Source of the DNA: Orrella dioscoreae
GTDB taxonomy: Bacteria; Pseudomonadota; Gammaproteobacteria; Burkholderiales; Burkholderiaceae_B
DNA: 64,000 nucleotides
NCBI RefSeq assembly: GCF_900089455.2
Contig: NZ_LT907988.1
Location: 186,001 to 250,000, forward strand
Reading direction: 5' to 3'
How positions within the stretch are numbered: the first letter of the stretch is position 1; each line of letters begins with the position of its first letter. Positions 1 through 64,000 of this stretch are shown one piece after another. The notes under the pieces are model-generated. The model saw nothing but the letters and a program-made list of their open reading frames with translations. It made no database searches and was not told the origin of the DNA. Made by a program: the position numbers and the translations under genes.

Positions 1-918
1 GACCTGGTGGTGTGCGTGGGCGCGCGCTTCGACGACCGCATCACGGGCAAGCTGTCGTCCTTCTGTCCGCATGCGCACAAGATCCACCTGGACATCGACC
101 CGACTTCCATCAACAAGGTGGTGCGGGTGGACGTGGCGATGGTGGGGGACTGCCTGCCGCTGGTGTCCGCCTTGCGCGATGAGCTCGCCAGCCACGGCGC
201 CTTGCCGCTGGCACGCCTGAACCCCTGGTGGGCGCGCATTGCCCGCTGGCGCGCGCGAGACTGCCTGGGGTTCCAGCCCGAGGCAGAGCGCATCCTGCCG
301 CAGCACCTGATGCAGGCGTTGAATGGCGCGCTGGCCGGGCGCGACGCCATCGTCTCCACCGACGTGGGCCAGCACCAGATGTGGGCCGCGCAATACCTGC
401 GCTTCGACCGTCCCAACCGCTGGTTGACCTCGGGCGGCGCGGGCACGATGGGTTATGGCCTGCCCGCGGCGCTGGGCGCGCAGATCGCGCATCCGGACCG
501 CACCGTGGTGTGCGTGAGCGGCGATGCGTCGGTGCTGATGAACATCCAGGAACTCTCCACCGCGCGCCAGCACGGCACGCCGGTGAAGGTCGTGCTGTGC
601 AACAACGGCTACATGGGCATGGTGCGGCAGTGGCAGGAACTCATCCACGGCGGGCGGCTGAGCCACAGCTACAACGAATCCCTGCCCGACTTCGTCGCGC
701 TGGCGCGCGCCTTCGGCTGGGGCGCGGGTCGCGTCGAGCATCCGGACCAGCTAGCCGCCGCGCTGGCGGAATGCCTGGCCTGGGACGGTCCGTATTTCCT
801 GGACGTGGTGGTGGCGGCGCAGGAGAACTGCTTCCCCATGATCCCTGCCGGCGCGGGCCATGACCGCATCATGCTGGCGCGCGACGTCTGGTACGAAGAA
901 GAGGGCGCGCAAGGCTAG
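1..918 (+). CDS. Acetolactate synthase large subunit-type TPP enzyme, C-terminal part (5' end outside window)
   Basis: The reading frame is open from base 1, so the gene begins upstream of the window and about 305 C-terminal residues are seen, roughly half of a full enzyme. The central-domain end ([12 protein letters not shown]) is followed by the pyrophosphate-binding domain. The motif [15 protein letters not shown] and, about 30 residues later, [13 protein letters not shown] form the TPP/Mg2+ site typical of acetolactate synthase. Such enzymes condense two pyruvates, or pyruvate and 2-oxobutyrate, in branched-chain amino-acid synthesis. No small subunit gene follows. Instead a catabolic-type regulator and enzymes come next, so a related TPP carboligase or decarboxylase role in an acid-sugar pathway is possible. 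The family is clear; the exact reaction is not. Confidence 0.85.
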
Positions 919-922
919 GCCG

Positions 923-1618
923 CTAGCCGAACAACCTGGCGATGCCGCCCCGCAGGTGGTGCGCCATGGCGCGCCGCGAGGCATCCGGATCGCGCGCGGC
1001 AATGGCGGCCTCGATGGCTTCGTGCTCGCGGCACACATCGGCATGCCGGCGCTCGCGGTTCTCGGGACTGGAGAGGCCCCTGACCAGGTTGATGCTGAAA
1101 CGGGTCTGCGTATCCAGCGCGGCCATCGTCATGGCGAAGTAGCGGTTCGCGCTGGCATCGGTGATGGCGGCGTGGAACGCGATGTCTTCCTCGATGCCGC
1201 TGTCGCCACGGCGCAAGGCTTCCTCGAACAGGCGCCGCTGGCGCCGGATGCGCGCCAGGTCCTTGGCGGTGTGCTGGCGCGCCGCGTGCGCGGCGATCTC
1301 GCCTTCCAGGCTGCATCGGAATTCCAGGAAATCGCGGATATCGGGGATGCTGGTGAGCGCGCCGAACGTCACCGCGGGCGGGCCGCTGCGCGGGTCGCAC
1401 ACGAAATTGCCCGAGCCCTTGCGGGTCTGGATACGGCCTTCCATGCGCAGCCGCGCCAAGGCCTGGCGCAGCACGGGCCGCGACACGCCGAAACGTTCGG
1501 CCAGCGCGATCTCGCCGGGCAGCCGCGACTGCGGCGTGAAGCCCGGTGTGTCCAGCAGCGCCAGCAGCGCGTCGTAGACGGTATCGCTCAGCAGGCGATC
1601 ACCTTGGGTCAGGGGCAT
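923..1618 (-). CDS. FCD-domain GntR-family transcriptional regulator
   Basis: The 231-residue protein has an N-terminal winged helix (about residues 10-75; LPGEIALAERFGVSRPVLRQ is the recognition region). A C-terminal all-helical FCD domain carries the His/Asp metal-site pattern expected of the family, such as DIAFHAAI and the C-terminal AHH. FCD regulators usually repress operons for organic-acid or sugar-acid use and release DNA on binding the carboxylate inducer. It is divergent from the enolase-superfamily gene at 1790 and convergent with the TPP enzyme, whose stop lies 4 bp away. A palindrome with the subfamily core GT-N3-AC lies in the divergent spacer at 1664-1676. It is the likely local repressor; the effector is unknown. 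Confidence 0.9.
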   Translation of the reverse strand: MPLTQGDRLLSDTVYDALLALLDTPGFTPQSRLPGEIALAERFGVSRPVLRQALARLRMEGRIQTRKGSGNFVCDPRSGPPAVTFGALTSIPDIRDFLEFRCSLEGEIAAHAARQHTAKDLARIRRQRRLFEEALRRGDSGIEEDIAFHAAITDASANRYFAMTMAALDTQTRFSINLVRGLSSPENRERRHADVCREHEAIEAAIAARDPDASRRAMAHHLRGGIARLFG

Positions 1619-1663
1619 GGCAGGCTCCGGGCGCGAAGGGCGGAATTGGCCTTCGCCAGCAAG

Positions 1664-1676
1664 GCTGTATTACAGC
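1664..1676. promoter_or_regulatory. Candidate FCD/GntR operator, palindrome GCTGTATTACAGC
   Basis: A perfect 6-1-6 inverted repeat lies in the divergent spacer, 46 bp upstream of the regulator start and about 115 bp upstream of the enolase-superfamily gene. It contains GT-N3-AC, the core of FadR/FCD-subfamily operators. A TTGACA hexamer that could be a -35 element follows at 1711-1716 on the plus strand, but no good -10 is seen. The assignment rests on position and symmetry only. Confidence 0.45.
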
Positions 1677-1789
1677 ATGGGGATTATTTTTCCATCCATC
1701 CGTACAAATATTGACACCCCTGGGGGGCCGCCGGAAGATGCCTCGCAACGGCGCATCCGCGCCGACGCCACCGCCACGGAGTGCTCCCC

Positions 1790-2995
1790 ATGCCCGCCAT
1801 CACCTGCCTGCGCACCTTGCGCCTGCCCGAACGACCCGGCCTCGTCTGGGTCGAGCTGGAAACCGAGGACGGGCGCGTCGGCCTGGGCGAGACCTTCCGC
1901 GGCGCCGCAGCCGTGGAAACGGTGCTGCACGAGGAGATCGCGCCGTGGTTGCTGGGGCGCGATGCCACCCACATCGAGGCGGTCTCGCGCCACCTGCTGA
2001 ATCCGTACGTCGGCTTCAACGGCTCGGGCGCGGAAATCCGCGCTGCCAGCGCCATCGACATCGCCCTGTGGGACCTGGCGGGACAGCGCCAGGGGGTGCC
2101 GCTGTACGTGGCGCTGGGCGGCGGCGCGCGGGTCACCGTGCCTGTCTACAACACCTGCGCGGGGTATGCCTACAACTCGGGCGGCGTGCGGCGCGACATC
2201 GGCGCGAAGGACGCCAGCGCCGGTCCCTATGACGACCAGGTCGCCTTCATGCGCGATGCCGGCGCGCTGGCCGAGAGCCTGGTGGCGGAAGGCTACCGCG
2301 CCATGAAGATCTGGCCTTTCGATACCTATGCGGCGGCCTCGGGCGGGCAGACGATCGGCCTGGCGGACCTGAAGACAGGCCTGGCGCCGTTTGCGCGCGT
2401 GCGCCAGGCGGTGGGCGACCGCATCGAGGTGATGTGCGAACTGCACAGCCTGTGGGGCACGCATGCGGCCCAGCGGATCTGCCAGGCCCTGGAGGACTAC
2501 GGCGTCTTCTGGGTCGAGGATCCGATCAGCAAGATGGACGACGCCCGCGCCTTGCGCGACCTGCGCGCCCGCACGCGCGTGCCGGTGTGCGGCAGCGAGA
2601 CGCTGGCGGGCGTGCGTGCCTTCCGCGACCTGCTGGCGGAAGATGCGCTGGACGTGGTGATGCTGGACCTTGCCTGGTGCGGCGGCATCACGGAAGGGCG
2701 CAAGATCGCGGCGCTGGCGCAGGCCTATGCCAAGCCCCTGGCGCCGCACGACTGCACCGGCCCCGTCACGCTGATGGCCGGCCTGCACATGGCCTTGCAC
2801 GCCTCCACCGCCATCTACCAGGAGGTGGTGCGCGCGTCGCTGGCCACCTGGTACCAGGACCTCGTCACGCACCTGCCCGTGCTGCGCGATGGACACGCGC
2901 TGGCGCCCGAGGCACCTGGCCTGGGCACGGCATTGCATCCGTCCCTGCGCGCCCAACCCAGCCTCGTCACGCGTGAATCACGCGTCCAGGCCTGA
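1790..2995 (+). CDS. Mandelate racemase/muconate-lactonizing enzyme family (enolase superfamily)
   Basis: The protein has 401 residues from the ATG at 1790, chosen because GGAG at 1778-1781 sits 8 bases upstream; a GTG at 1781 lies too close to that site. It shows the enolase-superfamily layout: an N-terminal capping domain (about 1-125) and a barrel with candidate metal ligands E217 (MCELHSLWG), E243 (FWVEDPIS) and E270 (CGSETLAG). K173 (AMKIWPF) and H320 (LAPHDCTGP) are candidate acid/base residues. Members abstract a proton next to a carboxylate; most bacterial members near FCD regulators are sugar-acid dehydratases or racemases. It begins an apparent operon with the dehydrogenase (19 bp downstream) and the Bug binding protein. 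The substrate cannot be read from sequence alone. Confidence 0.9.
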   Translation: MPAITCLRTLRLPERPGLVWVELETEDGRVGLGETFRGAAAVETVLHEEIAPWLLGRDATHIEAVSRHLLNPYVGFNGSGAEIRAASAIDIALWDLAGQRQGVPLYVALGGGARVTVPVYNTCAGYAYNSGGVRRDIGAKDASAGPYDDQVAFMRDAGALAESLVAEGYRAMKIWPFDTYAAASGGQTIGLADLKTGLAPFARVRQAVGDRIEVMCELHSLWGTHAAQRICQALEDYGVFWVEDPISKMDDARALRDLRARTRVPVCGSETLAGVRAFRDLLAEDALDVVMLDLAWCGGITEGRKIAALAQAYAKPLAPHDCTGPVTLMAGLHMALHASTAIYQEVVRASLATWYQDLVTHLPVLRDGHALAPEAPGLGTALHPSLRAQPSLVTRESRVQA

Positions 2996-3014
2996 ACCCG
3001 TCACGGAAACCACC

Positions 3015-3971
3015 ATGCTGATTCATATCGTGGGGCTGCATGCCCCCAACGCGCCCCGCCTGCAGGCTTTGCTGGGAGAGGCCTATCGCGTGCAGGGCAT
3101 GCCGTCCTTTCCCGCCACGGGCGAGGCGGCGGACGTGGTCGTCACCAATGCGGTGGACGCGGCGCAGGCCGCAAGCCTGCGCTGCCGCCTGCTGCAGGTG
3201 CCGGGCGCGGGTACCGAGCAGATCGCGGCCGATGCCTTGCCGCCCGGCTGCACGGTCGCGAACGTGCACGGCCACGAAGTGCCCATCGCGGAGTTCACGA
3301 TCCACGCCATCCTCGAGCACGTGCTGGCGCTGTGGAAGCTGCCGCCGCTGCTGGATGAAACCGCCTGGCCCGCCGTCTATGCCGCGCGTCCCATCCACGG
3401 CGAGGCCGCGGGCCGCACGGTGACGCTGGTGGGCCATGGCCACATCGGCCGCGAGGTGGCGCGCCGCGCGCGGGCGCTGGACATGCGCGTGGTGGCGGTG
3501 ACGCGGCGGGGCCAGCTGGGGCCCGCCGATGGCGTGGACCAGAGCGTGCCCGTCAGCCGCCTGGCCGAGGTGCTGCCGCGCAGCGACATCCTGGTGCTGT
3601 GCTGCCCGCTGGACGAGAACACGCGCGGGCTCATCGACGCTGCCGCGCTGGCGCGGCTGCCCCGCGATGCGCTGCTGGTCAATGTCGCTCGCGCAGAGGT
3701 CGTGGACGAGGCCGCCTTGTACGAGGCGCTGCGTTCGGGCCGGCTGGGCCGCGCGGTGCTGGACGTCTGGTACCGCTACCCCAAGCCTGGCCAGGCCTCG
3801 GTGGCGCCCGCGCACCACCCGCTGCATGCGCTGCCCAATGTGCGCGCCACGCCGCACATCTCGGCCATGACGCCAGGCCTGCTGGCGCGGCGATATGCGT
3901 TCATCGCCGAGAACATCAAGCGGCTCGCCGCCGGGCTGGAACCCTTGAACGTGGTGGTGCCGCCGCGCTGA
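3015..3971 (+). CDS. D-isomer-specific 2-hydroxyacid dehydrogenase family protein
   Basis: The 318-residue protein starts at the ATG at 3015, just after the upstream enzyme. It has the family's split catalytic domain and central Rossmann fold (about 100-285). GHGHIG (140-145) is the nucleotide-binding loop, R226 (VNVARAEVV) the substrate arginine and H281 (TPHISAM) the catalytic histidine. The acidic partner expected about 29 residues after the arginine, normally in a DVF-x-x-EP motif, is replaced: the segment reads DVWYRYP with Y255. The enzyme may therefore be a divergent NAD(P)-dependent reductase with changed chemistry, although this variant may recur in subfamilies. Its place in the operon suggests it oxidises or reduces a hydroxy acid from the same pathway. 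Confidence 0.88.
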   Translation: MLIHIVGLHAPNAPRLQALLGEAYRVQGMPSFPATGEAADVVVTNAVDAAQAASLRCRLLQVPGAGTEQIAADALPPGCTVANVHGHEVPIAEFTIHAILEHVLALWKLPPLLDETAWPAVYAARPIHGEAAGRTVTLVGHGHIGREVARRARALDMRVVAVTRRGQLGPADGVDQSVPVSRLAEVLPRSDILVLCCPLDENTRGLIDAAALARLPRDALLVNVARAEVVDEAALYEALRSGRLGRAVLDVWYRYPKPGQASVAPAHHPLHALPNVRATPHISAMTPGLLARRYAFIAENIKRLAAGLEPLNVVVPPR

Positions 3972-4035
3972 CGCCATCGCCATCCCGCGCTTCATTCCGA
4001 TCACATCAAAGCGATAACAGCAAGGAGACAACGTG

Positions 4036-5022
4036 ATGAAGACCTTGATTGCCGGCGCCTGCCGGCTGACGAGCCTGGCCGCGCTGGGCGCGGCGCTGGC
4101 CCTGCCCCTGGGCGCCGCGCAGGCCGCGCCGGACTACCCGGCCAAGCCCGTGCGCATCGTGGTGCCCAATCCGGCGGGCGGGGCGTCCGACGTGGTGGCG
4201 CGCCTCATCGCGCAGAAGCTGGGCGACGAGTGGGGACAGCCCGTGGTGGTGGAAAACCGCGCGGGGGCCAACGGCAACATCGGCGCGATGGTGGTGGCCA
4301 AGGCCGAGCCCGACGGCCACACCCTGCTGCTGATGGATCAGGGCAGCCTGGCGATCTCGCCCAGCCTGTACACGCTGCAGTACAGCCCCACGAGGGACCT
4401 GGCGCCGGTCTCCATCGTGGCCTACTCGCCGCACATCCTGGTGGTGCGCAAGGACCTGCCGGTCAGCAACGTGGAGGCGCTGGTGGCCTATGCCAAGGCA
4501 AATCCGGGCAAGCTGAACCTGGGCGTCACGCCGGGCGCCATCACGCACCTGGCGGGCGTGCTGCTGGCGCAGCGCAAGGCGTTCACCTGGAACTACGTGG
4601 GCTACAAGGGCGGCTCGCAGGTGCTGTCCGACCTGGCGGGCGGACAGATCGACGCCGCCATCAACAGCTTCCTGGCGACCTATCCGCTGGTGAAAAGCGG
4701 CAACATCAAGCTGGTGGGCGTGGCCAGCCCGGAGCGGTACGCGCCGATACCCGACACGCCGACGCTGGCCGAAAGTGTGCCGGGTTTCGTGACGGGTTCC
4801 TGGCAGGGCCTGCTGGCGCCTGCCGGCACGCCGCCGGACATCGTGGCGAAGATCCACGCCGACATCGCCCGCATCGTGGCCCGGCCCGATGTGCGGGCGC
4901 GGCTGGCGGAGCTGGGCTCCGAGCCGGTGGAGAAGACGCCCGCCGAGTTCGCGGACTGGCTGCGCGAGCAGACCGATTACTGGGCGAAGGTCGTGCGCGA
5001 CAACACCATCAAGCTGGAGTGA
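4036..5022 (+). CDS. Bug/TctC-family periplasmic solute-binding protein
   Basis: The protein has 328 residues with a Sec signal peptide (charged start, hydrophobic core, Ala-x-Ala before APDYPAK). AAGGAG at 4022-4027 suits the ATG at 4036 better than the overlapping GTG at 4033. The mature protein has the Bug hallmarks: YPAKPVRIVVPNPAGGASD near the N terminus and VENRAGANGNIG shortly after, which form the carboxylate-binding loops. Bug proteins feed tripartite tricarboxylate transporters or act in sensing; they are greatly expanded in Bordetella relatives and often lack linked membrane genes, as here. It probably binds the acid consumed by the upstream enzymes. Confidence 0.93.
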   Translation: MKTLIAGACRLTSLAALGAALALPLGAAQAAPDYPAKPVRIVVPNPAGGASDVVARLIAQKLGDEWGQPVVVENRAGANGNIGAMVVAKAEPDGHTLLLMDQGSLAISPSLYTLQYSPTRDLAPVSIVAYSPHILVVRKDLPVSNVEALVAYAKANPGKLNLGVTPGAITHLAGVLLAQRKAFTWNYVGYKGGSQVLSDLAGGQIDAAINSFLATYPLVKSGNIKLVGVASPERYAPIPDTPTLAESVPGFVTGSWQGLLAPAGTPPDIVAKIHADIARIVARPDVRARLAELGSEPVEKTPAEFADWLREQTDYWAKVVRDNTIKLE

Positions 5023-5070
5023 CCCGGCCGGCGGACGCGGGCTGCCGGACGCATCCCGCGCGGCGCGGCA

Positions 5071-5895
<825 letters not shown>

Positions 5896-6654
5896 TCAGT
5901 CGCGGCGCTCCAGGAACCGCTGCACGCGTTCCGTGCTGGGGCGCGTGAAGAAGGTTTCCGGATCGCCTTGCTCGATGATCTTGCCCCGCTCCAGGAACAC
6001 GACCTGACTGGAGACGGCGCGGGCGAAATCCATTTCGTGCGTGACGACGATCATCGTATACCCATCGGCCGACAGATCGCGCATGACGTTGAGCACCTCG
6101 CCCACGCGTTCGGGGTCCAGGGCGGAGGTCGGCTCGTCGAACAGCAGCACCTCGGGCTCGATGGCAAGCACGCGCGCGATGGCCACGCGCTGCTTCTGGC
6201 CGCCCGACAGCGTGTGCGGATACTGGTTCGCCTTGTCGGCCAGGCCCACCTTCTGCAGCAGCGCCTGCGCCTTCTCGCGCGCCTGGGCGCGGGGCATGCC
6301 CTGCACGTGGATCGGGACCTCCGTGACGTTCTGCAGCACGGTGAAGTGCGGCCACAGGTTGAAGCCCTGGAACACCATGCCGGTGCGCGCGCGCGCGGCG
6401 GCGAGCTGGCGCGCGTTCATGGGCTTGCCCGCTTCGCTCAGGCCCATGCGCTGGCCGGCCACGCGGACCTCGCCGCGGTCGGGCTGCTCCAGCCAGTTCA
6501 CGCAACGCAGCAGCGTGGATTTGCCGGAGCCGGATGAACCCAGCACGCTGACCACGTCGCCGCGCTTCACGGTGAGGTTGATGTCGCGCAGCACCTCGTA
6601 GCCGTCGAAGCTCTTGGAGATGTTGCGCAGGCTGACCGCGGGCGTTTCAGTCAT
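5896..6654 (-). CDS. Polar amino-acid ABC transporter, ATP-binding protein
   Basis: The 252-residue ATPase is of the HisP/GlnQ class, with Walker A GSSGSGKST (39-47), a Q-loop at VFQGFNLW, signature LSGGQ (149-153) and Walker B LLFDEP (170-175). The ATG at 6654 was chosen because the family consensus begins there (MTETPAVSLRNISKSF); the longer open frame upstream lies inside the permease gene. It overlaps the preceding permease by 8 bp, indicating translational coupling. It is the last gene of a binding protein-permease-permease-ATPase operon on the minus strand. Confidence 0.95.
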   Translation of the reverse strand: MTETPAVSLRNISKSFDGYEVLRDINLTVKRGDVVSVLGSSGSGKSTLLRCVNWLEQPDRGEVRVAGQRMGLSEAGKPMNARQLAAARARTGMVFQGFNLWPHFTVLQNVTEVPIHVQGMPRAQAREKAQALLQKVGLADKANQYPHTLSGGQKQRVAIARVLAIEPEVLLFDEPTSALDPERVGEVLNVMRDLSADGYTMIVVTHEMDFARAVSSQVVFLERGKIIEQGDPETFFTRPSTERVQRFLERRD

Positions 6655-7312
6655 GCTCGATTCCTCGCTGGATGCCGGGGCGGCGCGCCGCGCGCACGGC
6701 CGCTTCGATGGCAAGGCCGATGGCCCAGTACAGGCCGATGGCGACCACGAAGGCCTCCACCGGGATGAAGTAGCGCGACTGCACGGCATTGGCGGCCGCG
6801 GTCAGTTCGGCCACGGTGATGATGCTGAGGAAGGAGGTGTCCTTCAGGCACATGATGAACTGGTTGCCCAGGACGCCGCGCGAGCGCATGACGAGTTGCG
6901 GCAGCACGATGCGCAGGAAGGCGGGACCGCGCCGGTAGCCGTGCGCGATGGCGGCTTCCAGCGGGCCGGGCGGCAGCACCAGGCGCGCGCCGCGCAGGAT
7001 CTCCGCGATGTAGGCGCCGTGATAGACGGACAGGCCCACCAGCCCGGCCTGCCACGCCGTGAGCCGCAGCCCGAAGGTGGGCAGGCCGTAATACAGCAGG
7101 TAGGCGAAGATCAGGAAGGGCAGCATGCGCATGCCGTTGATGAAGGCCACCAGCAGCCGCCGCGCCGGGTTGGCGGGGCCTTCCAGGCCGTAGACCAGGA
7201 AGCAGCCCAGCAGGCTGGCTGCGATGCCCGACAGCAGGAAGAGCACGATGGTCGTGGTGAAGCCCGCCACGAACGTGTCGCGGGCTTCCCAGACGATGGA
7301 CCAGGTTTCCAT
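6647..7312 (-). CDS. Polar amino-acid ABC transporter, permease
   Basis: The 221-residue membrane protein has about five hydrophobic segments and the HisM/GlnP-type EAA loop (LEAAIAHGYRRGPAFLRIVL). Its first segment reads VAGFTTTIVLFLLSGIAAS. It is one half of the heteromeric channel with the next permease. Its start lies 14 bp after the stop of that gene and its end overlaps the ATPase start by 8 bp. The family is clear; the transported amino acid is not. Confidence 0.93.
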   Translation of the reverse strand: METWSIVWEARDTFVAGFTTTIVLFLLSGIAASLLGCFLVYGLEGPANPARRLLVAFINGMRMLPFLIFAYLLYYGLPTFGLRLTAWQAGLVGLSVYHGAYIAEILRGARLVLPPGPLEAAIAHGYRRGPAFLRIVLPQLVMRSRGVLGNQFIMCLKDTSFLSIITVAELTAAANAVQSRYFIPVEAFVVAIGLYWAIGLAIEAAVRAARRPGIQRGIEHD

Positions 7313-7326
7313 GCGCGCTCCTTGCC

Positions 7327-7968
7327 TTACATCGCCAGGCGCTGGGCGCGCCGTTCGGCAATGGATTGCAGCTTCAGCAACAGGGCGATCAGCAGCATGT
7401 AGATGGCCGCCGCGGCCAGGATGGGCGGCAGGGGCTCATACGTGACCGCGGCGATGCGGTTGGTGACGCGGCTGAGGTCCACCAGGCCGATGATGGCGAT
7501 GGCGGGACTGCCCTTCACCAGGAAGGACATCTCGTTGACGAGGCCGGGCAGGCTGCTGATGGCCATCTGCGGCAGCATGATGCGCCGCAGGATCTGGCCG
7601 GGCCGCATGCCGCAGGCCAGCGCCGCTTCGCGCTGCTCGCGCGAGAAGGCACGGAAGGCGGCGCGCCACACTTCGGCGTTGAAGGCCGAGGTGTTGATCG
7701 TCAATGCCGCCACCGCGATCCACTCGCGTGCCGGCGTCCAGCCCAGCGACGGCGCGGCCAGGAACAGGAAGAGCACCAGGGTAACCAGCGGCGTGGCACG
7801 CGACAGGCTGATCCAGGTGGCGAGCAGCGTATCCACTACCGGTATCCGGGCCAGGCGCAGCAGCGCCATGCCCAGTCCGATCACCACGCCCAGGGCGATG
7901 GACAGGCCCGAGATCCAGGCCGTCACCCATGCGCCGTCAAGCAGCATCCGCCACGCTTGCGCATCCAT
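7327..7968 (-). CDS. Polar amino-acid ABC transporter, permease
   Basis: The 213-residue inner-membrane protein has typical N-terminal WVTAWISGLSIALGVVIG and the EAA-type loop REAALACGMRPGQILRRIML, which contacts the ATPase. It follows the binding-protein gene by 13 bp in the operon. With the second permease it forms the translocation pore of a type I importer for polar or charged amino acids. The start is the ATG at 7968. Confidence 0.93.
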   Translation of the reverse strand: MDAQAWRMLLDGAWVTAWISGLSIALGVVIGLGMALLRLARIPVVDTLLATWISLSRATPLVTLVLFLFLAAPSLGWTPAREWIAVAALTINTSAFNAEVWRAAFRAFSREQREAALACGMRPGQILRRIMLPQMAISSLPGLVNEMSFLVKGSPAIAIIGLVDLSRVTNRIAAVTYEPLPPILAAAAIYMLLIALLLKLQSIAERRAQRLAM

Positions 7969-7981
7969 GAGCCGCCGTCCT

Positions 7982-8854
7982 TCAGGGCTTCAGGCCTGCC
8001 AGCGTGTGGAACTGCTCGACCGTCGTGATGGGCTCGGCGGGCAGATTGGGGAAGGCGTCGCCGAACCACTTCTTCTGCAGTTCGGCCAGGCGGCCGCTGT
8101 CGCGCACGTGCTTCATGAAGCCTGCCATGTAGGCCAGCAGCGCGGGATTGTTCTTGGGAATGGGCCAGGCCGCGAAGCCGTCGCCGGATACCGCCACGCC
8201 TTTCTCGAAAACCTTGGGACGCGCCTTGACCAGGTCGTTGACCGAGACGATGCCGTTGATGACGTAGTCCAGCCGGCCGTTGGCCAGGTCGGCATAGGCT
8301 TCGGGATAGGACTGGTACTGCACGACCTCGCCCAGCTTGCCGCCGCTGGCGGCCAGCATCTTCTCCAGTTCGGGCAGGCGCGCCAGGATGGCGCTGCCGG
8401 CCTGCACGCCCACCGACTTGCCGCTGAGCGTGGCGACCTCGCCCAGGCGCTTGTCGCCCGCGCGCTTCACGTAGAAGTGCTGCGCCGAGGCAAAGGGCGG
8501 CGCGAAGTCGAAGACGCGCAGGCGTTCGTCGGTGATCAGCGCGCCGGTGTAGGCCAGGTCGTACTTGCCGCCGGACACGGCGGCCAGCAGGCCCGTCCAC
8601 GGCAGGATCTCCTGGCGCACGTCGACCTTGGCATAGGCCTTCAGGTCCTGCAGCAGGTCGGCGTGGAAGCCCGAGGGCTTGCCGTCGGCGATGAAGTTGA
8701 AGGGTGCGTAGTCGTCCTCGGTGGCGACGGTCATGTGGCCGCGCTTCTCGATGTCAGCCAGATCGGCCTGGGCGGGCAAGACCGCGGCCAGGCCCAGCGT
8801 GATGGCCAGCGCGGCGCGGACGGCGGCATGCCGGATGTCGGTGATGGTGCGCAT
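7982..8854 (-). CDS. Amino-acid ABC transporter, periplasmic substrate-binding protein (family 3)
   Basis: The protein has 290 residues from the ATG at 8854, preceded by a GGGGAAG-type ribosome site; in-frame codons further upstream lie in the divergent promoter region. A signal peptide ends at about residue 29 (VLPAQA, then DLADIEKRG). The mature part begins with the family-3 pattern GHMTVATEDDYAPFNF, in which the aromatic and acidic residues bind the amino-acid backbone. It heads the four-gene importer operon and is divergent from the MocR regulator at 9056, which is the likely controller. Specificity is unknown. Confidence 0.92.
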   Translation of the reverse strand: MRTITDIRHAAVRAALAITLGLAAVLPAQADLADIEKRGHMTVATEDDYAPFNFIADGKPSGFHADLLQDLKAYAKVDVRQEILPWTGLLAAVSGGKYDLAYTGALITDERLRVFDFAPPFASAQHFYVKRAGDKRLGEVATLSGKSVGVQAGSAILARLPELEKMLAASGGKLGEVVQYQSYPEAYADLANGRLDYVINGIVSVNDLVKARPKVFEKGVAVSGDGFAAWPIPKNNPALLAYMAGFMKHVRDSGRLAELQKKWFGDAFPNLPAEPITTVEQFHTLAGLKP

Positions 8855-9055
8855 GGTGCTTCCCCTGTCTGATGTTGGTGTCGCGCGCCAGCTCGGGCGG
8901 CGTGCCCTGGTTGCTGCCAGGGTCCGGGCCATCTTAGGGTCGGCGTTTGGCGGGCCGATAGGGACAGTTGGCGCCAGTGCGCTGGCCAGCTGCGGGCTGG
9001 CCTGGTTCTTGCTTGATGTCTGTCGTGCATTGCGGATCGGACGAAGGGCGGACCC

Positions 9056-10540
9056 ATGATCGAGCACTACTTCCATCTCGACTTCAGGCATGAGCGCGGC
9101 CTGCAGGAGCAGTTGCGCGAGTCGTTGGTGCACGCCATCCTGCATGGCATCTTCCCGCCCGACGAGCCTTTGCCGTCGTGCCGCCAGCTGTCGCAGCAAC
9201 TGGCCGTCTCACGCAATACGGTGGCATTGGTCTATGAAAGCCTGCTGGACAAGGGCTATCTGCAGAGCCGGCCCCGCAGCGGCTATTACCTGCACCCGGA
9301 TTACCGGCGCGGCGCGGCGCCCGAGCCAGCGCGCGAGGCGGCGATGCCCCGACCTGGGGCGCACGCGGGCGGCCATGAACCAAGCTGGAGCAAGCGCCTG
9401 CAACGCCAGCCCAGCCTGCGCCAGGGCGTCCTGCGGCCCAGCAACTGGCGCCAGTATGACTATCCTTTCGTCTATGGCCAGGCCGACCCGGGCACCTTTC
9501 CCCTGCAGGCCTGGCGCCGCGCCTCGCGCGAACTGCTGCGCGCCGGGCGCGACACCACGTGGCTGGGCGACGCCATGGACCAGGACGATCCGGAACTGAT
9601 CGAGCAGCTGCGCACGCGCGTGCTGCCCAAGCGCGGCATCCGCGCGGCGCCGGGCGAAATCCTGGTGACGCTGGGCTCACAGAACGCCCTGTCCCTGTTG
9701 GCCATGCTGCTCATGGGACCGGGCGTGCGCGTGGGCATCGAAAGCCCGGGCTTTCGCGATGCCTGGAACATCTTCGGCATGCAGGAGGCGGACGTCTCCT
9801 TGCATGGCGTGGACGAAGAGGGCATCGTCATCGACGAGCGCCTGGCCCGCTGCGACTACGTCTATGCGATGCCCAGCCACCAGGTCCCCACCGGCGTGAC
9901 GATGAGCGCCGCCCGGCGCACGCGGTTGTGGAGCCAGGTGCACCGCCATGACCAGGTGCTGATCGAGGATGACTACGATGCCGACCTCGACCTGTCCAAC
10001 CATCCGCCGCCGGCCCTGAAGGCCGATGATGCGCATGGCCGGGTGATCTACCTGAGCAGCCTGTCCAAGTGCCTGGCGCCCGGCCTGCGGCTGGGCTACC
10101 TGGTGGCTGACGAGGAATTGGTGCGTGAACTGCGCGCGCTGCGCCGGTTGATGTACCGCCACCCGCCCTTGAACAACCAGCGCATGCTGGCGATCTTCCT
10201 GGCCCAGGGCGACTACGATGCGCACCTGCGGCGCTTCCGCGACGCGCAGGCGCGCAAGCGCGACGTGCTGGGGCGGGCCATCGACCGCCACCTGGGCGCC
10301 TGCGGCTATGCCGACGGCGCCGGCGCGGCGGCGTTCTGGCTGAATGCGCCGGCGGGCGTCAACACGCAGAAGCTGGCCTGGGCGGCTTCGCGCCGCAGCG
10401 TGATGATCGAGCCGGGCTTCCGGCATTTCTTTGAAGACGCGCCGCAGGACCAGCATTTCCGGCTGGGCTTCCAGGCGATCGCCGAGGACCGGATCGAACC
10501 GGGCGTGTCGCTGCTGGCGGAGGTGATGGAAAGGATATGA
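9056..10540 (+). CDS. MocR/PdxR-type regulator: GntR winged helix fused to PLP aminotransferase-fold domain
   Basis: The 494-residue protein has an N-terminal GntR helix-turn-helix (about 15-80; SCRQLSQQLAVSRNTVALVY). A fold-type I aminotransferase domain (about 130-494) has the PLP lysine at K338 in SSLSKCLAPG and the aspartate region at IEDDYDADL. MocR proteins use PLP or an aldimine with an amino compound as a sensor and often activate a divergent gene. Here the divergent gene is the amino-acid importer's binding protein, 201 bp away, so control of that operon is the natural inference. The protein is full length. Confidence 0.92.
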   Translation: MIEHYFHLDFRHERGLQEQLRESLVHAILHGIFPPDEPLPSCRQLSQQLAVSRNTVALVYESLLDKGYLQSRPRSGYYLHPDYRRGAAPEPAREAAMPRPGAHAGGHEPSWSKRLQRQPSLRQGVLRPSNWRQYDYPFVYGQADPGTFPLQAWRRASRELLRAGRDTTWLGDAMDQDDPELIEQLRTRVLPKRGIRAAPGEILVTLGSQNALSLLAMLLMGPGVRVGIESPGFRDAWNIFGMQEADVSLHGVDEEGIVIDERLARCDYVYAMPSHQVPTGVTMSAARRTRLWSQVHRHDQVLIEDDYDADLDLSNHPPPALKADDAHGRVIYLSSLSKCLAPGLRLGYLVADEELVRELRALRRLMYRHPPLNNQRMLAIFLAQGDYDAHLRRFRDAQARKRDVLGRAIDRHLGACGYADGAGAAAFWLNAPAGVNTQKLAWAASRRSVMIEPGFRHFFEDAPQDQHFRLGFQAIAEDRIEPGVSLLAEVMERI

Positions 10541-10560
10541 GGCCGCGCAAGCGCGGCCTC
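10539..10560. terminator. Hairpin between convergent genes (9-bp stem, CAAG loop)
   Basis: GAGGCCGCG and CGCGGCCTC form a perfect 9-bp stem that overlaps the regulator stop codon. It lies between convergent genes but has no T-run on either side, so it is only a weak intrinsic terminator, or it may block exonucleases. Confidence 0.5.
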
Positions 10561-10589
10561 GTGGCGCACGATGGCTGAGGATGCGGGCG

Positions 10590-11921
10590 TTACGCGCCCG
10601 TCGCGCTGCCGAACACCGCCGTGAACGCATCGTCCAGGCGCGACAGCGCATCGTCCACCTGTTGCGCCGTGACGAGGCAGGGCGGCGCCACGTGGACGCG
10701 GTTCTCGACGAAGAAGGCGAGCAGGCCGCGCGCCAGGCACTCGGCCTTGATGGCAGCCGCGTGGGTCGCCGAGATGGGCGCGCGCGTATCGGCGTTGGCG
10801 ACCAGCTCCAGCGCCCAGAAGAGGCCCATGCCGCGCACCTCGCCGATGGCCGCGTGGCGCGCGCCCAGGGCCCGCAGGCCGGGGCCCAGCACGTCCCGGC
10901 CGATGCGCTGCGCGTTGCCGACCATGTCCTCTTCCTGCATGGCGTCCAGCGTGGCGACGATGGCGGCCATGGCCAGCGGATGGCCCGAGTAGGTCAGGCC
11001 GCCGGGGAAGACGCGCTCGGCGAAATAGGCGCAGATGCGCTCGGGCACGATGACGCCGCCCGCCGGCACGTAGCCCGAGTTCACGCCCTTGGCGAAGGTG
11101 ATGAGATCGGGCGTCACGTCGAAATGCTCGAACGCGAACCAGGCGCCGGTGCGCCCGAAACCCACCATGACCTCGTCCATGATCAGCAGCGCGCCGAACT
11201 CGTCGGCCAGCGCGCGCACGCCCTTCAGGTAGTCGCGCGGCGGCACCAGCACGCCGGCCGTGCCCGGCACGGACTCCAGCAGGATGGCGGCGATGGCCCC
11301 GCCGCCTTCGCATTCGATGACCCGGCGCAGGTGGCGCAGGGCGCGCTCGCACTCCTCGTCCTCGTCGCGTGCGTGGAATTCGCTGCGGTACAGATAGGGA
11401 TTGAAGAAATGCACGTGGCCGCGCGCGTATTCGTTCGGCACGCGGCGCGGGTCGCCGGTGGCGACGATGGCCGCGCCGGTGTTGCCGTGGTACGAGCGGT
11501 AGGCGGACAGCACCTTGTCGCGGCCGGTGACCTGGCGGGCCATGCGGATGGCGTTCTCGTTGGCGTCGGCGCCGCCGTTGGTGAAGAAGACCTTCTCGAA
11601 GCCGCGCGGCGCGCGGGCCAGGATGCGCTGCGCCGCTTCGCCGCGTGCCAGGTTGGCGGCCGCCGGGGCGATGGTGCAGAGCTGCGCGGCCTGCTCCTGG
11701 ATGGCGCGCACCACCCTGGGATGCTGGTGGCCCACGTTGGTGTTGATCAGCTGGCTGCTGAAGTCCAGGTATTCACGGCCTTCGTAGTCCCACAGCAGGC
11801 AGCCCGCGCCGCTGGCGAAGGCGAGCGGATCGAGCTTGGCCTGGGCCGACCAGGAGTGGAAGACGTGGCGCTTGTCCAGCTCGCGCACGTGCTGGTTCGT
11901 GATGCCGTCGAATTGCTTCAT
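10590..11921 (-). CDS. Class-III PLP aminotransferase (omega-amino acid/taurine-pyruvate type)
   Basis: The 443-residue protein is of the standard length for class-III aminotransferases. It has the fold-type I residues D249 ([13 protein letters not shown]) and the PLP lysine K278 ([10 protein letters not shown]), with [13 protein letters not shown] as the phosphate-binding loop. These enzymes move an omega- or alpha-amino group to pyruvate or 2-oxoglutarate; taurine, beta-alanine, GABA and diamines are typical donors. It is convergent with the MocR regulator, and the amino-acid importer is close by, so an amine or amino-acid utilisation locus is plausible. The donor cannot be set from sequence. 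Confidence 0.88.
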
Positions 11922-12068
11922 GGTGCCTCTGTCCGTTATTGCGCCGGCGGCCTGCCGGGATAGCGGCCACTATAGACAGGGGGCGGGCACGCGCCATAGA
12001 GCCAGTTGACCGCCGCGCGCGGGCCAGGCGCGTGGTGTCCTGTCCCGTGCGCGGCGTCAGCCTGGCGG

Positions 12069-14774
12069 TCAGTCGTCCCAGGCCGGCGTGTCCGGCGCGG
12101 GGGCGCCGGCGGTCTTGGCGGCGGCTTTCTTCACCGCCTTCTTGGCCGCTGTCTTGGTGGCGGTCTTGCTTGCGGTCTTGGTGGCCTTCTTCGCCGCCGC
12201 TTTCTTGGCCGGCGCTTTCTTCGCGGCGGCCTTCCTGGCGGGGGCCTTCTTGGCCGGTGCCGCTTCGCCCGCCGCCGTCTTGGCCGCGGTCTTCGTGGCC
12301 GTCTTGCGGCCGGGCTTTTCCGGACGCGGCTCGAACTCGAAGCCGATCTTGCCGTCCTTCTGGCGCGTCAGGAAGGCCTTGAACTTGCGGTTGGTGCGGC
12401 TGGAGACGAAGCCGTCGAGCAGGTCGGTCTTGCCGTCCGGGCCCAGCAGCTTTTCCATCTGTGCCTGCGAGATCTCCTGCTGCAGGATGACCTTGCCGGA
12501 ACGGAAGTCGCAGTTGCGTTGCGGGCCGACGGATTTCTCGCAGATGAAGCTCATGCCGTGCTCGAACACCCGGCTGCCGCACTTGGGGCAGGGCCCCAGC
12601 GGTGTGAGTTGCGAGAAGTCGACCGGCTCGTTGTTCTCTTCGTCGTTCTGGCCGAAGTCGAAGGCGAGTTTCTGCTCGCCGTCCAGCTTCAGGATGGCGG
12701 CGAAGGGGCGGCCCATCTTGCTGATGAAGCCCTGCAGCGGACCGATCTCGCGCTTGGCCAGCAGCTCCTCGACCTCGGGCAGTTCGAAGGTGCGGCCGCC
12801 CGGGTGCTTGCCGATGGAGAAGTCGCACTGCGTGCAGGCGAAGCGGCGGTAGTTTTCCTTCACCACGCCGCCGCACTTGGGGCAGGGCGTGGTCAGGGTC
12901 GCGTAGTCGCCCGGCACGGTGTCGCGGTCGTATTCCTTGGCGCGCTTCACGATGACCTGCGTCATCTGCGCGATCTCGCGCATGAACGCGGCACGGTCCA
13001 GCTGGCGCTGTTCGATCTGCTTGAGCTTGTGCTCCCACTCGCCCGTCAGTTCGGGCGAGGTGAGTTCGGCCACGTCCAGGCCGGACAGCAGCGTCATCAG
13101 CTGGCGGGCCTTGGCCGAGGGGATCAGCTCGCGGCCTTCGCGGCGCAGGTAGCCTTCGTTCAGCAGGCCTTCGATGATGGCCGCGCGCGTGGCAGGCGTG
13201 CCCAGGCCGCGCTCGGACATGGCCTCGCGCAGCTCTTCGTCTTCCACCAGCTTGCCCGCGCCTTCCATGGCGGACAGCAGCGTGGCTTCGGAATAGCGCG
13301 CTGGCGGCTTGGTCTGCAGCGGCACGGACTCGACGTCCTCCGTGCGCACGGTCTCGCCTTCGGCCACCGGGACCAGGTTGGCATCGTCGCCCTGGGCTTC
13401 GCGGCCATAGATGGCGAGCCAGCCCGGCGACACCAGCACCTTGCCTTCGGTCTTGAAGTGATGGCCGTTGACCAGCGTGTCGCGCGTGGTGACGCGGAAC
13501 TCGGCGGGCGGGAAGAAGACGGCCAGGAAGCGCTTGACCACCAGGTCATAGAGCTTGGCCTCGGCCTCGCTCAGCTCGCGCGGCACCTGCAGCGTCGGGA
13601 TGATGGCAAAGTGATCCGAGACCTTCTTGTTGTCGAAGATGCGGCGGTTGGGCTTGACCCAGCCTTGCTGCACTACCCGGGCCGCATGCGTGCGCAGGCC
13701 CGAGACGGCGGACGATTCACCCTGGGCCAGCGCCTGCATGGTTTCCTGCACGGTGCTGAGGTAGTCCTCGGGCAGGTAGCGCGAGTCGGTACGCGGATAG
13801 GTCAGCGCCTTGTGGCGTTCGTACAACGACTGGGCCAGCGACAGGGTGGTCTTGGCGGAGAAGCCGAAACGCCCGTTGGCCTCGCGCTGCAGCGAGGTCA
13901 GGTCGAAGAGCCCGGGCGACATCTGCGTCGAAGGCTTGGATTCCTCGGTGACGGTGCCCGGCTGTTCGCGACAGGCGGCCACCACGCTCTGGGCGGCGGC
14001 CTGCGACCAGAGGCGCGAATCGCGCTTCTCGGGATCGCGTTCGTCCTTCTTGAAGTCGGGGTCGTACCAGCGGCCTTCATAGAGGCCGCCCGCCGCCACG
14101 AAGCTGGCGCGCACTTCCCAGTAGTCGCGCGACACGAAGCGGCGGATGCGTTCCTCGCGCTCGGCCACGATGGCCAGCGTGGGCGTCTGCACGCGGCCCA
14201 CCGGCGTCTTGAAGAAGCCGCCGTCCTTGCTGTTGAAGGCGGTCATGGCGCGCGTGCCGTTGATGCCCACCAGCCAGTCCGCCTCGGCGCGCGAGCGCGC
14301 GGCGGCTTCCAGCGGTTGCAGGGCTTCGTCGTCACGCAGGTTCTGGAAGGCGTCGCGGATGGCCTGCTGCGTCATGGACTGCAGCCATAGGCGCTGGACG
14401 GGCTTCTTGGTGCCGGCGTATTGCGCGATATAGCGGAAGATCAGTTCGCCTTCACGTCCCGCGTCGCAGGCGTTGATGAGGCTGTCGACATCCTTGCGCT
14501 TGATGAGCCGCACCAGCAGCTTCAGCCTTTCGGCCGAGCGCTTGTCCGCCGGCCCGAGTTCGAACTCGGGCGGGATGACCGGCAGGTGGGTGAAGCTCCA
14601 CTTGCCCTTGACCGGGTCGTTCGGCGCGACCAGCCCGAGCAGGTGCCCGATGCTGGAGGCCAGCACGTAGCGGTCGCTCTCGAAGTAGTCTCCCTCGCGC
14701 GCGAAGCCGCCCAGGGCACGGGAGATGTCCAGTGCGACGGAGGGCTTCTCGGCAATAATCAGCGTTTTAGTCAT
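12069..14774 (-). CDS. topB: DNA topoisomerase III (type IA) with zinc ribbons and a lysine/alanine-rich tail
   Basis: The 901-residue type IA topoisomerase cuts and rejoins one DNA strand and decatenates replication or recombination intermediates. The Toprim domain is at the N terminus (EKPSVA at 9-14; [10 protein letters not shown] at 104-113, metal ligands). The catalytic tyrosine is Y326 in LTYPRTDSR. Two C-terminal zinc-ribbon segments follow (CPKCGG...CTQC and CPKCGS...C). The last 90 or so residues are repeats of Lys-Lys-Ala-type units, which resemble histone H1 tails and should bind DNA non-specifically. E. coli TopB is about 650 residues, so the extra length is the ribbons and the tail. 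It is transcribed away from the LysR-regulator side. Confidence 0.93.
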
Positions 14775-14816
14775 GCGGTTCCTGTGGCGACTGAGATCGC
14801 CGCGTCAGCGCGGATA

Positions 14817-15758
14817 TTAAGTGCGGAGTTTCGGGGCTTGCAAGTCAAGGGGCCGGATCGACGCATCCGCCGCCGCTTCCAGCAGCCACGTCTTGAAGGT
14901 CTGCAGGGTGGGCAGCTCGGCCCGATCGGGCGGGTAAAGCAGGTAATAGCGCTTCACGGGCGGCGTGAAGCCGGCGATGCCTGGAATGACAAGGCTGCCC
15001 GCCCGAAGTTCTTCCTGGACAAACATATTGGCGACCAGCCCCAGGCCCATCCCGCCCACCACGGCCTGGATGAGGTGGGCCGTGTACTCGAAGCGCGAGC
15101 CCATGGTGACCTGCCGCGGGTCCAGGCCGTTGGCCAGCAGGCATTCGCGCCAGCCGGGGACGTGCCCGGTGATCTGCAACAAGGGGTGCCGGATCAGGTC
15201 GGCGGGTTTTTCCACGGGCAGCCTGCGCAGCAGCGCCGGGCTGGCGATGACCACGGCCGGGGCGTCCAGCAGGTGGTGCGAGACCCATTGTGGCCAATGG
15301 CCATCCCCGATTGCAATATAGGCGTCCATGCCGGACAGCGCGGCGTCGATCTCGCCGATGCGTGAATGCACGTTGACCAGCACGTCCGGGTGCCGGGCGT
15401 GGAACGCCCCCAGGCGCGGCATCAGCCACTTCGAGCCGAAGATGGGCACGACGGCCAGCTGCAGCGCGCCGGCGCGGGCCCGGGCCTCGTAGACCTCCAT
15501 GCTGGCGCTGCGGATGCGCGCCAGGGCGCCGGCGATCTCGCGGGCATAGCGCAGCCCCTCGGGCGTCAGCGTCACGCGCCTGCCGGCACGCTCGAACAGG
15601 TCGGCCTGCAGCGAGGATTCCAGCTCCTGGATGTGGCGGCTGACCGCGCTCTGCGTCAGGTGCAGTTCGCGGGCGGCGGCCGTGAAATTGCCATGGCGCG
15701 CCGCGGCCTCGAAGGCCAGCAGCTGGGGCATGGACGGGGTGAGCTTGCGCAGGAACAT
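14817..15758 (-). CDS. LysR-family transcriptional regulator, GcvA-like
   Basis: The 313-residue protein has an N-terminal winged helix (about 5-65; FTAAARELHLTQSAVSRHIQ) and a periplasmic-binding-like effector domain (about 95-300). The SMPQLLAFEAAARHGNF start and the SKWLMPRLGAFHARHPDV segment are typical of the GcvA subgroup. It is divergent from the class-II aldolase-fold gene at 15912, with 153 bp between starts, so it probably controls that gene and itself. No clear T-N11-A motif was picked out with confidence. Confidence 0.9.
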   Translation of the reverse strand: MFLRKLTPSMPQLLAFEAAARHGNFTAAARELHLTQSAVSRHIQELESSLQADLFERAGRRVTLTPEGLRYAREIAGALARIRSASMEVYEARARAGALQLAVVPIFGSKWLMPRLGAFHARHPDVLVNVHSRIGEIDAALSGMDAYIAIGDGHWPQWVSHHLLDAPAVVIASPALLRRLPVEKPADLIRHPLLQITGHVPGWRECLLANGLDPRQVTMGSRFEYTAHLIQAVVGGMGLGLVANMFVQEELRAGSLVIPGIAGFTPPVKRYYLLYPPDRAELPTLQTFKTWLLEAAADASIRPLDLQAPKLRT

Positions 15759-15911
15759 TCGTAAAACTCATCAGCGTGATGAGATTTTCCCGGTTTGTCC
15801 GGGGGCGGCAACTTTCTACCATAACAGCACAGGCCGCCATTCCACCATGGAAACTCTCCGAAAGGCAGTGTGCGGTCCAGCCTGACCCCCAATTTCCTCG
15901 CCGAGGTCTTC

Positions 15912-16694
15912 ATGAGTTTTTCCGCACAGATCGTCACGCCGTCTCGTACGCCCTCCGTCCGCGAACAGGTCAGCCCGGAGGAATGGCAGGCCCGCGTCGA
16001 CCTGGCGGCGCTCTATCGCCTGGTTGCGCTGTTCAACTGGGACGACCTGATCTTCACCCATGTCACCGCCAAGGTGCCGGGCACCGAACACTTCCTGATC
16101 AACCCCTACGGCATGACCTTCGACGAGATCACCGCCTCGAGCCTGGTGAAGATCGACCTGCAGGGCAACAAGGTGATGGCGTCGGACTACGACATCAACC
16201 CTGCCGGCTTCACCATCCACAGCTGTATCCATGCCGCGCGCGCCGACGCCATGTGCGTGCTGCATACGCACTCCATCAACGGCGCGGCGGTGGCGGCCCA
16301 GCGCGACGGCCTGCTGCCGATCTCGCAGTTCGCCTACATCGTGCTGGGCCAGCTGTCGTACCACGGCTACGAAGGCTTCGCGCTGAATCCGGAAGAGCAG
16401 CCGCGCCTGGTGCGCGACCTGGGCGAGAACAATTACATGATCCTGCGCAACCATGGCCTCCTGACCGTGGGTGCCAGCATGGCCGACGCCTTCCAGGCCA
16501 TGCACCGGCTGGAGGCCGCCTGCATGGTGCAGGTGCGCGCGCAGTCGGGCGGCGCCGAGTTGCTGGAGATTCCCCAGGAGATCCTGGACGGCGCCCGCCG
16601 CGAATCGAAGGCGGACCGTGCCGCCAAGGCTGCCTTGGCCTGGCCCGCGCTGCTGCGCCGGCTGGACCGCCGCAATCCGGGCTACGACGCCTGA
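15912..16694 (+). CDS. Class II aldolase/adducin-fold protein
   Basis: The 260-residue protein uses the ATG at 15912, where family similarity begins; an upstream in-frame ATG at 15870 adds unrelated residues. Zinc-site histidines are in VLHTHSINGAA and ILRNHGLLTVG, and TFDEITASSLVKIDLQGN is the conserved N-terminal strand region. Relatives cleave sugar phosphates (fuculose- or ribulose-phosphate aldolases and epimerases), while many larger stand-alone proteins are uncharacterised. The neighbour is a divergent LysR regulator, with no other sugar genes nearby. The family is sure; the substrate is not. Confidence 0.88.
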   Translation: MSFSAQIVTPSRTPSVREQVSPEEWQARVDLAALYRLVALFNWDDLIFTHVTAKVPGTEHFLINPYGMTFDEITASSLVKIDLQGNKVMASDYDINPAGFTIHSCIHAARADAMCVLHTHSINGAAVAAQRDGLLPISQFAYIVLGQLSYHGYEGFALNPEEQPRLVRDLGENNYMILRNHGLLTVGASMADAFQAMHRLEAACMVQVRAQSGGAELLEIPQEILDGARRESKADRAAKAALAWPALLRRLDRRNPGYDA

Positions 16695-16813
16695 TCGCCG
16701 GGGCGCGGATGCGCGCTGTTGCCATGCGTGACCCCTGGGGGACGCATCGCGGTCCATAATCGGGACTTTCGACCCAGGCCGGCAATCGTCCGGCCTGCCT
16801 GGAGCCCCGCCGC

Positions 16814-19369
16814 ATGACCGATACCGCCTCGCCCGCCGACCCCTCTGACGTCTTCCCGGGCGTGGCGGACTGGCGCCGCCCCGTGGCCCGGCTCGCGCTC
16901 GGCCTGGCCGTGGCGCTGCTGGGCAGCGCCCTGGTGTGCGCGGTGGCGGCCAACTGGCCCGCCATGCCCGTGTGGGCGCGTCTCGCCGGCGCCCAGGCCA
17001 TTGTCGTGCTGTGCGGGCTGATTGCCCTGGCGCTGGGCCGCCGCGACGGCGCGGGCCAGCCCCGGCCCGCCCTGGTCGCCGCGCTGGTGCTGGGCGGCAT
17101 CGCGCTGGGCGCCTTGCTGGCGCTCATCGGGCAAACCTACCAGACCGGCGCCGACACCTGGCAGCTCTTTGCCTGGTGGGCGGTGCTGCTGGTGCCCTGG
17201 GGCCTGGCAGGCGGGGCGGCGCCGTGGATGCTGTGCCTGCTGGTGGGCAATGTCGCGCTGATGTTCGGGCTGGCCGAACTGACGCCGCTCGCGTGGATGA
17301 CCGTTTTCGACACGCCCCTGGGGGGCATGGTGGCGGGGGCCTGCAACCTGATCGCGCTGGCCATCTGGGAAATCATGCTGATGCGCGGCGCCACGCGCGC
17401 CAAATGGGGCGTGCGCGTGCTGGCGGCGCTCACCCTGGCCTCGCTGGGCTTCAGCGTGATGATCAGCCCCATGAAGCTCGATTTGCTGCACGTCGTCTTC
17501 GTGTGGCTGCTGATCAGCCTGTCATTCTGGTTCTACCGTGTCCGCAACGACCGGGTGGTGCTGGCGATGGTGGCCGCCGCCTTCATGACGGTGTCGCTGC
17601 GCTGGGCGGGCGACTGGCTGTTCGACGGCATCGACGGCTTGATCGCCCTGCCCGTCATGGCGGGACTGATCCTGACCGAAGCGTGGCTGGTGGCGCGGTT
17701 GCTGCAGGCCGGGCACGGCAAGACGCCGGCCCGGACGGACGCGGCCCAGCCGCCCGCGGTCGCGGCGGATGGCAGTCCACCCTGGTATGTGCAGGTGCTG
17801 CTGGCGGGCGCGGCGTGGCTGGCAGCCTTGATGCTGCTGGTCACGACGGCATTCCTGCGCGGGATCGACGAACCTTCGGACCTGCTGTGGCCTGGCATCG
17901 TGCTGGCCTTGGCGGGCGCGGGGGTGCTGCGGCTGAAGCGCTTGCCGGTCTTCCCGCGCCAGATGGCGATCGCCCTCAGTTTGACAGGCCTGGGCATGGC
18001 CGCCGTGGCGGTGCTGGAGGACGCGGCGTCCGATGCGCGGGTGTGGGCGGTGTGCTTCGGCTTCGCCGCGATCCTCTATGCGCTGGCCGCGGAGCGGGTC
18101 CTGCGCCTGCTCACGGGCATCGGGATGGGCGTCGCGGTCATCGGGGGCTCGCTGGCCGTGCACCAGCAGTCGGACCTCCTGCTGCGGATCCTGTTTTCGC
18201 CCGCGGGGGATGTCTTCCAGACCTCGCTGATGCCGACCGCGATCCTGGCCTGGGGCGCGGCGCTGGCGTTCCTTGCCGCAGCCACGGGGCCGGCTGCCAG
18301 GCAGCGCTGGACGCCATTGGCCTGGGCCTGGGCCCTGGTGGCGCAGGCGGGTGTCTGGTTGGCCGGCGGCGTGCCGCTGACGGGCTGGCCCGCGCTGTGG
18401 TCGCTGTATACGCCGGCAGCCCTGGCACTGGCCGCGACGGTGTTGCTGCCCGTGTTCTGCATGGCCTGGGCCAGTGCGCCCGGGCTGCCGGGCCATGCGC
18501 CTGGCGCATCGCGCGCCGGGCCCGGTTGGCGCCTGGGCGCCTGCGTGGGCGTGCTGGGCTTGTCGCTGCTGTGGATGCCGTCGCCGGGCGTGGCGTTCGC
18601 GCTGGCGTGGTTGCTGCTGGGCCAGGCGTTGCGGCGACCCTTGCTGACGGGGCTGGGCGTGCTGGGCGGCCTGGGGTACCTGTTGCGCTATTACTACCAG
18701 CTGCAGGTGCCCTTGCTGGACAAGAGCCTGTGGCTGGCGCTGGCCGGCGGGCTGGCATGGGTTCTCTACGTCGCGGCAGCCTGGGGGGCGCGCGCGGCCC
18801 GGCGTCGCGCCGAGCCGGACGCGCCCGCCAGGCAGGCGGCCGCGCCGCGAGGCCCGGCCTGGCGCCTGGCCGTCATCACCCTGGGCCTGGCCGCCGCGCT
18901 GGGCGTGGCCAACACCAGTGTCTGGCGCAACGAGCGCATCCTGGCGCAAGGCCAGGTGCTGCGCCTGGCCCTGGCGCCGGTGGACCCGCGCAGCCTGATG
19001 CAGGGCGACTACATGGCCTTGAACTTCGAGGTGGCCGATCAGCTGCGGCAACTGCGTCCGCCCGGCGCGCCGGCGGACGCGCCGGTGGTCGAGGTGCCGG
19101 CCGACGGCTACCTGGTGCTGCGGCACGACGAGCAGGGCGTGGCGCGCCTGCAGCGCGTGCAGGGCGAGCCACGGCCGCGCGCGCAGGACGAGATCGCGCT
19201 GCGTTACCGCAAGCGCGCGGGGCAGGTGCACATCGTGACCAATGCCTATTTCTTCGCCGAAGGCCAGGCGGAACGCTACGAGGCCGCGCGCTTCGGTGAG
19301 TTCCGCGTCAACGACGGCGGCACCGGCCTCTTGTTGCGGCTGCTGGATGCCGAGGGCCAGCCGCTGTAA
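16814..19369 (+). CDS. Large multi-domain membrane protein (DUF2157/DUF4401/GDYxxLxY-like fusion)
   Basis: The 851-residue protein starts at an ATG with GGAG 9 bases upstream. After a short cytoplasmic start there are some 18-20 hydrophobic segments in two blocks (about 30-400 and 420-675). A C-terminal soluble domain follows a final membrane anchor and contains GDYMALNF at 731-738, the GDYxxLxY motif with Phe in the last position. Elsewhere DUF2157, DUF4401 and GDYxxLxY modules are usually separate adjacent genes, so this reads as a natural fusion of all three. The role is unknown; it is presumably an inner-membrane protein with the GDY domain outside. Domain names come from memory of the motif and need a profile search. 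Confidence 0.75.
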   Translation: MTDTASPADPSDVFPGVADWRRPVARLALGLAVALLGSALVCAVAANWPAMPVWARLAGAQAIVVLCGLIALALGRRDGAGQPRPALVAALVLGGIALGALLALIGQTYQTGADTWQLFAWWAVLLVPWGLAGGAAPWMLCLLVGNVALMFGLAELTPLAWMTVFDTPLGGMVAGACNLIALAIWEIMLMRGATRAKWGVRVLAALTLASLGFSVMISPMKLDLLHVVFVWLLISLSFWFYRVRNDRVVLAMVAAAFMTVSLRWAGDWLFDGIDGLIALPVMAGLILTEAWLVARLLQAGHGKTPARTDAAQPPAVAADGSPPWYVQVLLAGAAWLAALMLLVTTAFLRGIDEPSDLLWPGIVLALAGAGVLRLKRLPVFPRQMAIALSLTGLGMAAVAVLEDAASDARVWAVCFGFAAILYALAAERVLRLLTGIGMGVAVIGGSLAVHQQSDLLLRILFSPAGDVFQTSLMPTAILAWGAALAFLAAATGPAARQRWTPLAWAWALVAQAGVWLAGGVPLTGWPALWSLYTPAALALAATVLLPVFCMAWASAPGLPGHAPGASRAGPGWRLGACVGVLGLSLLWMPSPGVAFALAWLLLGQALRRPLLTGLGVLGGLGYLLRYYYQLQVPLLDKSLWLALAGGLAWVLYVAAAWGARAARRRAEPDAPARQAAAPRGPAWRLAVITLGLAAALGVANTSVWRNERILAQGQVLRLALAPVDPRSLMQGDYMALNFEVADQLRQLRPPGAPADAPVVEVPADGYLVLRHDEQGVARLQRVQGEPRPRAQDEIALRYRKRAGQVHIVTNAYFFAEGQAERYEAARFGEFRVNDGGTGLLLRLLDAEGQPL

Positions 19370-19420
19370 GCGGATCGAAGCCTGGCGGGCGATTCCCTTG
19401 CGGCTGTCGCCCGCGATCCT

Positions 19421-20371
19421 TCACTGGGCCTGAGCCGTCGCGGCAGCCTCGTCGTCCTGCCCTGCGTCGTCGTGACCGCCGGTCACCGAGGCGGGCGGAT
19501 GCCCCGTCTTGCGGCTCATCAGCAGCGCATGCAGCATCTCGGTCGACAGGCCGTGCAGTACCAGGCGGTGGCCGGCGCGCAGTGTCGACAGCGGAATCAG
19601 CGGGTGATGGTTGTTGACCAGGATGAGATGCTCGGGCGCGCCCAGCAATTGCGCCGCATAGATGCCGATGGTCTCGTCCAGCTGCAGCGAATTGGCTGCG
19701 CGCCAGAAATCGTTGTCGGTCAGCAGCAGCTGGTACACCGGCGTGAACACCTCGATGGCGCTCTGGATGTCGATGACGTTCAGGCGCCCGCGCGGCATGT
19801 CCTGCAGTCGCAGCGGCGGCTCGCGCAGCATGCCGTAATCCACTTCGTCGGGCGGGCCCATCTCCAGGCCCTGCGCCTGCAGGGCCTGGTTCAGGCGGAT
19901 GACGAAGTTGAAGAGATTGACGTCATGCTTGACGAAGAGATCGTCCTTCAGGTCCGCGATGCACATCGGTTCCAGCGGCGTGGTCTCGATGGGGGCGGGC
20001 GAGTTGCGGCCGATGAACGACAGGATCTGCGCGCCCAGGTGGAAGTGGCGCAGGATCAGCCAGTTGGCCTCGGGCGAGACGAAGCGCGACAGTCCCCAGG
20101 CCAGCAGCCGGTGCAGCACGCGCGAGTGCGACCACTTGCGCGGCAGGAAGGTCTTCACGATCTGGATCACGATGATCAGGACGCGCGCCAGCGGCCGCAG
20201 GAACGGCAGCAGGTATTGCCGCGACGCGCTGCTGGAATCCTTCAGCCATGCCCGCTTCACGTGGTCCGGCAGCGGCGTGCTGCGGTCCAGGTACAGCGCC
20301 AGCCAGGGGCTGGGGTCTGCCGGATCGTGGCCGCGCCGCAGGAAATCGGGCTCGGGCATGGGGTGTTTCAT
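19421..20371 (-). CDS. Uncharacterised protein, last gene of the lipid-like operon
   Basis: The 316-residue protein is of unknown function. One strongly hydrophobic stretch (about 55-75, RPLARVLIIVIQIVKTFLP) and a basic patch around it suggest membrane association; the rest is soluble with a charged C-terminal tail (about 290-316). No catalytic motif is recognised, but a HxHxH-like set (LVNNHHPLIPL) occurs near 255-265. The ATG overlaps the ketosynthase stop as ATGA, with GGAGG 7 bases upstream inside that gene, so translation is coupled. It probably belongs to the same pathway as the ketosynthase and the two membrane oxygenases. Confidence 0.75.
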   Translation of the reverse strand: MKHPMPEPDFLRRGHDPADPSPWLALYLDRSTPLPDHVKRAWLKDSSSASRQYLLPFLRPLARVLIIVIQIVKTFLPRKWSHSRVLHRLLAWGLSRFVSPEANWLILRHFHLGAQILSFIGRNSPAPIETTPLEPMCIADLKDDLFVKHDVNLFNFVIRLNQALQAQGLEMGPPDEVDYGMLREPPLRLQDMPRGRLNVIDIQSAIEVFTPVYQLLLTDNDFWRAANSLQLDETIGIYAAQLLGAPEHLILVNNHHPLIPLSTLRAGHRLVLHGLSTEMLHALLMSRKTGHPPASVTGGHDDAGQDDEAAATAQAQ

Positions 20372-22299
20372 CGTTCCGCCTCCATGACGTGCTGGAACTG
20401 CATGAGATACAGCGCCGCCGTGCGCCGCGCGGTGTCGACGATGCGGGCGGCCGAGCGCGCCGGGTCGCCGACCTCCATCACCAGCTGCACCGCCATCAGC
20501 CAGCGCGCCAGATGGTCTTCGTCATTGTGGCCGTGGTACTCCAGGAAGCGGAAGGCCTCCGGCGGCAGCGGCAGGCTGGCGCGCAACAGCGGCAGCAGCT
20601 GGGGCACGATGCGCTGCCCGGTGCCCTCGATGATATAGATCGCGCCCAGCAGGCCGATGGGATCCTGCGTGGCGGCCAGGCCGTGCAGATAGGCGTTCAG
20701 CGCCTCGCCGCCCGGATTGCGGCGCAGCGCGTCGATGTCCGGCGCCGTGCCGCCCGCGCGCTGGTAGTCCTGGAAAAGGATCTTGAAGTCGTTCTGCTCT
20801 TCACCCGCGTGCAGGTCGATGAGCGCGGACAGCTCTGCATACGGGCCGGTCAGCGAGGCCGCGCCTTCGCGCATCCACTTGCTGCCTTCGCGCACCTGCG
20901 GAATCCAGTGCGACATCCAGCCGATGTAATCCGAGGTCTCGAAGCGGCGTTCGCGCAGCTTGCGGATCACGGGCGTGCGCCAGACGCGCGAGCGATAGTC
21001 GTGCCAGATGGCGGCCAGCTCGGTCAGCAGCGGCCGCAGCGGATCGGGACCGGTGTCGGGATCATGCGGGGGCGCGATGAGCACGTCGTCGCTGTCCATC
21101 GCGGCGGGCGGCTTGGCGGCCGGGGCCGCGGCCGGGCGGGACTCGGCATTGGCGCCCGCTGCCTCGTCCGCTTCCGCTTCGAACAGCATGTAGGCGGCCA
21201 TGAAGCGGCCCGACTCGGGGATATAGCAGAAGATCCGCTCGCCGGGCCGCAGTGTGCGCGTCTGCAGGAACTCGGCCAGCATGACGAAGATGGAGGCCGC
21301 GCCCGTGTTGCCGCGCCAGGCCAGGTTGCTGTACCAGCGCTCGCGCGGGATGACGAGGCCTGCCTTTTCCATCAGGTCTTCCACCACCGGGATGAAGCGC
21401 GCCGAGGAGTAGTGGCACAGGAAGTGGTCCACGGTCTTCGGGTCCAGCCAGCCGTCGCGCACGAGTTGCGCGTATTCGTGGATGCCGATGTCGAAGAGGT
21501 GGGGCAGCAGCCGGATGTCCTGGCGCAGCGACAGCGCGCCGTCGGCTTCGGCATCCGCCCACGAGGGATAGTCCAGGTGTGCGCGCTTGCGGTCCTCGGA
21601 CAGGCCCAATTGCATGCACACCGGGTAGTCGCCCGAGAACGCGCGCTGGTGGACCCACTTCAATTTCAGGCGGATGCCGGGCTGCGCGGTGGCGCGGCCG
21701 GCCGAGCCATCGCCCAGCAGCAGCGCGCCGGCGCCGTCGGACAGCATCCAGCGCAGGAAATGCGCGTCGAAGTCGGCGTCATAGCCGCGATTGGCAAAGC
21801 GCGAACGCTTGAAGAGCCGCGAGGGCATTTCGCTGGCCACCGCCAGGGCGCGGCCATGCGCACCCAGTTCGATGCCTTGCGCGGCGGCCTGCACGGCCGA
21901 CACGCCGGCGGCGCAGATACCGTGCACGGACAGGGTTTCCATGGGCGGTGCCGCCAGTTCGCCCTGGATCATGTTGGCGAAGCCCGGCATCAGCGCGTCG
22001 CCGCCGGACGAGCCGCTGGCCAGCATCGACACTTCATCCAGCCGGGCGCCGCCGCGCGCCAGGCAGTCGCGGATGGCGGCGGCCGCCAACTGCGCATTGC
22101 CCATGACGGTGTTGCCCTCGGCGTCGATGGCGTAATGGCGCGTGGTGATGCCGTTCTCGGCCAGGATGCGGCGCTTGATGCGGTCCGACATCCGGTTCAG
22201 CGGCGCGATGTACGCGTCCATCTGATCGTTGCTGACAGGCTCGCCGGGCAGGTAGTACGCGGCGCTTTCCACATGGACGCGCTCAAAGCGGATGGGCAT
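20368..22299 (-). CDS. Beta-ketoacyl-ACP synthase III-like protein fused to a heme-oxygenase-like di-iron domain
   Basis: The 643-residue fusion starts at the ATG at 22299, where KAS III similarity begins. Residues 1-375 form a thiolase fold with the full condensing triad: C129 (VHGICAAG), H296 (FLCHYSSA) and N331 (AWRGNTGAAS). A Pro/Ala-rich linker (about 378-405) leads to an all-helical domain (about 420-640). It has H497/E500/E501 (LIDLHAGEEQND), E558 (YIIEGTGQ) and HxxxDxxH at 589-596, the pattern of heme-oxygenase-like di-iron enzymes such as UndA or CADD. The first half should join acyl or malonyl thioesters; the second may oxidise or decarboxylate the product. It overlaps its neighbours by 17 and 4 bp. 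DarB/StlD-like ketosynthases, which build alkyl-resorcinol or cyclohexanedione lipids, should be compared. Confidence 0.8.
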   Translation of the reverse strand: MPIRFERVHVESAAYYLPGEPVSNDQMDAYIAPLNRMSDRIKRRILAENGITTRHYAIDAEGNTVMGNAQLAAAAIRDCLARGGARLDEVSMLASGSSGGDALMPGFANMIQGELAAPPMETLSVHGICAAGVSAVQAAAQGIELGAHGRALAVASEMPSRLFKRSRFANRGYDADFDAHFLRWMLSDGAGALLLGDGSAGRATAQPGIRLKLKWVHQRAFSGDYPVCMQLGLSEDRKRAHLDYPSWADAEADGALSLRQDIRLLPHLFDIGIHEYAQLVRDGWLDPKTVDHFLCHYSSARFIPVVEDLMEKAGLVIPRERWYSNLAWRGNTGAASIFVMLAEFLQTRTLRPGERIFCYIPESGRFMAAYMLFEAEADEAAGANAESRPAAAPAAKPPAAMDSDDVLIAPPHDPDTGPDPLRPLLTELAAIWHDYRSRVWRTPVIRKLRERRFETSDYIGWMSHWIPQVREGSKWMREGAASLTGPYAELSALIDLHAGEEQNDFKILFQDYQRAGGTAPDIDALRRNPGGEALNAYLHGLAATQDPIGLLGAIYIIEGTGQRIVPQLLPLLRASLPLPPEAFRFLEYHGHNDEDHLARWLMAVQLVMEVGDPARSAARIVDTARRTAALYLMQFQHVMEAER

Positions 22300-23254
22300 G
22301 GGACGGGTTCTCTGTTGCGGGTGAAGACGGTTCGTTTGCGGGCGCGGGCGCGGCAAGGCTTGCCACGGGCATCAGCGAGACGCTGCGCATGCGCGGCCAC
22401 ACGGCGCCCAGGAGGAAGACGCGGCCCATATAGGGCAGCAGGCCGCGTTCGTTCAGGCGCGGGTCCACGCGCTGGCGCACGCGCGCGTGCAGCTGCGCCA
22501 GTTCGGACCAGTGCGCGCGCGAATGCTCGTGGTGCGCGGTGTGCAGGCCGATGTTGAACAGCAGCGGGTTGACCAGCCCTTCGAAGTTGCGGGCGTAGTT
22601 CAGCGTGGCCTCGCCTGGCGGATGCCGGCGGCCATCGGCGTGCGCGTGCTGCAGGTAGTTGGTGGCCAGCAGCCAGTGCAGGCCATGCAGTTGCGGCACG
22701 ATCACGAAGAGCAGCGCCTTCCGCCAGTCCAGCGCCAGCAGCAGCCCCCACGAACCCAGCCAGATGGCGTACTGCAGCAGGCAATAACGCCACGCGCCGG
22801 GCCGGTGGCGCCGCAGCCTCTGCAGCCAGCGCCAGAACAGCGGCATCAGCACCCACACGGCCTGGAAGGGATGCAGCAGATAGCCCGCAAGGTGATTGGT
22901 ATCGCCGCCGAAGCGATAGGTGCGCGCCGCGTCGCGCGGCCCGTGCCGATGGCGGTGATGGTTGGCCACGTGCGCGGGATAGAAGACGAAGGTGGGATGG
23001 CCCTGCAGCAGCGTGATCCACAGGTCGGTGGCCCGGTTGGCCCAGCGGCCATGCCACATGCGCAGGTGCGTATGGTTGTGGTGGATGACGCCCACGCCCA
23101 AGGTCAGGAACAGCATCAGGCCGTACAGCAGCCAAGAGAAACCGTGTTGCCATTGCCAGGCGGCCAGCGCCGGCAGCGCCAGCAGGTAGGCCACGCTCTG
23201 CAGGTCGCGCCAGTGGCGCAGGCCGCGCGGCCTTTTTTGCCGTTCAGCCTGCAT
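22283..23254 (-). CDS. Membrane fatty-acid desaturase
   Basis: The 323-residue membrane protein carries the histidine boxes of acyl desaturases: HHNHTH at 58-63, HVANHHRHRH at 95-104, a third set at LQHAHADG (203, 205), and GLHTAHHEHS at 237-245. Hydrophobic pairs lie at about 20-57 and 155-195. These histidines bind a di-iron centre that removes hydrogens from an acyl chain. The ATG at 23254 overlaps the upstream gene by 11 bp; an in-frame ATG at 23278 is an alternative. It is the second gene of the operon with the ketosynthase fusion, so its substrate is probably the acyl chain made or used there. Chain position and length are unknown. Confidence 0.88.
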   Translation of the reverse strand: MQAERQKRPRGLRHWRDLQSVAYLLALPALAAWQWQHGFSWLLYGLMLFLTLGVGVIHHNHTHLRMWHGRWANRATDLWITLLQGHPTFVFYPAHVANHHRHRHGPRDAARTYRFGGDTNHLAGYLLHPFQAVWVLMPLFWRWLQRLRRHRPGAWRYCLLQYAIWLGSWGLLLALDWRKALLFVIVPQLHGLHWLLATNYLQHAHADGRRHPPGEATLNYARNFEGLVNPLLFNIGLHTAHHEHSRAHWSELAQLHARVRQRVDPRLNERGLLPYMGRVFLLGAVWPRMRSVSLMPVASLAAPAPANEPSSPATENPSHAHPL

Positions 23255-24041
23255 GGCCACCGGCCTGGCTTCCCGCATCACGGCGGGCGCGAGCCTGGCT
23301 TTGTTGCTGGATCTGCGCTGCCGCCGCGTCCGGCGGCAGCACCGAGCGGAACAGCCTGTCCATGAAGGTGAACTGGAAGCCGTAGTTGCCCTGGTAGCAG
23401 GCATGATGCAGGTGGTGCCGGCGGCTGGCGGCGAACCAGTGCATGGGCGAGACGCGCGTGAAGAAGTCGTAGTTCGCGTGGCCGATGCAGTTGAAGAAAA
23501 GGCTGAAGATCGGCACGGACAGCAGCGACCAGAAACTGAAGTCGTGCACGACCATCGGCAGCAGGATCACGTTGCCCAGCATCAGCGCCTCGATCGGGTG
23601 GAAGCTGTAGGTGGAAAACGGCGTGGTGACCACCGAGCGATGGTGCGGCAGGTGGAAGCGCCGCAGCGGCCGCGTGTGCAGCAGGCGGTGGTTGATGTAG
23701 AAGTGCACGTCGTTCCAGATGACCAGTGCCAGGATCTCCAGCGCGACCTGGCCCGGCGTGCGTTCAGCCAGTTGCGCCCAGCCCAGCTGCAGCAGGCCCC
23801 ACGGAAAGATCATGCCCAGGCCGAAGATCAGGATGGACACGCCCGATTGCTGCAGCTCGCGGCGCAGCTGGCCGGGCTGGAGCGCGCGCGGATCGAGCAC
23901 GCGGCCGATGCCCAGCGCGGGCAGCACGTGACGCGTCAGCGTCCAGGTGGCCAGGCCGAACACCAGGTAGATGCCGCCGAAGAACAGCAGGCCGTAGGCC
24001 ATGACTTCGACGGCGGAGAGAGCAGCGAAGGCTTGCGCCAT
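23244..24041 (-). CDS. Sterol desaturase/fatty-acid hydroxylase-family membrane protein
   Basis: The 265-residue protein uses the ATG at 24041. Four or so membrane segments (about 14-36, 68-90, 155-185) surround the family's histidine clusters: HFYINHRLLH (113-122), HLPHH (130-134), H188, and HHLHH (209-213). These bind a di-iron centre that hydroxylates or desaturates lipids. It opens the four-gene operon, 103 bp after the gluQ stop on the same strand. Bacteria of this type make no sterols, so a fatty-acyl or similar lipid is the likely substrate. Confidence 0.88.
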   Translation of the reverse strand: MAQAFAALSAVEVMAYGLLFFGGIYLVFGLATWTLTRHVLPALGIGRVLDPRALQPGQLRRELQQSGVSILIFGLGMIFPWGLLQLGWAQLAERTPGQVALEILALVIWNDVHFYINHRLLHTRPLRRFHLPHHRSVVTTPFSTYSFHPIEALMLGNVILLPMVVHDFSFWSLLSVPIFSLFFNCIGHANYDFFTRVSPMHWFAASRRHHLHHACYQGNYGFQFTFMDRLFRSVLPPDAAAAQIQQQSQARARRDAGSQAGGHAG

Positions 24042-24144
24042 GGTCGAGGCTTTCCGCGAGCGGGGATGGATGAGACGGCCACATCTTAAGCAAACTCGGC
24101 GCTCCTGTCCCTGAAAAGTCTGCCCAGGGGCGCGGGGCTTGTCT

Positions 24145-25029
24145 TCAGGGCGGCGGCAGGCCGTGGCGCGCGGCCCAGGCGGGCGTGGCGGCCTGCCAGA
24201 AGGCATCGGGCGTTTCCACGGCCAGCGGTGCCTGTCCCAGCTTCCGCCAGGCCGCGTTCAACGTCTGGACCGGCAGGGAGAGATCCAGCGCCGGTGCGCC
24301 GTTCTGCTTGGAAAGCTTCAGTCCGGAAGCTTCGTCGATCACCAGCGGCACGTGCATCACGCGCGGCACGGGCAGGTCCAGCAGGCGCGCCAGCACGCGC
24401 TGGCGTGCGGTGGATCCCAGCAGGTCCTCGCCGCGCACGATGTCGGTAACGCCTTGCGCCGCATCGTCCACCACCACGGCAAGCTGGTAGGCCCACAGGC
24501 CGTCCGCGCGGCGCAGCACGAAATCGCCCACGGCCTGGGCGACGTCCTGTTCCTGGGGGCCGAGCCAGCGGTCCTCGAACCGTTCGACGCCGTCCGGCAC
24601 CCGCACGCGCCAGGCGCGCGGCGCGCGGCCGGGCGGCAGGCCGTCGCGGCAGGTGCCGGGATAGGGCCGCTCGCCGTCGGGCAGCGTGCTGAAGCGCAGC
24701 CGCGCCGAATCGGCGATCTCGCGCCGGGTGCAGCCGCAGGGATACAGCAGGCCACGTGCCGCCAGCGCATCCATGGCGGCCTGATAGGCATCGTCGCGCC
24801 GGGATTGCCACACGATGTCGCCATCCCACCGCAAGCCCAGGGCGCTCAGTTGATCCAGGATGGTCTCGGCCGCGCCCGGCACCATGCGCGGCGTGTCGAC
24901 GTCTTCCATGCGCAGCAGCCATCGCCCGCCGTGGGCGCGTGCGTCCAGGTAGCTGGCCATGGCCGCCACCAGCGAGCCCGCGTGCAGCGGCCCACTGGGG
25001 CTGGGGGCGAAACGGCCGATGTAGCGCAT
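24145..25029 (-). CDS. gluQ: Glutamyl-Q tRNA(Asp) synthetase
   Basis: The 294-residue class I synthetase-like enzyme lacks the anticodon-binding domain of GltX. It activates glutamate and attaches it to queuosine in tRNA(Asp). Near the N terminus, [14 protein letters not shown] is the HIGH-type motif, and KLSKQ at 238-242 is the KMSKS counterpart. The zinc site is C98/C100 with Y123 and C127 (the C-x-C...Y-x3-C pattern of GluQ). The ATG at 25029 has GGAAG upstream and matches the family start ([13 protein letters not shown]); the longer frame would need a TTG at 25050. It lies 93 bp after smg, from which a hairpin separates it. Confidence 0.93.
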
Positions 25030-25078
25030 GCGGTCAAGCTTCCGTGGCAAGGCCGGCGTGCCGGCGCCGGAAATGACA

Positions 25079-25105
25079 AAGGCGCCGCGCGGGGCACGGC
25101 GCCTT
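25079..25105 (-). terminator. Terminator-like hairpin after smg
   Basis: On the minus strand AAGGCGCCG and CGGCGCCTT form a 9-bp stem, followed by TTGTCATTT. It lies between smg and gluQ and could end or attenuate smg transcription. Confidence 0.55.
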
Positions 25106-25122
25106 CGGGGATGGGCGCGGAA

Positions 25123-25581
25123 TCAGTGCAGGCGGCGCGCGCCCTCGTCGTCGAGCAGTTCCTCGAGGACGAGGTTGTCGATTTCGGCTTCCTGGCTCCA
25201 GAGCACCATCAGCGCGATGATCTTGAGCTTTTCCAGCGACAGGGGCGATTCGTTCAGCGCCATGGCGCGGTCGAGCACGATCTCGCGCAGGGCGGCGGGC
25301 AGCACGCCGGCGGATTCCAGGAAGGCGACGAAGCCGATGGCCTCTGAGCCCATCTGGTTGTATTCGGAGTCTGTGTAGATGCGCGTGCCCGTGCTGGGTG
25401 CGTGGGCCAGGTCGACGCAGCGCTCGGTCGTCTCGGCCAGGCCGTAGAGCCATCCGAGGGCATCGTCGATGTCCTCGTGCTCGAAGCCAGCAGCCACCAA
25501 GCGCCTCGTCAGGACATCTGCCGTGGGGCAGGCCTGAGGCGTGTAGTAGTTTTCGAACAGGTAAACCAGAATGTCGTACAT
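25123..25581 (-). CDS. smg: Smg/DUF494 family protein
   Basis: The small acidic protein has 152 residues and the family start MYDILVYLFENYYTP, a mid-protein acidic helix, and the C-terminal EIDNLVLEELLDDEGARRLH characteristic of Smg. Smg genes are widespread in proteobacteria, usually near dprA and topA; the function is not well established. Here dprA is not seen: upstream is the divergent M20 peptidase gene. The ATG at 25581 is the only sensible start. Confidence 0.9.
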   Translation of the reverse strand: MYDILVYLFENYYTPQACPTADVLTRRLVAAGFEHEDIDDALGWLYGLAETTERCVDLAHAPSTGTRIYTDSEYNQMGSEAIGFVAFLESAGVLPAALREIVLDRAMALNESPLSLEKLKIIALMVLWSQEAEIDNLVLEELLDDEGARRLH

Positions 25582-25836
25582 ATTGCAGCGCAGGTTGCCC
25601 CGTTACGCCACCGGCCCTTACCGAAACCGACGGCTTCGAACGTGAGTTTACTCTACGCTGATTTACCCCCCCGGGCAACACGGGCGCGGGTTTCGTCGCA
25701 GCCGCGCATCACGCGGATTTCCGACCTTCGGAATCCCCCTGGAGACGCCGCCGCACCGGCCCGGGGCAGGCATTGCGCTGCGGTGCAGCATGCAATACAT
25801 TGGCCCCATGTCCGCAACCTCGAATCGCTAGTTCCG

Positions 25837-27123
25837 GTGGCTGCTCTACTTCCTGCTGAACGTGCCGTGGCGCTGGGCCAGTACCTGGACCAGCAGCAAG
25901 AGCGGCAAGTCGATTTCCTGCGCGAACTCGTGCGGGTGCCTTCTGACAACCCGCCTGGCAACTGCGCCAGCCACGGCCAGCGCCTGCAATCCCTGCTTTC
26001 CACGCTCGACCTGCCCGTTGAAGCCTTCAGCGTGCCGGCCGACGAAGTGCGCGCCAACGGCATGATCTCGGCCACCAACCTGGTGGTGCGCCAGGCTTTC
26101 GGCGCCGGCGGCCGGGTGGTGGCCCTGAACGCCCACGGCGACGCGGTGCCGCCCGGGCTGGGCTGGCGGCGCGACCCGTATGCCGCGCGCATCGAGGAAG
26201 ACCCCGAGCACGGTCCGGTCATGTACGGACGCGGCGTCGCGGTGTCGAAATCGGATATCGCCGCCTACACCTGGGCGCTGCTGGCCCTGAAAGAGGCCGA
26301 GCGCCAGGGGCTGCGCCTGCGCGGCCGCATCGAACTGCATTTCACCTATGACGAGGAAGCCCGCGGCGAGATCGGGCCCAAGTGGCTGTTGGCCAACGAC
26401 TTCGTCAAACCCGACCTCGCCATCTGTGCCGGCTTTTCCTATGCCGTCACCACGGCGCACAACGGCTGCCTGCAGATCGAAGTCACGGTACGGGGCAAGC
26501 AGGCCCACGCCGCCGTGCCGCGCAGCGGCGCCGACGCGCTCGAGGCGGCCAACCGTATCCTGACCGCGCTGTACGCCTATCGCGACCAGCTCGCCCAGCG
26601 CCATTCGGCCTCGCCCGGCATCGACACCCCTTCCTTGACGGTGGGCACGATCCGCGGCGGCATCAACACCAACGTCGTGCCGGATCTGGTCGTTTTCCGC
26701 GTGGATCGGCGCATGATTCCGGAGGAAGCGGGCCAGGACGTCGAAGGCGAACTGCGCCGCCTGATCGCCGAGGCCATTGCGCCCTGTGCCGGCACCTCGG
26801 CCAGCGTGCGCCGCCTGTTGCTGGCGCAGCCGCTGGCGCCGCTGCCCGGCGTGGAAACGCTGACCGAGCCGTTGCAACGCCATGCCCGGGCCCAGTTCGG
26901 CACGGATATCCCGGTCCAGGGCTTGCCCCTGTTCACCGACGCGCGCCACTATGCCGCGCGGGGCATTCCCACCGTTCTCTACGGTGCCGGCCCCCGCACC
27001 ATCCTCGAGGCGAGGGGGCACAACAGCGACGAAAACCTGCGCCTGAACGACCTCTACCGGGCCACCAAGGTGCTGGCCTTGTCGCTGGCGGACATGCTGG
27101 GCGAAGATTCCTCGCAAATGTGA
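25837..27123 (+). CDS. M20-family metallopeptidase/amidohydrolase
   Basis: There are about 428 residues. Zinc ligands fit the M20 pattern: [12 protein letters not shown] (His, then Asp two residues later), TYDEEARGE (the catalytic and metal-binding glutamate pair), and the dimerisation domain with [14 protein letters not shown]. Members remove acyl or amino-acid groups (acetylornithine deacetylase, succinyl-diaminopimelate desuccinylase, carboxypeptidases). The ArgD-like aminotransferase 80 bp downstream fits an arginine or ornithine-type role. The start is unsure: no ATG with a ribosome site is in frame. GTG at 25837 is taken; GTG at 25783 or 25867 are alternatives. Confidence 0.85.
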
Positions 27124-27203
27124 GGGGAGATGCCGGCGTGCTGCGGCATACTATGCGTTTTCCAGATCACCCTCACGGGTCACCCCTACTCGCCGGAAGC
27201 GCC

Positions 27204-28391
27204 ATGTCGCAGCTATTTCACGTCCAGTCCCTGATGGAAATCACGCAACGCCCCGACATCGTGTTCGTGCGAGGCCATGGCAGCTGGCTGGTGGACGAGG
27301 CGGGCAAGCGTTACCTGGATTTCGTGCAAGGCTGGGCGGTCAACTGCCTGGGCCACAGCCCGGCGCCGGTGGCCCAGGCGGTGGCGGACCAGGCTTCCAC
27401 GCTGGTCAATCCCTCGCCTGCCTTCTATAACGTGCCGTCCATCGAGCTCGCCCTGCGCCTGACCGGCGCATCGTGCTTCGACCAGGTCTTCTTCGCCAAC
27501 AGCGGCGCGGAAGCCAATGAGGGCGCGATCAAGCTGGCACGCAAGTACGGCCAGAAGTACCGTAACGGCGCCTACAGGATCATCACGTTCAACCATGGTT
27601 TCCACGGCCGCACGCTGGCCACCATGTCGGCGTCGGGCAAGCCGGGCTGGGATACGCTGTTCGCGCCGCAGGTCGATGGCTTCCCCAAGGCCGAGCTGAA
27701 CGACCTGGATTCGGTGCGCGCGCTCATCGACGACCAGACCGTGGCGGTCATGCTCGAGCCCGTGCAGGGCGAGGCCGGCGTCATTCCCGCCTCGGTTGAA
27801 TTCATGCAGGGCCTGCGCGCGCTGACGGCCGAGCGGGGCCTGCTGCTCATCGTCGACGAGGTGCAGACCGGCATGGGCCGCACCGGCACGATGTTCGCCT
27901 ATCAGCACTACGGCATCGAGCCCGACATCATGACGCTTGGCAAGGGCATCGGCGGCGGCGTGCCGCTGGCCGCCCTGCTGGCGCGCGAGGAAGTCTGCGT
28001 CTTCAACCACGGCGACCAGGGCGGCACCTACAACGGCAACCCGCTCATGACGGCCGCTGGCGTGGCCGTCTTCGATGCGCTGGCCTCGCATGGCTTCCTG
28101 GCGTCGGTGCGCGAGCGCGCCGACCAGCTGCGCGATGGTCTGCTGGCGCTGTCGGAAAAGTGGGACATGGAAGGCGAGCGTGGCCTGGGCCTGCTGCGCG
28201 CGCTGAAGCTCAAGCGCGACGAAGGCCCCGCCATCGTCGAGCGCGCCCGCGCGCTGGCGCCGGAAGGCCTGCTGCTGAACGCGCCGCGTCCCAACCTGCT
28301 GCGCTTCATGCCCGCGCTGAACGTCAGCGCCGATGAAGTCGTCCTGATGCTGGACATGTTGGACGACGTCGTCGCCGGCCTGCGCCGTTAA
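27204..28391 (+). CDS. argD: Acetylornithine/ornithine-type aminotransferase (class III, PLP)
   Basis: The 395-residue enzyme has the length and motifs of Arg[22 protein letters not shown] (phosphate loop, about 97-117), D218 ([13 protein letters not shown]) and the PLP lysine K247 ([10 protein letters not shown]). ArgD exchanges an amino group between N-acetylornithine and 2-oxoglutarate in arginine synthesis. The start is the ATG at 27204, 80 bp after the M20 gene, and the pair probably forms an operon. Its terminator, 17 bp after the stop, is interrupted by the insertion sequence, so read-through antisense to the transposase genes is possible. Symbol moderately sure; other omega-aminotransferases look similar. 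Confidence 0.8.
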
Positions 28392-28407
28392 GCAGGGAGC
28401 GATGCGC

Positions 28408-28421
28408 AAAAAAAGGCGGCC
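28408..28421. terminator. Left half of an intrinsic terminator split by the insertion sequence
   Basis: AAAAAAA (28408-28414) plus GGCGGCC (28415-28421) is complementary to GGCCGCC followed by TTTTTT at 29879-29891. With the insertion removed and one AGT kept, the stem extends to GGCGGCCAGT / ACTGGGCCGCC (one bulged G) around a 7-base loop. It would have served as a two-way terminator between the convergent argD-like and liuD genes. Confidence 0.85.
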
Positions 28422-28424
28422 AGT
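28422..28424. repeat. Target-site duplication AGT, left copy
   Basis: AGT directly precedes the TG of the left inverted repeat and recurs directly after the right CA end at 29865-29867. A 3-bp duplication fits the IS3 family. Confidence 0.85.
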
Positions 28425-28459
28425 TGAACTGACCCCCAGAAGTTGGACAGTTTAAAAGG

Positions 28460-29299
28460 TCAGGCGGCCAAGGCCTGAGTTCGGTATTGCACCGGGCTCA
28501 GGCCTTTTAGTTTGAGCCGGATACGCTGGTGGTTGTAGTAGTGGATGAACTGGCCGATGGCTTTCTGTAGCTGGTCGATGCTGTCGTAGCGGTTCAGGTA
28601 GAAGCACTCGGTCTTGAGCGTGGCGAACCAGCTCTCCATGGCGGCGTTGTCCAGGCAGTTGCCCTTGCGCGACATGCTTTGCGTGAGGCCACGATCGGCC
28701 AGCATGCGCCGGTAGCTGGGCTGCTGGTACTGCCAGCCCTGGTCCGAGTGCAGCAGCGGTTGGTCGCCCGGCGACAGGCGGCGCATCGCCTTCTTGAGCA
28801 TGTTGCCCACCAGCCCGAACAACGGACGCTCGCTGGTCTCGTAGGCCACGATCTCACCGTTGTACAGGTCCATCACCGGCGACAGATACAGCTTCTGGCC
28901 GCGCACGTTGAACTCCGTCACGTCGGTGACCCACTTCTGGTTCGGACGGTCGGCCTCGAACTGGCGTGCCAGCACGTTCGGCGCCACGCGGCCCACCTCA
29001 CCCCGGTACGAGCGATACTTCTTCGGGCGCACCAAGGACTTCAGACCCAGCACCCGCATCAGCTTCTGCACCGTCTTGTGGTTCACGCACTGGCCAGCCT
29101 GGCGTAGCGCGGCAGTGATGCGTCGGTAGCCGTAGCGGCCCTTGTGGCGCGCATAGACGGCACTGATCTTGGCCTTGAGCCCCGCAGACTTGTCTGCCAC
29201 GCCCCGCGCCTTCAAGTGGTAGTAGAACGTGCTGCGCGAGAGCCCTGCGACTGCCAGCAGCACACCTACGCGATGCTCTTGCCTCAACCCAGCGATCAA
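28460..29299 (-). CDS. IS3-family transposase OrfB (DDE integrase domain)
   Basis: The 279-residue product, read from a TTG at 29299 that overlaps the OrfA stop, begins with an HTH_21-like region. The rve integrase domain follows, with catalytic D126 (WVTDVTEF), D186 (LLHSDQGWQY) and E222 (NAAMESWFATLKTE), the 35-residue D-E spacing of DDE enzymes. It is probably made as an OrfAB fusion by -1 frameshifting at GAAAAAG (29305-29311, minus strand), where the -1 frame runs straight into OrfB. No stop or deletion is seen. Confidence 0.95.
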   Translation of the reverse strand: MIAGLRQEHRVGVLLAVAGLSRSTFYYHLKARGVADKSAGLKAKISAVYARHKGRYGYRRITAALRQAGQCVNHKTVQKLMRVLGLKSLVRPKKYRSYRGEVGRVAPNVLARQFEADRPNQKWVTDVTEFNVRGQKLYLSPVMDLYNGEIVAYETSERPLFGLVGNMLKKAMRRLSPGDQPLLHSDQGWQYQQPSYRRMLADRGLTQSMSRKGNCLDNAAMESWFATLKTECFYLNRYDSIDQLQKAIGQFIHYYNHQRIRLKLKGLSPVQYRTQALAA

Positions 29300-29814
29300 C
29301 TGCGCTTTTTCTGCGCTGCCGCCCTCTTTTGCTGGATCAAGGCATCGAGCTTTTTTAGGTAGGCGTTCTCCGCTCGGAGGTACTCGTTTTCCTTGAGCAC
29401 CTCCTCAAGGGTTTTCTGCTCTGGGGCTGTGGGCCCTGACGGTTTTACTGACTGATCTGACATGGCTCTGCATCCGCGCCGACGGCGCTCAAGGGCTTCA
29501 TTTCCACCCTCATGATACTGACGCTCCCACCTACCAATGTGGCTCGCCGAGCGAATATCAAATGCTGCCGCAGTCTGCGTCAGAGACCACCCCTCACGCC
29601 ACATCCGATTGAGCACCTGCAGCTTGAATGCCGCGTCGTAGCTCGCGCCCTTGCGACGCAGGCCGCACACCCCGTGCTCTCGATAGCTACTTACCCACCG
29701 CCTGACTGTGGCGTGACCAAGACCGTGCCTGGCGCCCACCGTCTTCGATCCCCCCGATCCTGACAGATACTCCTTCACTACCTTGAGCTTGAAACGCTCG
29801 TCGTACTTCGCCAT
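29296..29814 (-). CDS. IS3-family OrfA (double helix-turn-helix)
   Basis: The 172-residue protein has two helix-turn-helix units (about 8-50, GGSKTVGARHGLGHATVRRW; about 62-105, WSLTQTAAAFDIRSASHIGRW), then a predicted leucine-zipper-like coiled coil near the C terminus (LEEVLKENEYLRAENAYLKKL). It recognises the element's ends and dimerises. The C-terminal codons AAA AAG lie in a slippery G-AAA-AAG run just before the stop. The two-HTH arrangement is typical of the IS150 group. Confidence 0.93.
   Translation of the reverse strand: MAKYDERFKLKVVKEYLSGSGGSKTVGARHGLGHATVRRWVSSYREHGVCGLRRKGASYDAAFKLQVLNRMWREGWSLTQTAAAFDIRSASHIGRWERQYHEGGNEALERRRRGCRAMSDQSVKPSGPTAPEQKTLEEVLKENEYLRAENAYLKKLDALIQQKRAAAQKKRS
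29305..29311 (-). promoter_or_regulatory. Probable -1 programmed frameshift site GAAAAAG
   Basis: The OrfA codons read CAG-AAA-AAG-CGC-AGT-stop. A -1 slip on GAAAAAG gives GAA-AAA-GCG-CAG-TTG and continues into OrfB. IS3 elements commonly use A-AAA-AAG; this differs only in the first base. Confidence 0.6.
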
Positions 29815-29864
29815 GCAAAAACCCCCTAAGATTGGATTTCGTCCAACTTTCGGGGGTCAGTTCA

Positions 29865-29867
29865 AGT
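29865..29867. repeat. Target-site duplication AGT, right copy
   Basis: This is the copy of AGT that follows the CA end of the insertion sequence; it matches 28422-28424. Confidence 0.85.
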
Positions 29868-29878
29868 TCACACGACTG

Positions 29879-29891
29879 GGCCGCCTTTTTT
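29879..29891. terminator. Right half of the split intrinsic terminator
   Basis: GGCCGCCTTTTTT pairs with AAAAAAAGGCGGCC at 28408-28421. The two halves are now 1.46 kb apart, so neither the argD-like nor the liuD transcript has an intact short hairpin here. Confidence 0.85.
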
Positions 29892-29929
29892 CAGGGTGCC
29901 TGCTCATGCCGTCACGGCGGCATCTCCAT

Positions 29930-31969
29930 TCAGCCTGGTGCCGCCGCTGCCTGGATGGTCTCCAGCGCCAGCAAGGGGGCGCCTTCCGACACCTGGTCAC
30001 CCGCCGTGTAGAAGACCTCGCTGACTACGCCCGCCTCGGGCGCGGTGATGGTGTGCTCCATCTTCATGGCTTCCATTACCACCAGGGCCTGGCCGGGCTT
30101 GACCGCGTCGCCGGCCTTTATCGCCACCGAGATGATCTTGCCCGGCATCGGCGCGGCCAAGCCGCCGCCATGGTCCTGGTCATCGTCGCCCGCATGCGCG
30201 AGGGGATCGTGCAGCTGGAGCGTGGCGCGCCGGTCGGGCCCATGCAAATGCAGGGTGTCGCCGGTCCACACCGCCTGGGCAGCCAAGGTCTGCGCGCCCA
30301 GCCTGACCCGCAGCGCCAGGCTGCCGTCCGCCTGGTGCTCGGCTTGCCAGGAATAGGCCTGCGCGGCGTGGGTGTCGCCGGTGTCCAATGTGTCTGTGCC
30401 GGCCCCGAGCGCATGCCGGGTAAGCACCGCGCGCGTCTCGGTGTCATCGACGCGGAACGCCAGCGTGCGCGGTCTTGCGCCGCCGATGCGCCAGCCATCG
30501 CGCGCGCGCCACGGATCGTCCTGCGTGGCGGCATCCGCCGTTTCCCTGGCGAGCACGGCAGCGGTGGCCAGCGCCAGGGTCGCGGCATCGGGCGGGGCCG
30601 GGGGCGGCAACAGCGTCGCGCGGCGGCGTTCGATGAGACCGGTGTCCAGGTCGGCGGCGGCGAAGGCCTCGTCGGCCATCAGGCGTGCCAGGAAGGCGGC
30701 ATTGGTCTGCACGCCGATGGCCTGCGTCTGCGCCAGCGCGGCCAGCATGCGGCGGCGCGCCTGGTCGCGCGTGTCGCCGCGCACGATGAGCTTGGCGATC
30801 ATCGGGTCGTAATAGGGCGAGATCGTGTCGCCTGCGCGCACGCCGCCGTCGACGCGCACGTCGGCGTTCACGAAGGCCGCGTGCGGCGGCAGCGTCAGGT
30901 GGCTGAGCGTGCCGATGGAGGGCAGGAAGCCCTTCTCGGGGTTCTCGGCATACAGCCGCGCCTCGATGGCATGGCCTTGTATCCACAGCTGCTTTTGCAC
31001 GAGCGGCAGCGGCTCGCCCGCCGCCACGCGCAGCTGCCACTCCACCAGGTCCAGGCCGGTGATCATCTCGGTGACGGGATGCTCCACCTGCAGCCGCGTG
31101 TTCATCTCCATGAAGTAGAAGCGGCCGTCAGGCTCGGCAATGAATTCCACCGTGCCCGCGCCGACGTAGCCCACGGCGCGCGCCGCCGCGATCGCGGCCT
31201 CGCCCATGGCCGCGCGCCGCTCCGGCGTCATGCCGGGCGCCGGCGCCTCCTCGATGACCTTCTGGTGGCGGCGCTGCACCGAGCAGTCGCGCTCGAAGAG
31301 ATGGACGCACTCGCCGTGCGTGTCGGCGAACACCTGGATCTCGATGTGCCGCGGCTTCTGCAGATAGCGTTCGATCAGCACGCGGTCGTCGCCGAAACTG
31401 GCGCCAGCCTCGCGCTGGCACGAGGCCAGGGCCGCGGCGAAGTCCGCGCTGGATTCGACCACGCGCATGCCCTTGCCGCCGCCGCCCGCGCTGGCCTTGA
31501 TGAGGACGGGATAGCCGATGGCGTCGGCCTGCTGGCGCAGGAAGTCCGCGTCCTGCCTGTCGCCGTGGTAGCCGGGCACCAGCGGCACGCCGGCCTTCTC
31601 CATCAGCGCCTTGGCGGCGGACTTGCTGCCCATCGCGGCAATGGCGTCGATGGGCGGGCCCACGAAGACAATGCCGGCGGCCTGGCAGGCCTGCGCGAAG
31701 GCTTCGTTCTCGGACAGGAAGCCGTAGCCGGGGTGGATGGCCTGCGCGCCGGTGGCCTGCGCGGCCGCCAGGATGGCGTCGGCGCGCAGGTAGCTGGCGC
31801 GCGGCTCGGCTTCGCCGATGCGCACGGCCGTGTCGCAGGCGGCGACATGGCGGGCGTCGGCATCGGCATCGGAGTACACCGCCACGGTGCGGATGCCCAG
31901 GCGGCGGGCGGTGGCGGCGACGCGGCAGGCGATCTCGCCGCGATTGGCAATGAGCAGGGTGTCGAACAC
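29930..31969 (-). CDS. liuD: 3-Methylcrotonyl-CoA carboxylase, biotin-containing (alpha) subunit
   Basis: The 679-residue protein starts with GTG at 31969, with AGGAG 7 bases upstream. Domains in order: biotin carboxylase N-terminal (FDTLLIANRGEIACRV at the start), ATP-grasp (KASAGGGGKGMR loop near 160-170), carboxylase C-terminal (about 335-445), a linker, and biotinyl domain with K636 in VMEAMKMEHT. It carboxylates biotin with bicarbonate and ATP; LiuB then passes CO2 to 3-methylcrotonyl-CoA in leucine breakdown. It is the last gene of the liu operon. The related acetyl- or propionyl-CoA carboxylase subunits are alternatives, but the neighbours favour leucine degradation. Confidence 0.9.
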   Translation of the reverse strand: MFDTLLIANRGEIACRVAATARRLGIRTVAVYSDADADARHVAACDTAVRIGEAEPRASYLRADAILAAAQATGAQAIHPGYGFLSENEAFAQACQAAGIVFVGPPIDAIAAMGSKSAAKALMEKAGVPLVPGYHGDRQDADFLRQQADAIGYPVLIKASAGGGGKGMRVVESSADFAAALASCQREAGASFGDDRVLIERYLQKPRHIEIQVFADTHGECVHLFERDCSVQRRHQKVIEEAPAPGMTPERRAAMGEAAIAAARAVGYVGAGTVEFIAEPDGRFYFMEMNTRLQVEHPVTEMITGLDLVEWQLRVAAGEPLPLVQKQLWIQGHAIEARLYAENPEKGFLPSIGTLSHLTLPPHAAFVNADVRVDGGVRAGDTISPYYDPMIAKLIVRGDTRDQARRRMLAALAQTQAIGVQTNAAFLARLMADEAFAAADLDTGLIERRRATLLPPPAPPDAATLALATAAVLARETADAATQDDPWRARDGWRIGGARPRTLAFRVDDTETRAVLTRHALGAGTDTLDTGDTHAAQAYSWQAEHQADGSLALRVRLGAQTLAAQAVWTGDTLHLHGPDRRATLQLHDPLAHAGDDDQDHGGGLAAPMPGKIISVAIKAGDAVKPGQALVVMEAMKMEHTITAPEAGVVSEVFYTAGDQVSEGAPLLALETIQAAAAPG

Positions 31970-32010
31970 AGCGGAGCTCCTGGTGGGGCGGGCGGTGATG
32001 GCGTGTCGGC

Positions 32011-33618
<1,608 letters not shown>

Positions 33619-33651
33619 GTGTCTCTTCCACCAGAGGATAGTCCCACCCCC

Positions 33652-33707
33652 GAGGCGCTTCGCGCCTCCCCCTCAAGGGGGCGAGGCTGGCGGACCGGCA
33701 AAGCCGG
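33652..33707. repeat. Intergenic three-hairpin repeat element
   Basis: Three hairpins lie in 56 bp: GAGGCGC-TTC-GCGCCTC (33652-33668), CCCCCT-CA-AGGGGG (33668-33681) and CCGGC-AAA-GCCGG (33695-33707). The sequence resembles a REP-like intergenic motif that I associate with Bordetella/Achromobacter chromosomes; only one copy is in this window. It sits inside the liu operon, between the thiolase and liuB genes, and may stabilise or trim the transcript. Confidence 0.6.
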
Positions 33708-33815
33708 CTCCGCTGCCTCCCGGGGTAACAGCCCGACAGCCGTAGCGCTGGTTTCTTGATGCTCGCTCCTTGCCTGCGAGCCGAACCAGCGTCTCGGCGT
33801 GGCCTCGTCTCTTCT

Positions 33816-34997
33816 TTACAGCATTTCTATTGCCATCGCGACGGCTTCGCCGCCGCCGATGCACAGCGTGGCCACGCCGCGCTTGCCGCCGGTCTTGCGC
33901 AGGCCGCCCACCAGCGTGGTCAGCAGGCGCGCGCCCGAGGCGCCGATGGGGTGGCCGAGCGCGGTGGCGCCGCCGTGGATGTTCACCTTGTCGTGCGGCA
34001 GCTTGAAGTCCGTCATGGCGGCCATGGCCACCACGGCGAAGGCTTCGTTGATCTCATAGAGATCGACGTCCTCGGGCTGCCAGCCGGTCTTGGCGAACAG
34101 GGTCTTCAGCGCGCCCACGGGGGCGGTGGTGAACCATGCAGGCTCTTGCGAATGCTGGCTGTGCGCGACGATGCGCGCGATGGGCGTCACACCCAGCTTC
34201 TGCGCGGTGGACGCGCGCATCAGCACGGCGGCGGCGGCGCCGTCGGAGATCGACGACGAGGTGGCGGCCGTGACGGTGCCGTCCTTCTTGAAGGCGGGTT
34301 TCAGCGTGGGGATCTTCTCGGGCATCGCCTTCAGCGGCGCTTCGTCGGTATCGACGACCGTGTCGCCCTTGCGGCCGGCCACGGTGACCGGCGCGATTTC
34401 CCACTTGAAGTCGCCGGCCTCGATGGCGGCGCGCGCGCGGCGCAGCGATTCCAGCGTGAATTCGTCCTGCTGCTCGCGCGTGAAGCTGTACTTGGCGGCG
34501 CAATCCTCGGCGAAAACGCCCATGGCCTTGCCGCGGTCGTAGGCGTCTTCCAGGCCGTCCAGCGCCATGTGGTCATAGACGGTGGAGTGGCCGTAGCGAT
34601 AGCCCTGGCGGCCGCGCAGCAGCAGGTAGGGGGCGTTGCTCATGCTTTCCTGGCCGCCCGTGACGACGACGTCGGCGCTGCCGGCGGCCAGCAGGTCGTG
34701 GCCGAACATCGCGGCCTTCAGGCCCGAGCCGCAGACCTTGTGGATGGTGGTGCACGCCACGCCCAGCGGCAGGCCCGCGCCCAGGGCGGCCTGGCGGGCC
34801 GGCGCCTGGCCTTGGCCGGCCTGCAGGACGTTGCCCATGATGACTTCGTTGACTTGGTTGGGCTGGATGCCGGCGCGTTCGACGGCGGCCTTGATGACGA
34901 CCGAGCCCAGCTCGTGGGCGGCCAGGCCGGACAGGCTGCCCAGCATGCCGCCCATGGGCGTGCGGGCGACGGAAACGATGACGACGGGATCAGACAT
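33816..34997 (-). CDS. Acetyl-CoA C-acetyltransferase (thiolase)
   Basis: The 393-residue thiolase uses the ATG at 34997. The nucleophile is C89 (HKVCGSGLKA), H349 lies in GHPIGASGARLL and the second cysteine C379 in CIGGGEAVA. It interconverts acetoacetyl-CoA and two acetyl-CoA, closing leucine degradation once HMG-CoA has been cleaved. Its start overlaps the aceK end by 8 bp. The position between aceK and liuB in a leucine operon supports the degradative direction rather than polymer synthesis. Confidence 0.92.
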   Translation of the reverse strand: MSDPVVIVSVARTPMGGMLGSLSGLAAHELGSVVIKAAVERAGIQPNQVNEVIMGNVLQAGQGQAPARQAALGAGLPLGVACTTIHKVCGSGLKAAMFGHDLLAAGSADVVVTGGQESMSNAPYLLLRGRQGYRYGHSTVYDHMALDGLEDAYDRGKAMGVFAEDCAAKYSFTREQQDEFTLESLRRARAAIEAGDFKWEIAPVTVAGRKGDTVVDTDEAPLKAMPEKIPTLKPAFKKDGTVTAATSSSISDGAAAAVLMRASTAQKLGVTPIARIVAHSQHSQEPAWFTTAPVGALKTLFAKTGWQPEDVDLYEINEAFAVVAMAAMTDFKLPHDKVNIHGGATALGHPIGASGARLLTTLVGGLRKTGGKRGVATLCIGGGEAVAMAIEML

Positions 34998-36885
34998 GTT
35001 GCGCTCCAGGTTGATCGGTTTGCAGCGCGCCGGTGGGTGCCGTCGGTGACGGTCCTGGCAGGCGCCTGTGGGTATCGTAAGGGAAAACATCGGCCACCCC
35101 GCCGCGCGCGACACGGTCGCGGCAGGCTTGCCACCATGCGGGGTCGAGCAGCGCCGCATGGTGCGCCATGAACACCGTGCGCACCCGCGGCTGGCCCAGC
35201 AGGAACTGGCCGAACTCCTCGGGGAACACGTCGTTCTCTCCCACTGGATACCACGGTTCGGATGACATTTCCGCCTCGTCGTCCGGCGCGGGGGGAATGG
35301 CGCGGAAGTTGATCTCGGTCATGCGCTGGATTTCGTCGTAGTCATAGAAGACCACCCGCCCCAGGCGCGTGACGCCGAAATTCTTGTAGAGCATGTCGCC
35401 GGGAAAGAGGCCGGCGGCGGCGATGTCGCGGATGGCCTGGCCATAGTCGCGCACGGCGGCGTCGCGCAGGGCGCCCGGCGCCTGCTGCAGGTACAGGTTC
35501 AAGGGCGTCATGCGCCGCTCGATGTAGACGTGGCGCAGCACGATGCTGTCGCCGTCTGCCTCGATCAGGCTGGGCGCGGTGCCGCGCAGCTCCTCCAGCA
35601 GGCCTGGCGCGAAGCGCGCGCGCGGCAGCGCCACCTGCGAGTACTCCCAGGTGTCGGCCATGCGGCCCGCGCGGTCGTGCAGCTTCACCATCTGGTACTT
35701 GCGCCGCACCGTCGCGGGGTCCATGTGGCGCTTGGCGCTGCGGTCGCGGATCAGCTTGAAGACATAGGGATACGAGGGCAGCGTGAAGACGCACATCACC
35801 ATGCCCCGGATGCCGGGGGCGATGTCGAAGCGGTCGTGCGAGTGCGCCAGGTGTTCCAGGAAGTCACGGTAGAACAGCGTCTTGCCCTGCTTCTGCAGGC
35901 CGATCATGGTGTAGAGCTCGGCCTGGGGCTTGCGCGGCAGCAGCGTCGACAGGAAGCGCACGGTGATGGACGGGGTTTCCATGTCCACCAGGAAATAGGC
36001 ACGGGTGAAGCTGAAGAGACGGCTCAGGTCGTCCTCGGTGAAGAGCAGCGCGTCGGGCTGGATACGGCCTGCCGGGTCGCGCAGCAACGCGATGGAGAAC
36101 GGATGCAGCTTGCCGTGGTTGATGAGCCGTCCGACGACATAGGCGCCCTTGTTGCGGAAGAAGAGCGTGCCCAGCACGTGCACCTGGCAGTCGGCCGCCA
36201 GGCGCGGACCCACGCCACGCGGCAACTGTTCCTGCAGGGCCGACAGCGCCGCGCGCGCCAGCCTGCCCGCGTCGCGTGGCAGGTCGGCGAAGGGGGCGGC
36301 CAGGCCGAAGTCGGCCAGCATGCGCACGAGGCTGCGGCGCAGGCCTTCGCTGGCCGGGTAGTACACGCGGTAGGCGGGCAGCGCGCTGTCCAGGTAATCG
36401 GTGGCGGCGTGCGGGCGCACGAACAGGAAGTCGTTGTGGAAGTAGTCGCGGTGCAGCACCCGGCAAGACACCGAATTGAAGAAGGTCTCGGCGCACTCGG
36501 GCTGGCGGTGGCCGATCAGCTGCGCGGCATAGGCCTGCTTCACCGCCTGCCAGTAGGCGGCTTCCGCGCCGTCCATGCGCAGCGGCGCCTCGTGCGTTGC
36601 CGTGCGTGTCTCGTCGTGGCGCGCCGGTGCGCGGCGCAAGGTCTGCCCCACCTTCGCCGCGCATTCGCGCACGCGCATGTCGTAGTACTCGATGCGCTCG
36701 CGCGACAGCTGCTGCATGCCCTGCCACTCGCCCGACTCGAACAGCGACTTGGCGCGCTGCGCGCTGTAGCGGAACAGCGCGTAGTGGCGGTCGAAGCCGG
36801 CCAGGATCTGCGCGGCGACCTCGCCCGGCCCGGCTGCCGCGGGCGGCACGGGTTCGATGCGCAGCAGGTCGCCATTCTTGCTCAT
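34990..36885 (-). CDS. aceK: Isocitrate dehydrogenase kinase/phosphatase
   Basis: The 631-residue protein begins at the ATG at 36885. AceK features include the N-terminal FDRHYALFRYSAQRAKSLFE helix, the DYLDSALPAYRVYYP region and the kinase core with GMVMCVFTLPSYPYVFKLIRD. A late segment reads NFGVTRLGRVVFYDYDEI, which holds the DYDE catalytic/metal motif. AceK switches isocitrate dehydrogenase off by phosphorylation so that isocitrate enters the glyoxylate shunt. No aceA or aceB is adjacent; instead it lies in a leucine-degradation operon, 8 bp after liuA (between stop and start) and overlapping the thiolase by 8 bp. Linking acetyl-CoA yield to shunt control is a sensible reading. Confidence 0.93.
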   Translation of the reverse strand: MSKNGDLLRIEPVPPAAAGPGEVAAQILAGFDRHYALFRYSAQRAKSLFESGEWQGMQQLSRERIEYYDMRVRECAAKVGQTLRRAPARHDETRTATHEAPLRMDGAEAAYWQAVKQAYAAQLIGHRQPECAETFFNSVSCRVLHRDYFHNDFLFVRPHAATDYLDSALPAYRVYYPASEGLRRSLVRMLADFGLAAPFADLPRDAGRLARAALSALQEQLPRGVGPRLAADCQVHVLGTLFFRNKGAYVVGRLINHGKLHPFSIALLRDPAGRIQPDALLFTEDDLSRLFSFTRAYFLVDMETPSITVRFLSTLLPRKPQAELYTMIGLQKQGKTLFYRDFLEHLAHSHDRFDIAPGIRGMVMCVFTLPSYPYVFKLIRDRSAKRHMDPATVRRKYQMVKLHDRAGRMADTWEYSQVALPRARFAPGLLEELRGTAPSLIEADGDSIVLRHVYIERRMTPLNLYLQQAPGALRDAAVRDYGQAIRDIAAAGLFPGDMLYKNFGVTRLGRVVFYDYDEIQRMTEINFRAIPPAPDDEAEMSSEPWYPVGENDVFPEEFGQFLLGQPRVRTVFMAHHAALLDPAWWQACRDRVARGGVADVFPYDTHRRLPGPSPTAPTGALQTDQPGAQHV

Positions 36886-36893
36886 GGCGGGGC

Positions 36894-38072
36894 TCAGGCG
36901 GTCTCGTTGAAGAGTTCGCGGCCGATCAGCATGCGGCGGATCTCGCTGGTGCCCGCGCCGATCTCGTAGAGCTTGGCGTCGCGCCACAGGCGGCCCACCG
37001 GATACTCGTTGATGTAGCCGTTGCCGCCCAGGATCTGGATGCCTTCGCCGGCCATCCAGGTGGCTTTCTCCGCGCAATACAGGATGACGGCGGCGCAGTC
37101 CTTGCGCACGCGCCGGGCGTGCTCGGCGCCCAGGGCGTCCAGGTTCTTGCCCACCGCATAGCAGAAGGCGCGGCTGGCTTGCAGCGTGGTGTACAGATCG
37201 GCCACCTTGCCCTGGATGAGCTGGAATTCGCCGATGGCCTGGCCGAACTGCTTGCGCTCGTGGATGTAGGGCACCACGATGTCCATGACGCCCTGCATGA
37301 TGCCCAGCGGGCCGCCTGCCAGCACGGCGCGTTCATAGTCCAGGCCGCTCATCAGCACGCGCGCGCCGCCGTTGAGCTCGCCCAGGATGTTCTCTTCCGG
37401 CACCTCGCAGTCCTGGAAGACGAGCTCACCGGTGTGGCTGCCGCGCATGCCCAGCTTGTCGAGCTTCTGGGCCACCGAGAAGCCCTTGTAGCCCTTCTCG
37501 ACGATGAAGGCGGTGATGCCGCGCTGGTGCGCCTCGGGGTCGGTCTTGGCGTAGACGACCAGCGTGTCGGCGTCCGGGCCGTTGGTGATCCACATCTTCG
37601 TGCCGTTCAGCACATAGCGGTCGCCGTGTTTCCTGGCCTGCAGGCGCATGCTGACGACATCCGAGCCCGCGCCGGGTTCGCTCATGGCCAGCGCGCCCAC
37701 GTGTTCGCCCGAGATCAGCTTGGGCAGGTACCTGCGCTTCTGCGCGTCGGTGCCGTTGCGGTGGATCTGGTTCACGCACAGGTTCGAGTGCGCGCCGTAG
37801 GACAGGCCCACCGAGGCGCTGGCGCGCGAGATTTCCTCCATGGCCACCATGTGGGCCACGTAGCCCATGTCGGCGCCGCCGTACTCCTCCTTCACCGTCA
37901 CGCCCAGCAGGCCCAGGTCGCCGAATTTTCGCCACAGATCGGCGGGGAACTGGTCGTCGGCATCGATCCGCGCGGCGCGCGGCGCGATCTCCGCATCCGC
38001 GAAATCGCGCAGGGAGGCGCGCAGCATCTCGACGTCTTCGCCCAGGTTGAAGTCCAGGCCGGGTAGATCCAT
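36894..38072 (-). CDS. liuA: Isovaleryl-CoA dehydrogenase
   Basis: The 392-residue acyl-CoA dehydrogenase has the flavin and substrate motifs [14 protein letters not shown] and [17 protein letters not shown]. The catalytic base is E247 in [13 protein letters not shown], the position used by isovaleryl-CoA dehydrogenases and not by short- and medium-chain ones. The ATG at 38072 is favoured because GGAG lies 6 bases upstream and the family begins LPGLDF; an ATG at 38084 is possible. It makes 3-methylcrotonyl-CoA, the substrate of LiuB/LiuD, and passes electrons to ETF. It is the second gene of the operon, after liuR. Confidence 0.93.
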
Positions 38073-38132
38073 GGTTGTCTCCATCGCGTGTGATCAGTGG
38101 GGCGGGCGCGGCCTGTCTCGGTGCGTCCCGGG

Positions 38133-38510
38133 TCAGCGTCCATCCAGGAGCGCCAGGCACTGGCGCTCCTGTTCGGCGATCTCGGCCAGCGTCTCGTCGA
38201 TGTCCTCGCGCTGCCGGGACAGCGATTCCCGGTGGCGGTTGAGCACGGACAGGTAGCTGCGCAATTGCGGTTCGGTGGTGCCGGGCCCGTCGTACATGTC
38301 GATGAGCGCGCGGATGTCGGACAGTTGCAGGCCCAGCCGCTTGCCGCGCAGCGCCAGCTTCAGGCGGGCGCGGTCGCGGGCGGCATAGACGCGCTGGCGG
38401 CCTTCACGGGCCGGGCTCACGATGCCCTGGTCCTCGTAGAACCGGATCGTGCGCGGCGTGATGGAGAATTCCTGCGCCAGGTCGGAAATGGTCCAGCGGG
38501 AGGTCGGCAT
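38133..38510 (-). CDS. liuR: MerR-family regulator of leucine degradation (LiuR-type)
   Basis: The 125-residue protein has an N-terminal MerR winged helix (WTISDLAQEFSITPRTIRFYEDQGI, here quoted as motif WTISDLAQEF and RTIRFYED) and a C-terminal coiled coil (about 78-115, LSRQREDIDETLAEIAEQER). No cysteine metal site is seen, as expected of acyl-CoA-responsive LiuR-type members. It heads the liu operon and lies beside a TTTACGT-AA-ACGTAAA palindrome in the divergent promoter region. LiuR-type repressors respond to branched-chain acyl-CoA intermediates. Assignment rests on family, gene order and site. Confidence 0.85.
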   Translation of the reverse strand: MPTSRWTISDLAQEFSITPRTIRFYEDQGIVSPAREGRQRVYAARDRARLKLALRGKRLGLQLSDIRALIDMYDGPGTTEPQLRSYLSVLNRHRESLSRQREDIDETLAEIAEQERQCLALLDGR

Positions 38511-38553
38511 AAGCGGGGCAGGCTGGGCACCCGGAGCGGGGCGCGGGTGCCGA

Positions 38554-38583
38554 TTGGCAGTTTACGTAAACGTAAATTAGAAT
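38554..38583 (+). promoter_or_regulatory. Sigma70-like promoter with LiuR-type operator in its spacer
   Basis: The plus-strand hexamers TTGGCA (38554-38559) and TAGAAT (38578-38583) are 18 bp apart and each matches consensus at five of six bases. The palindrome TTTACGT-AA-ACGTAAA (38561-38576) fills the spacer. MerR-family proteins bind exactly such long spacers. The promoter points at the metallo-beta-lactamase-fold gene at 38620, and the liuR start lies 44 bp from the promoter on the other side, so both directions may be controlled. Confidence 0.7.
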
Positions 38584-38619
38584 GCCTGGAACCCTGTCGT
38601 CAAGCTCGGAGCGCAACGC

Positions 38620-39732
38620 ATGAACCCTGATGAGCAGAAGCTGGTCTACCCGTGGAATGACTTGCAGCCCGAGCCTGGCCGGGCGCTGGAGGCCGCGGAG
38701 GGCGTGTACTGGGTGCGCATGCCGCTGCCTTTCGTGCTGGATCACGTCAACGTCTGGCTGATCCGCGATGAATACGAAGGCCGGCAGGGCTGGGCCATCG
38801 TGGATTGCGGCATCGCCCGCGAGGAAATCCGCGCGCTCTGGGAAGACGTCTTCACCCACTGCCTGCACGGCCTGCCGGTGCTGCGCGTCATCGTGACGCA
38901 CATGCACCCCGACCACGTGGGCCTGGCCCAGTGGCTGTGCGCCAAGTGGAAGGTGCCGCTCTTCATGAGCATGACCGACTACGTGCTGGCGCGGCTCTGG
39001 TCGCAGGAAGGCCCGCAGGGCGAAGGCACCGGCGGCGACACCGCGGTGGCCCACTTCGGCCGCCACGGCCTGGTCGACCCCGAGGCACAGGCGCAGATCC
39101 GCGAGCGCTCGGGCTATTACCGCGGGCTGGTGCCCGGCATGCCCAGCACCTTCCATCGCCTGGTGCACGGCGACTGGCTGCGCATCGGCCGCCATGACTG
39201 GCGGCTCATCGTGGGCTACGGCCATGCGCCCGAACACATCTCGCTCTACAGCCCGGCGCTGCAGACGCTGATCTCGGGCGACATGGTCCTGCCGCGCATC
39301 TCCACCAATGTCAGCGTCTTCGACAGCGAACCCGACGCCGATCCGCTGCGCCTGTACCTGAGTTCGCTGGCGGGCTACGACGACGTGCCCGAGGACACGC
39401 TGGTGCTGCCCTCGCACGGCCGTCCCTTCAAGGGCCTGCACGAACGCATCGCGCAGCAGCGGCATCACCACGCCGAGCGCCTGCAGGAGGTGATGGAGGC
39501 CTGCGATGCCCAGCCGTGCTCGGCTGCCGACATCGTGCCCGTGCTGTTCAAGCGCAAGCTGGACCTGCACCAGCTCACCTTCGCCATGGGCGAGGCGCTG
39601 GCGCATCTGCAGGCCCTGTTCCACGAGGGCCGCCTGGTGCGCGACACCGGCAGCGATGGCATCGTGCGCTACCGCGTGCGTCCGCCCGCCCAGCTGCCGG
39701 ACGAGAGCGAGGCAGAGGCGGTGCAAGGCTGA
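38620..39732 (+). CDS. MBL-fold metallo-hydrolase
   Basis: The 370-residue protein has the metallo-beta-lactamase zinc motif THMHPDHVG (H94, H96, D98, H99), then GYGHAPEHIS and SGDMVLPR supplying the other ligands, and a C-terminal winged-helix-like extension (about 300-360) seen in LACTB2-like or glyoxalase-II-like relatives. Members hydrolyse thioesters, lactones or RNA. Its promoter carries the LiuR-type site, so a thioesterase-like duty in leucine or acyl-CoA metabolism is a fair guess. The substrate is unknown. Confidence 0.88.
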   Translation: MNPDEQKLVYPWNDLQPEPGRALEAAEGVYWVRMPLPFVLDHVNVWLIRDEYEGRQGWAIVDCGIAREEIRALWEDVFTHCLHGLPVLRVIVTHMHPDHVGLAQWLCAKWKVPLFMSMTDYVLARLWSQEGPQGEGTGGDTAVAHFGRHGLVDPEAQAQIRERSGYYRGLVPGMPSTFHRLVHGDWLRIGRHDWRLIVGYGHAPEHISLYSPALQTLISGDMVLPRISTNVSVFDSEPDADPLRLYLSSLAGYDDVPEDTLVLPSHGRPFKGLHERIAQQRHHHAERLQEVMEACDAQPCSAADIVPVLFKRKLDLHQLTFAMGEALAHLQALFHEGRLVRDTGSDGIVRYRVRPPAQLPDESEAEAVQG

Positions 39733-39771
39733 GGCGCACGCCGGCAGGTCGATATATCCGAAGCCCGGCAC

Positions 39772-39801
39772 CCGGGCGCTTTCGCGCCGGCGCGCGCCCG
39801 G
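39772..39801. terminator. Hairpin after the MBL-fold gene
   Basis: CCGGGCGC (39772-39779) pairs with GCGCCCGG (39794-39801) around a 14-base loop. No T-run follows, so it is at most a weak terminator or an RNA end-protecting structure. Confidence 0.4.
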
Positions 39802-39843
39802 TTATCGTCGGGGCTCCCGCCTTGATGAAGACAGACCGACAGC

Positions 39844-41046
39844 GTGAAGCGACCCGATACCCTCAGCCTCCAGACCCGCCTGCAACATACCGGCAGCGAT
39901 CCCTTCGACCCCGAGACCGGCACGGCCGCCGTGGGCCTGCCGCCCAAGCGCAGCAGCACCGTGCGCTTCGCCGACCTGGCGGCCCTGGACCGCGCCTATC
40001 AGCGCCGCCGCGCGGGTGAACGCGCCATCACCTATGGCCGCTCGGGCATGGACACGCACCGCGCCCTGGAAGACGTGTTCACGCAGCTCGAAGGCGGCGC
40101 GCACACCGTACTGGCGCCATCGGGACTGGCGGCCATCACGCTGGCCTTCCTGGGCCTGATGGGCGCGGGCGACCACGCCCTGGTGGCCGACAACGTCTAT
40201 GGCCCGCTGCGCCACCTGGATGACACGCTGCTCAAGAAACTGGGCATGACGCTGGAATACTTCGACCCGACCCGGCCCGACGACCTGGCCGCGAAGCTGC
40301 GTCCCGACACGAAGCTGGTCTATGCCGAGTCGCCCGGCTCGCTGCTGCTGCAGATGACCGACATCCCGGCGCTGGCCCAGGTGGCGAAAGCGAAGGGCGT
40401 GCCGCTGGTCGTCGACAACACCTGGGGCTCGGGCTATATCTACCAGCCGCTGGCGCTGGGCGCGGACGTGTCGGTGGTGGCGGGCACGAAATACGTGGCC
40501 GGGCACTCCGACCTGATGCTGGGCGCGGTCGTGTCGCGCGACCTGGCGATGGGCCAGCGCCTGGGCGCCATGCAGTACGCGCTGGGCTACGCGCTGGGCG
40601 CGGACGATGCCTGGCTGGCCCTGCGCGGCGTGCGCACCCTGCCCGTGCGCATGGCCGAGCACGCCCGCAGCGCGTTGCGCGTGTGCGAGTTCCTGGCCAG
40701 CCGTCCGGAGACGGCCAGCATCTATCACCCCGCCTGGCCGCAGGACGCGGGCCATGCGTTGTGGCAGCGCGATTGCACGGGCTCCAACGGCATGCTCAGC
40801 GTGTCGCTGAAACTGGACCGTGCCGCGGGCCGCCGCTTCGTCGATGCCCTGCGGCTCTTCGGCATCGGCTTCTCGTGGGGCGGCTATGAAAGCCTGGTGC
40901 AGTGGGTCGAGCCCGACGGCCTGGCGCCGCACGCCTATGCACAGGCCGCGCGCGGCCTGACGGTCGTGCGCCTGCACGTGGGCCTGGAAGCCGTGGATGA
41001 CCTGGTTGCCGACCTGGCGCAGGCGCTGGACCAGGCCGCTGGCTGA
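39844..41046 (+). CDS. metC: Cystathionine beta-lyase-type Cys/Met metabolism PLP enzyme
   Basis: The 400-residue protein has a GTG start at 39844. Cys/Met-metabolism motifs include ITYGRSGMDTHRALE (phosphate ring), D191 in VVDNTWGSG, and the PLP lysine K216 in AGTKYVAGHSD. The GTKYVAGHSD version is characteristic of MetC-like beta-lyases, which split cystathionine to homocysteine, pyruvate and ammonia. It is followed by a strong two-way terminator, so it is a single gene. Other sulfur amino-acid lyases are possible. Confidence 0.88.
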   Translation: MKRPDTLSLQTRLQHTGSDPFDPETGTAAVGLPPKRSSTVRFADLAALDRAYQRRRAGERAITYGRSGMDTHRALEDVFTQLEGGAHTVLAPSGLAAITLAFLGLMGAGDHALVADNVYGPLRHLDDTLLKKLGMTLEYFDPTRPDDLAAKLRPDTKLVYAESPGSLLLQMTDIPALAQVAKAKGVPLVVDNTWGSGYIYQPLALGADVSVVAGTKYVAGHSDLMLGAVVSRDLAMGQRLGAMQYALGYALGADDAWLALRGVRTLPVRMAEHARSALRVCEFLASRPETASIYHPAWPQDAGHALWQRDCTGSNGMLSVSLKLDRAAGRRFVDALRLFGIGFSWGGYESLVQWVEPDGLAPHAYAQAARGLTVVRLHVGLEAVDDLVADLAQALDQAAG

Positions 41047-41085
41047 GCGGCAAGGCGTGGCAAGGCATGCGCCTTGCCGCCAAAG

Positions 41086-41114
41086 AAAAATCCCCGCACG
41101 CAGCGGGGATTTTT
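41086..41114. terminator. Bidirectional intrinsic terminator between metC-like gene and dsbA
   Basis: AAAAATCCCCGC (41086-41097) pairs perfectly with GCGGGGATTTTT (41103-41114) around ACGCA. A-run and T-run flank the GC-rich stem, so it works in both directions between the convergent genes. Confidence 0.93.
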
Positions 41115-41131
41115 CGTGGGGCAGGCCTGGC

Positions 41132-41755
41132 TTATTGGCCAGCCAGGCGCTTCACCAGCCCGTCTGCGACGGTGATGGTTTCGCGGTAGCCGCCGGCCTG
41201 CGAGGGCGACGTGACGTAGCGGCCGCCCACGGCGATGGAAGGCGTGCCTTCGATGCGGTAGTTGCGGGTCAGCTGGTCGGCGCGCTGGGCCTTCGACGAG
41301 ACGCCGAAGGAGTCGTAGGCGCTTTCGAACTTGGCGCGATCCAGGCCCTGGTCGGCGGCCCAGTCGACGATGTTCTGCTTGGTGACCAGGCGCTTGCGAT
41401 CCTTGTGGATGGCGGCGAAGACCTTGGGGTGCAGGTCCAGGCGGCCCAGCGCTTCCAGCGTGTAATACAGCTGCTGCTGCGGCTTCATGCCGGCGTTGAA
41501 GGCCACCGGCACGCGGGTCAGCACGGCGTTGGCGGGCAACTGCTTCGACCAGGTTTCGACCATGGGCTCGAGCACGTTGCAATGCGGGCACGAGTACGCG
41601 AAGAACTCCAGGACTTCGGTCTTGTCGCCGGCATCCGTCGACTGCGGCGGATTGAGCTCGATGAAGTTGGAGGTTTGCGCGAGCGACACGGGCGCGAAGG
41701 CAGCGGCGGCGACGAACGAGGCGGCCGCCAGCAGGCGGGAGAACAGGGTTTGCAT
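41132..41755 (-). CDS. dsbA: Thiol:disulfide interchange protein DsbA
   Basis: The 207-residue periplasmic oxidase uses the ATG at 41755, which starts a clear signal peptide (hydrophobic 5-22, cleavage after LAQ). The thioredoxin fold has active site C56-P57-H58-C59 (FFAYSCPHCN) and the cis-proline loop IEGTPSIAVGG. It inserts disulfide bonds into exported proteins; DsbB is not in the window. It is followed upstream (in transcription order: argS, SPOR gene, dsbA) by genes in a conserved order. The larger frame back to 41824 adds no recognisable sequence. Confidence 0.95.
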   Translation of the reverse strand: MQTLFSRLLAAASFVAAAAFAPVSLAQTSNFIELNPPQSTDAGDKTEVLEFFAYSCPHCNVLEPMVETWSKQLPANAVLTRVPVAFNAGMKPQQQLYYTLEALGRLDLHPKVFAAIHKDRKRLVTKQNIVDWAADQGLDRAKFESAYDSFGVSSKAQRADQLTRNYRIEGTPSIAVGGRYVTSPSQAGGYRETITVADGLVKRLAGQ

Positions 41756-41852
41756 GATGCGTGCGATTCCTGGAATGAAAACCGGTGAAAGCGGATCTGA
41801 CCCGCGAGGGCCGGACAAGTTCATTTTTGCGGGGGGCTTATTGGCGCAACGT

Positions 41853-42512
41853 TCATTGGCGCACCACCGCGGATTCGATCTTTTCCTCGCCCAGGCGTGC
41901 CCGGGTGCGGTTCATGTCGTCCAGGCGGGCGTAGGGACCCACGCGCACCCGGTTGACCTGCAGGCCGTTGACCTCGGCGCGCTGCACCTGGACCGGCAGG
42001 CCCAGCAGCAGGATGCGCGCGCGCAGCGATTCGGCATCTTCCAGCACGCGATACGAGCCCACCTGCAGGAAGTACACGCTGTCGCCCGAGGCGGCTTGCG
42101 CGGGGGCGGGCTTGGCAGGCGGCCGCGCCGCGGGGGGCGTGGCTTGCGGGGTGCTGGGCAGGGTGGCGATCAGTGCACCCAGGTCGTCGGGACGCGAGCC
42201 GGACGGAGGCGTGGCGGTGCCGGCGCCGGGCAGCGGCGCGATGGCCGTGTCGGTCGGGCCGGTGCTGGGCGTGCCCGCGGCGCTGTCGCGGCCATACAGG
42301 CCCCGGTTGGGATCAGGGGCGTTGCGCGGGTCGGGCAGCGTGCTCTGGGCAGATTCGCGGGTGGCGCGGTCCACGAAAGGCATGGGCGCCTTGGTCACGT
42401 AGAACGCGACGCCTGCCGCGAGGATCAGGCCCACCAGCAGGCCGGCCAGCACACCGTACAGCGTGCTGCCGCCGCTCTGTTTGCGCGAGGAACGTCGGGT
42501 CGTCTTGGCCAT
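41853..42512 (-). CDS. SPOR-domain membrane protein (FtsN-like)
   Basis: The 219-residue protein has a short basic cytoplasmic start (KTTRRSSRKQSGG), one transmembrane helix (about 18-40, GVLAGLLVGLILAAGVAFYV), a long Pro/Ala/Thr-rich periplasmic linker and a C-terminal SPOR domain (about 145-215, SVYFLQVGSYRVLEDAE). SPOR domains bind denuded peptidoglycan at the division site; FtsN has this topology. It lies 11 bp after argS and 97 bp before dsbA. Confidence 0.9.
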   Translation of the reverse strand: MAKTTRRSSRKQSGGSTLYGVLAGLLVGLILAAGVAFYVTKAPMPFVDRATRESAQSTLPDPRNAPDPNRGLYGRDSAAGTPSTGPTDTAIAPLPGAGTATPPSGSRPDDLGALIATLPSTPQATPPAARPPAKPAPAQAASGDSVYFLQVGSYRVLEDAESLRARILLLGLPVQVQRAEVNGLQVNRVRVGPYARLDDMNRTRARLGEEKIESAVVRQ

Positions 42513-42523
42513 GGGAATCGATG

Positions 42524-44209
42524 TTACATCCTCTCGGGGGCTTGCACGCCCAGCAGCGCCAGGCCGTTGGCCAGCACCTGGCGGGTGGCGTCGGCCAGGC
42601 GCAGGCGCGCCAGCTTCAGGGCTTCGTCGTCCACGCGCACGCGCTCGGCGTTGTACCAGGCGTGGAAGTCGGAGGCGCAGTCACGCAGCCAGAATGCCAC
42701 CAGGTGCGGGGACAGTTCCTGCGCGGCGGTGTTCACCAGGGCAGGGAACTCGGCCAGGCGCTGCAGCAGCGCGAACTCGGTGGGGGCGACCAGCGGCGCG
42801 ATGTCGGCCTGGGCCACCGCCTGGGCGTCGGCCTCGGCGCCGGCGATCACCGAGCAGATGCGGGCATGCGCGTACTGGATGTAGTAGACGGGGTTCTCTT
42901 CGCTCTTCGACAGCGCCAGGTCGATGTCGAACACGAACTCCGTGTCGGCGCGGCGCTGGATCAGGAAGAAGCGCGTCGCGTCGCGGCCCACCCACTCGAC
43001 CAGGTCGCGCAGCGTGACGTAGCTGCCGGCGCGCTTGGAGATCTTCACTTCCTCGCCGCCGCGCATGACCTTGACCATCTTGTGCAGCACGTAGCTGGGA
43101 TAGTCCTTGGGGATGCCCAGGTCCAGCGCCTGCAGGCCGGCGCGCACGCGCGCCACGGTGCCGTGGTGGTCGCTGCCCTGGATGTTGATGGCGTGGTGGA
43201 AGCCGCGCTCCCACTTGGCGACGTGATAGGCCACGTCCGGCACGAAGTAGGTGTAGCCGCCCTCGGACTTGCGCATCACGCGGTCCTTGTCGTCGCCGGT
43301 GCCGAGTTCCGTGGTGCGCAGCCACAGCGCGCCCTCGTTCTCGTAGGTGTGGCCGCTGGCGACGAGGCTCTGCACGGCGCGCTCGACGCGGCCGGAGGTG
43401 TAGAGCGAGCTTTCCAGGTAATAGTTGTCGAACTTCAGGCCGAAGGCCTGCAGGTCCAGGTCCTGCTCGCGGCGCAGGTAGGCGACCGCGAAGCGCCGGA
43501 TGTCGTCCAGGCTGTCGATGTCGCCGCTGGCCGTGACCGGCTCGGCGTCGGAGGCCTGCACGGTCTTGCCGGCGCGGAAGTCATTGGCGATGTCGACGAT
43601 GTAGTCGCCGCGGTAGCCGTCGGCGGGCCACTCGGGCGCCTCGGGCGTCAGGCCGCGGGCGCGCGCCTGCACGCTGATGGCCAGGTTCTCGATCTGGTTG
43701 CCGGCGTCGTTGTAGTAGAACTCGCGCGTCACGTCGAAGCCGCTGGCGTCGAACAGGCGGCACAGCGCGTCGCCCAGCGCGGCCTGCCGCGCGTGGCCCA
43801 CGTGCAGCGGACCGGTGGGGTTGGCCGACACGAACTCGACCAGGACCTTGGCGTCGCGCCGGGCGGCGCGGCCGTATTGCGCGCCCTGGGCCGACACGAC
43901 GGGCAGCACGGCCTGGCGGGCGGCCGGCGTGAGGCGGAAATTGATGAAGCCGGGGCCGGCCAGTTCGGCGCTGGCGATCAGCGCGGCGGCCTGCGGGTCG
44001 GCCTGCAGGGCATCGACCAGCGCCTGGGCCAGTTCGCGCGGATTGCGGCGGGCGGGCTTGGCCAGTTGCATGGCGACGTTGGTGGCGAGGTCGCCATGCG
44101 CGGCCACCTTGGGGCGCTCGAGCAGGACGTTGGCCTGCGCGTCGGGCAGGAGGGCGGCCACGGCGGCCTGGATGCGGGAGATGAGGAGTTCTTGTTGCTC
44201 GAGGAGCAT
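42524..44209 (-). CDS. argS: Arginine-tRNA ligase
   Basis: The 561-residue class I synthetase has the ArgRS N-terminal tRNA-binding domain, the HIGH motif in [18 protein letters not shown], the ISKRAG form of the KMSKS loop ([14 protein letters not shown]), and the DALR anticodon domain ending in [16 protein letters not shown]. It charges tRNA(Arg). It begins a set with the SPOR protein and dsbA. No upstream regulatory element was recognised in the 276 bp to the divergent gene. Confidence 0.96.
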
Positions 44210-44485
44210 GGAGCGGGATTCGAAAAATTGACCAGTGGGGGGCCGGCGCCTGGCGCCGTGGCCGAGTCAGGGCCGTGGGCGCGGCCGGGAGGGCGCCGGC
44301 GGGGCCTGACGCATGCCTGAAGGCCGGCGGCGCGCCAGGCGGGCATCCCACGATGATAGCCTGATTCGATGTCCTGCCGCCCAGTGCGCGGGCCGGGCGC
44401 CGGTTGGCAGGGCGGACGGCTTGCGGTAGTGTGGATGCTCGCCACGCCAGTTGGCGCGCAACATGCCTGAACTCGGGATTTCCTC

Positions 44486-44830
44486 ATGCTTATCACCTTC
44501 CAATCCAAGGCCGCCGGCGATGTCCTCATGCTGGAGGAACACGCGCTGCCGCTCTTGCAGGCCGCCGGCAAGGCGCCTGGTGTCTCGCCCGAGCGCGGCG
44601 TCTTCACCGTGGCCCAGCTGCCCGCCGCCATCGCGGGCCTGGAAAAGGCGATCGCGGCCGCGCCGCCCCTGGCGGACGAGGACGACGACGACGATGACGA
44701 CAAGCCGCCCGTCCATCCCATCGCCCTGCCGGTCGCGCTGGGCCAGCGCGCCTTTCCCCTGCTGGACCTGCTCAGGAAGTCGCAGGCTTCGGGGGTGGAC
44801 GTGATGTGGGAAGGCAGTTCGGCCTGGTAA
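44486..44830 (+). CDS. DUF1840 family protein
   Basis: The 114-residue protein starts MLITFQSKAAGDVLMLEEHALPLL, quoted here only as the family hallmarks FQSKAAGDVLML and the C-terminal GVDVMWEGSSAW. A run of eight acidic residues (about 67-75) splits the two conserved blocks. The function is unknown; the family is common in beta-proteobacteria. It is followed 56 bp later by another small conserved gene on the same strand. Confidence 0.85.
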   Translation: MLITFQSKAAGDVLMLEEHALPLLQAAGKAPGVSPERGVFTVAQLPAAIAGLEKAIAAAPPLADEDDDDDDDKPPVHPIALPVALGQRAFPLLDLLRKSQASGVDVMWEGSSAW

Positions 44831-44886
44831 CGCCCTCTACCAACCATAAGGTGCCGGCACACGACCGGCATCGGACAGGAGCACAC

Positions 44887-45204
44887 ATGCGTAGTCAGAT
44901 CACTGTCATCTTCGATCCCCGCCGCAGCCTGGACCTGACGGTGCAGACTGTGCCGGGCGACGATTCCGCCGCGCAGGCGCGGCAGTGGCTGGACGACACC
45001 TGGGAGCAGCTCGGCTGTGAGCCGCTGCGTCCCAGCGGCAAGGTGCTGCTGCTGGACAAGGTGCTGGGAATCGCCGACGCCTACGGCCACGAGCGCCTGG
45101 TGGCGGAACCCGAGATCGCGCGCGTGTTCGCCGAGAACGTGGCACGGGCGCTGGAGCGTCCGCGCATCACGGTGGACCTGCCCGGCCTGATGGTGGGTTA
45201 CTGA
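44887..45204 (+). CDS. Small uncharacterised protein
   Basis: The 105-residue soluble protein has an ATG preceded by AGGAG. It has a beta-rich N-terminal half (RSQITVIFDPRRSLDLTVQT) and an alpha-helical centre (AQARQWLDDTW) with a central acidic segment. No catalytic motif or signal peptide is visible. The longer open frame back to 44806 runs into the DUF1840 gene and is not used. It may form an operon with that gene. It converges on the ABC permease gene, whose end is 16 bp away. Confidence 0.75.
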   Translation: MRSQITVIFDPRRSLDLTVQTVPGDDSAAQARQWLDDTWEQLGCEPLRPSGKVLLLDKVLGIADAYGHERLVAEPEIARVFAENVARALERPRITVDLPGLMVGY

Positions 45205-45220
45205 CCGCCACGCGCGGCGT

Positions 45221-46021
45221 TCAGCGTATGCCCGCCCGCATGAACGACTGCACGAACTGGCGCTGGAACAGCAGGAACGCCACCAGCAACGGCGCCGCGC
45301 TGATGAGCGTGGCCGCCGTGATGATCGACCAGTCGATGCCCTGATCGGTCGACGAAAACACCTGCAGGCCCACGGTGAGCGGACGCGACTCCACCGAGTT
45401 CGTGATGATGAGCGGCCACAGGAAGTTGTTCCAGTGGTGGCTGACCGACACCAGGCCATAGGCCACGTACATGGGCTTGGCCAGCGGCACGTACACCTTC
45501 ATCAACACCTGCAGCGCGCTGGCGCCTTCCATGCGCGCGGCCTCTTCCAGCTCGCGTGGCACGGTCTTGAAGGTCTGGCGCAGCAGGAAGATGCCGAAGG
45601 CCGACGCGAAATAGGGCAGTCCCACGGCGAACACCGTGTCGCGGATGCCCAGCGCGCTCATGCTGCGGTAGTTCTCGACGATGAGCACGTCGGGCATCAC
45701 CATGAGCTGCAGCAGCACCAGCATGAACAGCAGGTCGCGTCCGGGGAAGGTGAAGCGCGCGAAGGCGTAGGCCGCCAGCGTCGCCAGCACGAACTGCGCG
45801 ACCAGCACCATCGTGACCAGCGTGAAGGTGTTGACGAAGTATTGGGCGAACGGCGCCGACGCCCAGGCCTGTGCGAAATTCGCCAGCGTGAGCGGCGCGA
45901 ACAGATCGAAGCGCGTCGCGTAGGCGGGCGGGTGGAACGCCGCCCAGGCGGCGTAGGCCAGCGGCGCGATCCACAAGAGGCCCAGCAGCCAGGCGGCCAG
46001 CGTATCCAGTGCGCGGTTCAT
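45221..46021 (-). CDS. ugpE: Glycerol-3-phosphate-type ABC transporter, permease UgpE
   Basis: The 266-residue carbohydrate/glycerol-3-phosphate-type permease has six hydrophobic segments and the EAA loop ELEEAARMEGASALQVLMKVYVPL, quoted as EAARMEGASALQVLMKVY. The ATG at 46021 overlaps the end of the partner permease by 4 bp. It follows ugpA in the operon, whose order here is C-B-A-E. The specific substrate depends on the binding protein. Confidence 0.85.
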   Translation of the reverse strand: MNRALDTLAAWLLGLLWIAPLAYAAWAAFHPPAYATRFDLFAPLTLANFAQAWASAPFAQYFVNTFTLVTMVLVAQFVLATLAAYAFARFTFPGRDLLFMLVLLQLMVMPDVLIVENYRSMSALGIRDTVFAVGLPYFASAFGIFLLRQTFKTVPRELEEAARMEGASALQVLMKVYVPLAKPMYVAYGLVSVSHHWNNFLWPLIITNSVESRPLTVGLQVFSSTDQGIDWSIITAATLISAAPLLVAFLLFQRQFVQSFMRAGIR

Positions 46022-46917
46022 TGGTAATGGGTGCGGCGGTCGAGCCAGTTGAACTTGATCCAGGCGGTGGCCGCCAGCACGGCAAGCAGCACCACGGTCA
46101 GCGTGGCGGCATAGGCCGTGTCCCAGAAGGCGAAGCCGACCTGGTAGATATAGAAGAGCAGCAGCGTGCTGGCGTTGTCGGGGCCGCCGCGGGTCATCAC
46201 TACGACGTGGTCGACCAGGCGGAAGGCGTTGATGAGCGCGTTGATCAGCACGAAGAGCGTGGTGGGCATGAGCAGCGGCCACAGCACGCGGCGGAAATAC
46301 TGGCCGCGCGAGGCGCCTTCCAGCATGGCGGCTTCGCGCAACGTGGGCGGAATGCCCTGCAGCGCGGCCAGGTAGAAGATCATGAAGAAGCCGGCTTCCT
46401 TCCAGATCGTCACGAGCATCAGCGCGGGCAGCGCGGTCTCGCGCGAGCCCAGCCAGTTGACGCTGGGCAGGCCGAAGAGCCCCGTGACCTGGGCGATGAG
46501 GCCGTACTGCGGGGTATAGAAGAAGAGCCAGATGTTCGCCACGGCCACCATGGGCAGCACGGTGGGGGTGAAGTAGGCCATGCGCAGCAGCCCGCGGCCG
46601 CTGAGCTTGCCGTTGACCCAGAGGGCCATGGCCAGCGCCAGGCCCACCGAGGTGGGAATGGTGCCCAGCGCGAACCACAGATTGTTCCAGAGCGACTGCC
46701 AGAACACCGGGTCGTCGGCCATCAGGGCGTAGTTCTCCAGCCCCACGAAGCGCGCCGGGCGGCTGCCCTTCGGGGTGCTGAAGAAGCTGTGCCACAACGT
46801 GGCCAGCGCCGGATAGTGCGTGAACGCCGCCAGCAGCGCGACCGCCGGCAACACCAGCAGCCAGCCGGTGATGGCGTGCTGCCGGGCCAGGGAAAGCCGG
46901 GCGGTGCTTGCGTGCAT
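46018..46917 (-). CDS. ugpA: Glycerol-3-phosphate-type ABC transporter, permease UgpA
   Basis: The 299-residue permease has six membrane segments and the EAA loop REAAMLEGASRGQYFRRVLW. The ATG at 46917 is taken; a TTG at 46932 would add five residues. It pairs with UgpE to form the channel. Its start lies 23 bp after the binding-protein stop. Confidence 0.85.
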   Translation of the reverse strand: MHASTARLSLARQHAITGWLLVLPAVALLAAFTHYPALATLWHSFFSTPKGSRPARFVGLENYALMADDPVFWQSLWNNLWFALGTIPTSVGLALAMALWVNGKLSGRGLLRMAYFTPTVLPMVAVANIWLFFYTPQYGLIAQVTGLFGLPSVNWLGSRETALPALMLVTIWKEAGFFMIFYLAALQGIPPTLREAAMLEGASRGQYFRRVLWPLLMPTTLFVLINALINAFRLVDHVVVMTRGGPDNASTLLLFYIYQVGFAFWDTAYAATLTVVLLAVLAATAWIKFNWLDRRTHYQ

Positions 46918-46940
46918 GGCGGCAGGGGTCAAGGGCAGGC

Positions 46941-48236
46941 TCAGCGGTAGGCGCGCAGGATGCGGTCGGCTTCGCGCTGTGCGTCGGCCATGGCCTGGGC
47001 GGGGGTCTTCGCGCCTGTCAGCGCAGCCTGCAGGTTGTCGTTCAGCAGCTTGGTCACGCGCTGGTTCTCATGCGTCGAGAACTCGGCCACGCTCACGGCG
47101 AGCTGGTCGCGCGCCACCACGGCGGCCGGCACGTCCTTGGCGTAGGTCTTCATCCGCTCGGTTTCCCAGGCGGCCGGCGTCACGGCGACGTAGCCGGTGG
47201 CGATGCTCCATTCGGCGGCGCGCTCGGGGGTCGTGGCCCACTTGGCGAAACGCACGGCGGCGGCCTGCTGCTCGGGCGTGGCGTTCTTGAAGACATAGAA
47301 GTTGCCGCCGCCGGTGGGGCTGCCGCCGCGCTTGCTGGCCGGCATCGGCGCCACGCCGAACGGGAACTTGGCGTTGCTGCGGATGTTGGTCAGGTTGCCG
47401 GTGGTCGTCCAGACGATGGCGGCCTTCCTTTCCAGGAAGTCCTTGGGCGTGGTGCCCCAGTCGATCGTGCCTTCGGGCATGACCTTGTGCTTGGCGGCCA
47501 GGTCGCGCCAGTACTGCACGGCCTCGACGACGCCCGGCTTGTCGAGGTAGACCTCGTTGCCGGCTTCGTTCATCAGGATCTCGCCGTGGGGCGTGGTGAG
47601 CGCCTGGAAGAGCCAATAGGCGAACGCGCCGCCCGACGGGATCTCGATGCCCCACTGCGTGACCTGGCCGTTGGCGTCGCGCTTGGTCAGCTTCTTGGCG
47701 GCCTCGACCAGTTCGGTCCAGGTGGCGGGCGCCTTGTCGGGATCCAGCCCGGCTTCGCGGAACAGGTCCTTGTTGTAGTACATCACGATGGTCGAACGCT
47801 GGAACGGCACGCCCCAGGTGTGGCCACCGCTGCGGCTGTTCTGCATGAAGGCGTCATAGAAGCCGCCCAGCCACTTCTGGTCGTCGGCGCTCTTGGCCAC
47901 CGCGTCGATGGGGACGATGGCTTCCTCGTCGATCAGCGTGAACATGTCGGTCGACAGCAGCACGGCCAGTTGCGGCGGCTTGCCGCCCTTGTGGGCGGTC
48001 AGCGCCTTGGCGATCGAGTCCTGGTAGGAGCCGGCGTACACGGGCTTGACCACGACGTCCGGGTTCTCCTTGTGGAACGCGGCGGCCATGTCGTCGATGA
48101 CCTTGGTGATCGGGCCGCCGACGGCCACGGGGTAGTAGAACTCGACTTCGACCGGGGCTTTCTGGGCCAGCGCGGGGCAGGCAGCCAACACACCGGCGAG
48201 GCCGATGCCGAGGGACTTCAGGATGGTGCGTCGCAT
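46941..48236 (-). CDS. ugpB: Glycerol-3-phosphate-type ABC transporter, periplasmic binding protein UgpB
   Basis: The 431-residue solute-binding family 1 protein has a signal peptide ending near residue 24 (LAACPALAQ). Its closest visible features are UgpB-like: VEFYYPVAVGGPITKVIDD at the start of the mature protein and WGVPFQRSTIVMYYNKDLFREAG. UgpB binds sn-glycerol-3-phosphate and glycerophosphodiesters. It is the second gene in the operon, 9 bp after ugpC. Specificity is inferred by resemblance and not proven. Confidence 0.85.
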   Translation of the reverse strand: MRRTILKSLGIGLAGVLAACPALAQKAPVEVEFYYPVAVGGPITKVIDDMAAAFHKENPDVVVKPVYAGSYQDSIAKALTAHKGGKPPQLAVLLSTDMFTLIDEEAIVPIDAVAKSADDQKWLGGFYDAFMQNSRSGGHTWGVPFQRSTIVMYYNKDLFREAGLDPDKAPATWTELVEAAKKLTKRDANGQVTQWGIEIPSGGAFAYWLFQALTTPHGEILMNEAGNEVYLDKPGVVEAVQYWRDLAAKHKVMPEGTIDWGTTPKDFLERKAAIVWTTTGNLTNIRSNAKFPFGVAPMPASKRGGSPTGGGNFYVFKNATPEQQAAAVRFAKWATTPERAAEWSIATGYVAVTPAAWETERMKTYAKDVPAAVVARDQLAVSVAEFSTHENQRVTKLLNDNLQAALTGAKTPAQAMADAQREADRILRAYR

Positions 48237-48245
48237 GGACGGCTC

Positions 48246-49319
48246 CTAGGGTTCGAGGAGAGGGCTCGGGGAAGAGGGCAGGGCGCGTCCGGACGCGCCG
48301 AAGAAATGCTGGTGGGCGGCATCCCATTCCAGGTGGACGATCTCGCCGGCACGGCAGGGCGACGCGCCGGGCACGCGCACGGCGGCGATGCCGGCCGCAC
48401 CCAGGTCGCAGGCCACGATGGAGTCCGCGCCGAAGTATTCGACGCTGGCGACGCGTGCACGCCAGCGGCCCGTGATGTCCAGGCGCATGTGCTCGGGGCG
48501 CACGCCCAGCTTTTGGGCGCCGGCGCCGGCGCCGCGCAACGCCGGGCCGTGGCTGCCGGCCAGCACGGGCACGCCGTGCAGCGTTTCGAGCGTCAGCACG
48601 TTCATGGGCGGCGTGCCGATGAAGCGCGCGGCGAACTCGCTGGCGGGCCGGGCATAAAGCGCGTCGGGGGTGTCGTGCTGTTCGATGCGTCCGCCGTTCA
48701 GCAGCACGACCTTGTCGGCCATGCTCATGGCCTCGGTCTGGTCGTGCGTGACGTAGACCATCGTGATGCCCAGCTGGCGTTGCAGCGCGCGGATCTCGCG
48801 GCGCATGTCGTGGCGCAGCTGTGCATCCAGGTTGGACAGCGGCTCGTCCATCAGGCAGACGGGGGCTTCGGAGATGACCGCGCGGCCCAGCGCGACGCGC
48901 TGCTGCTGGCCGCCCGAGAGTTGCGAAGGCTTGCGGTCGAGCAGGGCGTCCAGGCCCAGCAGCTGCGCCACGCGTTGCAGGCGGGCGGCGTGGTCGCGGG
49001 CGGGTTCGCGGCGGACCTTCAGGCCGAAGAGGATGTTCTCGCGCACGGACAGGTGCGGGAACAGCGCATAGGACTGGAACACCATCGAGATGCGGCGTTG
49101 CGACGGCGGCAGCTGCGTCACGTCGCGCCCGCCGATCACCACGGTGCCGGCGGTGGGCGTGTCGAGTCCCGCGATCATGCGCAGGGTGGTCGACTTGCCG
49201 CAGCCCGACGGGCCCAGCAGGACCGTGAACGTGCCTGCCTCGACGACGATGTCGATGCCGCTGATGGCGAGGTGGTCGCCATAGCGCTTTTCCAGGCTGT
49301 CGAGGACGATGGAGGACAT
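48246..49319 (-). CDS. ugpC: Glycerol-3-phosphate-type ABC transporter, ATP-binding protein UgpC
   Basis: The 357-residue ATPase of the MalK/UgpC class has Walker A GPSGCGKST (36-44), signature LSGGQQQR near 138, Walker B CLMDEPLSNLDAQ, the VTHDQTEAMSMAD H-loop and a C-terminal TOBE/OB regulatory domain (about 240-350). It heads the second importer operon. A TGAAAACCTTTACA site lies 38 bp upstream, matching the LacI-type operator in the next operon at 12 of 14 bases. Confidence 0.9.
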   Translation of the reverse strand: MSSIVLDSLEKRYGDHLAISGIDIVVEAGTFTVLLGPSGCGKSTTLRMIAGLDTPTAGTVVIGGRDVTQLPPSQRRISMVFQSYALFPHLSVRENILFGLKVRREPARDHAARLQRVAQLLGLDALLDRKPSQLSGGQQQRVALGRAVISEAPVCLMDEPLSNLDAQLRHDMRREIRALQRQLGITMVYVTHDQTEAMSMADKVVLLNGGRIEQHDTPDALYARPASEFAARFIGTPPMNVLTLETLHGVPVLAGSHGPALRGAGAGAQKLGVRPEHMRLDITGRWRARVASVEYFGADSIVACDLGAAGIAAVRVPGASPCRAGEIVHLEWDAAHQHFFGASGRALPSSPSPLLEP

Positions 49320-49356
49320 GATGGGAAGGAGTGGGACGCTTCTGCGGCGTCTCGAA

Positions 49357-49370
49357 TGAAAACCTTTACA
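49357..49370. promoter_or_regulatory. Candidate LacI-type operator upstream of ugpC (TGAAAACCTTTACA)
   Basis: It matches the perfect palindrome TGAAAACGTTTTCA at 55025-55038 at 12 of 14 positions and lies 38 bp before ugpC. It suggests that the LacI-family gene at 53952 also governs this operon. Confidence 0.55.
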
Positions 49371-49437
49371 TCATCGCGGCGGAAAATGACGGCCGTATTG
49401 CAGGCCGCCTTCGTTTCGCTGTCGATGGATGCGTCGT

Positions 49438-50259
49438 CTACTCGTCGATCAACGCGCCTTCCTCATGGAAGGGATAGGGGCCGGGAAATTCGCCCAGGAC
49501 GGCCGAATGCGTGGTCAGCGCGCCGCCTTGCCAGGTGTGCAGCTGGTAGCCCGGCGGTTCCATCACGAAGGCCGACGGGCCGGCCGGCCGCAGGTCCAGC
49601 GCGATCTGGTGCGCGGTGCCGGGGCAGCACGAGGCCACGGTGCCGCCGAAGCGCGCATAGATCGTGCGGTGCAGGTGGCCGCAGATGATGCGTTCGATGT
49701 TCGGGTGACGGCCGACCAGCGCCGCCAGTTCCGGTGCGCCGGACAGCAAACCGATGGCGTCCATGTGCGCGATGCCGGTCTTGAACGGCGGGTGGTGCAT
49801 GGCGATCAGCGTCGGGCGGCCCGGCTCGCGCGCCAGCTCGGTCTCCAGCCACTGCAGGCGCTCGGCGCACAGCGCGCCGTGGCCTTTGAACGGCACCACC
49901 GTATCCAGCGCGAGGATGCGCACGGGATACTGCTCCACGGCGTACTGGACGAACGGGCCGTCCGTGCGCAGGTAGGCATGCTCGGGGAAGGCGTCGGCCA
50001 GCGCCTGGCGGTCATCGTGGTTGCCGGGCAGCAGGAAGAAAGGCAGCTGCAGCGGCGCCAGCAGGTGGCGCAGGTGGGCATATTCCGCGGGGCGCCCGAA
50101 GTCGGTCAGGTCGCCGGTGATCACCACGCAGTCCGGACGCGGATCGAGGCGGTTCAGCGCGTCGACGACAGGCGGAAGATAGGCGTCGGTCTCCACCACG
50201 CGATAGGCCTTCTGGCCGGGCAGGCGGATGTGCAGGTCGCTGATTTGGGCAATGAGCAT
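49438..50259 (-). CDS. Calcineurin-like metallophosphoesterase (CpdA/GpdQ-type phosphodiesterase)
   Basis: The 273-residue enzyme has all five blocks of the metallophosphoesterase fold: D-x-H in QISDLHI (8-10), GDLTDFG, GNHDDRQ, AMHHPPF and CGHLHRT. Together they bind two metal ions. The length and motif spacing resemble class III cyclic-nucleotide phosphodiesterases and glycerophosphodiesterase GpdQ. As the last gene of the LacI/ABC importer operon it likely splits an imported phosphodiester. It lies 13 bp after the ATPase. Confidence 0.88.
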   Translation of the reverse strand: MLIAQISDLHIRLPGQKAYRVVETDAYLPPVVDALNRLDPRPDCVVITGDLTDFGRPAEYAHLRHLLAPLQLPFFLLPGNHDDRQALADAFPEHAYLRTDGPFVQYAVEQYPVRILALDTVVPFKGHGALCAERLQWLETELAREPGRPTLIAMHHPPFKTGIAHMDAIGLLSGAPELAALVGRHPNIERIICGHLHRTIYARFGGTVASCCPGTAHQIALDLRPAGPSAFVMEPPGYQLHTWQGGALTTHSAVLGEFPGPYPFHEEGALIDE

Positions 50260-50272
50260 GTCGGGTTCTGCT

Positions 50273-51259
50273 TCAGGGGTGGAAATGGGCCAGGCGCACG
50301 CTGACGCGTTCGCCGGGTTGATGCGTGTTGTCGTGGGGGGCGGTGATGCTCAGGTGCTGGCCGTCTTCCAGCCGCACTTCCAGCCTGACGGACTCGCCCA
50401 GGAAATAGCGGTCGCGCACGCGGCCAGTGAGCGCGCCGGGTTCGGGCGCGTGCAGGCTGGCCTGGTGCGGCCGGAAGCGCAGCGTGGCGTCGCCCGCCAC
50501 CAGCAGGCCGTCATGCGCCGCGCCCTGCAAGGTGCAGAGGCTGCCGATGAACTGCGCCACGAACGGGGTCCGCGGGGCGTGATAGATCGTCTCGGCGTCG
50601 CCGATCTGTTCCAGGCGGCCCGCGGACATCACGGCGATGCGGTTGCCCAGCATCATGGCTTCCTCCTGGTCGTGCGTGACGATGATCGTGGTGATGCCCA
50701 ATTGGCGCAGCATCTGCGCCAACTCCACGCGCAGGTGCTCGCGCAGCTGCGCGTCCAGGGCGGTCAGCGGCTCGTCCAGCAGCAGCACGCGCGGACGGAT
50801 GGCCAGCGCGCGCGCCAGGGCCACGCGTTGGCGCTGGCCGCCGGACAGCTGGTCGATGCGCCGGGCCGCGTGCGCGTCCAGCTGCACCAGCGCCAGCATC
50901 TCGCGTGCCCGCGCGTCACGCCCGGCGCGCGGCATGCCGCGCACCTTCAGGCCGTAGGCCACGTTGTCCAGCACGTTCATGTTGGGGAACAGGGCATAGT
51001 TCTGGAACACCACGCCCACGCCGCGCGCCTCTGCCGGCAAGGCGCTCACGTCCTGGCCGTCGAAGCGGATGGCGCTGCCGGCGTCGGCGCGCTCCAGGCC
51101 GGCGATCAGGCGCAGCAGCGTGGTCTTGCCGCAGCCGGAGGGACCCAGCAGCGCCAGGATCTCGCCGCCTTCGACCGTGAGGTCCAGCGGATGCAGGGCC
51201 CGGCTGCCGTCGGGCCAGGTCTTGGCGCATTGCGCCAGGTCGATGCGAACAGCGCTCAT
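50273..51259 (-). CDS. ABC transporter ATP-binding protein (PotA/FbpC-like)
   Basis: The 328-residue ATPase uses the ATG at 51259. Walker A is GPSGCGKTT (39-47), the signature is LSGGQRQR and Walker B VLLLDEPLTALD, followed by VTHDQEEAMML and a C-terminal TOBE domain (about 255-325). It pairs with the two upstream permeases. It overlaps the preceding permease by 4 bp. The class is the one used for iron(III), spermidine, phosphonate and related importers. Confidence 0.92.
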   Translation of the reverse strand: MSAVRIDLAQCAKTWPDGSRALHPLDLTVEGGEILALLGPSGCGKTTLLRLIAGLERADAGSAIRFDGQDVSALPAEARGVGVVFQNYALFPNMNVLDNVAYGLKVRGMPRAGRDARAREMLALVQLDAHAARRIDQLSGGQRQRVALARALAIRPRVLLLDEPLTALDAQLREHLRVELAQMLRQLGITTIIVTHDQEEAMMLGNRIAVMSAGRLEQIGDAETIYHAPRTPFVAQFIGSLCTLQGAAHDGLLVAGDATLRFRPHQASLHAPEPGALTGRVRDRYFLGESVRLEVRLEDGQHLSITAPHDNTHQPGERVSVRLAHFHP

Positions 51260-52116
51260 GAGTGTGTCGTCGTGTTGGGGGGGACCGCCGCATGGGCGCG
51301 GCGCGTACCCCGGTTTGCCAGCCATTGCAGGCCCACCAGCAGGGGCAGCAGCATCAGCAGGAAGACCAGCGTGTAGGCCGAGGCGATCTCGAGCCGCATG
51401 GAGGCGTAGCTGTCGGCCAGGCCGACAGGCAAGGTCTTGGTGAGCGGCGTGTGCAGCAACCAGGTCAGGTTGAACTCGCCGATGGAAAGCGTGAGCACCG
51501 TCAGCGCGCCGGTCAGGATGCCGGGCGCGGCATTGGGCACGATGATGGTCAGGAAGCGGCGCAGGCGCGAGGCGCCCAGCGTGGCGGCCGCTTCGTCCAG
51601 GCCGAGCAGGCCCTGCTGCGACATGGCGGCACGGGTGGCGCGCACCATGAAGGGCAGGGTGAACAGCACGTGGCCGATGACGATGAACCACAGGCTGCCG
51701 CGCAGGCCGGACACCGTGCCCCATGAGATGATGAGGGCCAGCGCCGATGCCAGCCCCGGCACCGCCACGGGCAGGCTCATCAGCTCTTCCAGCGCGCGCG
51801 CCGCGCGGCCCTGGAAGACCGTCAGCGCCCACGCCAGCGGCACGCCCAGCGCCACGCAGACCGCGAGCGTCAGGAACGCCACGGTGAAGGTGCGGCCGAT
51901 GGTGTCGGCATACAGCGACCAGACCTCGGTCACCCAGCGCAGCGTGAGCCCGCTGGACAGCCCGACGAAGTAGTTCTTCGTGAGGCCCGCCAGCACCGAC
52001 AGCACGACGGGGCCGATGAGGAAAGCCGCGACGGCCAGCGTCACGGTCGCGCCCAGCCGGGCGTCCCAGCGGTCGCCGCGCGCGGCGAGCGGGGTGTGAG
52101 AAGAAACCTTAGCCAC
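51256..52116 (-). CDS. ABC transporter permease (second of pair)
   Basis: The 286-residue permease begins with GTG at 52116, with GGAGG 5 bases upstream, inside the end of the previous gene (8-bp overlap). Six membrane segments (AFLIGPVVLSVLAG first) carry the EAA loop LDEAAATLGASRLRRFLTIIVP. It resembles PhnV/PotC-type permeases. It is coupled to its partner permease by overlap. Confidence 0.88.
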   Translation of the reverse strand: MAKVSSHTPLAARGDRWDARLGATVTLAVAAFLIGPVVLSVLAGLTKNYFVGLSSGLTLRWVTEVWSLYADTIGRTFTVAFLTLAVCVALGVPLAWALTVFQGRAARALEELMSLPVAVPGLASALALIISWGTVSGLRGSLWFIVIGHVLFTLPFMVRATRAAMSQQGLLGLDEAAATLGASRLRRFLTIIVPNAAPGILTGALTVLTLSIGEFNLTWLLHTPLTKTLPVGLADSYASMRLEIASAYTLVFLLMLLPLLVGLQWLANRGTRRAHAAVPPNTTTHS

Positions 52117-52933
52117 CGGCGCCTCCGCGTGTGCCCGCCAGGCTGTGCGCGGCATACAGCACGGCCCAGGTGGCAAGGCCCAGCAGCACCGACAGCGCCG
52201 CGGCGACCGGAATGTTCGCGTAGTTGGTGAACTCGTTGTAGATGGTGAGCGGCAGCACGTTGATCTGCGTGGCGAGGGTGAAGGCGGTGCCGAAGGCGCC
52301 CATGCTGGTCGCGAAGCTCATGGCGCCCGCGCCGATCAGGGCAGGTTTGAGCGCGGGCAGTTCGATGTCCACCAGGCGGCGCCAGGCGCCTGCGCCCAGC
52401 GTGCGGCCCGCGTCGAGCAGGCTGGGATCCATCTGCTGCGCGGCGGCCGACACCATGCCGATGGCGCGTGGCAAGGAGAAGTACAGATAGCCCACGAAGA
52501 GTCCGGCCATGCCGTAGGCGAAGGCGCGCGGCTCGCCGGTCAACCATTCCGTGAGCGAGGACAGCACCCCCTGGCGGCCGGCCAGCAGGATCACCAGGAA
52601 TCCCACGACCACGCCGGGAAAGGCGAGCGGAAAGGTCAGCAGCGCCACCAGCGTGGCGCGGCCGGGAAAGCGGGGGTGGCGCGCCAGGAAACGCCCCACC
52701 GGCAAGGCCAGCAGCAGCGTGGCGAGCGTGGCGGCCAGCGACAGCGCCACGGTGTTGCCCAGGCTGCGCCAGTACAGCGGCTGCGTCAGGACCTGCCAAT
52801 ATGCGGCGCCGAACGCATCGCCTTCGCGGCCCGCCGCGCCCACCCATGCCAGGTTCAGCATGGGCAGGGCCCAGAAGGCCGTGAAGAGCGCCGCCGCGGG
52901 CGCACCGAAGAAGAGCCAGCCGCGGCGGCGCAT
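52109..52933 (-). CDS. ABC transporter permease (first of pair)
   Basis: The 274-residue permease uses the ATG at 52933, 2 bp after the binding-protein stop. It has about six membrane segments and the EAA-loop equivalent LLDAGRTLGAGAWRRLVDIELP. It resembles PhnU/PotB-type permeases that work with PotA-like ATPases. The stop overlaps the next permease's GTG. Confidence 0.88.
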   Translation of the reverse strand: MRRRGWLFFGAPAAALFTAFWALPMLNLAWVGAAGREGDAFGAAYWQVLTQPLYWRSLGNTVALSLAATLATLLLALPVGRFLARHPRFPGRATLVALLTFPLAFPGVVVGFLVILLAGRQGVLSSLTEWLTGEPRAFAYGMAGLFVGYLYFSLPRAIGMVSAAAQQMDPSLLDAGRTLGAGAWRRLVDIELPALKPALIGAGAMSFATSMGAFGTAFTLATQINVLPLTIYNEFTNYANIPVAAALSVLLGLATWAVLYAAHSLAGTRGGAGG

Positions 52934-52935
52934 GG

Positions 52936-53955
52936 TCAGTTCACTTCCTTGTTGTAGCGGTCCGAGAAGCCACGCTGGGCATCGGCCATGTGGCCATAGT
53001 CCACCGTGCCGGCGCGGGCATAGTCGCTGTCGGGCAGGAACTTCTTCTGCGCTTCGGCAGACATGGCGCCGGCGCGCACGGGGCGCAGGAAGGCGTTGGC
53101 CCAGATGGCCTGGCCTTCGTCGGACAGCACGAAGTCCAGCACCTTGCGGCCGTTGTCGGCGCGCGGCGCGCCTTGCACCAGGCTCATCACGTAGGGCACG
53201 GCGATGGTGCCTTCGGCGGGAATGACGAATTCGACGTTGGCGCCGTCCTTGTACTTGGCGCGGTAGGCGTTGAAGTCGTAGTCCACCAGGATCGGGATTT
53301 CGCCCGACAGCACGCGGGCGTAGGCGGTCTGCTTCGGCACGATGGGCTGGTTGGCCTTCATGTCGCGGAACCACTTGATGGCAGGATCGAAGTTGTCCAG
53401 CGAGCCGCCGAGCGCGCGGTTCAGCGCGACGGCGCCGACGTAGCCGACGAAGGCCGAGGCGGGGTCCAGATAGCCGACCAGGCCGCGGTACTCGGGCTTT
53501 TGCAGGTCGGCCCACGACTTGGGCACGGGCTTGCCGCGCAGGGCGTCGACGTTGACCATGAAGCCCAGCGTGCCGGAGTGGATGGCGAACCACTTGCCGT
53601 CGGCGTCCTTCAGGCCGGCGGGAATGTCGTCCCAGTGCGCGGGCTTGTAGCCGGTCACCAGGCCATCCTTGTCGGCCTGGATGCCGAAGGTCACGCCGTA
53701 GTACACGACGTCGGCCACGGGATTGGCCTTTTCGGCTGCCAACGAGGCCAGCGATTGCCCGGAGTTCTTGTTGTCGCCGGGCACGGCGATGCCGGTCTTC
53801 TCCTTGATGACACGCAGTTGCGTGCCCCAGTCGGCCCATTCTGGCGGGCAGTTGTAGCAGATGGCGGTCTGGGCCTGCGCCTGGGCAGCGGCGCCGGCGC
53901 ACAGGCCGAGCGCCAGCAGGGCGGCGCGCAGCAGGCGGGTGGGACGGGAGGTCAT
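52936..53955 (-). CDS. ABC transporter periplasmic binding protein
   Basis: The 339-residue protein has a signal peptide (hydrophobic 8-24, cleavage near AQAQA). The mature start (ICYNCPPEWADWGTQLRV) and GYLDPASAFVGYVGAVALNRALGG place it in the solute-binding family that serves iron(III), polyamine, phosphonate and similar importers. Its start overlaps the lacI-type gene by 4 bp. No ferric-binding tyrosine pair was identified, and the phosphodiesterase in the same operon argues for a phosphorylated organic solute. Confidence 0.85.
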   Translation of the reverse strand: MTSRPTRLLRAALLALGLCAGAAAQAQAQTAICYNCPPEWADWGTQLRVIKEKTGIAVPGDNKNSGQSLASLAAEKANPVADVVYYGVTFGIQADKDGLVTGYKPAHWDDIPAGLKDADGKWFAIHSGTLGFMVNVDALRGKPVPKSWADLQKPEYRGLVGYLDPASAFVGYVGAVALNRALGGSLDNFDPAIKWFRDMKANQPIVPKQTAYARVLSGEIPILVDYDFNAYRAKYKDGANVEFVIPAEGTIAVPYVMSLVQGAPRADNGRKVLDFVLSDEGQAIWANAFLRPVRAGAMSAEAQKKFLPDSDYARAGTVDYGHMADAQRGFSDRYNKEVN

Positions 53956-55010
53956 GGTGAGGTCTTCCTGGTTCGGGAGGGGCGGGGAGAATCCTGGGTG
54001 TTGGCGCCGGCGGCGACCGTGCCGCCGGTGATCACGCCGTGCAGCAGCCGGTCCGAGCGCGGGGTGACGCCCTGGATCTGGCCAAGCAGGTTGGCGCTGG
54101 CCGCGCGGCCGATCTCGCGGCTGGGCTGGCGCACGGTGGTCAGCGGCGGGGTCATCAGCGCGCCGAAATCCATGCCGTCGAAGCCGCAGACGGAGATGTC
54201 CTGCGGCACGCGCAGGCCCAGCGTGAGCAGCGCGGCAATGACCGAGGCGGCCAGCAGGTCGTTCGAGCAGAACAGCGCGGTGGGCGCCGGGCCGTCGCGC
54301 AGCAGGGCCTGCAGTTGCGCGGCGTCGGCGCCGGTGTGGGCGGGCATGGCCCAGTGGGCCACTTCTTCCATGCCGAGCTTGCGCGCCTGGGCGCGCGCGC
54401 CGTGCAGGCGGCGGCGGGCGCGGTCGGAGGCCGTCAGCGGACCGGTCAGGAAGGCGATGCGGCGATGGCCGCATTCCGCCAGGTGCCGCACCATGTCCGC
54501 GGCGGCGCGGCGGTTGTCCACCGAGGCGTAGGGATGACGGCTGGATTCGTTGTAGACCAGCACATAGGGCATGCGGGCCTTGTGCAGCGTATCGGGCAGC
54601 GCGCTGCGCGCGGCGTCCGCCACGGTCAGGATCAGGCCTTCCACCTGATGGTCGATGAGCGCCTGTACCGCTTCCGCTTCACGGTCGGGGTCGTAGCCGG
54701 CGACGGTCAGCATCACGCTGTAGCCGGATTCCCGCGCACATTGCTCCGCGCCTTCGAAGCACTCGGCGAAAACGGGGTTCGACAGGGTGGGCAGCACCAG
54801 TCCGATGGTGCGCGTGCTGCCCGAGCGCAGGCTGCGGCCCACCCGGTTGGGGCGGAAACCGTGGCGCTGCGCGATGTCGCTGATGTGCGCGAGCGTATCG
54901 GCCTTGAGCAGGGCGGGCTGGTTGAAGGCGCGCGAGACGGTGGCGATGGACACGCCGGCTTCTTCTGCAATCTGGACGATGGACAAGCGTGTCGGGCTGC
55001 GGTGGGGCAT
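53952..55010 (-). CDS. LacI-family transcriptional regulator
   Basis: The 352-residue regulator starts at the ATG at 55010. An N-terminal LacI helix-turn-helix (about 9-30, SIVQIAEEAGVSIATVSRAF) and hinge (RVGRSL) are followed by a periplasmic-binding-type ligand domain (about 67-330). The paired halves include GLILTVADAA and GFDGMDFGALMTPPLTTV, as in GntR/GalR-type sugar repressors. It is the first gene of the importer operon and overlaps the binding protein by 4 bp. Its own operator lies 15 bp upstream at 55025-55038, which implies autoregulation. Confidence 0.92.
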   Translation of the reverse strand: MPHRSPTRLSIVQIAEEAGVSIATVSRAFNQPALLKADTLAHISDIAQRHGFRPNRVGRSLRSGSTRTIGLVLPTLSNPVFAECFEGAEQCARESGYSVMLTVAGYDPDREAEAVQALIDHQVEGLILTVADAARSALPDTLHKARMPYVLVYNESSRHPYASVDNRRAAADMVRHLAECGHRRIAFLTGPLTASDRARRRLHGARAQARKLGMEEVAHWAMPAHTGADAAQLQALLRDGPAPTALFCSNDLLAASVIAALLTLGLRVPQDISVCGFDGMDFGALMTPPLTTVRQPSREIGRAASANLLGQIQGVTPRSDRLLHGVITGGTVAAGANTQDSPRPSRTRKTSP

Positions 55011-55024
55011 CGTGTCGTCTCGGT

Positions 55025-55038
55025 TGAAAACGTTTTCA
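55025..55038. promoter_or_regulatory. LacI-type operator, perfect palindrome TGAAAACGTTTTCA
   Basis: A 14-bp perfect palindrome with central CG, as LacI/GalR-family proteins prefer, lies 15 bp upstream of the LacI-family gene and 123 bp from the divergent PLP enzyme. A related site lies before ugpC. Confidence 0.8.
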
Positions 55039-55160
55039 TTTTCCCTTGGCGATATGACGTGCGTATTGCAACCATGACGGACCCGCCACGCGACCATTCA
55101 GCGCCCCGTCAAAGGCAGCCGCGTAGTATCGTGTCTCCAAACATTACGGCTTCTCTACCC

Positions 55161-56321
55161 ATGCGAAACCACCCCGCCGAGCGTGTCCTGTGCGGACCGC
55201 CTCCCGCCCCCGCGCGGGCAGGCCACTCCGTGGCGCAGATCGATACGCCGGCGCTGCTGGTGGACCTCGACGCGCTCCAGCGCAACATGGATGCGGTCCA
55301 TGGCCGCATCCTGGCTGCCGGCCTGCGCATCCGCGCACACGGCAAGGCGCACAAGTGCCCGCCCATCGCGCTGTTGCAGATCGCGGGCGGCGCCCATGGC
55401 ATCTGCTGCCAGAAGCTGGGGGAAGCCGAGGTCTTCGCCTCATGGGGCATTCATGACGTCCTGGTGACGAATCAGCTGGTCGGCGAGGCCAAGGCCGAGC
55501 GCGCCGCGCGCCTGGCGGGCCGGGTGCGCCTGGCCGTGTGCGCCGATGACCCGGCGCAGGTCGAGGCGCTGGCCGCGGCAGCCGCCAGGCATGGCACCTG
55601 CATCGAGGTGCTGGTGGAACTGGAAGTGGGGCAGGGACGCTGCGGCGTGGCCGGTCCCGACGCCGCGGTGTCGCTGGCCCGTCTCATTGCGGGCCACGGG
55701 CCTGCGCTGCGATTTGGCGGCCTGCACGCCTATCGCGGGTCGGCCCAGCACCTGCGCGAGCCTGCCGCCCGCCAGAAGGCCGTGGAAGAGGCGTGCGCCC
55801 GCGTGCGCGAGGCCGTGGCGGCGCTGACGGCCGCGGGCCTGCCCTGCGACACCATCACGGGCGGGGGCACGGGCAGCTACGCGTACGAGCTGGCCTCGGG
55901 TCTGTATACCGAGGTGCAGCCCGGCTCCTATGTCCTGATGGACGTCGACTACGCCGCCAACCAGCCCGAACCGGGCGCGGCGACGCTGGCGCATGCCCTG
56001 CAGGGCCTGTGCACGGTCATCAGCGCCCAGGAGGGCCGGGCGGTGCTCGATGGCGGCCTGAAGGCGTTTGCCGTCGATTCCGGCCTGCCGCGCGTGCTGG
56101 CGCCGGGATGGAAGGTGGCCAGCGTGTCGGACGAGCACACCGTCCTGGTCCCGGATCCGGCCGCGCCGGAAACGCCGCAGCCGCTGGCGGTGGGCCAGCG
56201 GCTGCGGGTCTTGCCGGGTCATTGCGATCCCACCGTCAACCTGCACGACTGGCTGGTGGCGATCCGCGGCGAACAGGTCGAGGCGGTCTGGCCGGTGGCG
56301 GCGCGCGGCGCATTGTTCTGA
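55161..56321 (+). CDS. DSD1-type PLP enzyme (D-threonine aldolase/D-serine dehydratase-like)
   Basis: The 386-residue protein uses the ATG at 55161. An alanine-racemase-like barrel carries the PLP lysine in LRIRAHGKAHKCP and the substrate region QIDTPALLVDLDALQRN. A C-terminal beta domain holds the H-x-C metal motif LPGHCDPTVNLHDWLVAI. Members cleave D-threonine or deaminate D-serine, using PLP and a metal ion. The gene is divergent from the LacI operon and convergent with leuA. Which D-amino acid is used is not clear. Confidence 0.85.
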   Translation: MRNHPAERVLCGPPPAPARAGHSVAQIDTPALLVDLDALQRNMDAVHGRILAAGLRIRAHGKAHKCPPIALLQIAGGAHGICCQKLGEAEVFASWGIHDVLVTNQLVGEAKAERAARLAGRVRLAVCADDPAQVEALAAAAARHGTCIEVLVELEVGQGRCGVAGPDAAVSLARLIAGHGPALRFGGLHAYRGSAQHLREPAARQKAVEEACARVREAVAALTAAGLPCDTITGGGTGSYAYELASGLYTEVQPGSYVLMDVDYAANQPEPGAATLAHALQGLCTVISAQEGRAVLDGGLKAFAVDSGLPRVLAPGWKVASVSDEHTVLVPDPAAPETPQPLAVGQRLRVLPGHCDPTVNLHDWLVAIRGEQVEAVWPVAARGALF

Positions 56322-56348
56322 CGCGCCGGCGGGCCGTCCGGCCCGTCA

Positions 56349-56367
56349 CCCCGTCGTGCTGACGGGG
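56349..56367. terminator. Hairpin between convergent PLP enzyme gene and leuA
   Basis: CCCCGTC-GTGCT-GACGGGG forms a 7-bp stem, with GGGCC-GTCC-GGCCC just before it at about 56331-56344. No T-run follows. It may be a factor-dependent end of both transcripts. Confidence 0.4.
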
Positions 56368-56381
56368 TCAGGACGACCGGC

Positions 56382-58088
56382 TCACGCCGACTGCGCGGCC
56401 TCGGCCGGCATGGCGTCGACGCCGGCCTTCACATGGCGGTTGACCGCGCTCAGCACGGCCTGGAACGAGGCGGTGACGATGTCGCGGTGGATGCCCACGC
56501 CAAAACCCGTGGCCGAATCGCCCAGGCGCAACTCCACATAGGAGGCCGCGCGCGTGTCGGTGCCGGTGCCGATGGCGTGCTCGTGGTAATCCATGATGCG
56601 CACGGGCAGGCCCAGCGCATTCACGAACGCCGAGATCGCGCCGTCGCCTTCACCGCGCACCGTGCGCACCTGGCCGTCGTGCTCCAGGTCCACCTCGATG
56701 CTGAAGGTATGGCCTTCGGCGGCAGAGGGGTCGCCCACGATGCGGTGGCGCACCAGCTTCCACGGCGCGTGCTGTTTCAGGTACTCGTCCTGGAAGATGT
56801 CGTGCACGCTGGCGGCGGTGACTTCGCGGCCGGTCTCGTCGGTCACGCGCTGGATGGCGCGGCTGAACTCGATCTGCAGGCGGCGCGGCAACACCAGGCC
56901 GTGCTCCTGCTCGAGCAGGTACGACACCCCGCCCTTGCCCGACTGGCTGTTCACGCGGATGACGGCGTCATAGCTGCGGCCCAGGTCGGCCGGGTCGATG
57001 GGGAGGTACGGCACTTCCCACAGCGCATCGGCTTGCTGCTGCGACAGACCCTTCTTGATGGCGTCCTGGTGCGAACCCGAGAAGGCCGTGAAGACGAGGT
57101 CGCCCGCATAGGGGTGGCGCGGATGCACGGGCAACTGGTTGCAATACTCCGCGCAGCGGCGCACTTCGTCGATGTCCGAGAAGTCCAGGCCAGGATGCAC
57201 GCCTTGCGTGTAGAGGTTCAAGGCCAGGGTCACCAGGTCGACGTTGCCGGTGCGCTCGCCGCTGCCGAAGAGGCAGCCTTCGATGCGGTCGGCGCCGGCC
57301 ATCACGGCGAACTCGGCGGCGGCCACGGCGGTGCCGCGGTCATTATGCGGGTGCACGCTCAGCACGATGCTGTCGCGGCGCGCCAGGTTGCGGTGCATCC
57401 ACTCGATCTGGTCCGCGTACAGGTTCGGGGTGGTGGCCTCGATCGTGGCGGGCAGGTTCAGGATGAGCTTCTTTTCCGGCGTGGCGTCCCATTCCTCGGC
57501 CACGGCATTGGATACGTCCAGCGCGAAATCGGGCTCGGTGGTGCTGAACACCTCGGGCGAGTATTGGTAGCCCCAGCGGGTCTGCGGATACTTGGCCATG
57601 TGCTGCTTGACCAGGCGCGTGCCGGTGACCGCGATGTTGCGGATCTCGTCGCGGCTCATGTTGAAGACGATCTTGCGGAAGGCGGGCGCGCAGGCGTTGT
57701 ACAGGTGGATGATGGCCTGCCTGGCGCCGGCGGCGGCCTCGACCGTGCGGGAGATCAGGTCTTCGCGCGCCTGCGTCAGCACGATGATGGTGACGTCCTC
57801 GGGGATGCGGTTTTCGTCGATCAGGCGGCGCACGAAATCGAAGTCGGTCTGCGAGGCCGAGGGGAAACCCACCTCGATTTCCTTGAAGCCGATCTTCAGC
57901 AGCTGGTCGAAGAAGCGCAGCTTGCGCTCGACGCTCATCGGTTCGATCAAGGATTGGTTGCCGTCGCGCAGGTCCGTGCTCATCCAGATCGGCGGCGTCG
58001 TGATCCGGCGGCTGGGCCAGGTGCGCTCGGAGAAGTCGCGATCAAACGGAACGAAGGGTTTGTACTTCTGGATGGGGTTGGCAAGCAT
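56382..58088 (-). CDS. leuA: 2-Isopropylmalate synthase
   Basis: The 568-residue enzyme is the first step of leucine synthesis, joining acetyl-CoA and 2-oxoisovalerate. The HMGL-like barrel has [11 protein letters not shown] near the N terminus and [14 protein letters not shown] (metal histidines). A C-terminal regulatory LeuA dimer domain (about 430-560) would allow leucine feedback. It is the long LeuA type (2) of about 560 residues. Two adjacent ATGs occur; the second (58088) has better spacing from AGAGG. Upstream lie a leader peptide and an attenuator-like terminator. Confidence 0.95.
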
Positions 58089-58154
58089 CATGCACCTCTG
58101 TGAACAGTGGGGCGGCCGGGTCGGTTGGGGTCACGGCCGTCCGTATGATTTCGC

Positions 58155-58192
58155 GCCGCCAGTGTAGGCGGCGTGCCCTGGCTTGGGCCAGG
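58155..58192 (-). other. Two hairpins in the leuA 5' region
   Basis: CCTGGC-TTGG-GCCAGG (58177-58192) and GCCGCC-AGTGTA-GGCGGC (58155-58172), given in plus-strand order, lie between the attenuator terminator and leuA. They could shape the transcript leader; no specific function is claimed. Confidence 0.5.
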
Positions 58193-58209
58193 CGAGAATT
58201 CTGGACAGG

Positions 58210-58247
58210 AAAAAACCGTGTGGCGACAGGCTGCCGAACTGCCACGG
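58210..58247 (-). terminator. Attenuator-like intrinsic terminator before leuA
   Basis: On the minus strand CCGTGGC (58247-58241) pairs with GCCACACGG (58224-58216, two bulged bases), followed by TTTTTT (58215-58210). It starts 4 bases after the leader-peptide stop. The loop contains TTCGGCAG, which could instead pair with TTGCCGA at the end of the leader gene to form an antiterminator. Confidence 0.65.
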
Positions 58248-58251
58248 AGCG

Positions 58252-58374
58252 CTAGGCTCGGCAACCGATCGCTAGTGCTAGCGCTAGGGCCAGGGAGGAG
58301 GACGCGACAAGGCCGACGGCCAGGCTGGAGCGCCCGGCAGCGGTGTTCAGAGAGGAGGTCTGAAGATCGGCCAT
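58252..58374 (-). CDS. Leucine leader peptide upstream of leuA
   Basis: The 40-residue open frame on the minus strand ends TAG at 58252-58254. Its C-terminal part reads Leu-Ala-Leu-Ala-Leu-Ala-Leu-Ala-Ile, and residues 30, 32 and 34 are CTA, a leucine codon that is very rare in this GC-rich DNA. A terminator with a T-run follows 4 bases later. This is the arrangement of a transcription attenuator: slow translation at CTA codons when leucyl-tRNA is scarce would allow leuA expression. No convincing ribosome site precedes the ATG. The role is inferred and no homolog was searched. Confidence 0.7.
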   Translation of the reverse strand: MADLQTSSLNTAAGRSSLAVGLVASSSLALALALAIGCRA

Positions 58375-58396
58375 AAGGCGATAGTCGAACACATTT

Positions 58397-58430
58397 GCGC
58401 CGCGCTGGCAAATTGCCATGTGCGCGGCGC
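58397..58430. other. Long perfect hairpin downstream of the membrane-protein gene
   Basis: GCGCCGCGC (58397-58405) pairs with GCGCGGCGC (58422-58430), enclosing the palindrome TGGCAAATTGCCA. TCCCTTTTTT follows only on the plus strand, so it would terminate plus-strand transcripts, although no gene there needs ending. It lies between the membrane-protein stop (58440) and the leuA leader. Confidence 0.55.
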
Positions 58431-58439
58431 TCCCTTTTT

Positions 58440-59300
58440 TCAGCGTTTCGGGCCGATGTCGCCCAGGCGGGGTTCGGTGCGCTGCGTCGTGGCGCGAGGC
58501 GCTTCGGGCTGTACGCGCGGCTCGGCGCGCAGCGTGGGTTCGGCGGGCGTGGTCCCGATGACGGGCTCGGCCTTCGCTGGCGAAGACGCGGGGGTGGGCG
58601 CCGGTGCCGGTTCCGCCTTGGGCGCGGGCGCGGCGGGACGGGGGGCAAAGACATCCTGACTGCGCGAGCGCGGCGCCAGGTCGCCCAGGGGCGGCTCGGC
58701 CGGCGCAGCGGGGGCGCCTGCCTTGCGCACGGCGGGGGCAGGCGCGGAGACCCCGGGTGCGGCAGGGGCCGTTTCCAGGGGCGGCAGGCGCAATGCCTCG
58801 GCCTGTTCGCGTGCCAGGTAGATCTTGCTGGCGCGGCCATGACGCATTTCGTCGCGCGCCAGTAGCAGGTCGCCCACGGTGATGGGGTCCTCACGGTCTC
58901 GCCAGGCCCAGCCCAGCACCATCCGGCCGTCGTCCGACAGGCCGTGGGCCAAGTCGCGCAGGGTGGGCAGGTCGACGGGCTGGGCGCGGCCAGCGGCAAT
59001 GCTGCGTTCGTACCAGCCGCGCACCCCGAAGAAGACGGCCAGCGTGAACAGCACCACGACGACCCACCACAAATAAGGATTGATGCGGATCAGCAGGTCG
59101 ACGGTCTGCTGGCCCAGCGGCGCCAGCGCCGTATAACGCATGCCGGCGCCGAAACCCAGGATGCGGGAGCAGATGAACAGCCACACAAGCGCCGCGATGA
59201 CGATTACTATGGCGCGCCGGATGAGACGCGGCGTCGCCAAGCCCAGCAAGGTGCGGCTGAGGAGTCGGGCGTCTTCTTGGGAGCGATCTGCAGAGTTCAT
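58440..59300 (-). CDS. Proline/alanine-rich inner-membrane protein
   Basis: The 286-residue protein, from the ATG at 59300, is uncharacterised. It has two membrane helices (about 31-50 and 78-100) separated by a short periplasmic loop. A cytoplasmic domain with REDPITVGDLLLARDEM follows, then a low-complexity Pro/Ala/Glu tail (about 175-286). An ATG at 59327 could add nine residues but would overlap the rpoN start. It is divergent from rpoN with 15 bp between the starts, so at least one of the two transcripts has a very short or absent leader. The function is unknown. Confidence 0.7.
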   Translation of the reverse strand: MNSADRSQEDARLLSRTLLGLATPRLIRRAIVIVIAALVWLFICSRILGFGAGMRYTALAPLGQQTVDLLIRINPYLWWVVVVLFTLAVFFGVRGWYERSIAAGRAQPVDLPTLRDLAHGLSDDGRMVLGWAWRDREDPITVGDLLLARDEMRHGRASKIYLAREQAEALRLPPLETAPAAPGVSAPAPAVRKAGAPAAPAEPPLGDLAPRSRSQDVFAPRPAAPAPKAEPAPAPTPASSPAKAEPVIGTTPAEPTLRAEPRVQPEAPRATTQRTEPRLGDIGPKR

Positions 59301-59315
59301 GCAAAATATTGTCTC

Positions 59316-60752
59316 ATGACGCGCCATTCCTTAGAACTGCGACACAGTCAGCACCTCACGCTGACACCGCAACTGCAGCAATCCATCCGGATGCTGCAGC
59401 TGTCGGCGCTCGAGCTCGAAATGGAGATCGCGCAGGCGCTCACTGAAAACCCCATGCTCGAGCGCGAAGGCGAGCCGGGCGGCGATTCCGAAGGCGATGC
59501 CCCCGCCGAGGGCGACGCGGGTGACAGCGGCGCGGATTACGAGTCCGCCACGGTATCGCTGGAAGACGGCATGCGCGGCAGCGGTTCCAGCCAGAACGAT
59601 GACGACGACCGCGCCTTTCCCGAGGCGGTGCGCGCCGAGACGCTGCGCGAGCACCTGCTCGGCCAGCTGTCGCTGACCCGCGTCAGCGACCGTGATGCGG
59701 CGCTGGTCGAGCTGCTCATCGACGAACTGGACGAGAACGGCTTCCTGGCCTCTTCGCTGGAAGAGATCCTGGGCTGGCTGCCCGCCGAACTGGAGTGCGA
59801 CGAAGATGAGTTGCACGCCGCGCTCACGCTGCTGCGCTCCTTCGATCCCTCGGGGGTGGGGGCCTTCGACGTGGCCGACTGCCTGGTGCTGCAATTGCGC
59901 CACCCCGACCCGGAGCGCTTCCCCGAGGCTGCCGATCCGCAGGTGCTGGCGCTGGCCCGCAAGCTCTGTGCCGAGCATCTTCAGCTGCTGGCCGGTGGCA
60001 GCGCGGCCAAGCTGCGCGAGGCGCTGCACTGTGGCGACGAGGCCCTGCGCGCGGCCCATTCGCTCATCCTGCGCCTGGATCCGCGTCCGGGCCGCGCGTG
60101 GACCGTGCCCGCGGCCGATTACGCCGTGCCCGACGTCATCGTGCACAAGACGCGCAAAGGTTGGCAGGCCGTGCTGAACACCGCCGTCATGCCGCGCCTG
60201 CGCATCAACTCGGTCTATGCCCAGGTCCTGGCCAGCAACCGCAGCGGCGATCATTCCGCCTTGCAATCGCAGTTGCAGCAGGCGCGCTGGATGGTGCGCA
60301 ACGTCGAACAGCGCTTCGACACCATCCTGCGGGTGTCGCAGGCCATCGTCGACCGCCAGTCCGAATTCTTCTCGCACGGCGCCGGCGCCATGCAGCCGCT
60401 GATCCTGAAGGACATCGCGGGCGAGCTCGGCTTGCACGAGTCCACGATCTCGCGCGCGACCACCCAGAAGTTCATGCTGACACCCTTCGGCACCATGGAG
60501 CTCAAGCGCTTCTTCGGCGCGGGGGTGGCCACGGAAGCGGGCGGCTCGGCGTCCGCCACCGCCGTGCAGGCGCAGATCCGCCAGATGGTGGCGGAAGAGT
60601 CCGCGGGCAAGCCGCTGTCGGACAACCAGATCATGCAGATGCTGGCCGATCGCGGCATCGTCATCGCACGCCGAACGGTCGCCAAATACCGTGAAGCGCT
60701 GCGCATCGCCCCGGCATCCGTGCGCAAGGCACAGGCCTCGCTGCGCACCTGA
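59316..60752 (+). CDS. rpoN: RNA polymerase sigma-54 factor
   Basis: The 478-residue sigma factor has the N-terminal activator-contact region (HLTLTPQLQQSIRMLQLSALEL), an acidic linker (about 60-105), the core-binding domain, a helix-turn-helix (GELGLHESTISRATTQKFM) and the RpoN box ARRTVAKYRE (451-460). It directs RNA polymerase to -24/-12 promoters under enhancer-binding activators, for nitrogen and other regulons. The ATG at 59316 begins the conserved TRHSLELRHSQ. The usual downstream partners (hpf, ptsN) are not here; bfd follows. Confidence 0.96.
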   Translation: MTRHSLELRHSQHLTLTPQLQQSIRMLQLSALELEMEIAQALTENPMLEREGEPGGDSEGDAPAEGDAGDSGADYESATVSLEDGMRGSGSSQNDDDDRAFPEAVRAETLREHLLGQLSLTRVSDRDAALVELLIDELDENGFLASSLEEILGWLPAELECDEDELHAALTLLRSFDPSGVGAFDVADCLVLQLRHPDPERFPEAADPQVLALARKLCAEHLQLLAGGSAAKLREALHCGDEALRAAHSLILRLDPRPGRAWTVPAADYAVPDVIVHKTRKGWQAVLNTAVMPRLRINSVYAQVLASNRSGDHSALQSQLQQARWMVRNVEQRFDTILRVSQAIVDRQSEFFSHGAGAMQPLILKDIAGELGLHESTISRATTQKFMLTPFGTMELKRFFGAGVATEAGGSASATAVQAQIRQMVAEESAGKPLSDNQIMQMLADRGIVIARRTVAKYREALRIAPASVRKAQASLRT

Positions 60753-60863
60753 TTTCCGCCTGATCCGCGCTTTCAGCGCGTCCCCCTTTTGACTGGAATC
60801 CAGCACTGCGGCGTGCCCGCCACGGCCGTTGCGCACGCGCTTGCTTTTCGTCTAGATATTTTC

Positions 60864-60878
60864 GATAATTATTCTCAT
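60864..60878. promoter_or_regulatory. Fur-like box overlapping the bfd start (GATAATTATTCTCAT)
   Basis: The site matches the GATAAT-type arrays bound by Fur and runs into the bfd ATG at 60877. A second weak GATATT copy lies just upstream. Iron-replete repression of bfd would follow. No base-by-base score was computed. Confidence 0.6.
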
Positions 60879-61149
60879 GTACGTTTGTGTCTGCAACGCA
60901 GTGACCGAAAGCCAGGTCCACGCCAGCGTGGCCGCTGGGGCATCGTCGCTTGCTGATCTCCAGTTCGACCTTGGCGTGGCCACCTGCTGTGGCTGCTGCG
61001 CCGACACGGCCAGCGAATACCTGCCTGGCGGCACCGCCTGCGCCAACCGGGGCCACTGCGAGATGCAGCCGCCGGTCACCGCTGTCGCCCAGCCCGGCAC
61101 CTTGGCCGCCAACGGCTACCCCGTCGTCAAGATCGCCCGCGCGGCCTGA
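60877..61149 (+). CDS. bfd: Bacterioferritin-associated ferredoxin
   Basis: The 90-residue protein has the [2Fe-2S] ligand pattern C4-x-C6 near the N terminus (MYVCVCNAVTE) and CCGCC at 37-41 (two of these four are the ligands, normally C38 and C41). Bfd docks on bacterioferritin and reduces its stored iron through heme for release. The C-terminal part (about 55-90) is longer than the shortest Bfd proteins. It is upstream of bfr by 373 bp, and its own Fur-like box overlaps its start. Confidence 0.92.
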   Translation: MYVCVCNAVTESQVHASVAAGASSLADLQFDLGVATCCGCCADTASEYLPGGTACANRGHCEMQPPVTAVAQPGTLAANGYPVVKIARAA

Positions 61150-61166
61150 TTCCAGCCAGGCCTGTT

Positions 61167-61190
61167 GATTGTTGCGGCATCGCAACAATC
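61167..61190 (+). terminator. Hairpin after bfd (10-bp stem, GCAT loop)
   Basis: GATTGTTGCG and CGCAACAATC form a perfect stem around GCAT. CCATTTTCC follows, a short T-rich tract. It is the probable end of the bfd transcript. Confidence 0.65.
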
Positions 61191-61522
61191 CCATTTTCCG
61201 CTGTTCTCCCTCGTATTTCCCTCCGCAACGCCCGAGTTTTCGGCGTTTTCTTGCGCATTCCGCTTGATTTTCCGGCTTCAGGCCAGCTTATGGCCCGCAT
61301 GAAACCGTGTGGGCGGTGTCGCTGCGTGGCGCAAACGTTCTTATTTTCATTCGCTCGACGGTTCCTGATTGCGCTAGCACGCCCTTTCACGACTTTCGCG
61401 CCAAGGGTAGTCAGTGCTTCGGAGCCGGTGTTAGTCTGCGTCCGTTGTCCGGCATCGGCGCCGTTGCGCCGGCCGCCAGGACAGGCCCTCCCGGCCTCGC
61501 ACCCAGAAATCAGGAGTCCGTC
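61191..61522. other. bfd-bfr intergenic region
   Basis: The stretch is lower in GC than its neighbours in the middle (about 61240-61400), and an AT-rich part near 61330-61355 (TTCTTATTTTCATTC) could be a degraded Fur or promoter site. The presumed bfr promoter lies here, but no -35/-10 pair was convincing. No small gene is seen. Confidence 0.5.
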
Positions 61523-62002
61523 ATGAAAGGCGATAAAACCGTCATCCAGTACCTCAACAAGCAGCTCACCAACGAGCTGACGGCCATCAACCAGTATTTC
61601 CTGCATGCCCGCATGCTGAACCACTGGGGATTCAAGCGCCTGGGCAAGCATGAGTACGAGGAGTCCATCGGCGAAATGAAGCACGCCGACCGCCTGATCG
61701 AGCGCATTTTCATGCTGGACGGCCTGCCCAACCTGCAGGACCTGCACAAGCTGATGATCGGCGAAAACGTGCCCGAGCTGCTCTCCTGTGACCTGAAGCT
61801 GGAAACCGCTGCCCAGCAGACCGTCAAGGATGGCATCGCCCACTGTGAGTCGGTGCGTGACTACGTGTCGCGCGACCTGCTGCAGGACATCCTGGACGAC
61901 ACCGAAGAGCACATCGATTACCTCGAGACCCAGCTCGGCCTGGTCGAGCAGGTCGGCCTGCAGAACTACCTGCAAAGCCAGATGGAAACCGAGAGCGAGT
62001 AA
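61523..62002 (+). CDS. bfr: Bacterioferritin with altered ferroxidase ligand
   Basis: The 159-residue iron-storage protein has an ATG preceded by AGGAG. Ferroxidase and heme residues at E. coli positions are E18, E51, H54, E94 and H130, and the heme ligand is M52 ([10 protein letters not shown]). E127 is not conserved: the segment reads DDTEEH, with threonine at 127 and glutamates at 128 and 129. It is therefore the heme-binding type but may have a modified or inactive ferroxidase centre, as some beta-type bacterioferritins do. Such subunits often pair with a second Bfr; none is in the window. A terminator follows. Confidence 0.92.
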
Positions 62003-62033
62003 GCGCGCGCCGCCAAGCGCTTGCGCGAACGAG

Positions 62034-62060
62034 AAAACGGCCCCGGAAGGGGCCGTTTTT
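62034..62060 (+). terminator. Intrinsic terminator after bfr
   Basis: AAAACGGCCCC (62034-62044) pairs with GGGGCCGTTTT (62049-62059) around a GGAA loop; one more T follows. It works in both directions, between bfr and the convergent secreted-protein gene. Confidence 0.92.
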
Positions 62061-62102
62061 CATGGGGGTGACGGGGCAGCGCCGCCCGGTGCCGCAATGC
62101 GC

Positions 62103-62774
62103 TCAGAACGAGCGGCGCGGGCAGCCGTCGACCTTGCCCCAGGCGTTGTTGGGGGCGCAGTACTTGTTGCGGGCGTTCCAGGCACAGGTGGGGCGTTCAA
62201 AGAAGCCCGTGTTGGCGCACTGGTCCATGGCCCGGCGGAATTCGCCTTCCCAGCCTGCGGCCGTGGCGGCCTGCTGGGGATTGTCCGGCGCAGCCTGGTT
62301 GGCCTGCGAGACGACGAAAGGCTGCGCGGGCTGCTGGCCGGACATCAGCGGCGCATGGCTGCCTTCGCCAGGGCGTGCGACGTCGATGGTGACGACATCC
62401 TGCGGGCCGGCGGGCAAGCCCCTGGAGGCCGAGGCCAGCTCACGCACTTCATTGGCGTTCAGGCGATTGCGCGAGATCAGGACGTCGGGATTGGTGGTGG
62501 TGTCGAACAGCGACACCGTGGGCACTTCCCACTTGGTGTCGGCGGGCTGGTCCGGCACGCCCAGGGTGCCATCCACGCGCGGCTGGGGCGGTTGGGCGGT
62601 ATAGGGCTTGCCGTTGGCGTCCAGCACCACGCGGTCGGGATCGTTGTCGTCCTCGCCGGGGGCCGGCGCGGCGACGGGCGCGCGCGCGACCAGGTACTCG
62701 CCCAGCTGCATGCCGCCCAGGGCGGCGCCGCCTGCGGCCAGCAAGAGGATGAGGATCAGGAGACGCCAGGACAT
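62103..62774 (-). CDS. Uncharacterised membrane-anchored or secreted protein with C-terminal cysteines
   Basis: The 223-residue protein has an N-terminal hydrophobic helix (about 4-22, RLLILILLLAAGGAALGG) followed by a Pro/Asp-rich region, so it is anchored or exported. The last 45 residues hold four cysteines (CANTG, TCAW, YCAP, DGCPRR), which could form disulfides (DsbA is present in the window). No family is recognised. It is 65 bp after prfC on the same strand and might be co-transcribed. Confidence 0.75.
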   Translation of the reverse strand: MSWRLLILILLLAAGGAALGGMQLGEYLVARAPVAAPAPGEDDNDPDRVVLDANGKPYTAQPPQPRVDGTLGVPDQPADTKWEVPTVSLFDTTTNPDVLISRNRLNANEVRELASASRGLPAGPQDVVTIDVARPGEGSHAPLMSGQQPAQPFVVSQANQAAPDNPQQAATAAGWEGEFRRAMDQCANTGFFERPTCAWNARNKYCAPNNAWGKVDGCPRRSF

Positions 62775-62839
62775 GAATCTATCTTCGTTGCGTGGATTAC
62801 CGTGCTGCGGCGTGAGTGCCGATGCCAGCGCGCCGGCAC

Positions 62840-64000
<1,161 letters not shown>

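Follow-up and report, generated by a model that had tools for sequence, protein, structure and literature searches.

Orrella dioscoreae encodes a 643-residue protein in which a ketosynthase (KS) assigned to the StlD/DarB class is joined to a domain modelled with the haem-oxygenase fold, as in the haem-oxygenase-like di-iron (HDO) enzymes. The fusion is genuine and has been kept in more than a hundred Burkholderiales species. The cassette around it is conserved and uncharacterised. The fusion combines known kinds of enzyme in a new way and does not define a new kind. We propose, with a probability of about 40%, that the fusion is a bifunctional O2-dependent lipid synthase. The KS would condense, and probably cyclise, its substrates, and the HDO domain would oxidise the product in place of DarA.

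One chain from one reading frame

The fusion gene lies at 20368..22299 on the minus strand of the window, which is the whole 64,000-nucleotide stretch of DNA that was analysed. It is a single unbroken frame of 643 codons, in agreement with the single chain claimed by the sequence-only reading of this DNA, which named no strand. The plus-strand frame over 20368-22299 is a mirror ORF, a type common in GC-rich DNA, and was set aside. On the minus strand, the KS domain (residues 1-375; 21175..22299) is followed by an Ala/Pro-rich linker (residues about 376-406; 21082..21174) and the haem-oxygenase-fold (PF14518) domain (residues about 419-640; 20380..21045). The linker, recognised from sequence alignments of relatives, differs in length among them and is longer in G1115, G1116, G1126 and G1141. 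The frame is broken by a stop or frameshift in a few relatives (G009, G010 and G1086). An assembly artefact is ruled out as the source of the fusion, since both parts and the adjoining DUF6999 gene are present in 88 of 88 fetched loci.

The ketosynthase half

The KS half has the complete KAS III triad that was claimed for it. Cys129, His296 and Asn331 align with their counterparts in StlD (PDB 5gk0) and are invariant in 89 sequences. In alignment, the triad and the conserved Glu157 are kept in all forms, including the stand-alone DarB of Variovorax. In StlD, a Glu at this position is implicated in cyclisation.

Pfam detects ACP_syn_III_C in the fusion protein, and the NCBIfam StlD/DarB ketosynthase model covers residues 8-375 with a score under its curated cut-off. 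The KS half misses both StlD/DarB cut-offs (321.7 of 450 bits for NF005293 and 250.6 of 550 bits for NF053539) as well as that of the FabH model TIGR00747 (56.3 of 292.1 bits). Among solved ketosynthases, StlD 5gk0 comes nearest, with an E-value of about 1e-58 spanning residues 7-371. By sequence, the KS half belongs to the StlD/DarB class and is not FabH-like. Because it scores under both StlD/DarB cut-offs, it may catalyse something other than ring closure.

DarB and StlD had also been offered as an alternative explanation for the length of the protein. This does not hold, because the known enzymes have about 377 residues and end where the extra domain starts, near residue 375. Comparison with them places the KS half in their class and leaves the remaining ~240 residues as an addition.

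The haem-oxygenase-fold half

PF14518 (Haem_oxygenas_2) is found at residues 513-631 with 35.7 bits, passing its cut-off of 28.9, and the HDO homologues encoded as separate genes likewise pass. The AlphaFold2 model of the C-terminal domain, built from 30 rows, has a mean pLDDT of 93.3. In the VIA-align/Foldseek ranking, PDB 3dde comes first (Z 25.8), followed by CADD (Z 23.4) and then by TenA, HrmI and UndA (Z about 20-21). Foldseek TM values to 3dde, CADD and UndA are about 0.75-0.77, and Z ranges from 20 to 26. For 3dde, 219 residues are aligned, and the profile E-value is 2.5e-13. The C-terminal half, as modelled, adopts the haem-oxygenase fold. The HDO-like fold proposed for it was thus borne out: a profile search and a structure prediction for this half both found the haem-oxygenase fold, and structures with that fold, including CADD, HrmI and UndA, are the top PDB matches.

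PDB 3bjd, titled a putative 3-oxoacyl-ACP synthase, is also among the matches. Its aligned range equals that of FlcD (9b9m), and we take it to be FlcD and not a KS precedent. DtpC, an HDO linked to desiccation tolerance, was set aside as a functional precedent, as its six ligands are the usual ones and it works with another partner (katE).

The window genome encodes three more PF14518 proteins (G000:C1:1620611-1621147, 1638123-1638635 and 1312731-1313252; L090, L089 and L092), one of which is in a ~700 aa frame adjoining a thioesterase-like gene. In two other Burkholderiales, stand-alone HDO genes related to the fusion's domain directly adjoin a ligase gene (L126:5206-7457 and L127:6843-9054). 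The ligase is AMP-binding in L126 and similar by sequence in L127, and the pairs possibly form a free-acid HDO pathway.

The candidate metal site

An HDO usually carries a Glu and a His on alpha-1, a single residue on alpha-2 and a His-Asp/Glu-His set on alpha-3 (PMC11363339; PMC13108848). The alpha-1 Glu...His pair is found in about 85% of HDO groups, and the rest have no standard motif or no clear prediction (PMC11363339). In the fusion, the candidate ligands are H497, E501 and D504 on alpha-1 (20788..20811), E558 on alpha-2 (20626..20628) and H589, D593 and H596 of HxxxDxxH on alpha-3 (20512..20535), all on the minus strand. Six of these (H497, E501, E558, H589, D593 and H596) show no variation across 89 sequences. 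Together with D504, they are also invariant in 30 HDO-domain rows that include the split homologues, so that all seven residues are kept from the fused forms to homologues of about 30% identity.

Every residue listed by the sequence-only reading lies at the position given, and the list largely stands. E500, which it gave beside E501, is A, D, K, Q or another residue in some of the wider 30 rows, so E501 is the one to read, and D504 was absent from its list. The claimed HDO metal pattern is canonical at E558 and HxxxDxxH but not on alpha-1, where the Glu...His pair is replaced by H497-x3-E501-x2-D504. In profile alignments with 3dde, L126 and L127, E501 lies opposite the Glu and D504 opposite the usual His. 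There is a one-residue gap at this site in L126 and none in L127 or 3dde. The extra His, H497, is one turn upstream of E501 and is also present in 3dde. Sequence alignment therefore fits the six-ligand motif E-H-X-H-D/E-H on alpha-2 and alpha-3 and departs from it on alpha-1. We are moderately sure of a predicted ligand set of three His and up to four carboxylates, in an order that differs from that of the HDOs. As the alpha-1 motif is atypical, dimetal binding by this domain is putative.

TenA and PqqC share the haem-oxygenase fold at similar Z, and the C-terminal domain could be non-redox, either metal-free in the manner of these proteins or structural or substrate-binding. Asp504 in place of the usual alpha-1 His would suit such a role. 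However, 3dde and CADD outrank TenA, and the invariance of all seven residues down to the distant split homologues counts against it. We consider a non-redox domain unlikely.

The operon and its distribution

The gene for the DUF6999 protein (316 aa; 19421..20371, minus strand; PF22523, E=6.9e-131) overlaps the fusion gene by 4 nt. Upstream of the fusion gene, and on the same strand, are two conserved neighbours that encode a fatty acid desaturase family membrane protein (22283..23404; PF00487, E=1.3e-24) and a fatty acid hydroxylase superfamily membrane protein (23244..24047; PF04116, E=3.1e-21). The desaturase start is uncertain, as the alignments of many relatives begin further in, and the hydroxylase start is placed where the alignment of relatives begins. 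No ACP gene is present in the operon, which counts against the lipid synthase proposal. Elsewhere in the window, an IS3-like transposase gene pair in two consecutive frames was recognised by eye from the translations (28460-29814, minus strand).

The desaturase and hydroxylase genes bear on an UndA-like route, in which the HDO domain would decarboxylate or desaturate a linear beta-keto or fatty acyl KS product to give an alkene, enone or ketone. An operon with such genes fits this route, as does the structural match to UndA (Z 20.6), an enzyme with fatty acid substrates (PMC13108848). Against it, the KS falls in the cyclising StlD/DarB class and is not FabH-like, the alpha-1 motif is unlike that of the UndA class, and similarity of the haem-oxygenase fold is common to many activities. 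The UndA-like route is possible, though we doubt it.

In a species-genome collection, 215 pattern hits were obtained, and 205 of these encode relatives. Eighty loci were fetched, mostly from Achromobacter, Variovorax and Bordetella-related species. In the window's family, the fusion is found in 90 of 268 genomes and 13 of 43 genera. Nearly all of the fetched Burkholderiales loci arrange the genes as hydroxylase, desaturase, KS-HDO and DUF6999. Among the exceptions, no desaturase gene was found in L085 (G006) and no hydroxylase gene was detected in L069. More distant Proteobacteria (L104, L114, L115, L123 and L124) encode KS and HDO in two neighbouring genes, with DUF6999 next after them. In both the KS tree and the HDO tree, a single well supported branch separates all fused forms from the rest, which is consistent with a single fusion event. 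The order KS, HDO, DUF6999 is the same whether fused or split, and therefore the two activities belong to one pathway.

StlD/DarB chemistry requires an unsaturated acyl partner, and the HDO domain might act before the KS, converting an acyl thioester to an oxidised form, such as the alpha,beta-unsaturated one, that the KS then condenses. Gene order and fusion are compatible with channelling either way. Fatty acid synthesis, however, already supplies trans-2-enoyl-ACP. Characterised HDOs are, moreover, mostly tied to fatty- or amino-acid substrates (PMC13108848), and this order of events seems improbable.

Variants and remnants of the cassette were also observed. In the alphaproteobacterial loci L115 (4700-8098; G521) and L124, a fused MFS-acyltransferase-AMP ligase (about 1130 aa) is encoded after the split KS-HDO-DUF6999 genes. 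Decayed cassettes in G092 (L105) and G833 (L125) show stops and frameshifts in KS and DUF6999, and a DUF6999 tail only. In G114 (L103), a lone DUF6999 gene is found beside transposase-like genes.

The DUF6999 partner

Every intact cassette seen, fused or split, has DUF6999 beside its KS-HDO genes. The AlphaFold2 model of the protein is confident and all-helical (pLDDT 87). Foldseek returned no PDB match at E<=0.001, and the best Z was 2.9. Residues that are polar and invariant in alignment include H109, H149, D150, D201, D232, H273 and E278. DUF6999 is named in no paper found by our literature search, and the cassette gives it a pathway context. In the split alphaproteobacterial cassettes L115, L123 and L124, DUF6999 is about 51-54% identical to that of the window, and KS and HDO are 35-39% identical. 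Possibly DUF6999 has been exchanged, or KS and HDO have changed faster. The DUF6999 tree fails to separate fused from split forms, which may be due to long branches or exchange.

DarA and the resorcinol clusters

In dialkylresorcinol (DAR) pathways, DarB is the cyclase and DarA is the aromatase (PMC3949708). Two Variovorax genomes (G1032 and G1033) encode a stand-alone DarB next to a flavodoxin-like gene, at a locus apart from the cassette. From its position and sequence, this gene is taken as darA, and the DarA-like query drawn from Variovorax has no NCBIfam match. The DarB beside it scores 465.5 bits, which passes the 450 cut-off and misses the 550 one. With this one query at E<=0.001, DarA is absent from 26 of the 29 cassette genomes, including that of the window, and the only matches are in G674, G1032 and G1033, which are Variovorax-type. 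A canonical darA was found neither near the cassette nor elsewhere in the window genome by the same search. On these searches, the cassette is not a canonical DAR cluster in disguise, because DarA is missing from those 26 genomes and the window genome has only one StlD/DarB-like KS. An unrelated enzyme encoded elsewhere in the genome could stand in for DarA.

In Achromobacter mucicolens, antiSMASH made an automatic call of a "resorcinol" cluster with a core gene called DarB, in an account whose passage on the cluster does not mention an HDO half (PMC9045304). A. mucicolens carries the KS-HDO cassette (L019), which is probably the cluster described in that passage. The cassette may account for automatic "resorcinol" calls without DarA.

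Proposed mechanism

The sequence-only reading had proposed that the fusion forms a carbon-carbon bond and then oxidises or decarboxylates on the same protein, and this is also the order that we infer. An acyl chain would be loaded on Cys129 of the KS and condensed with a second fatty-acyl thioester, and the KS would probably then close a six-membered 1,3-dione ring. In the HDO domain, H497/E501/D504, E558 and H589/D593/H596 would form a non-haem dimetal site. This domain would oxidise the KS product by desaturation or aromatisation, possibly with decarboxylation, which is the job of DarA. DUF6999 is the constant partner of the fusion, and the membrane desaturase and hydroxylase would tailor the chains in Burkholderiales. 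In favour of this proposal, the KS-HDO operon encodes fatty-acid oxidases, and some known HDOs are desaturases or fatty-acid decarboxylases (PMC13108848). The analysis establishes the fused architecture, the fold, the conserved residues and cassette and the lack of DarA, and from these the substrates, cyclisation, metal binding, oxidation and order of steps are inferred.

A more specific form of the lipid synthase proposal casts the HDO domain as an O2-dependent ring oxidase replacing DarA, so that one polypeptide, with DUF6999, cyclises two fatty chains and then aromatises or oxidises the ring. This form is speculative, and we lean against it. If true, both the HDO reaction and the resorcinol-type lipid route would be undescribed in the literature found, and they would be present in well over a hundred species. 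The open-access literature yielded no relevant paper on a KS-HDO fusion.

Only about a dozen members of the HDO superfamily are functionally validated (PMC13108848), and the superfamily gains here a C-C bond-forming enzyme with a built-in oxygenase-fold partner. Its conservation in Achromobacter, Variovorax and many Bordetella-related species suggests that a lipid or metabolite has been missed. As a natural fusion, the protein is a test case for substrate channelling and for an unusual metal-ligand set.

Comparison with known systems

Residues 1-375 of the fusion resemble StlD and DarB (NF005293, NF053539; PDB 5gk0) in class and length, in the Cys-His-Asn triad and Glu157, and in the FLRWMLSDGAGA motif common to both. 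The fusion differs from them in scoring below both curated cut-offs, in its added C-terminal HDO domain and in the absence of a DarA partner. In Variovorax, it occurs alongside a separate stand-alone DarB. With the PF14518 HDOs CADD, UndA, HrmI and SznF, the C-terminal domain has in common the haem-oxygenase fold, E558 and HxxxDxxH. Unlike them, it has H-x3-E-x2-D on alpha-1 in place of the usual Glu...His and is joined to a ketosynthase; for UndA in particular, what is shown is a shared fold. The closest solved structure is PDB 3dde (Sden_3740), an uncharacterised haem-oxygenase-fold protein that shares the extra upstream His. The solved chain has no KS fusion, and it keeps His where the fusion family has Asp504.
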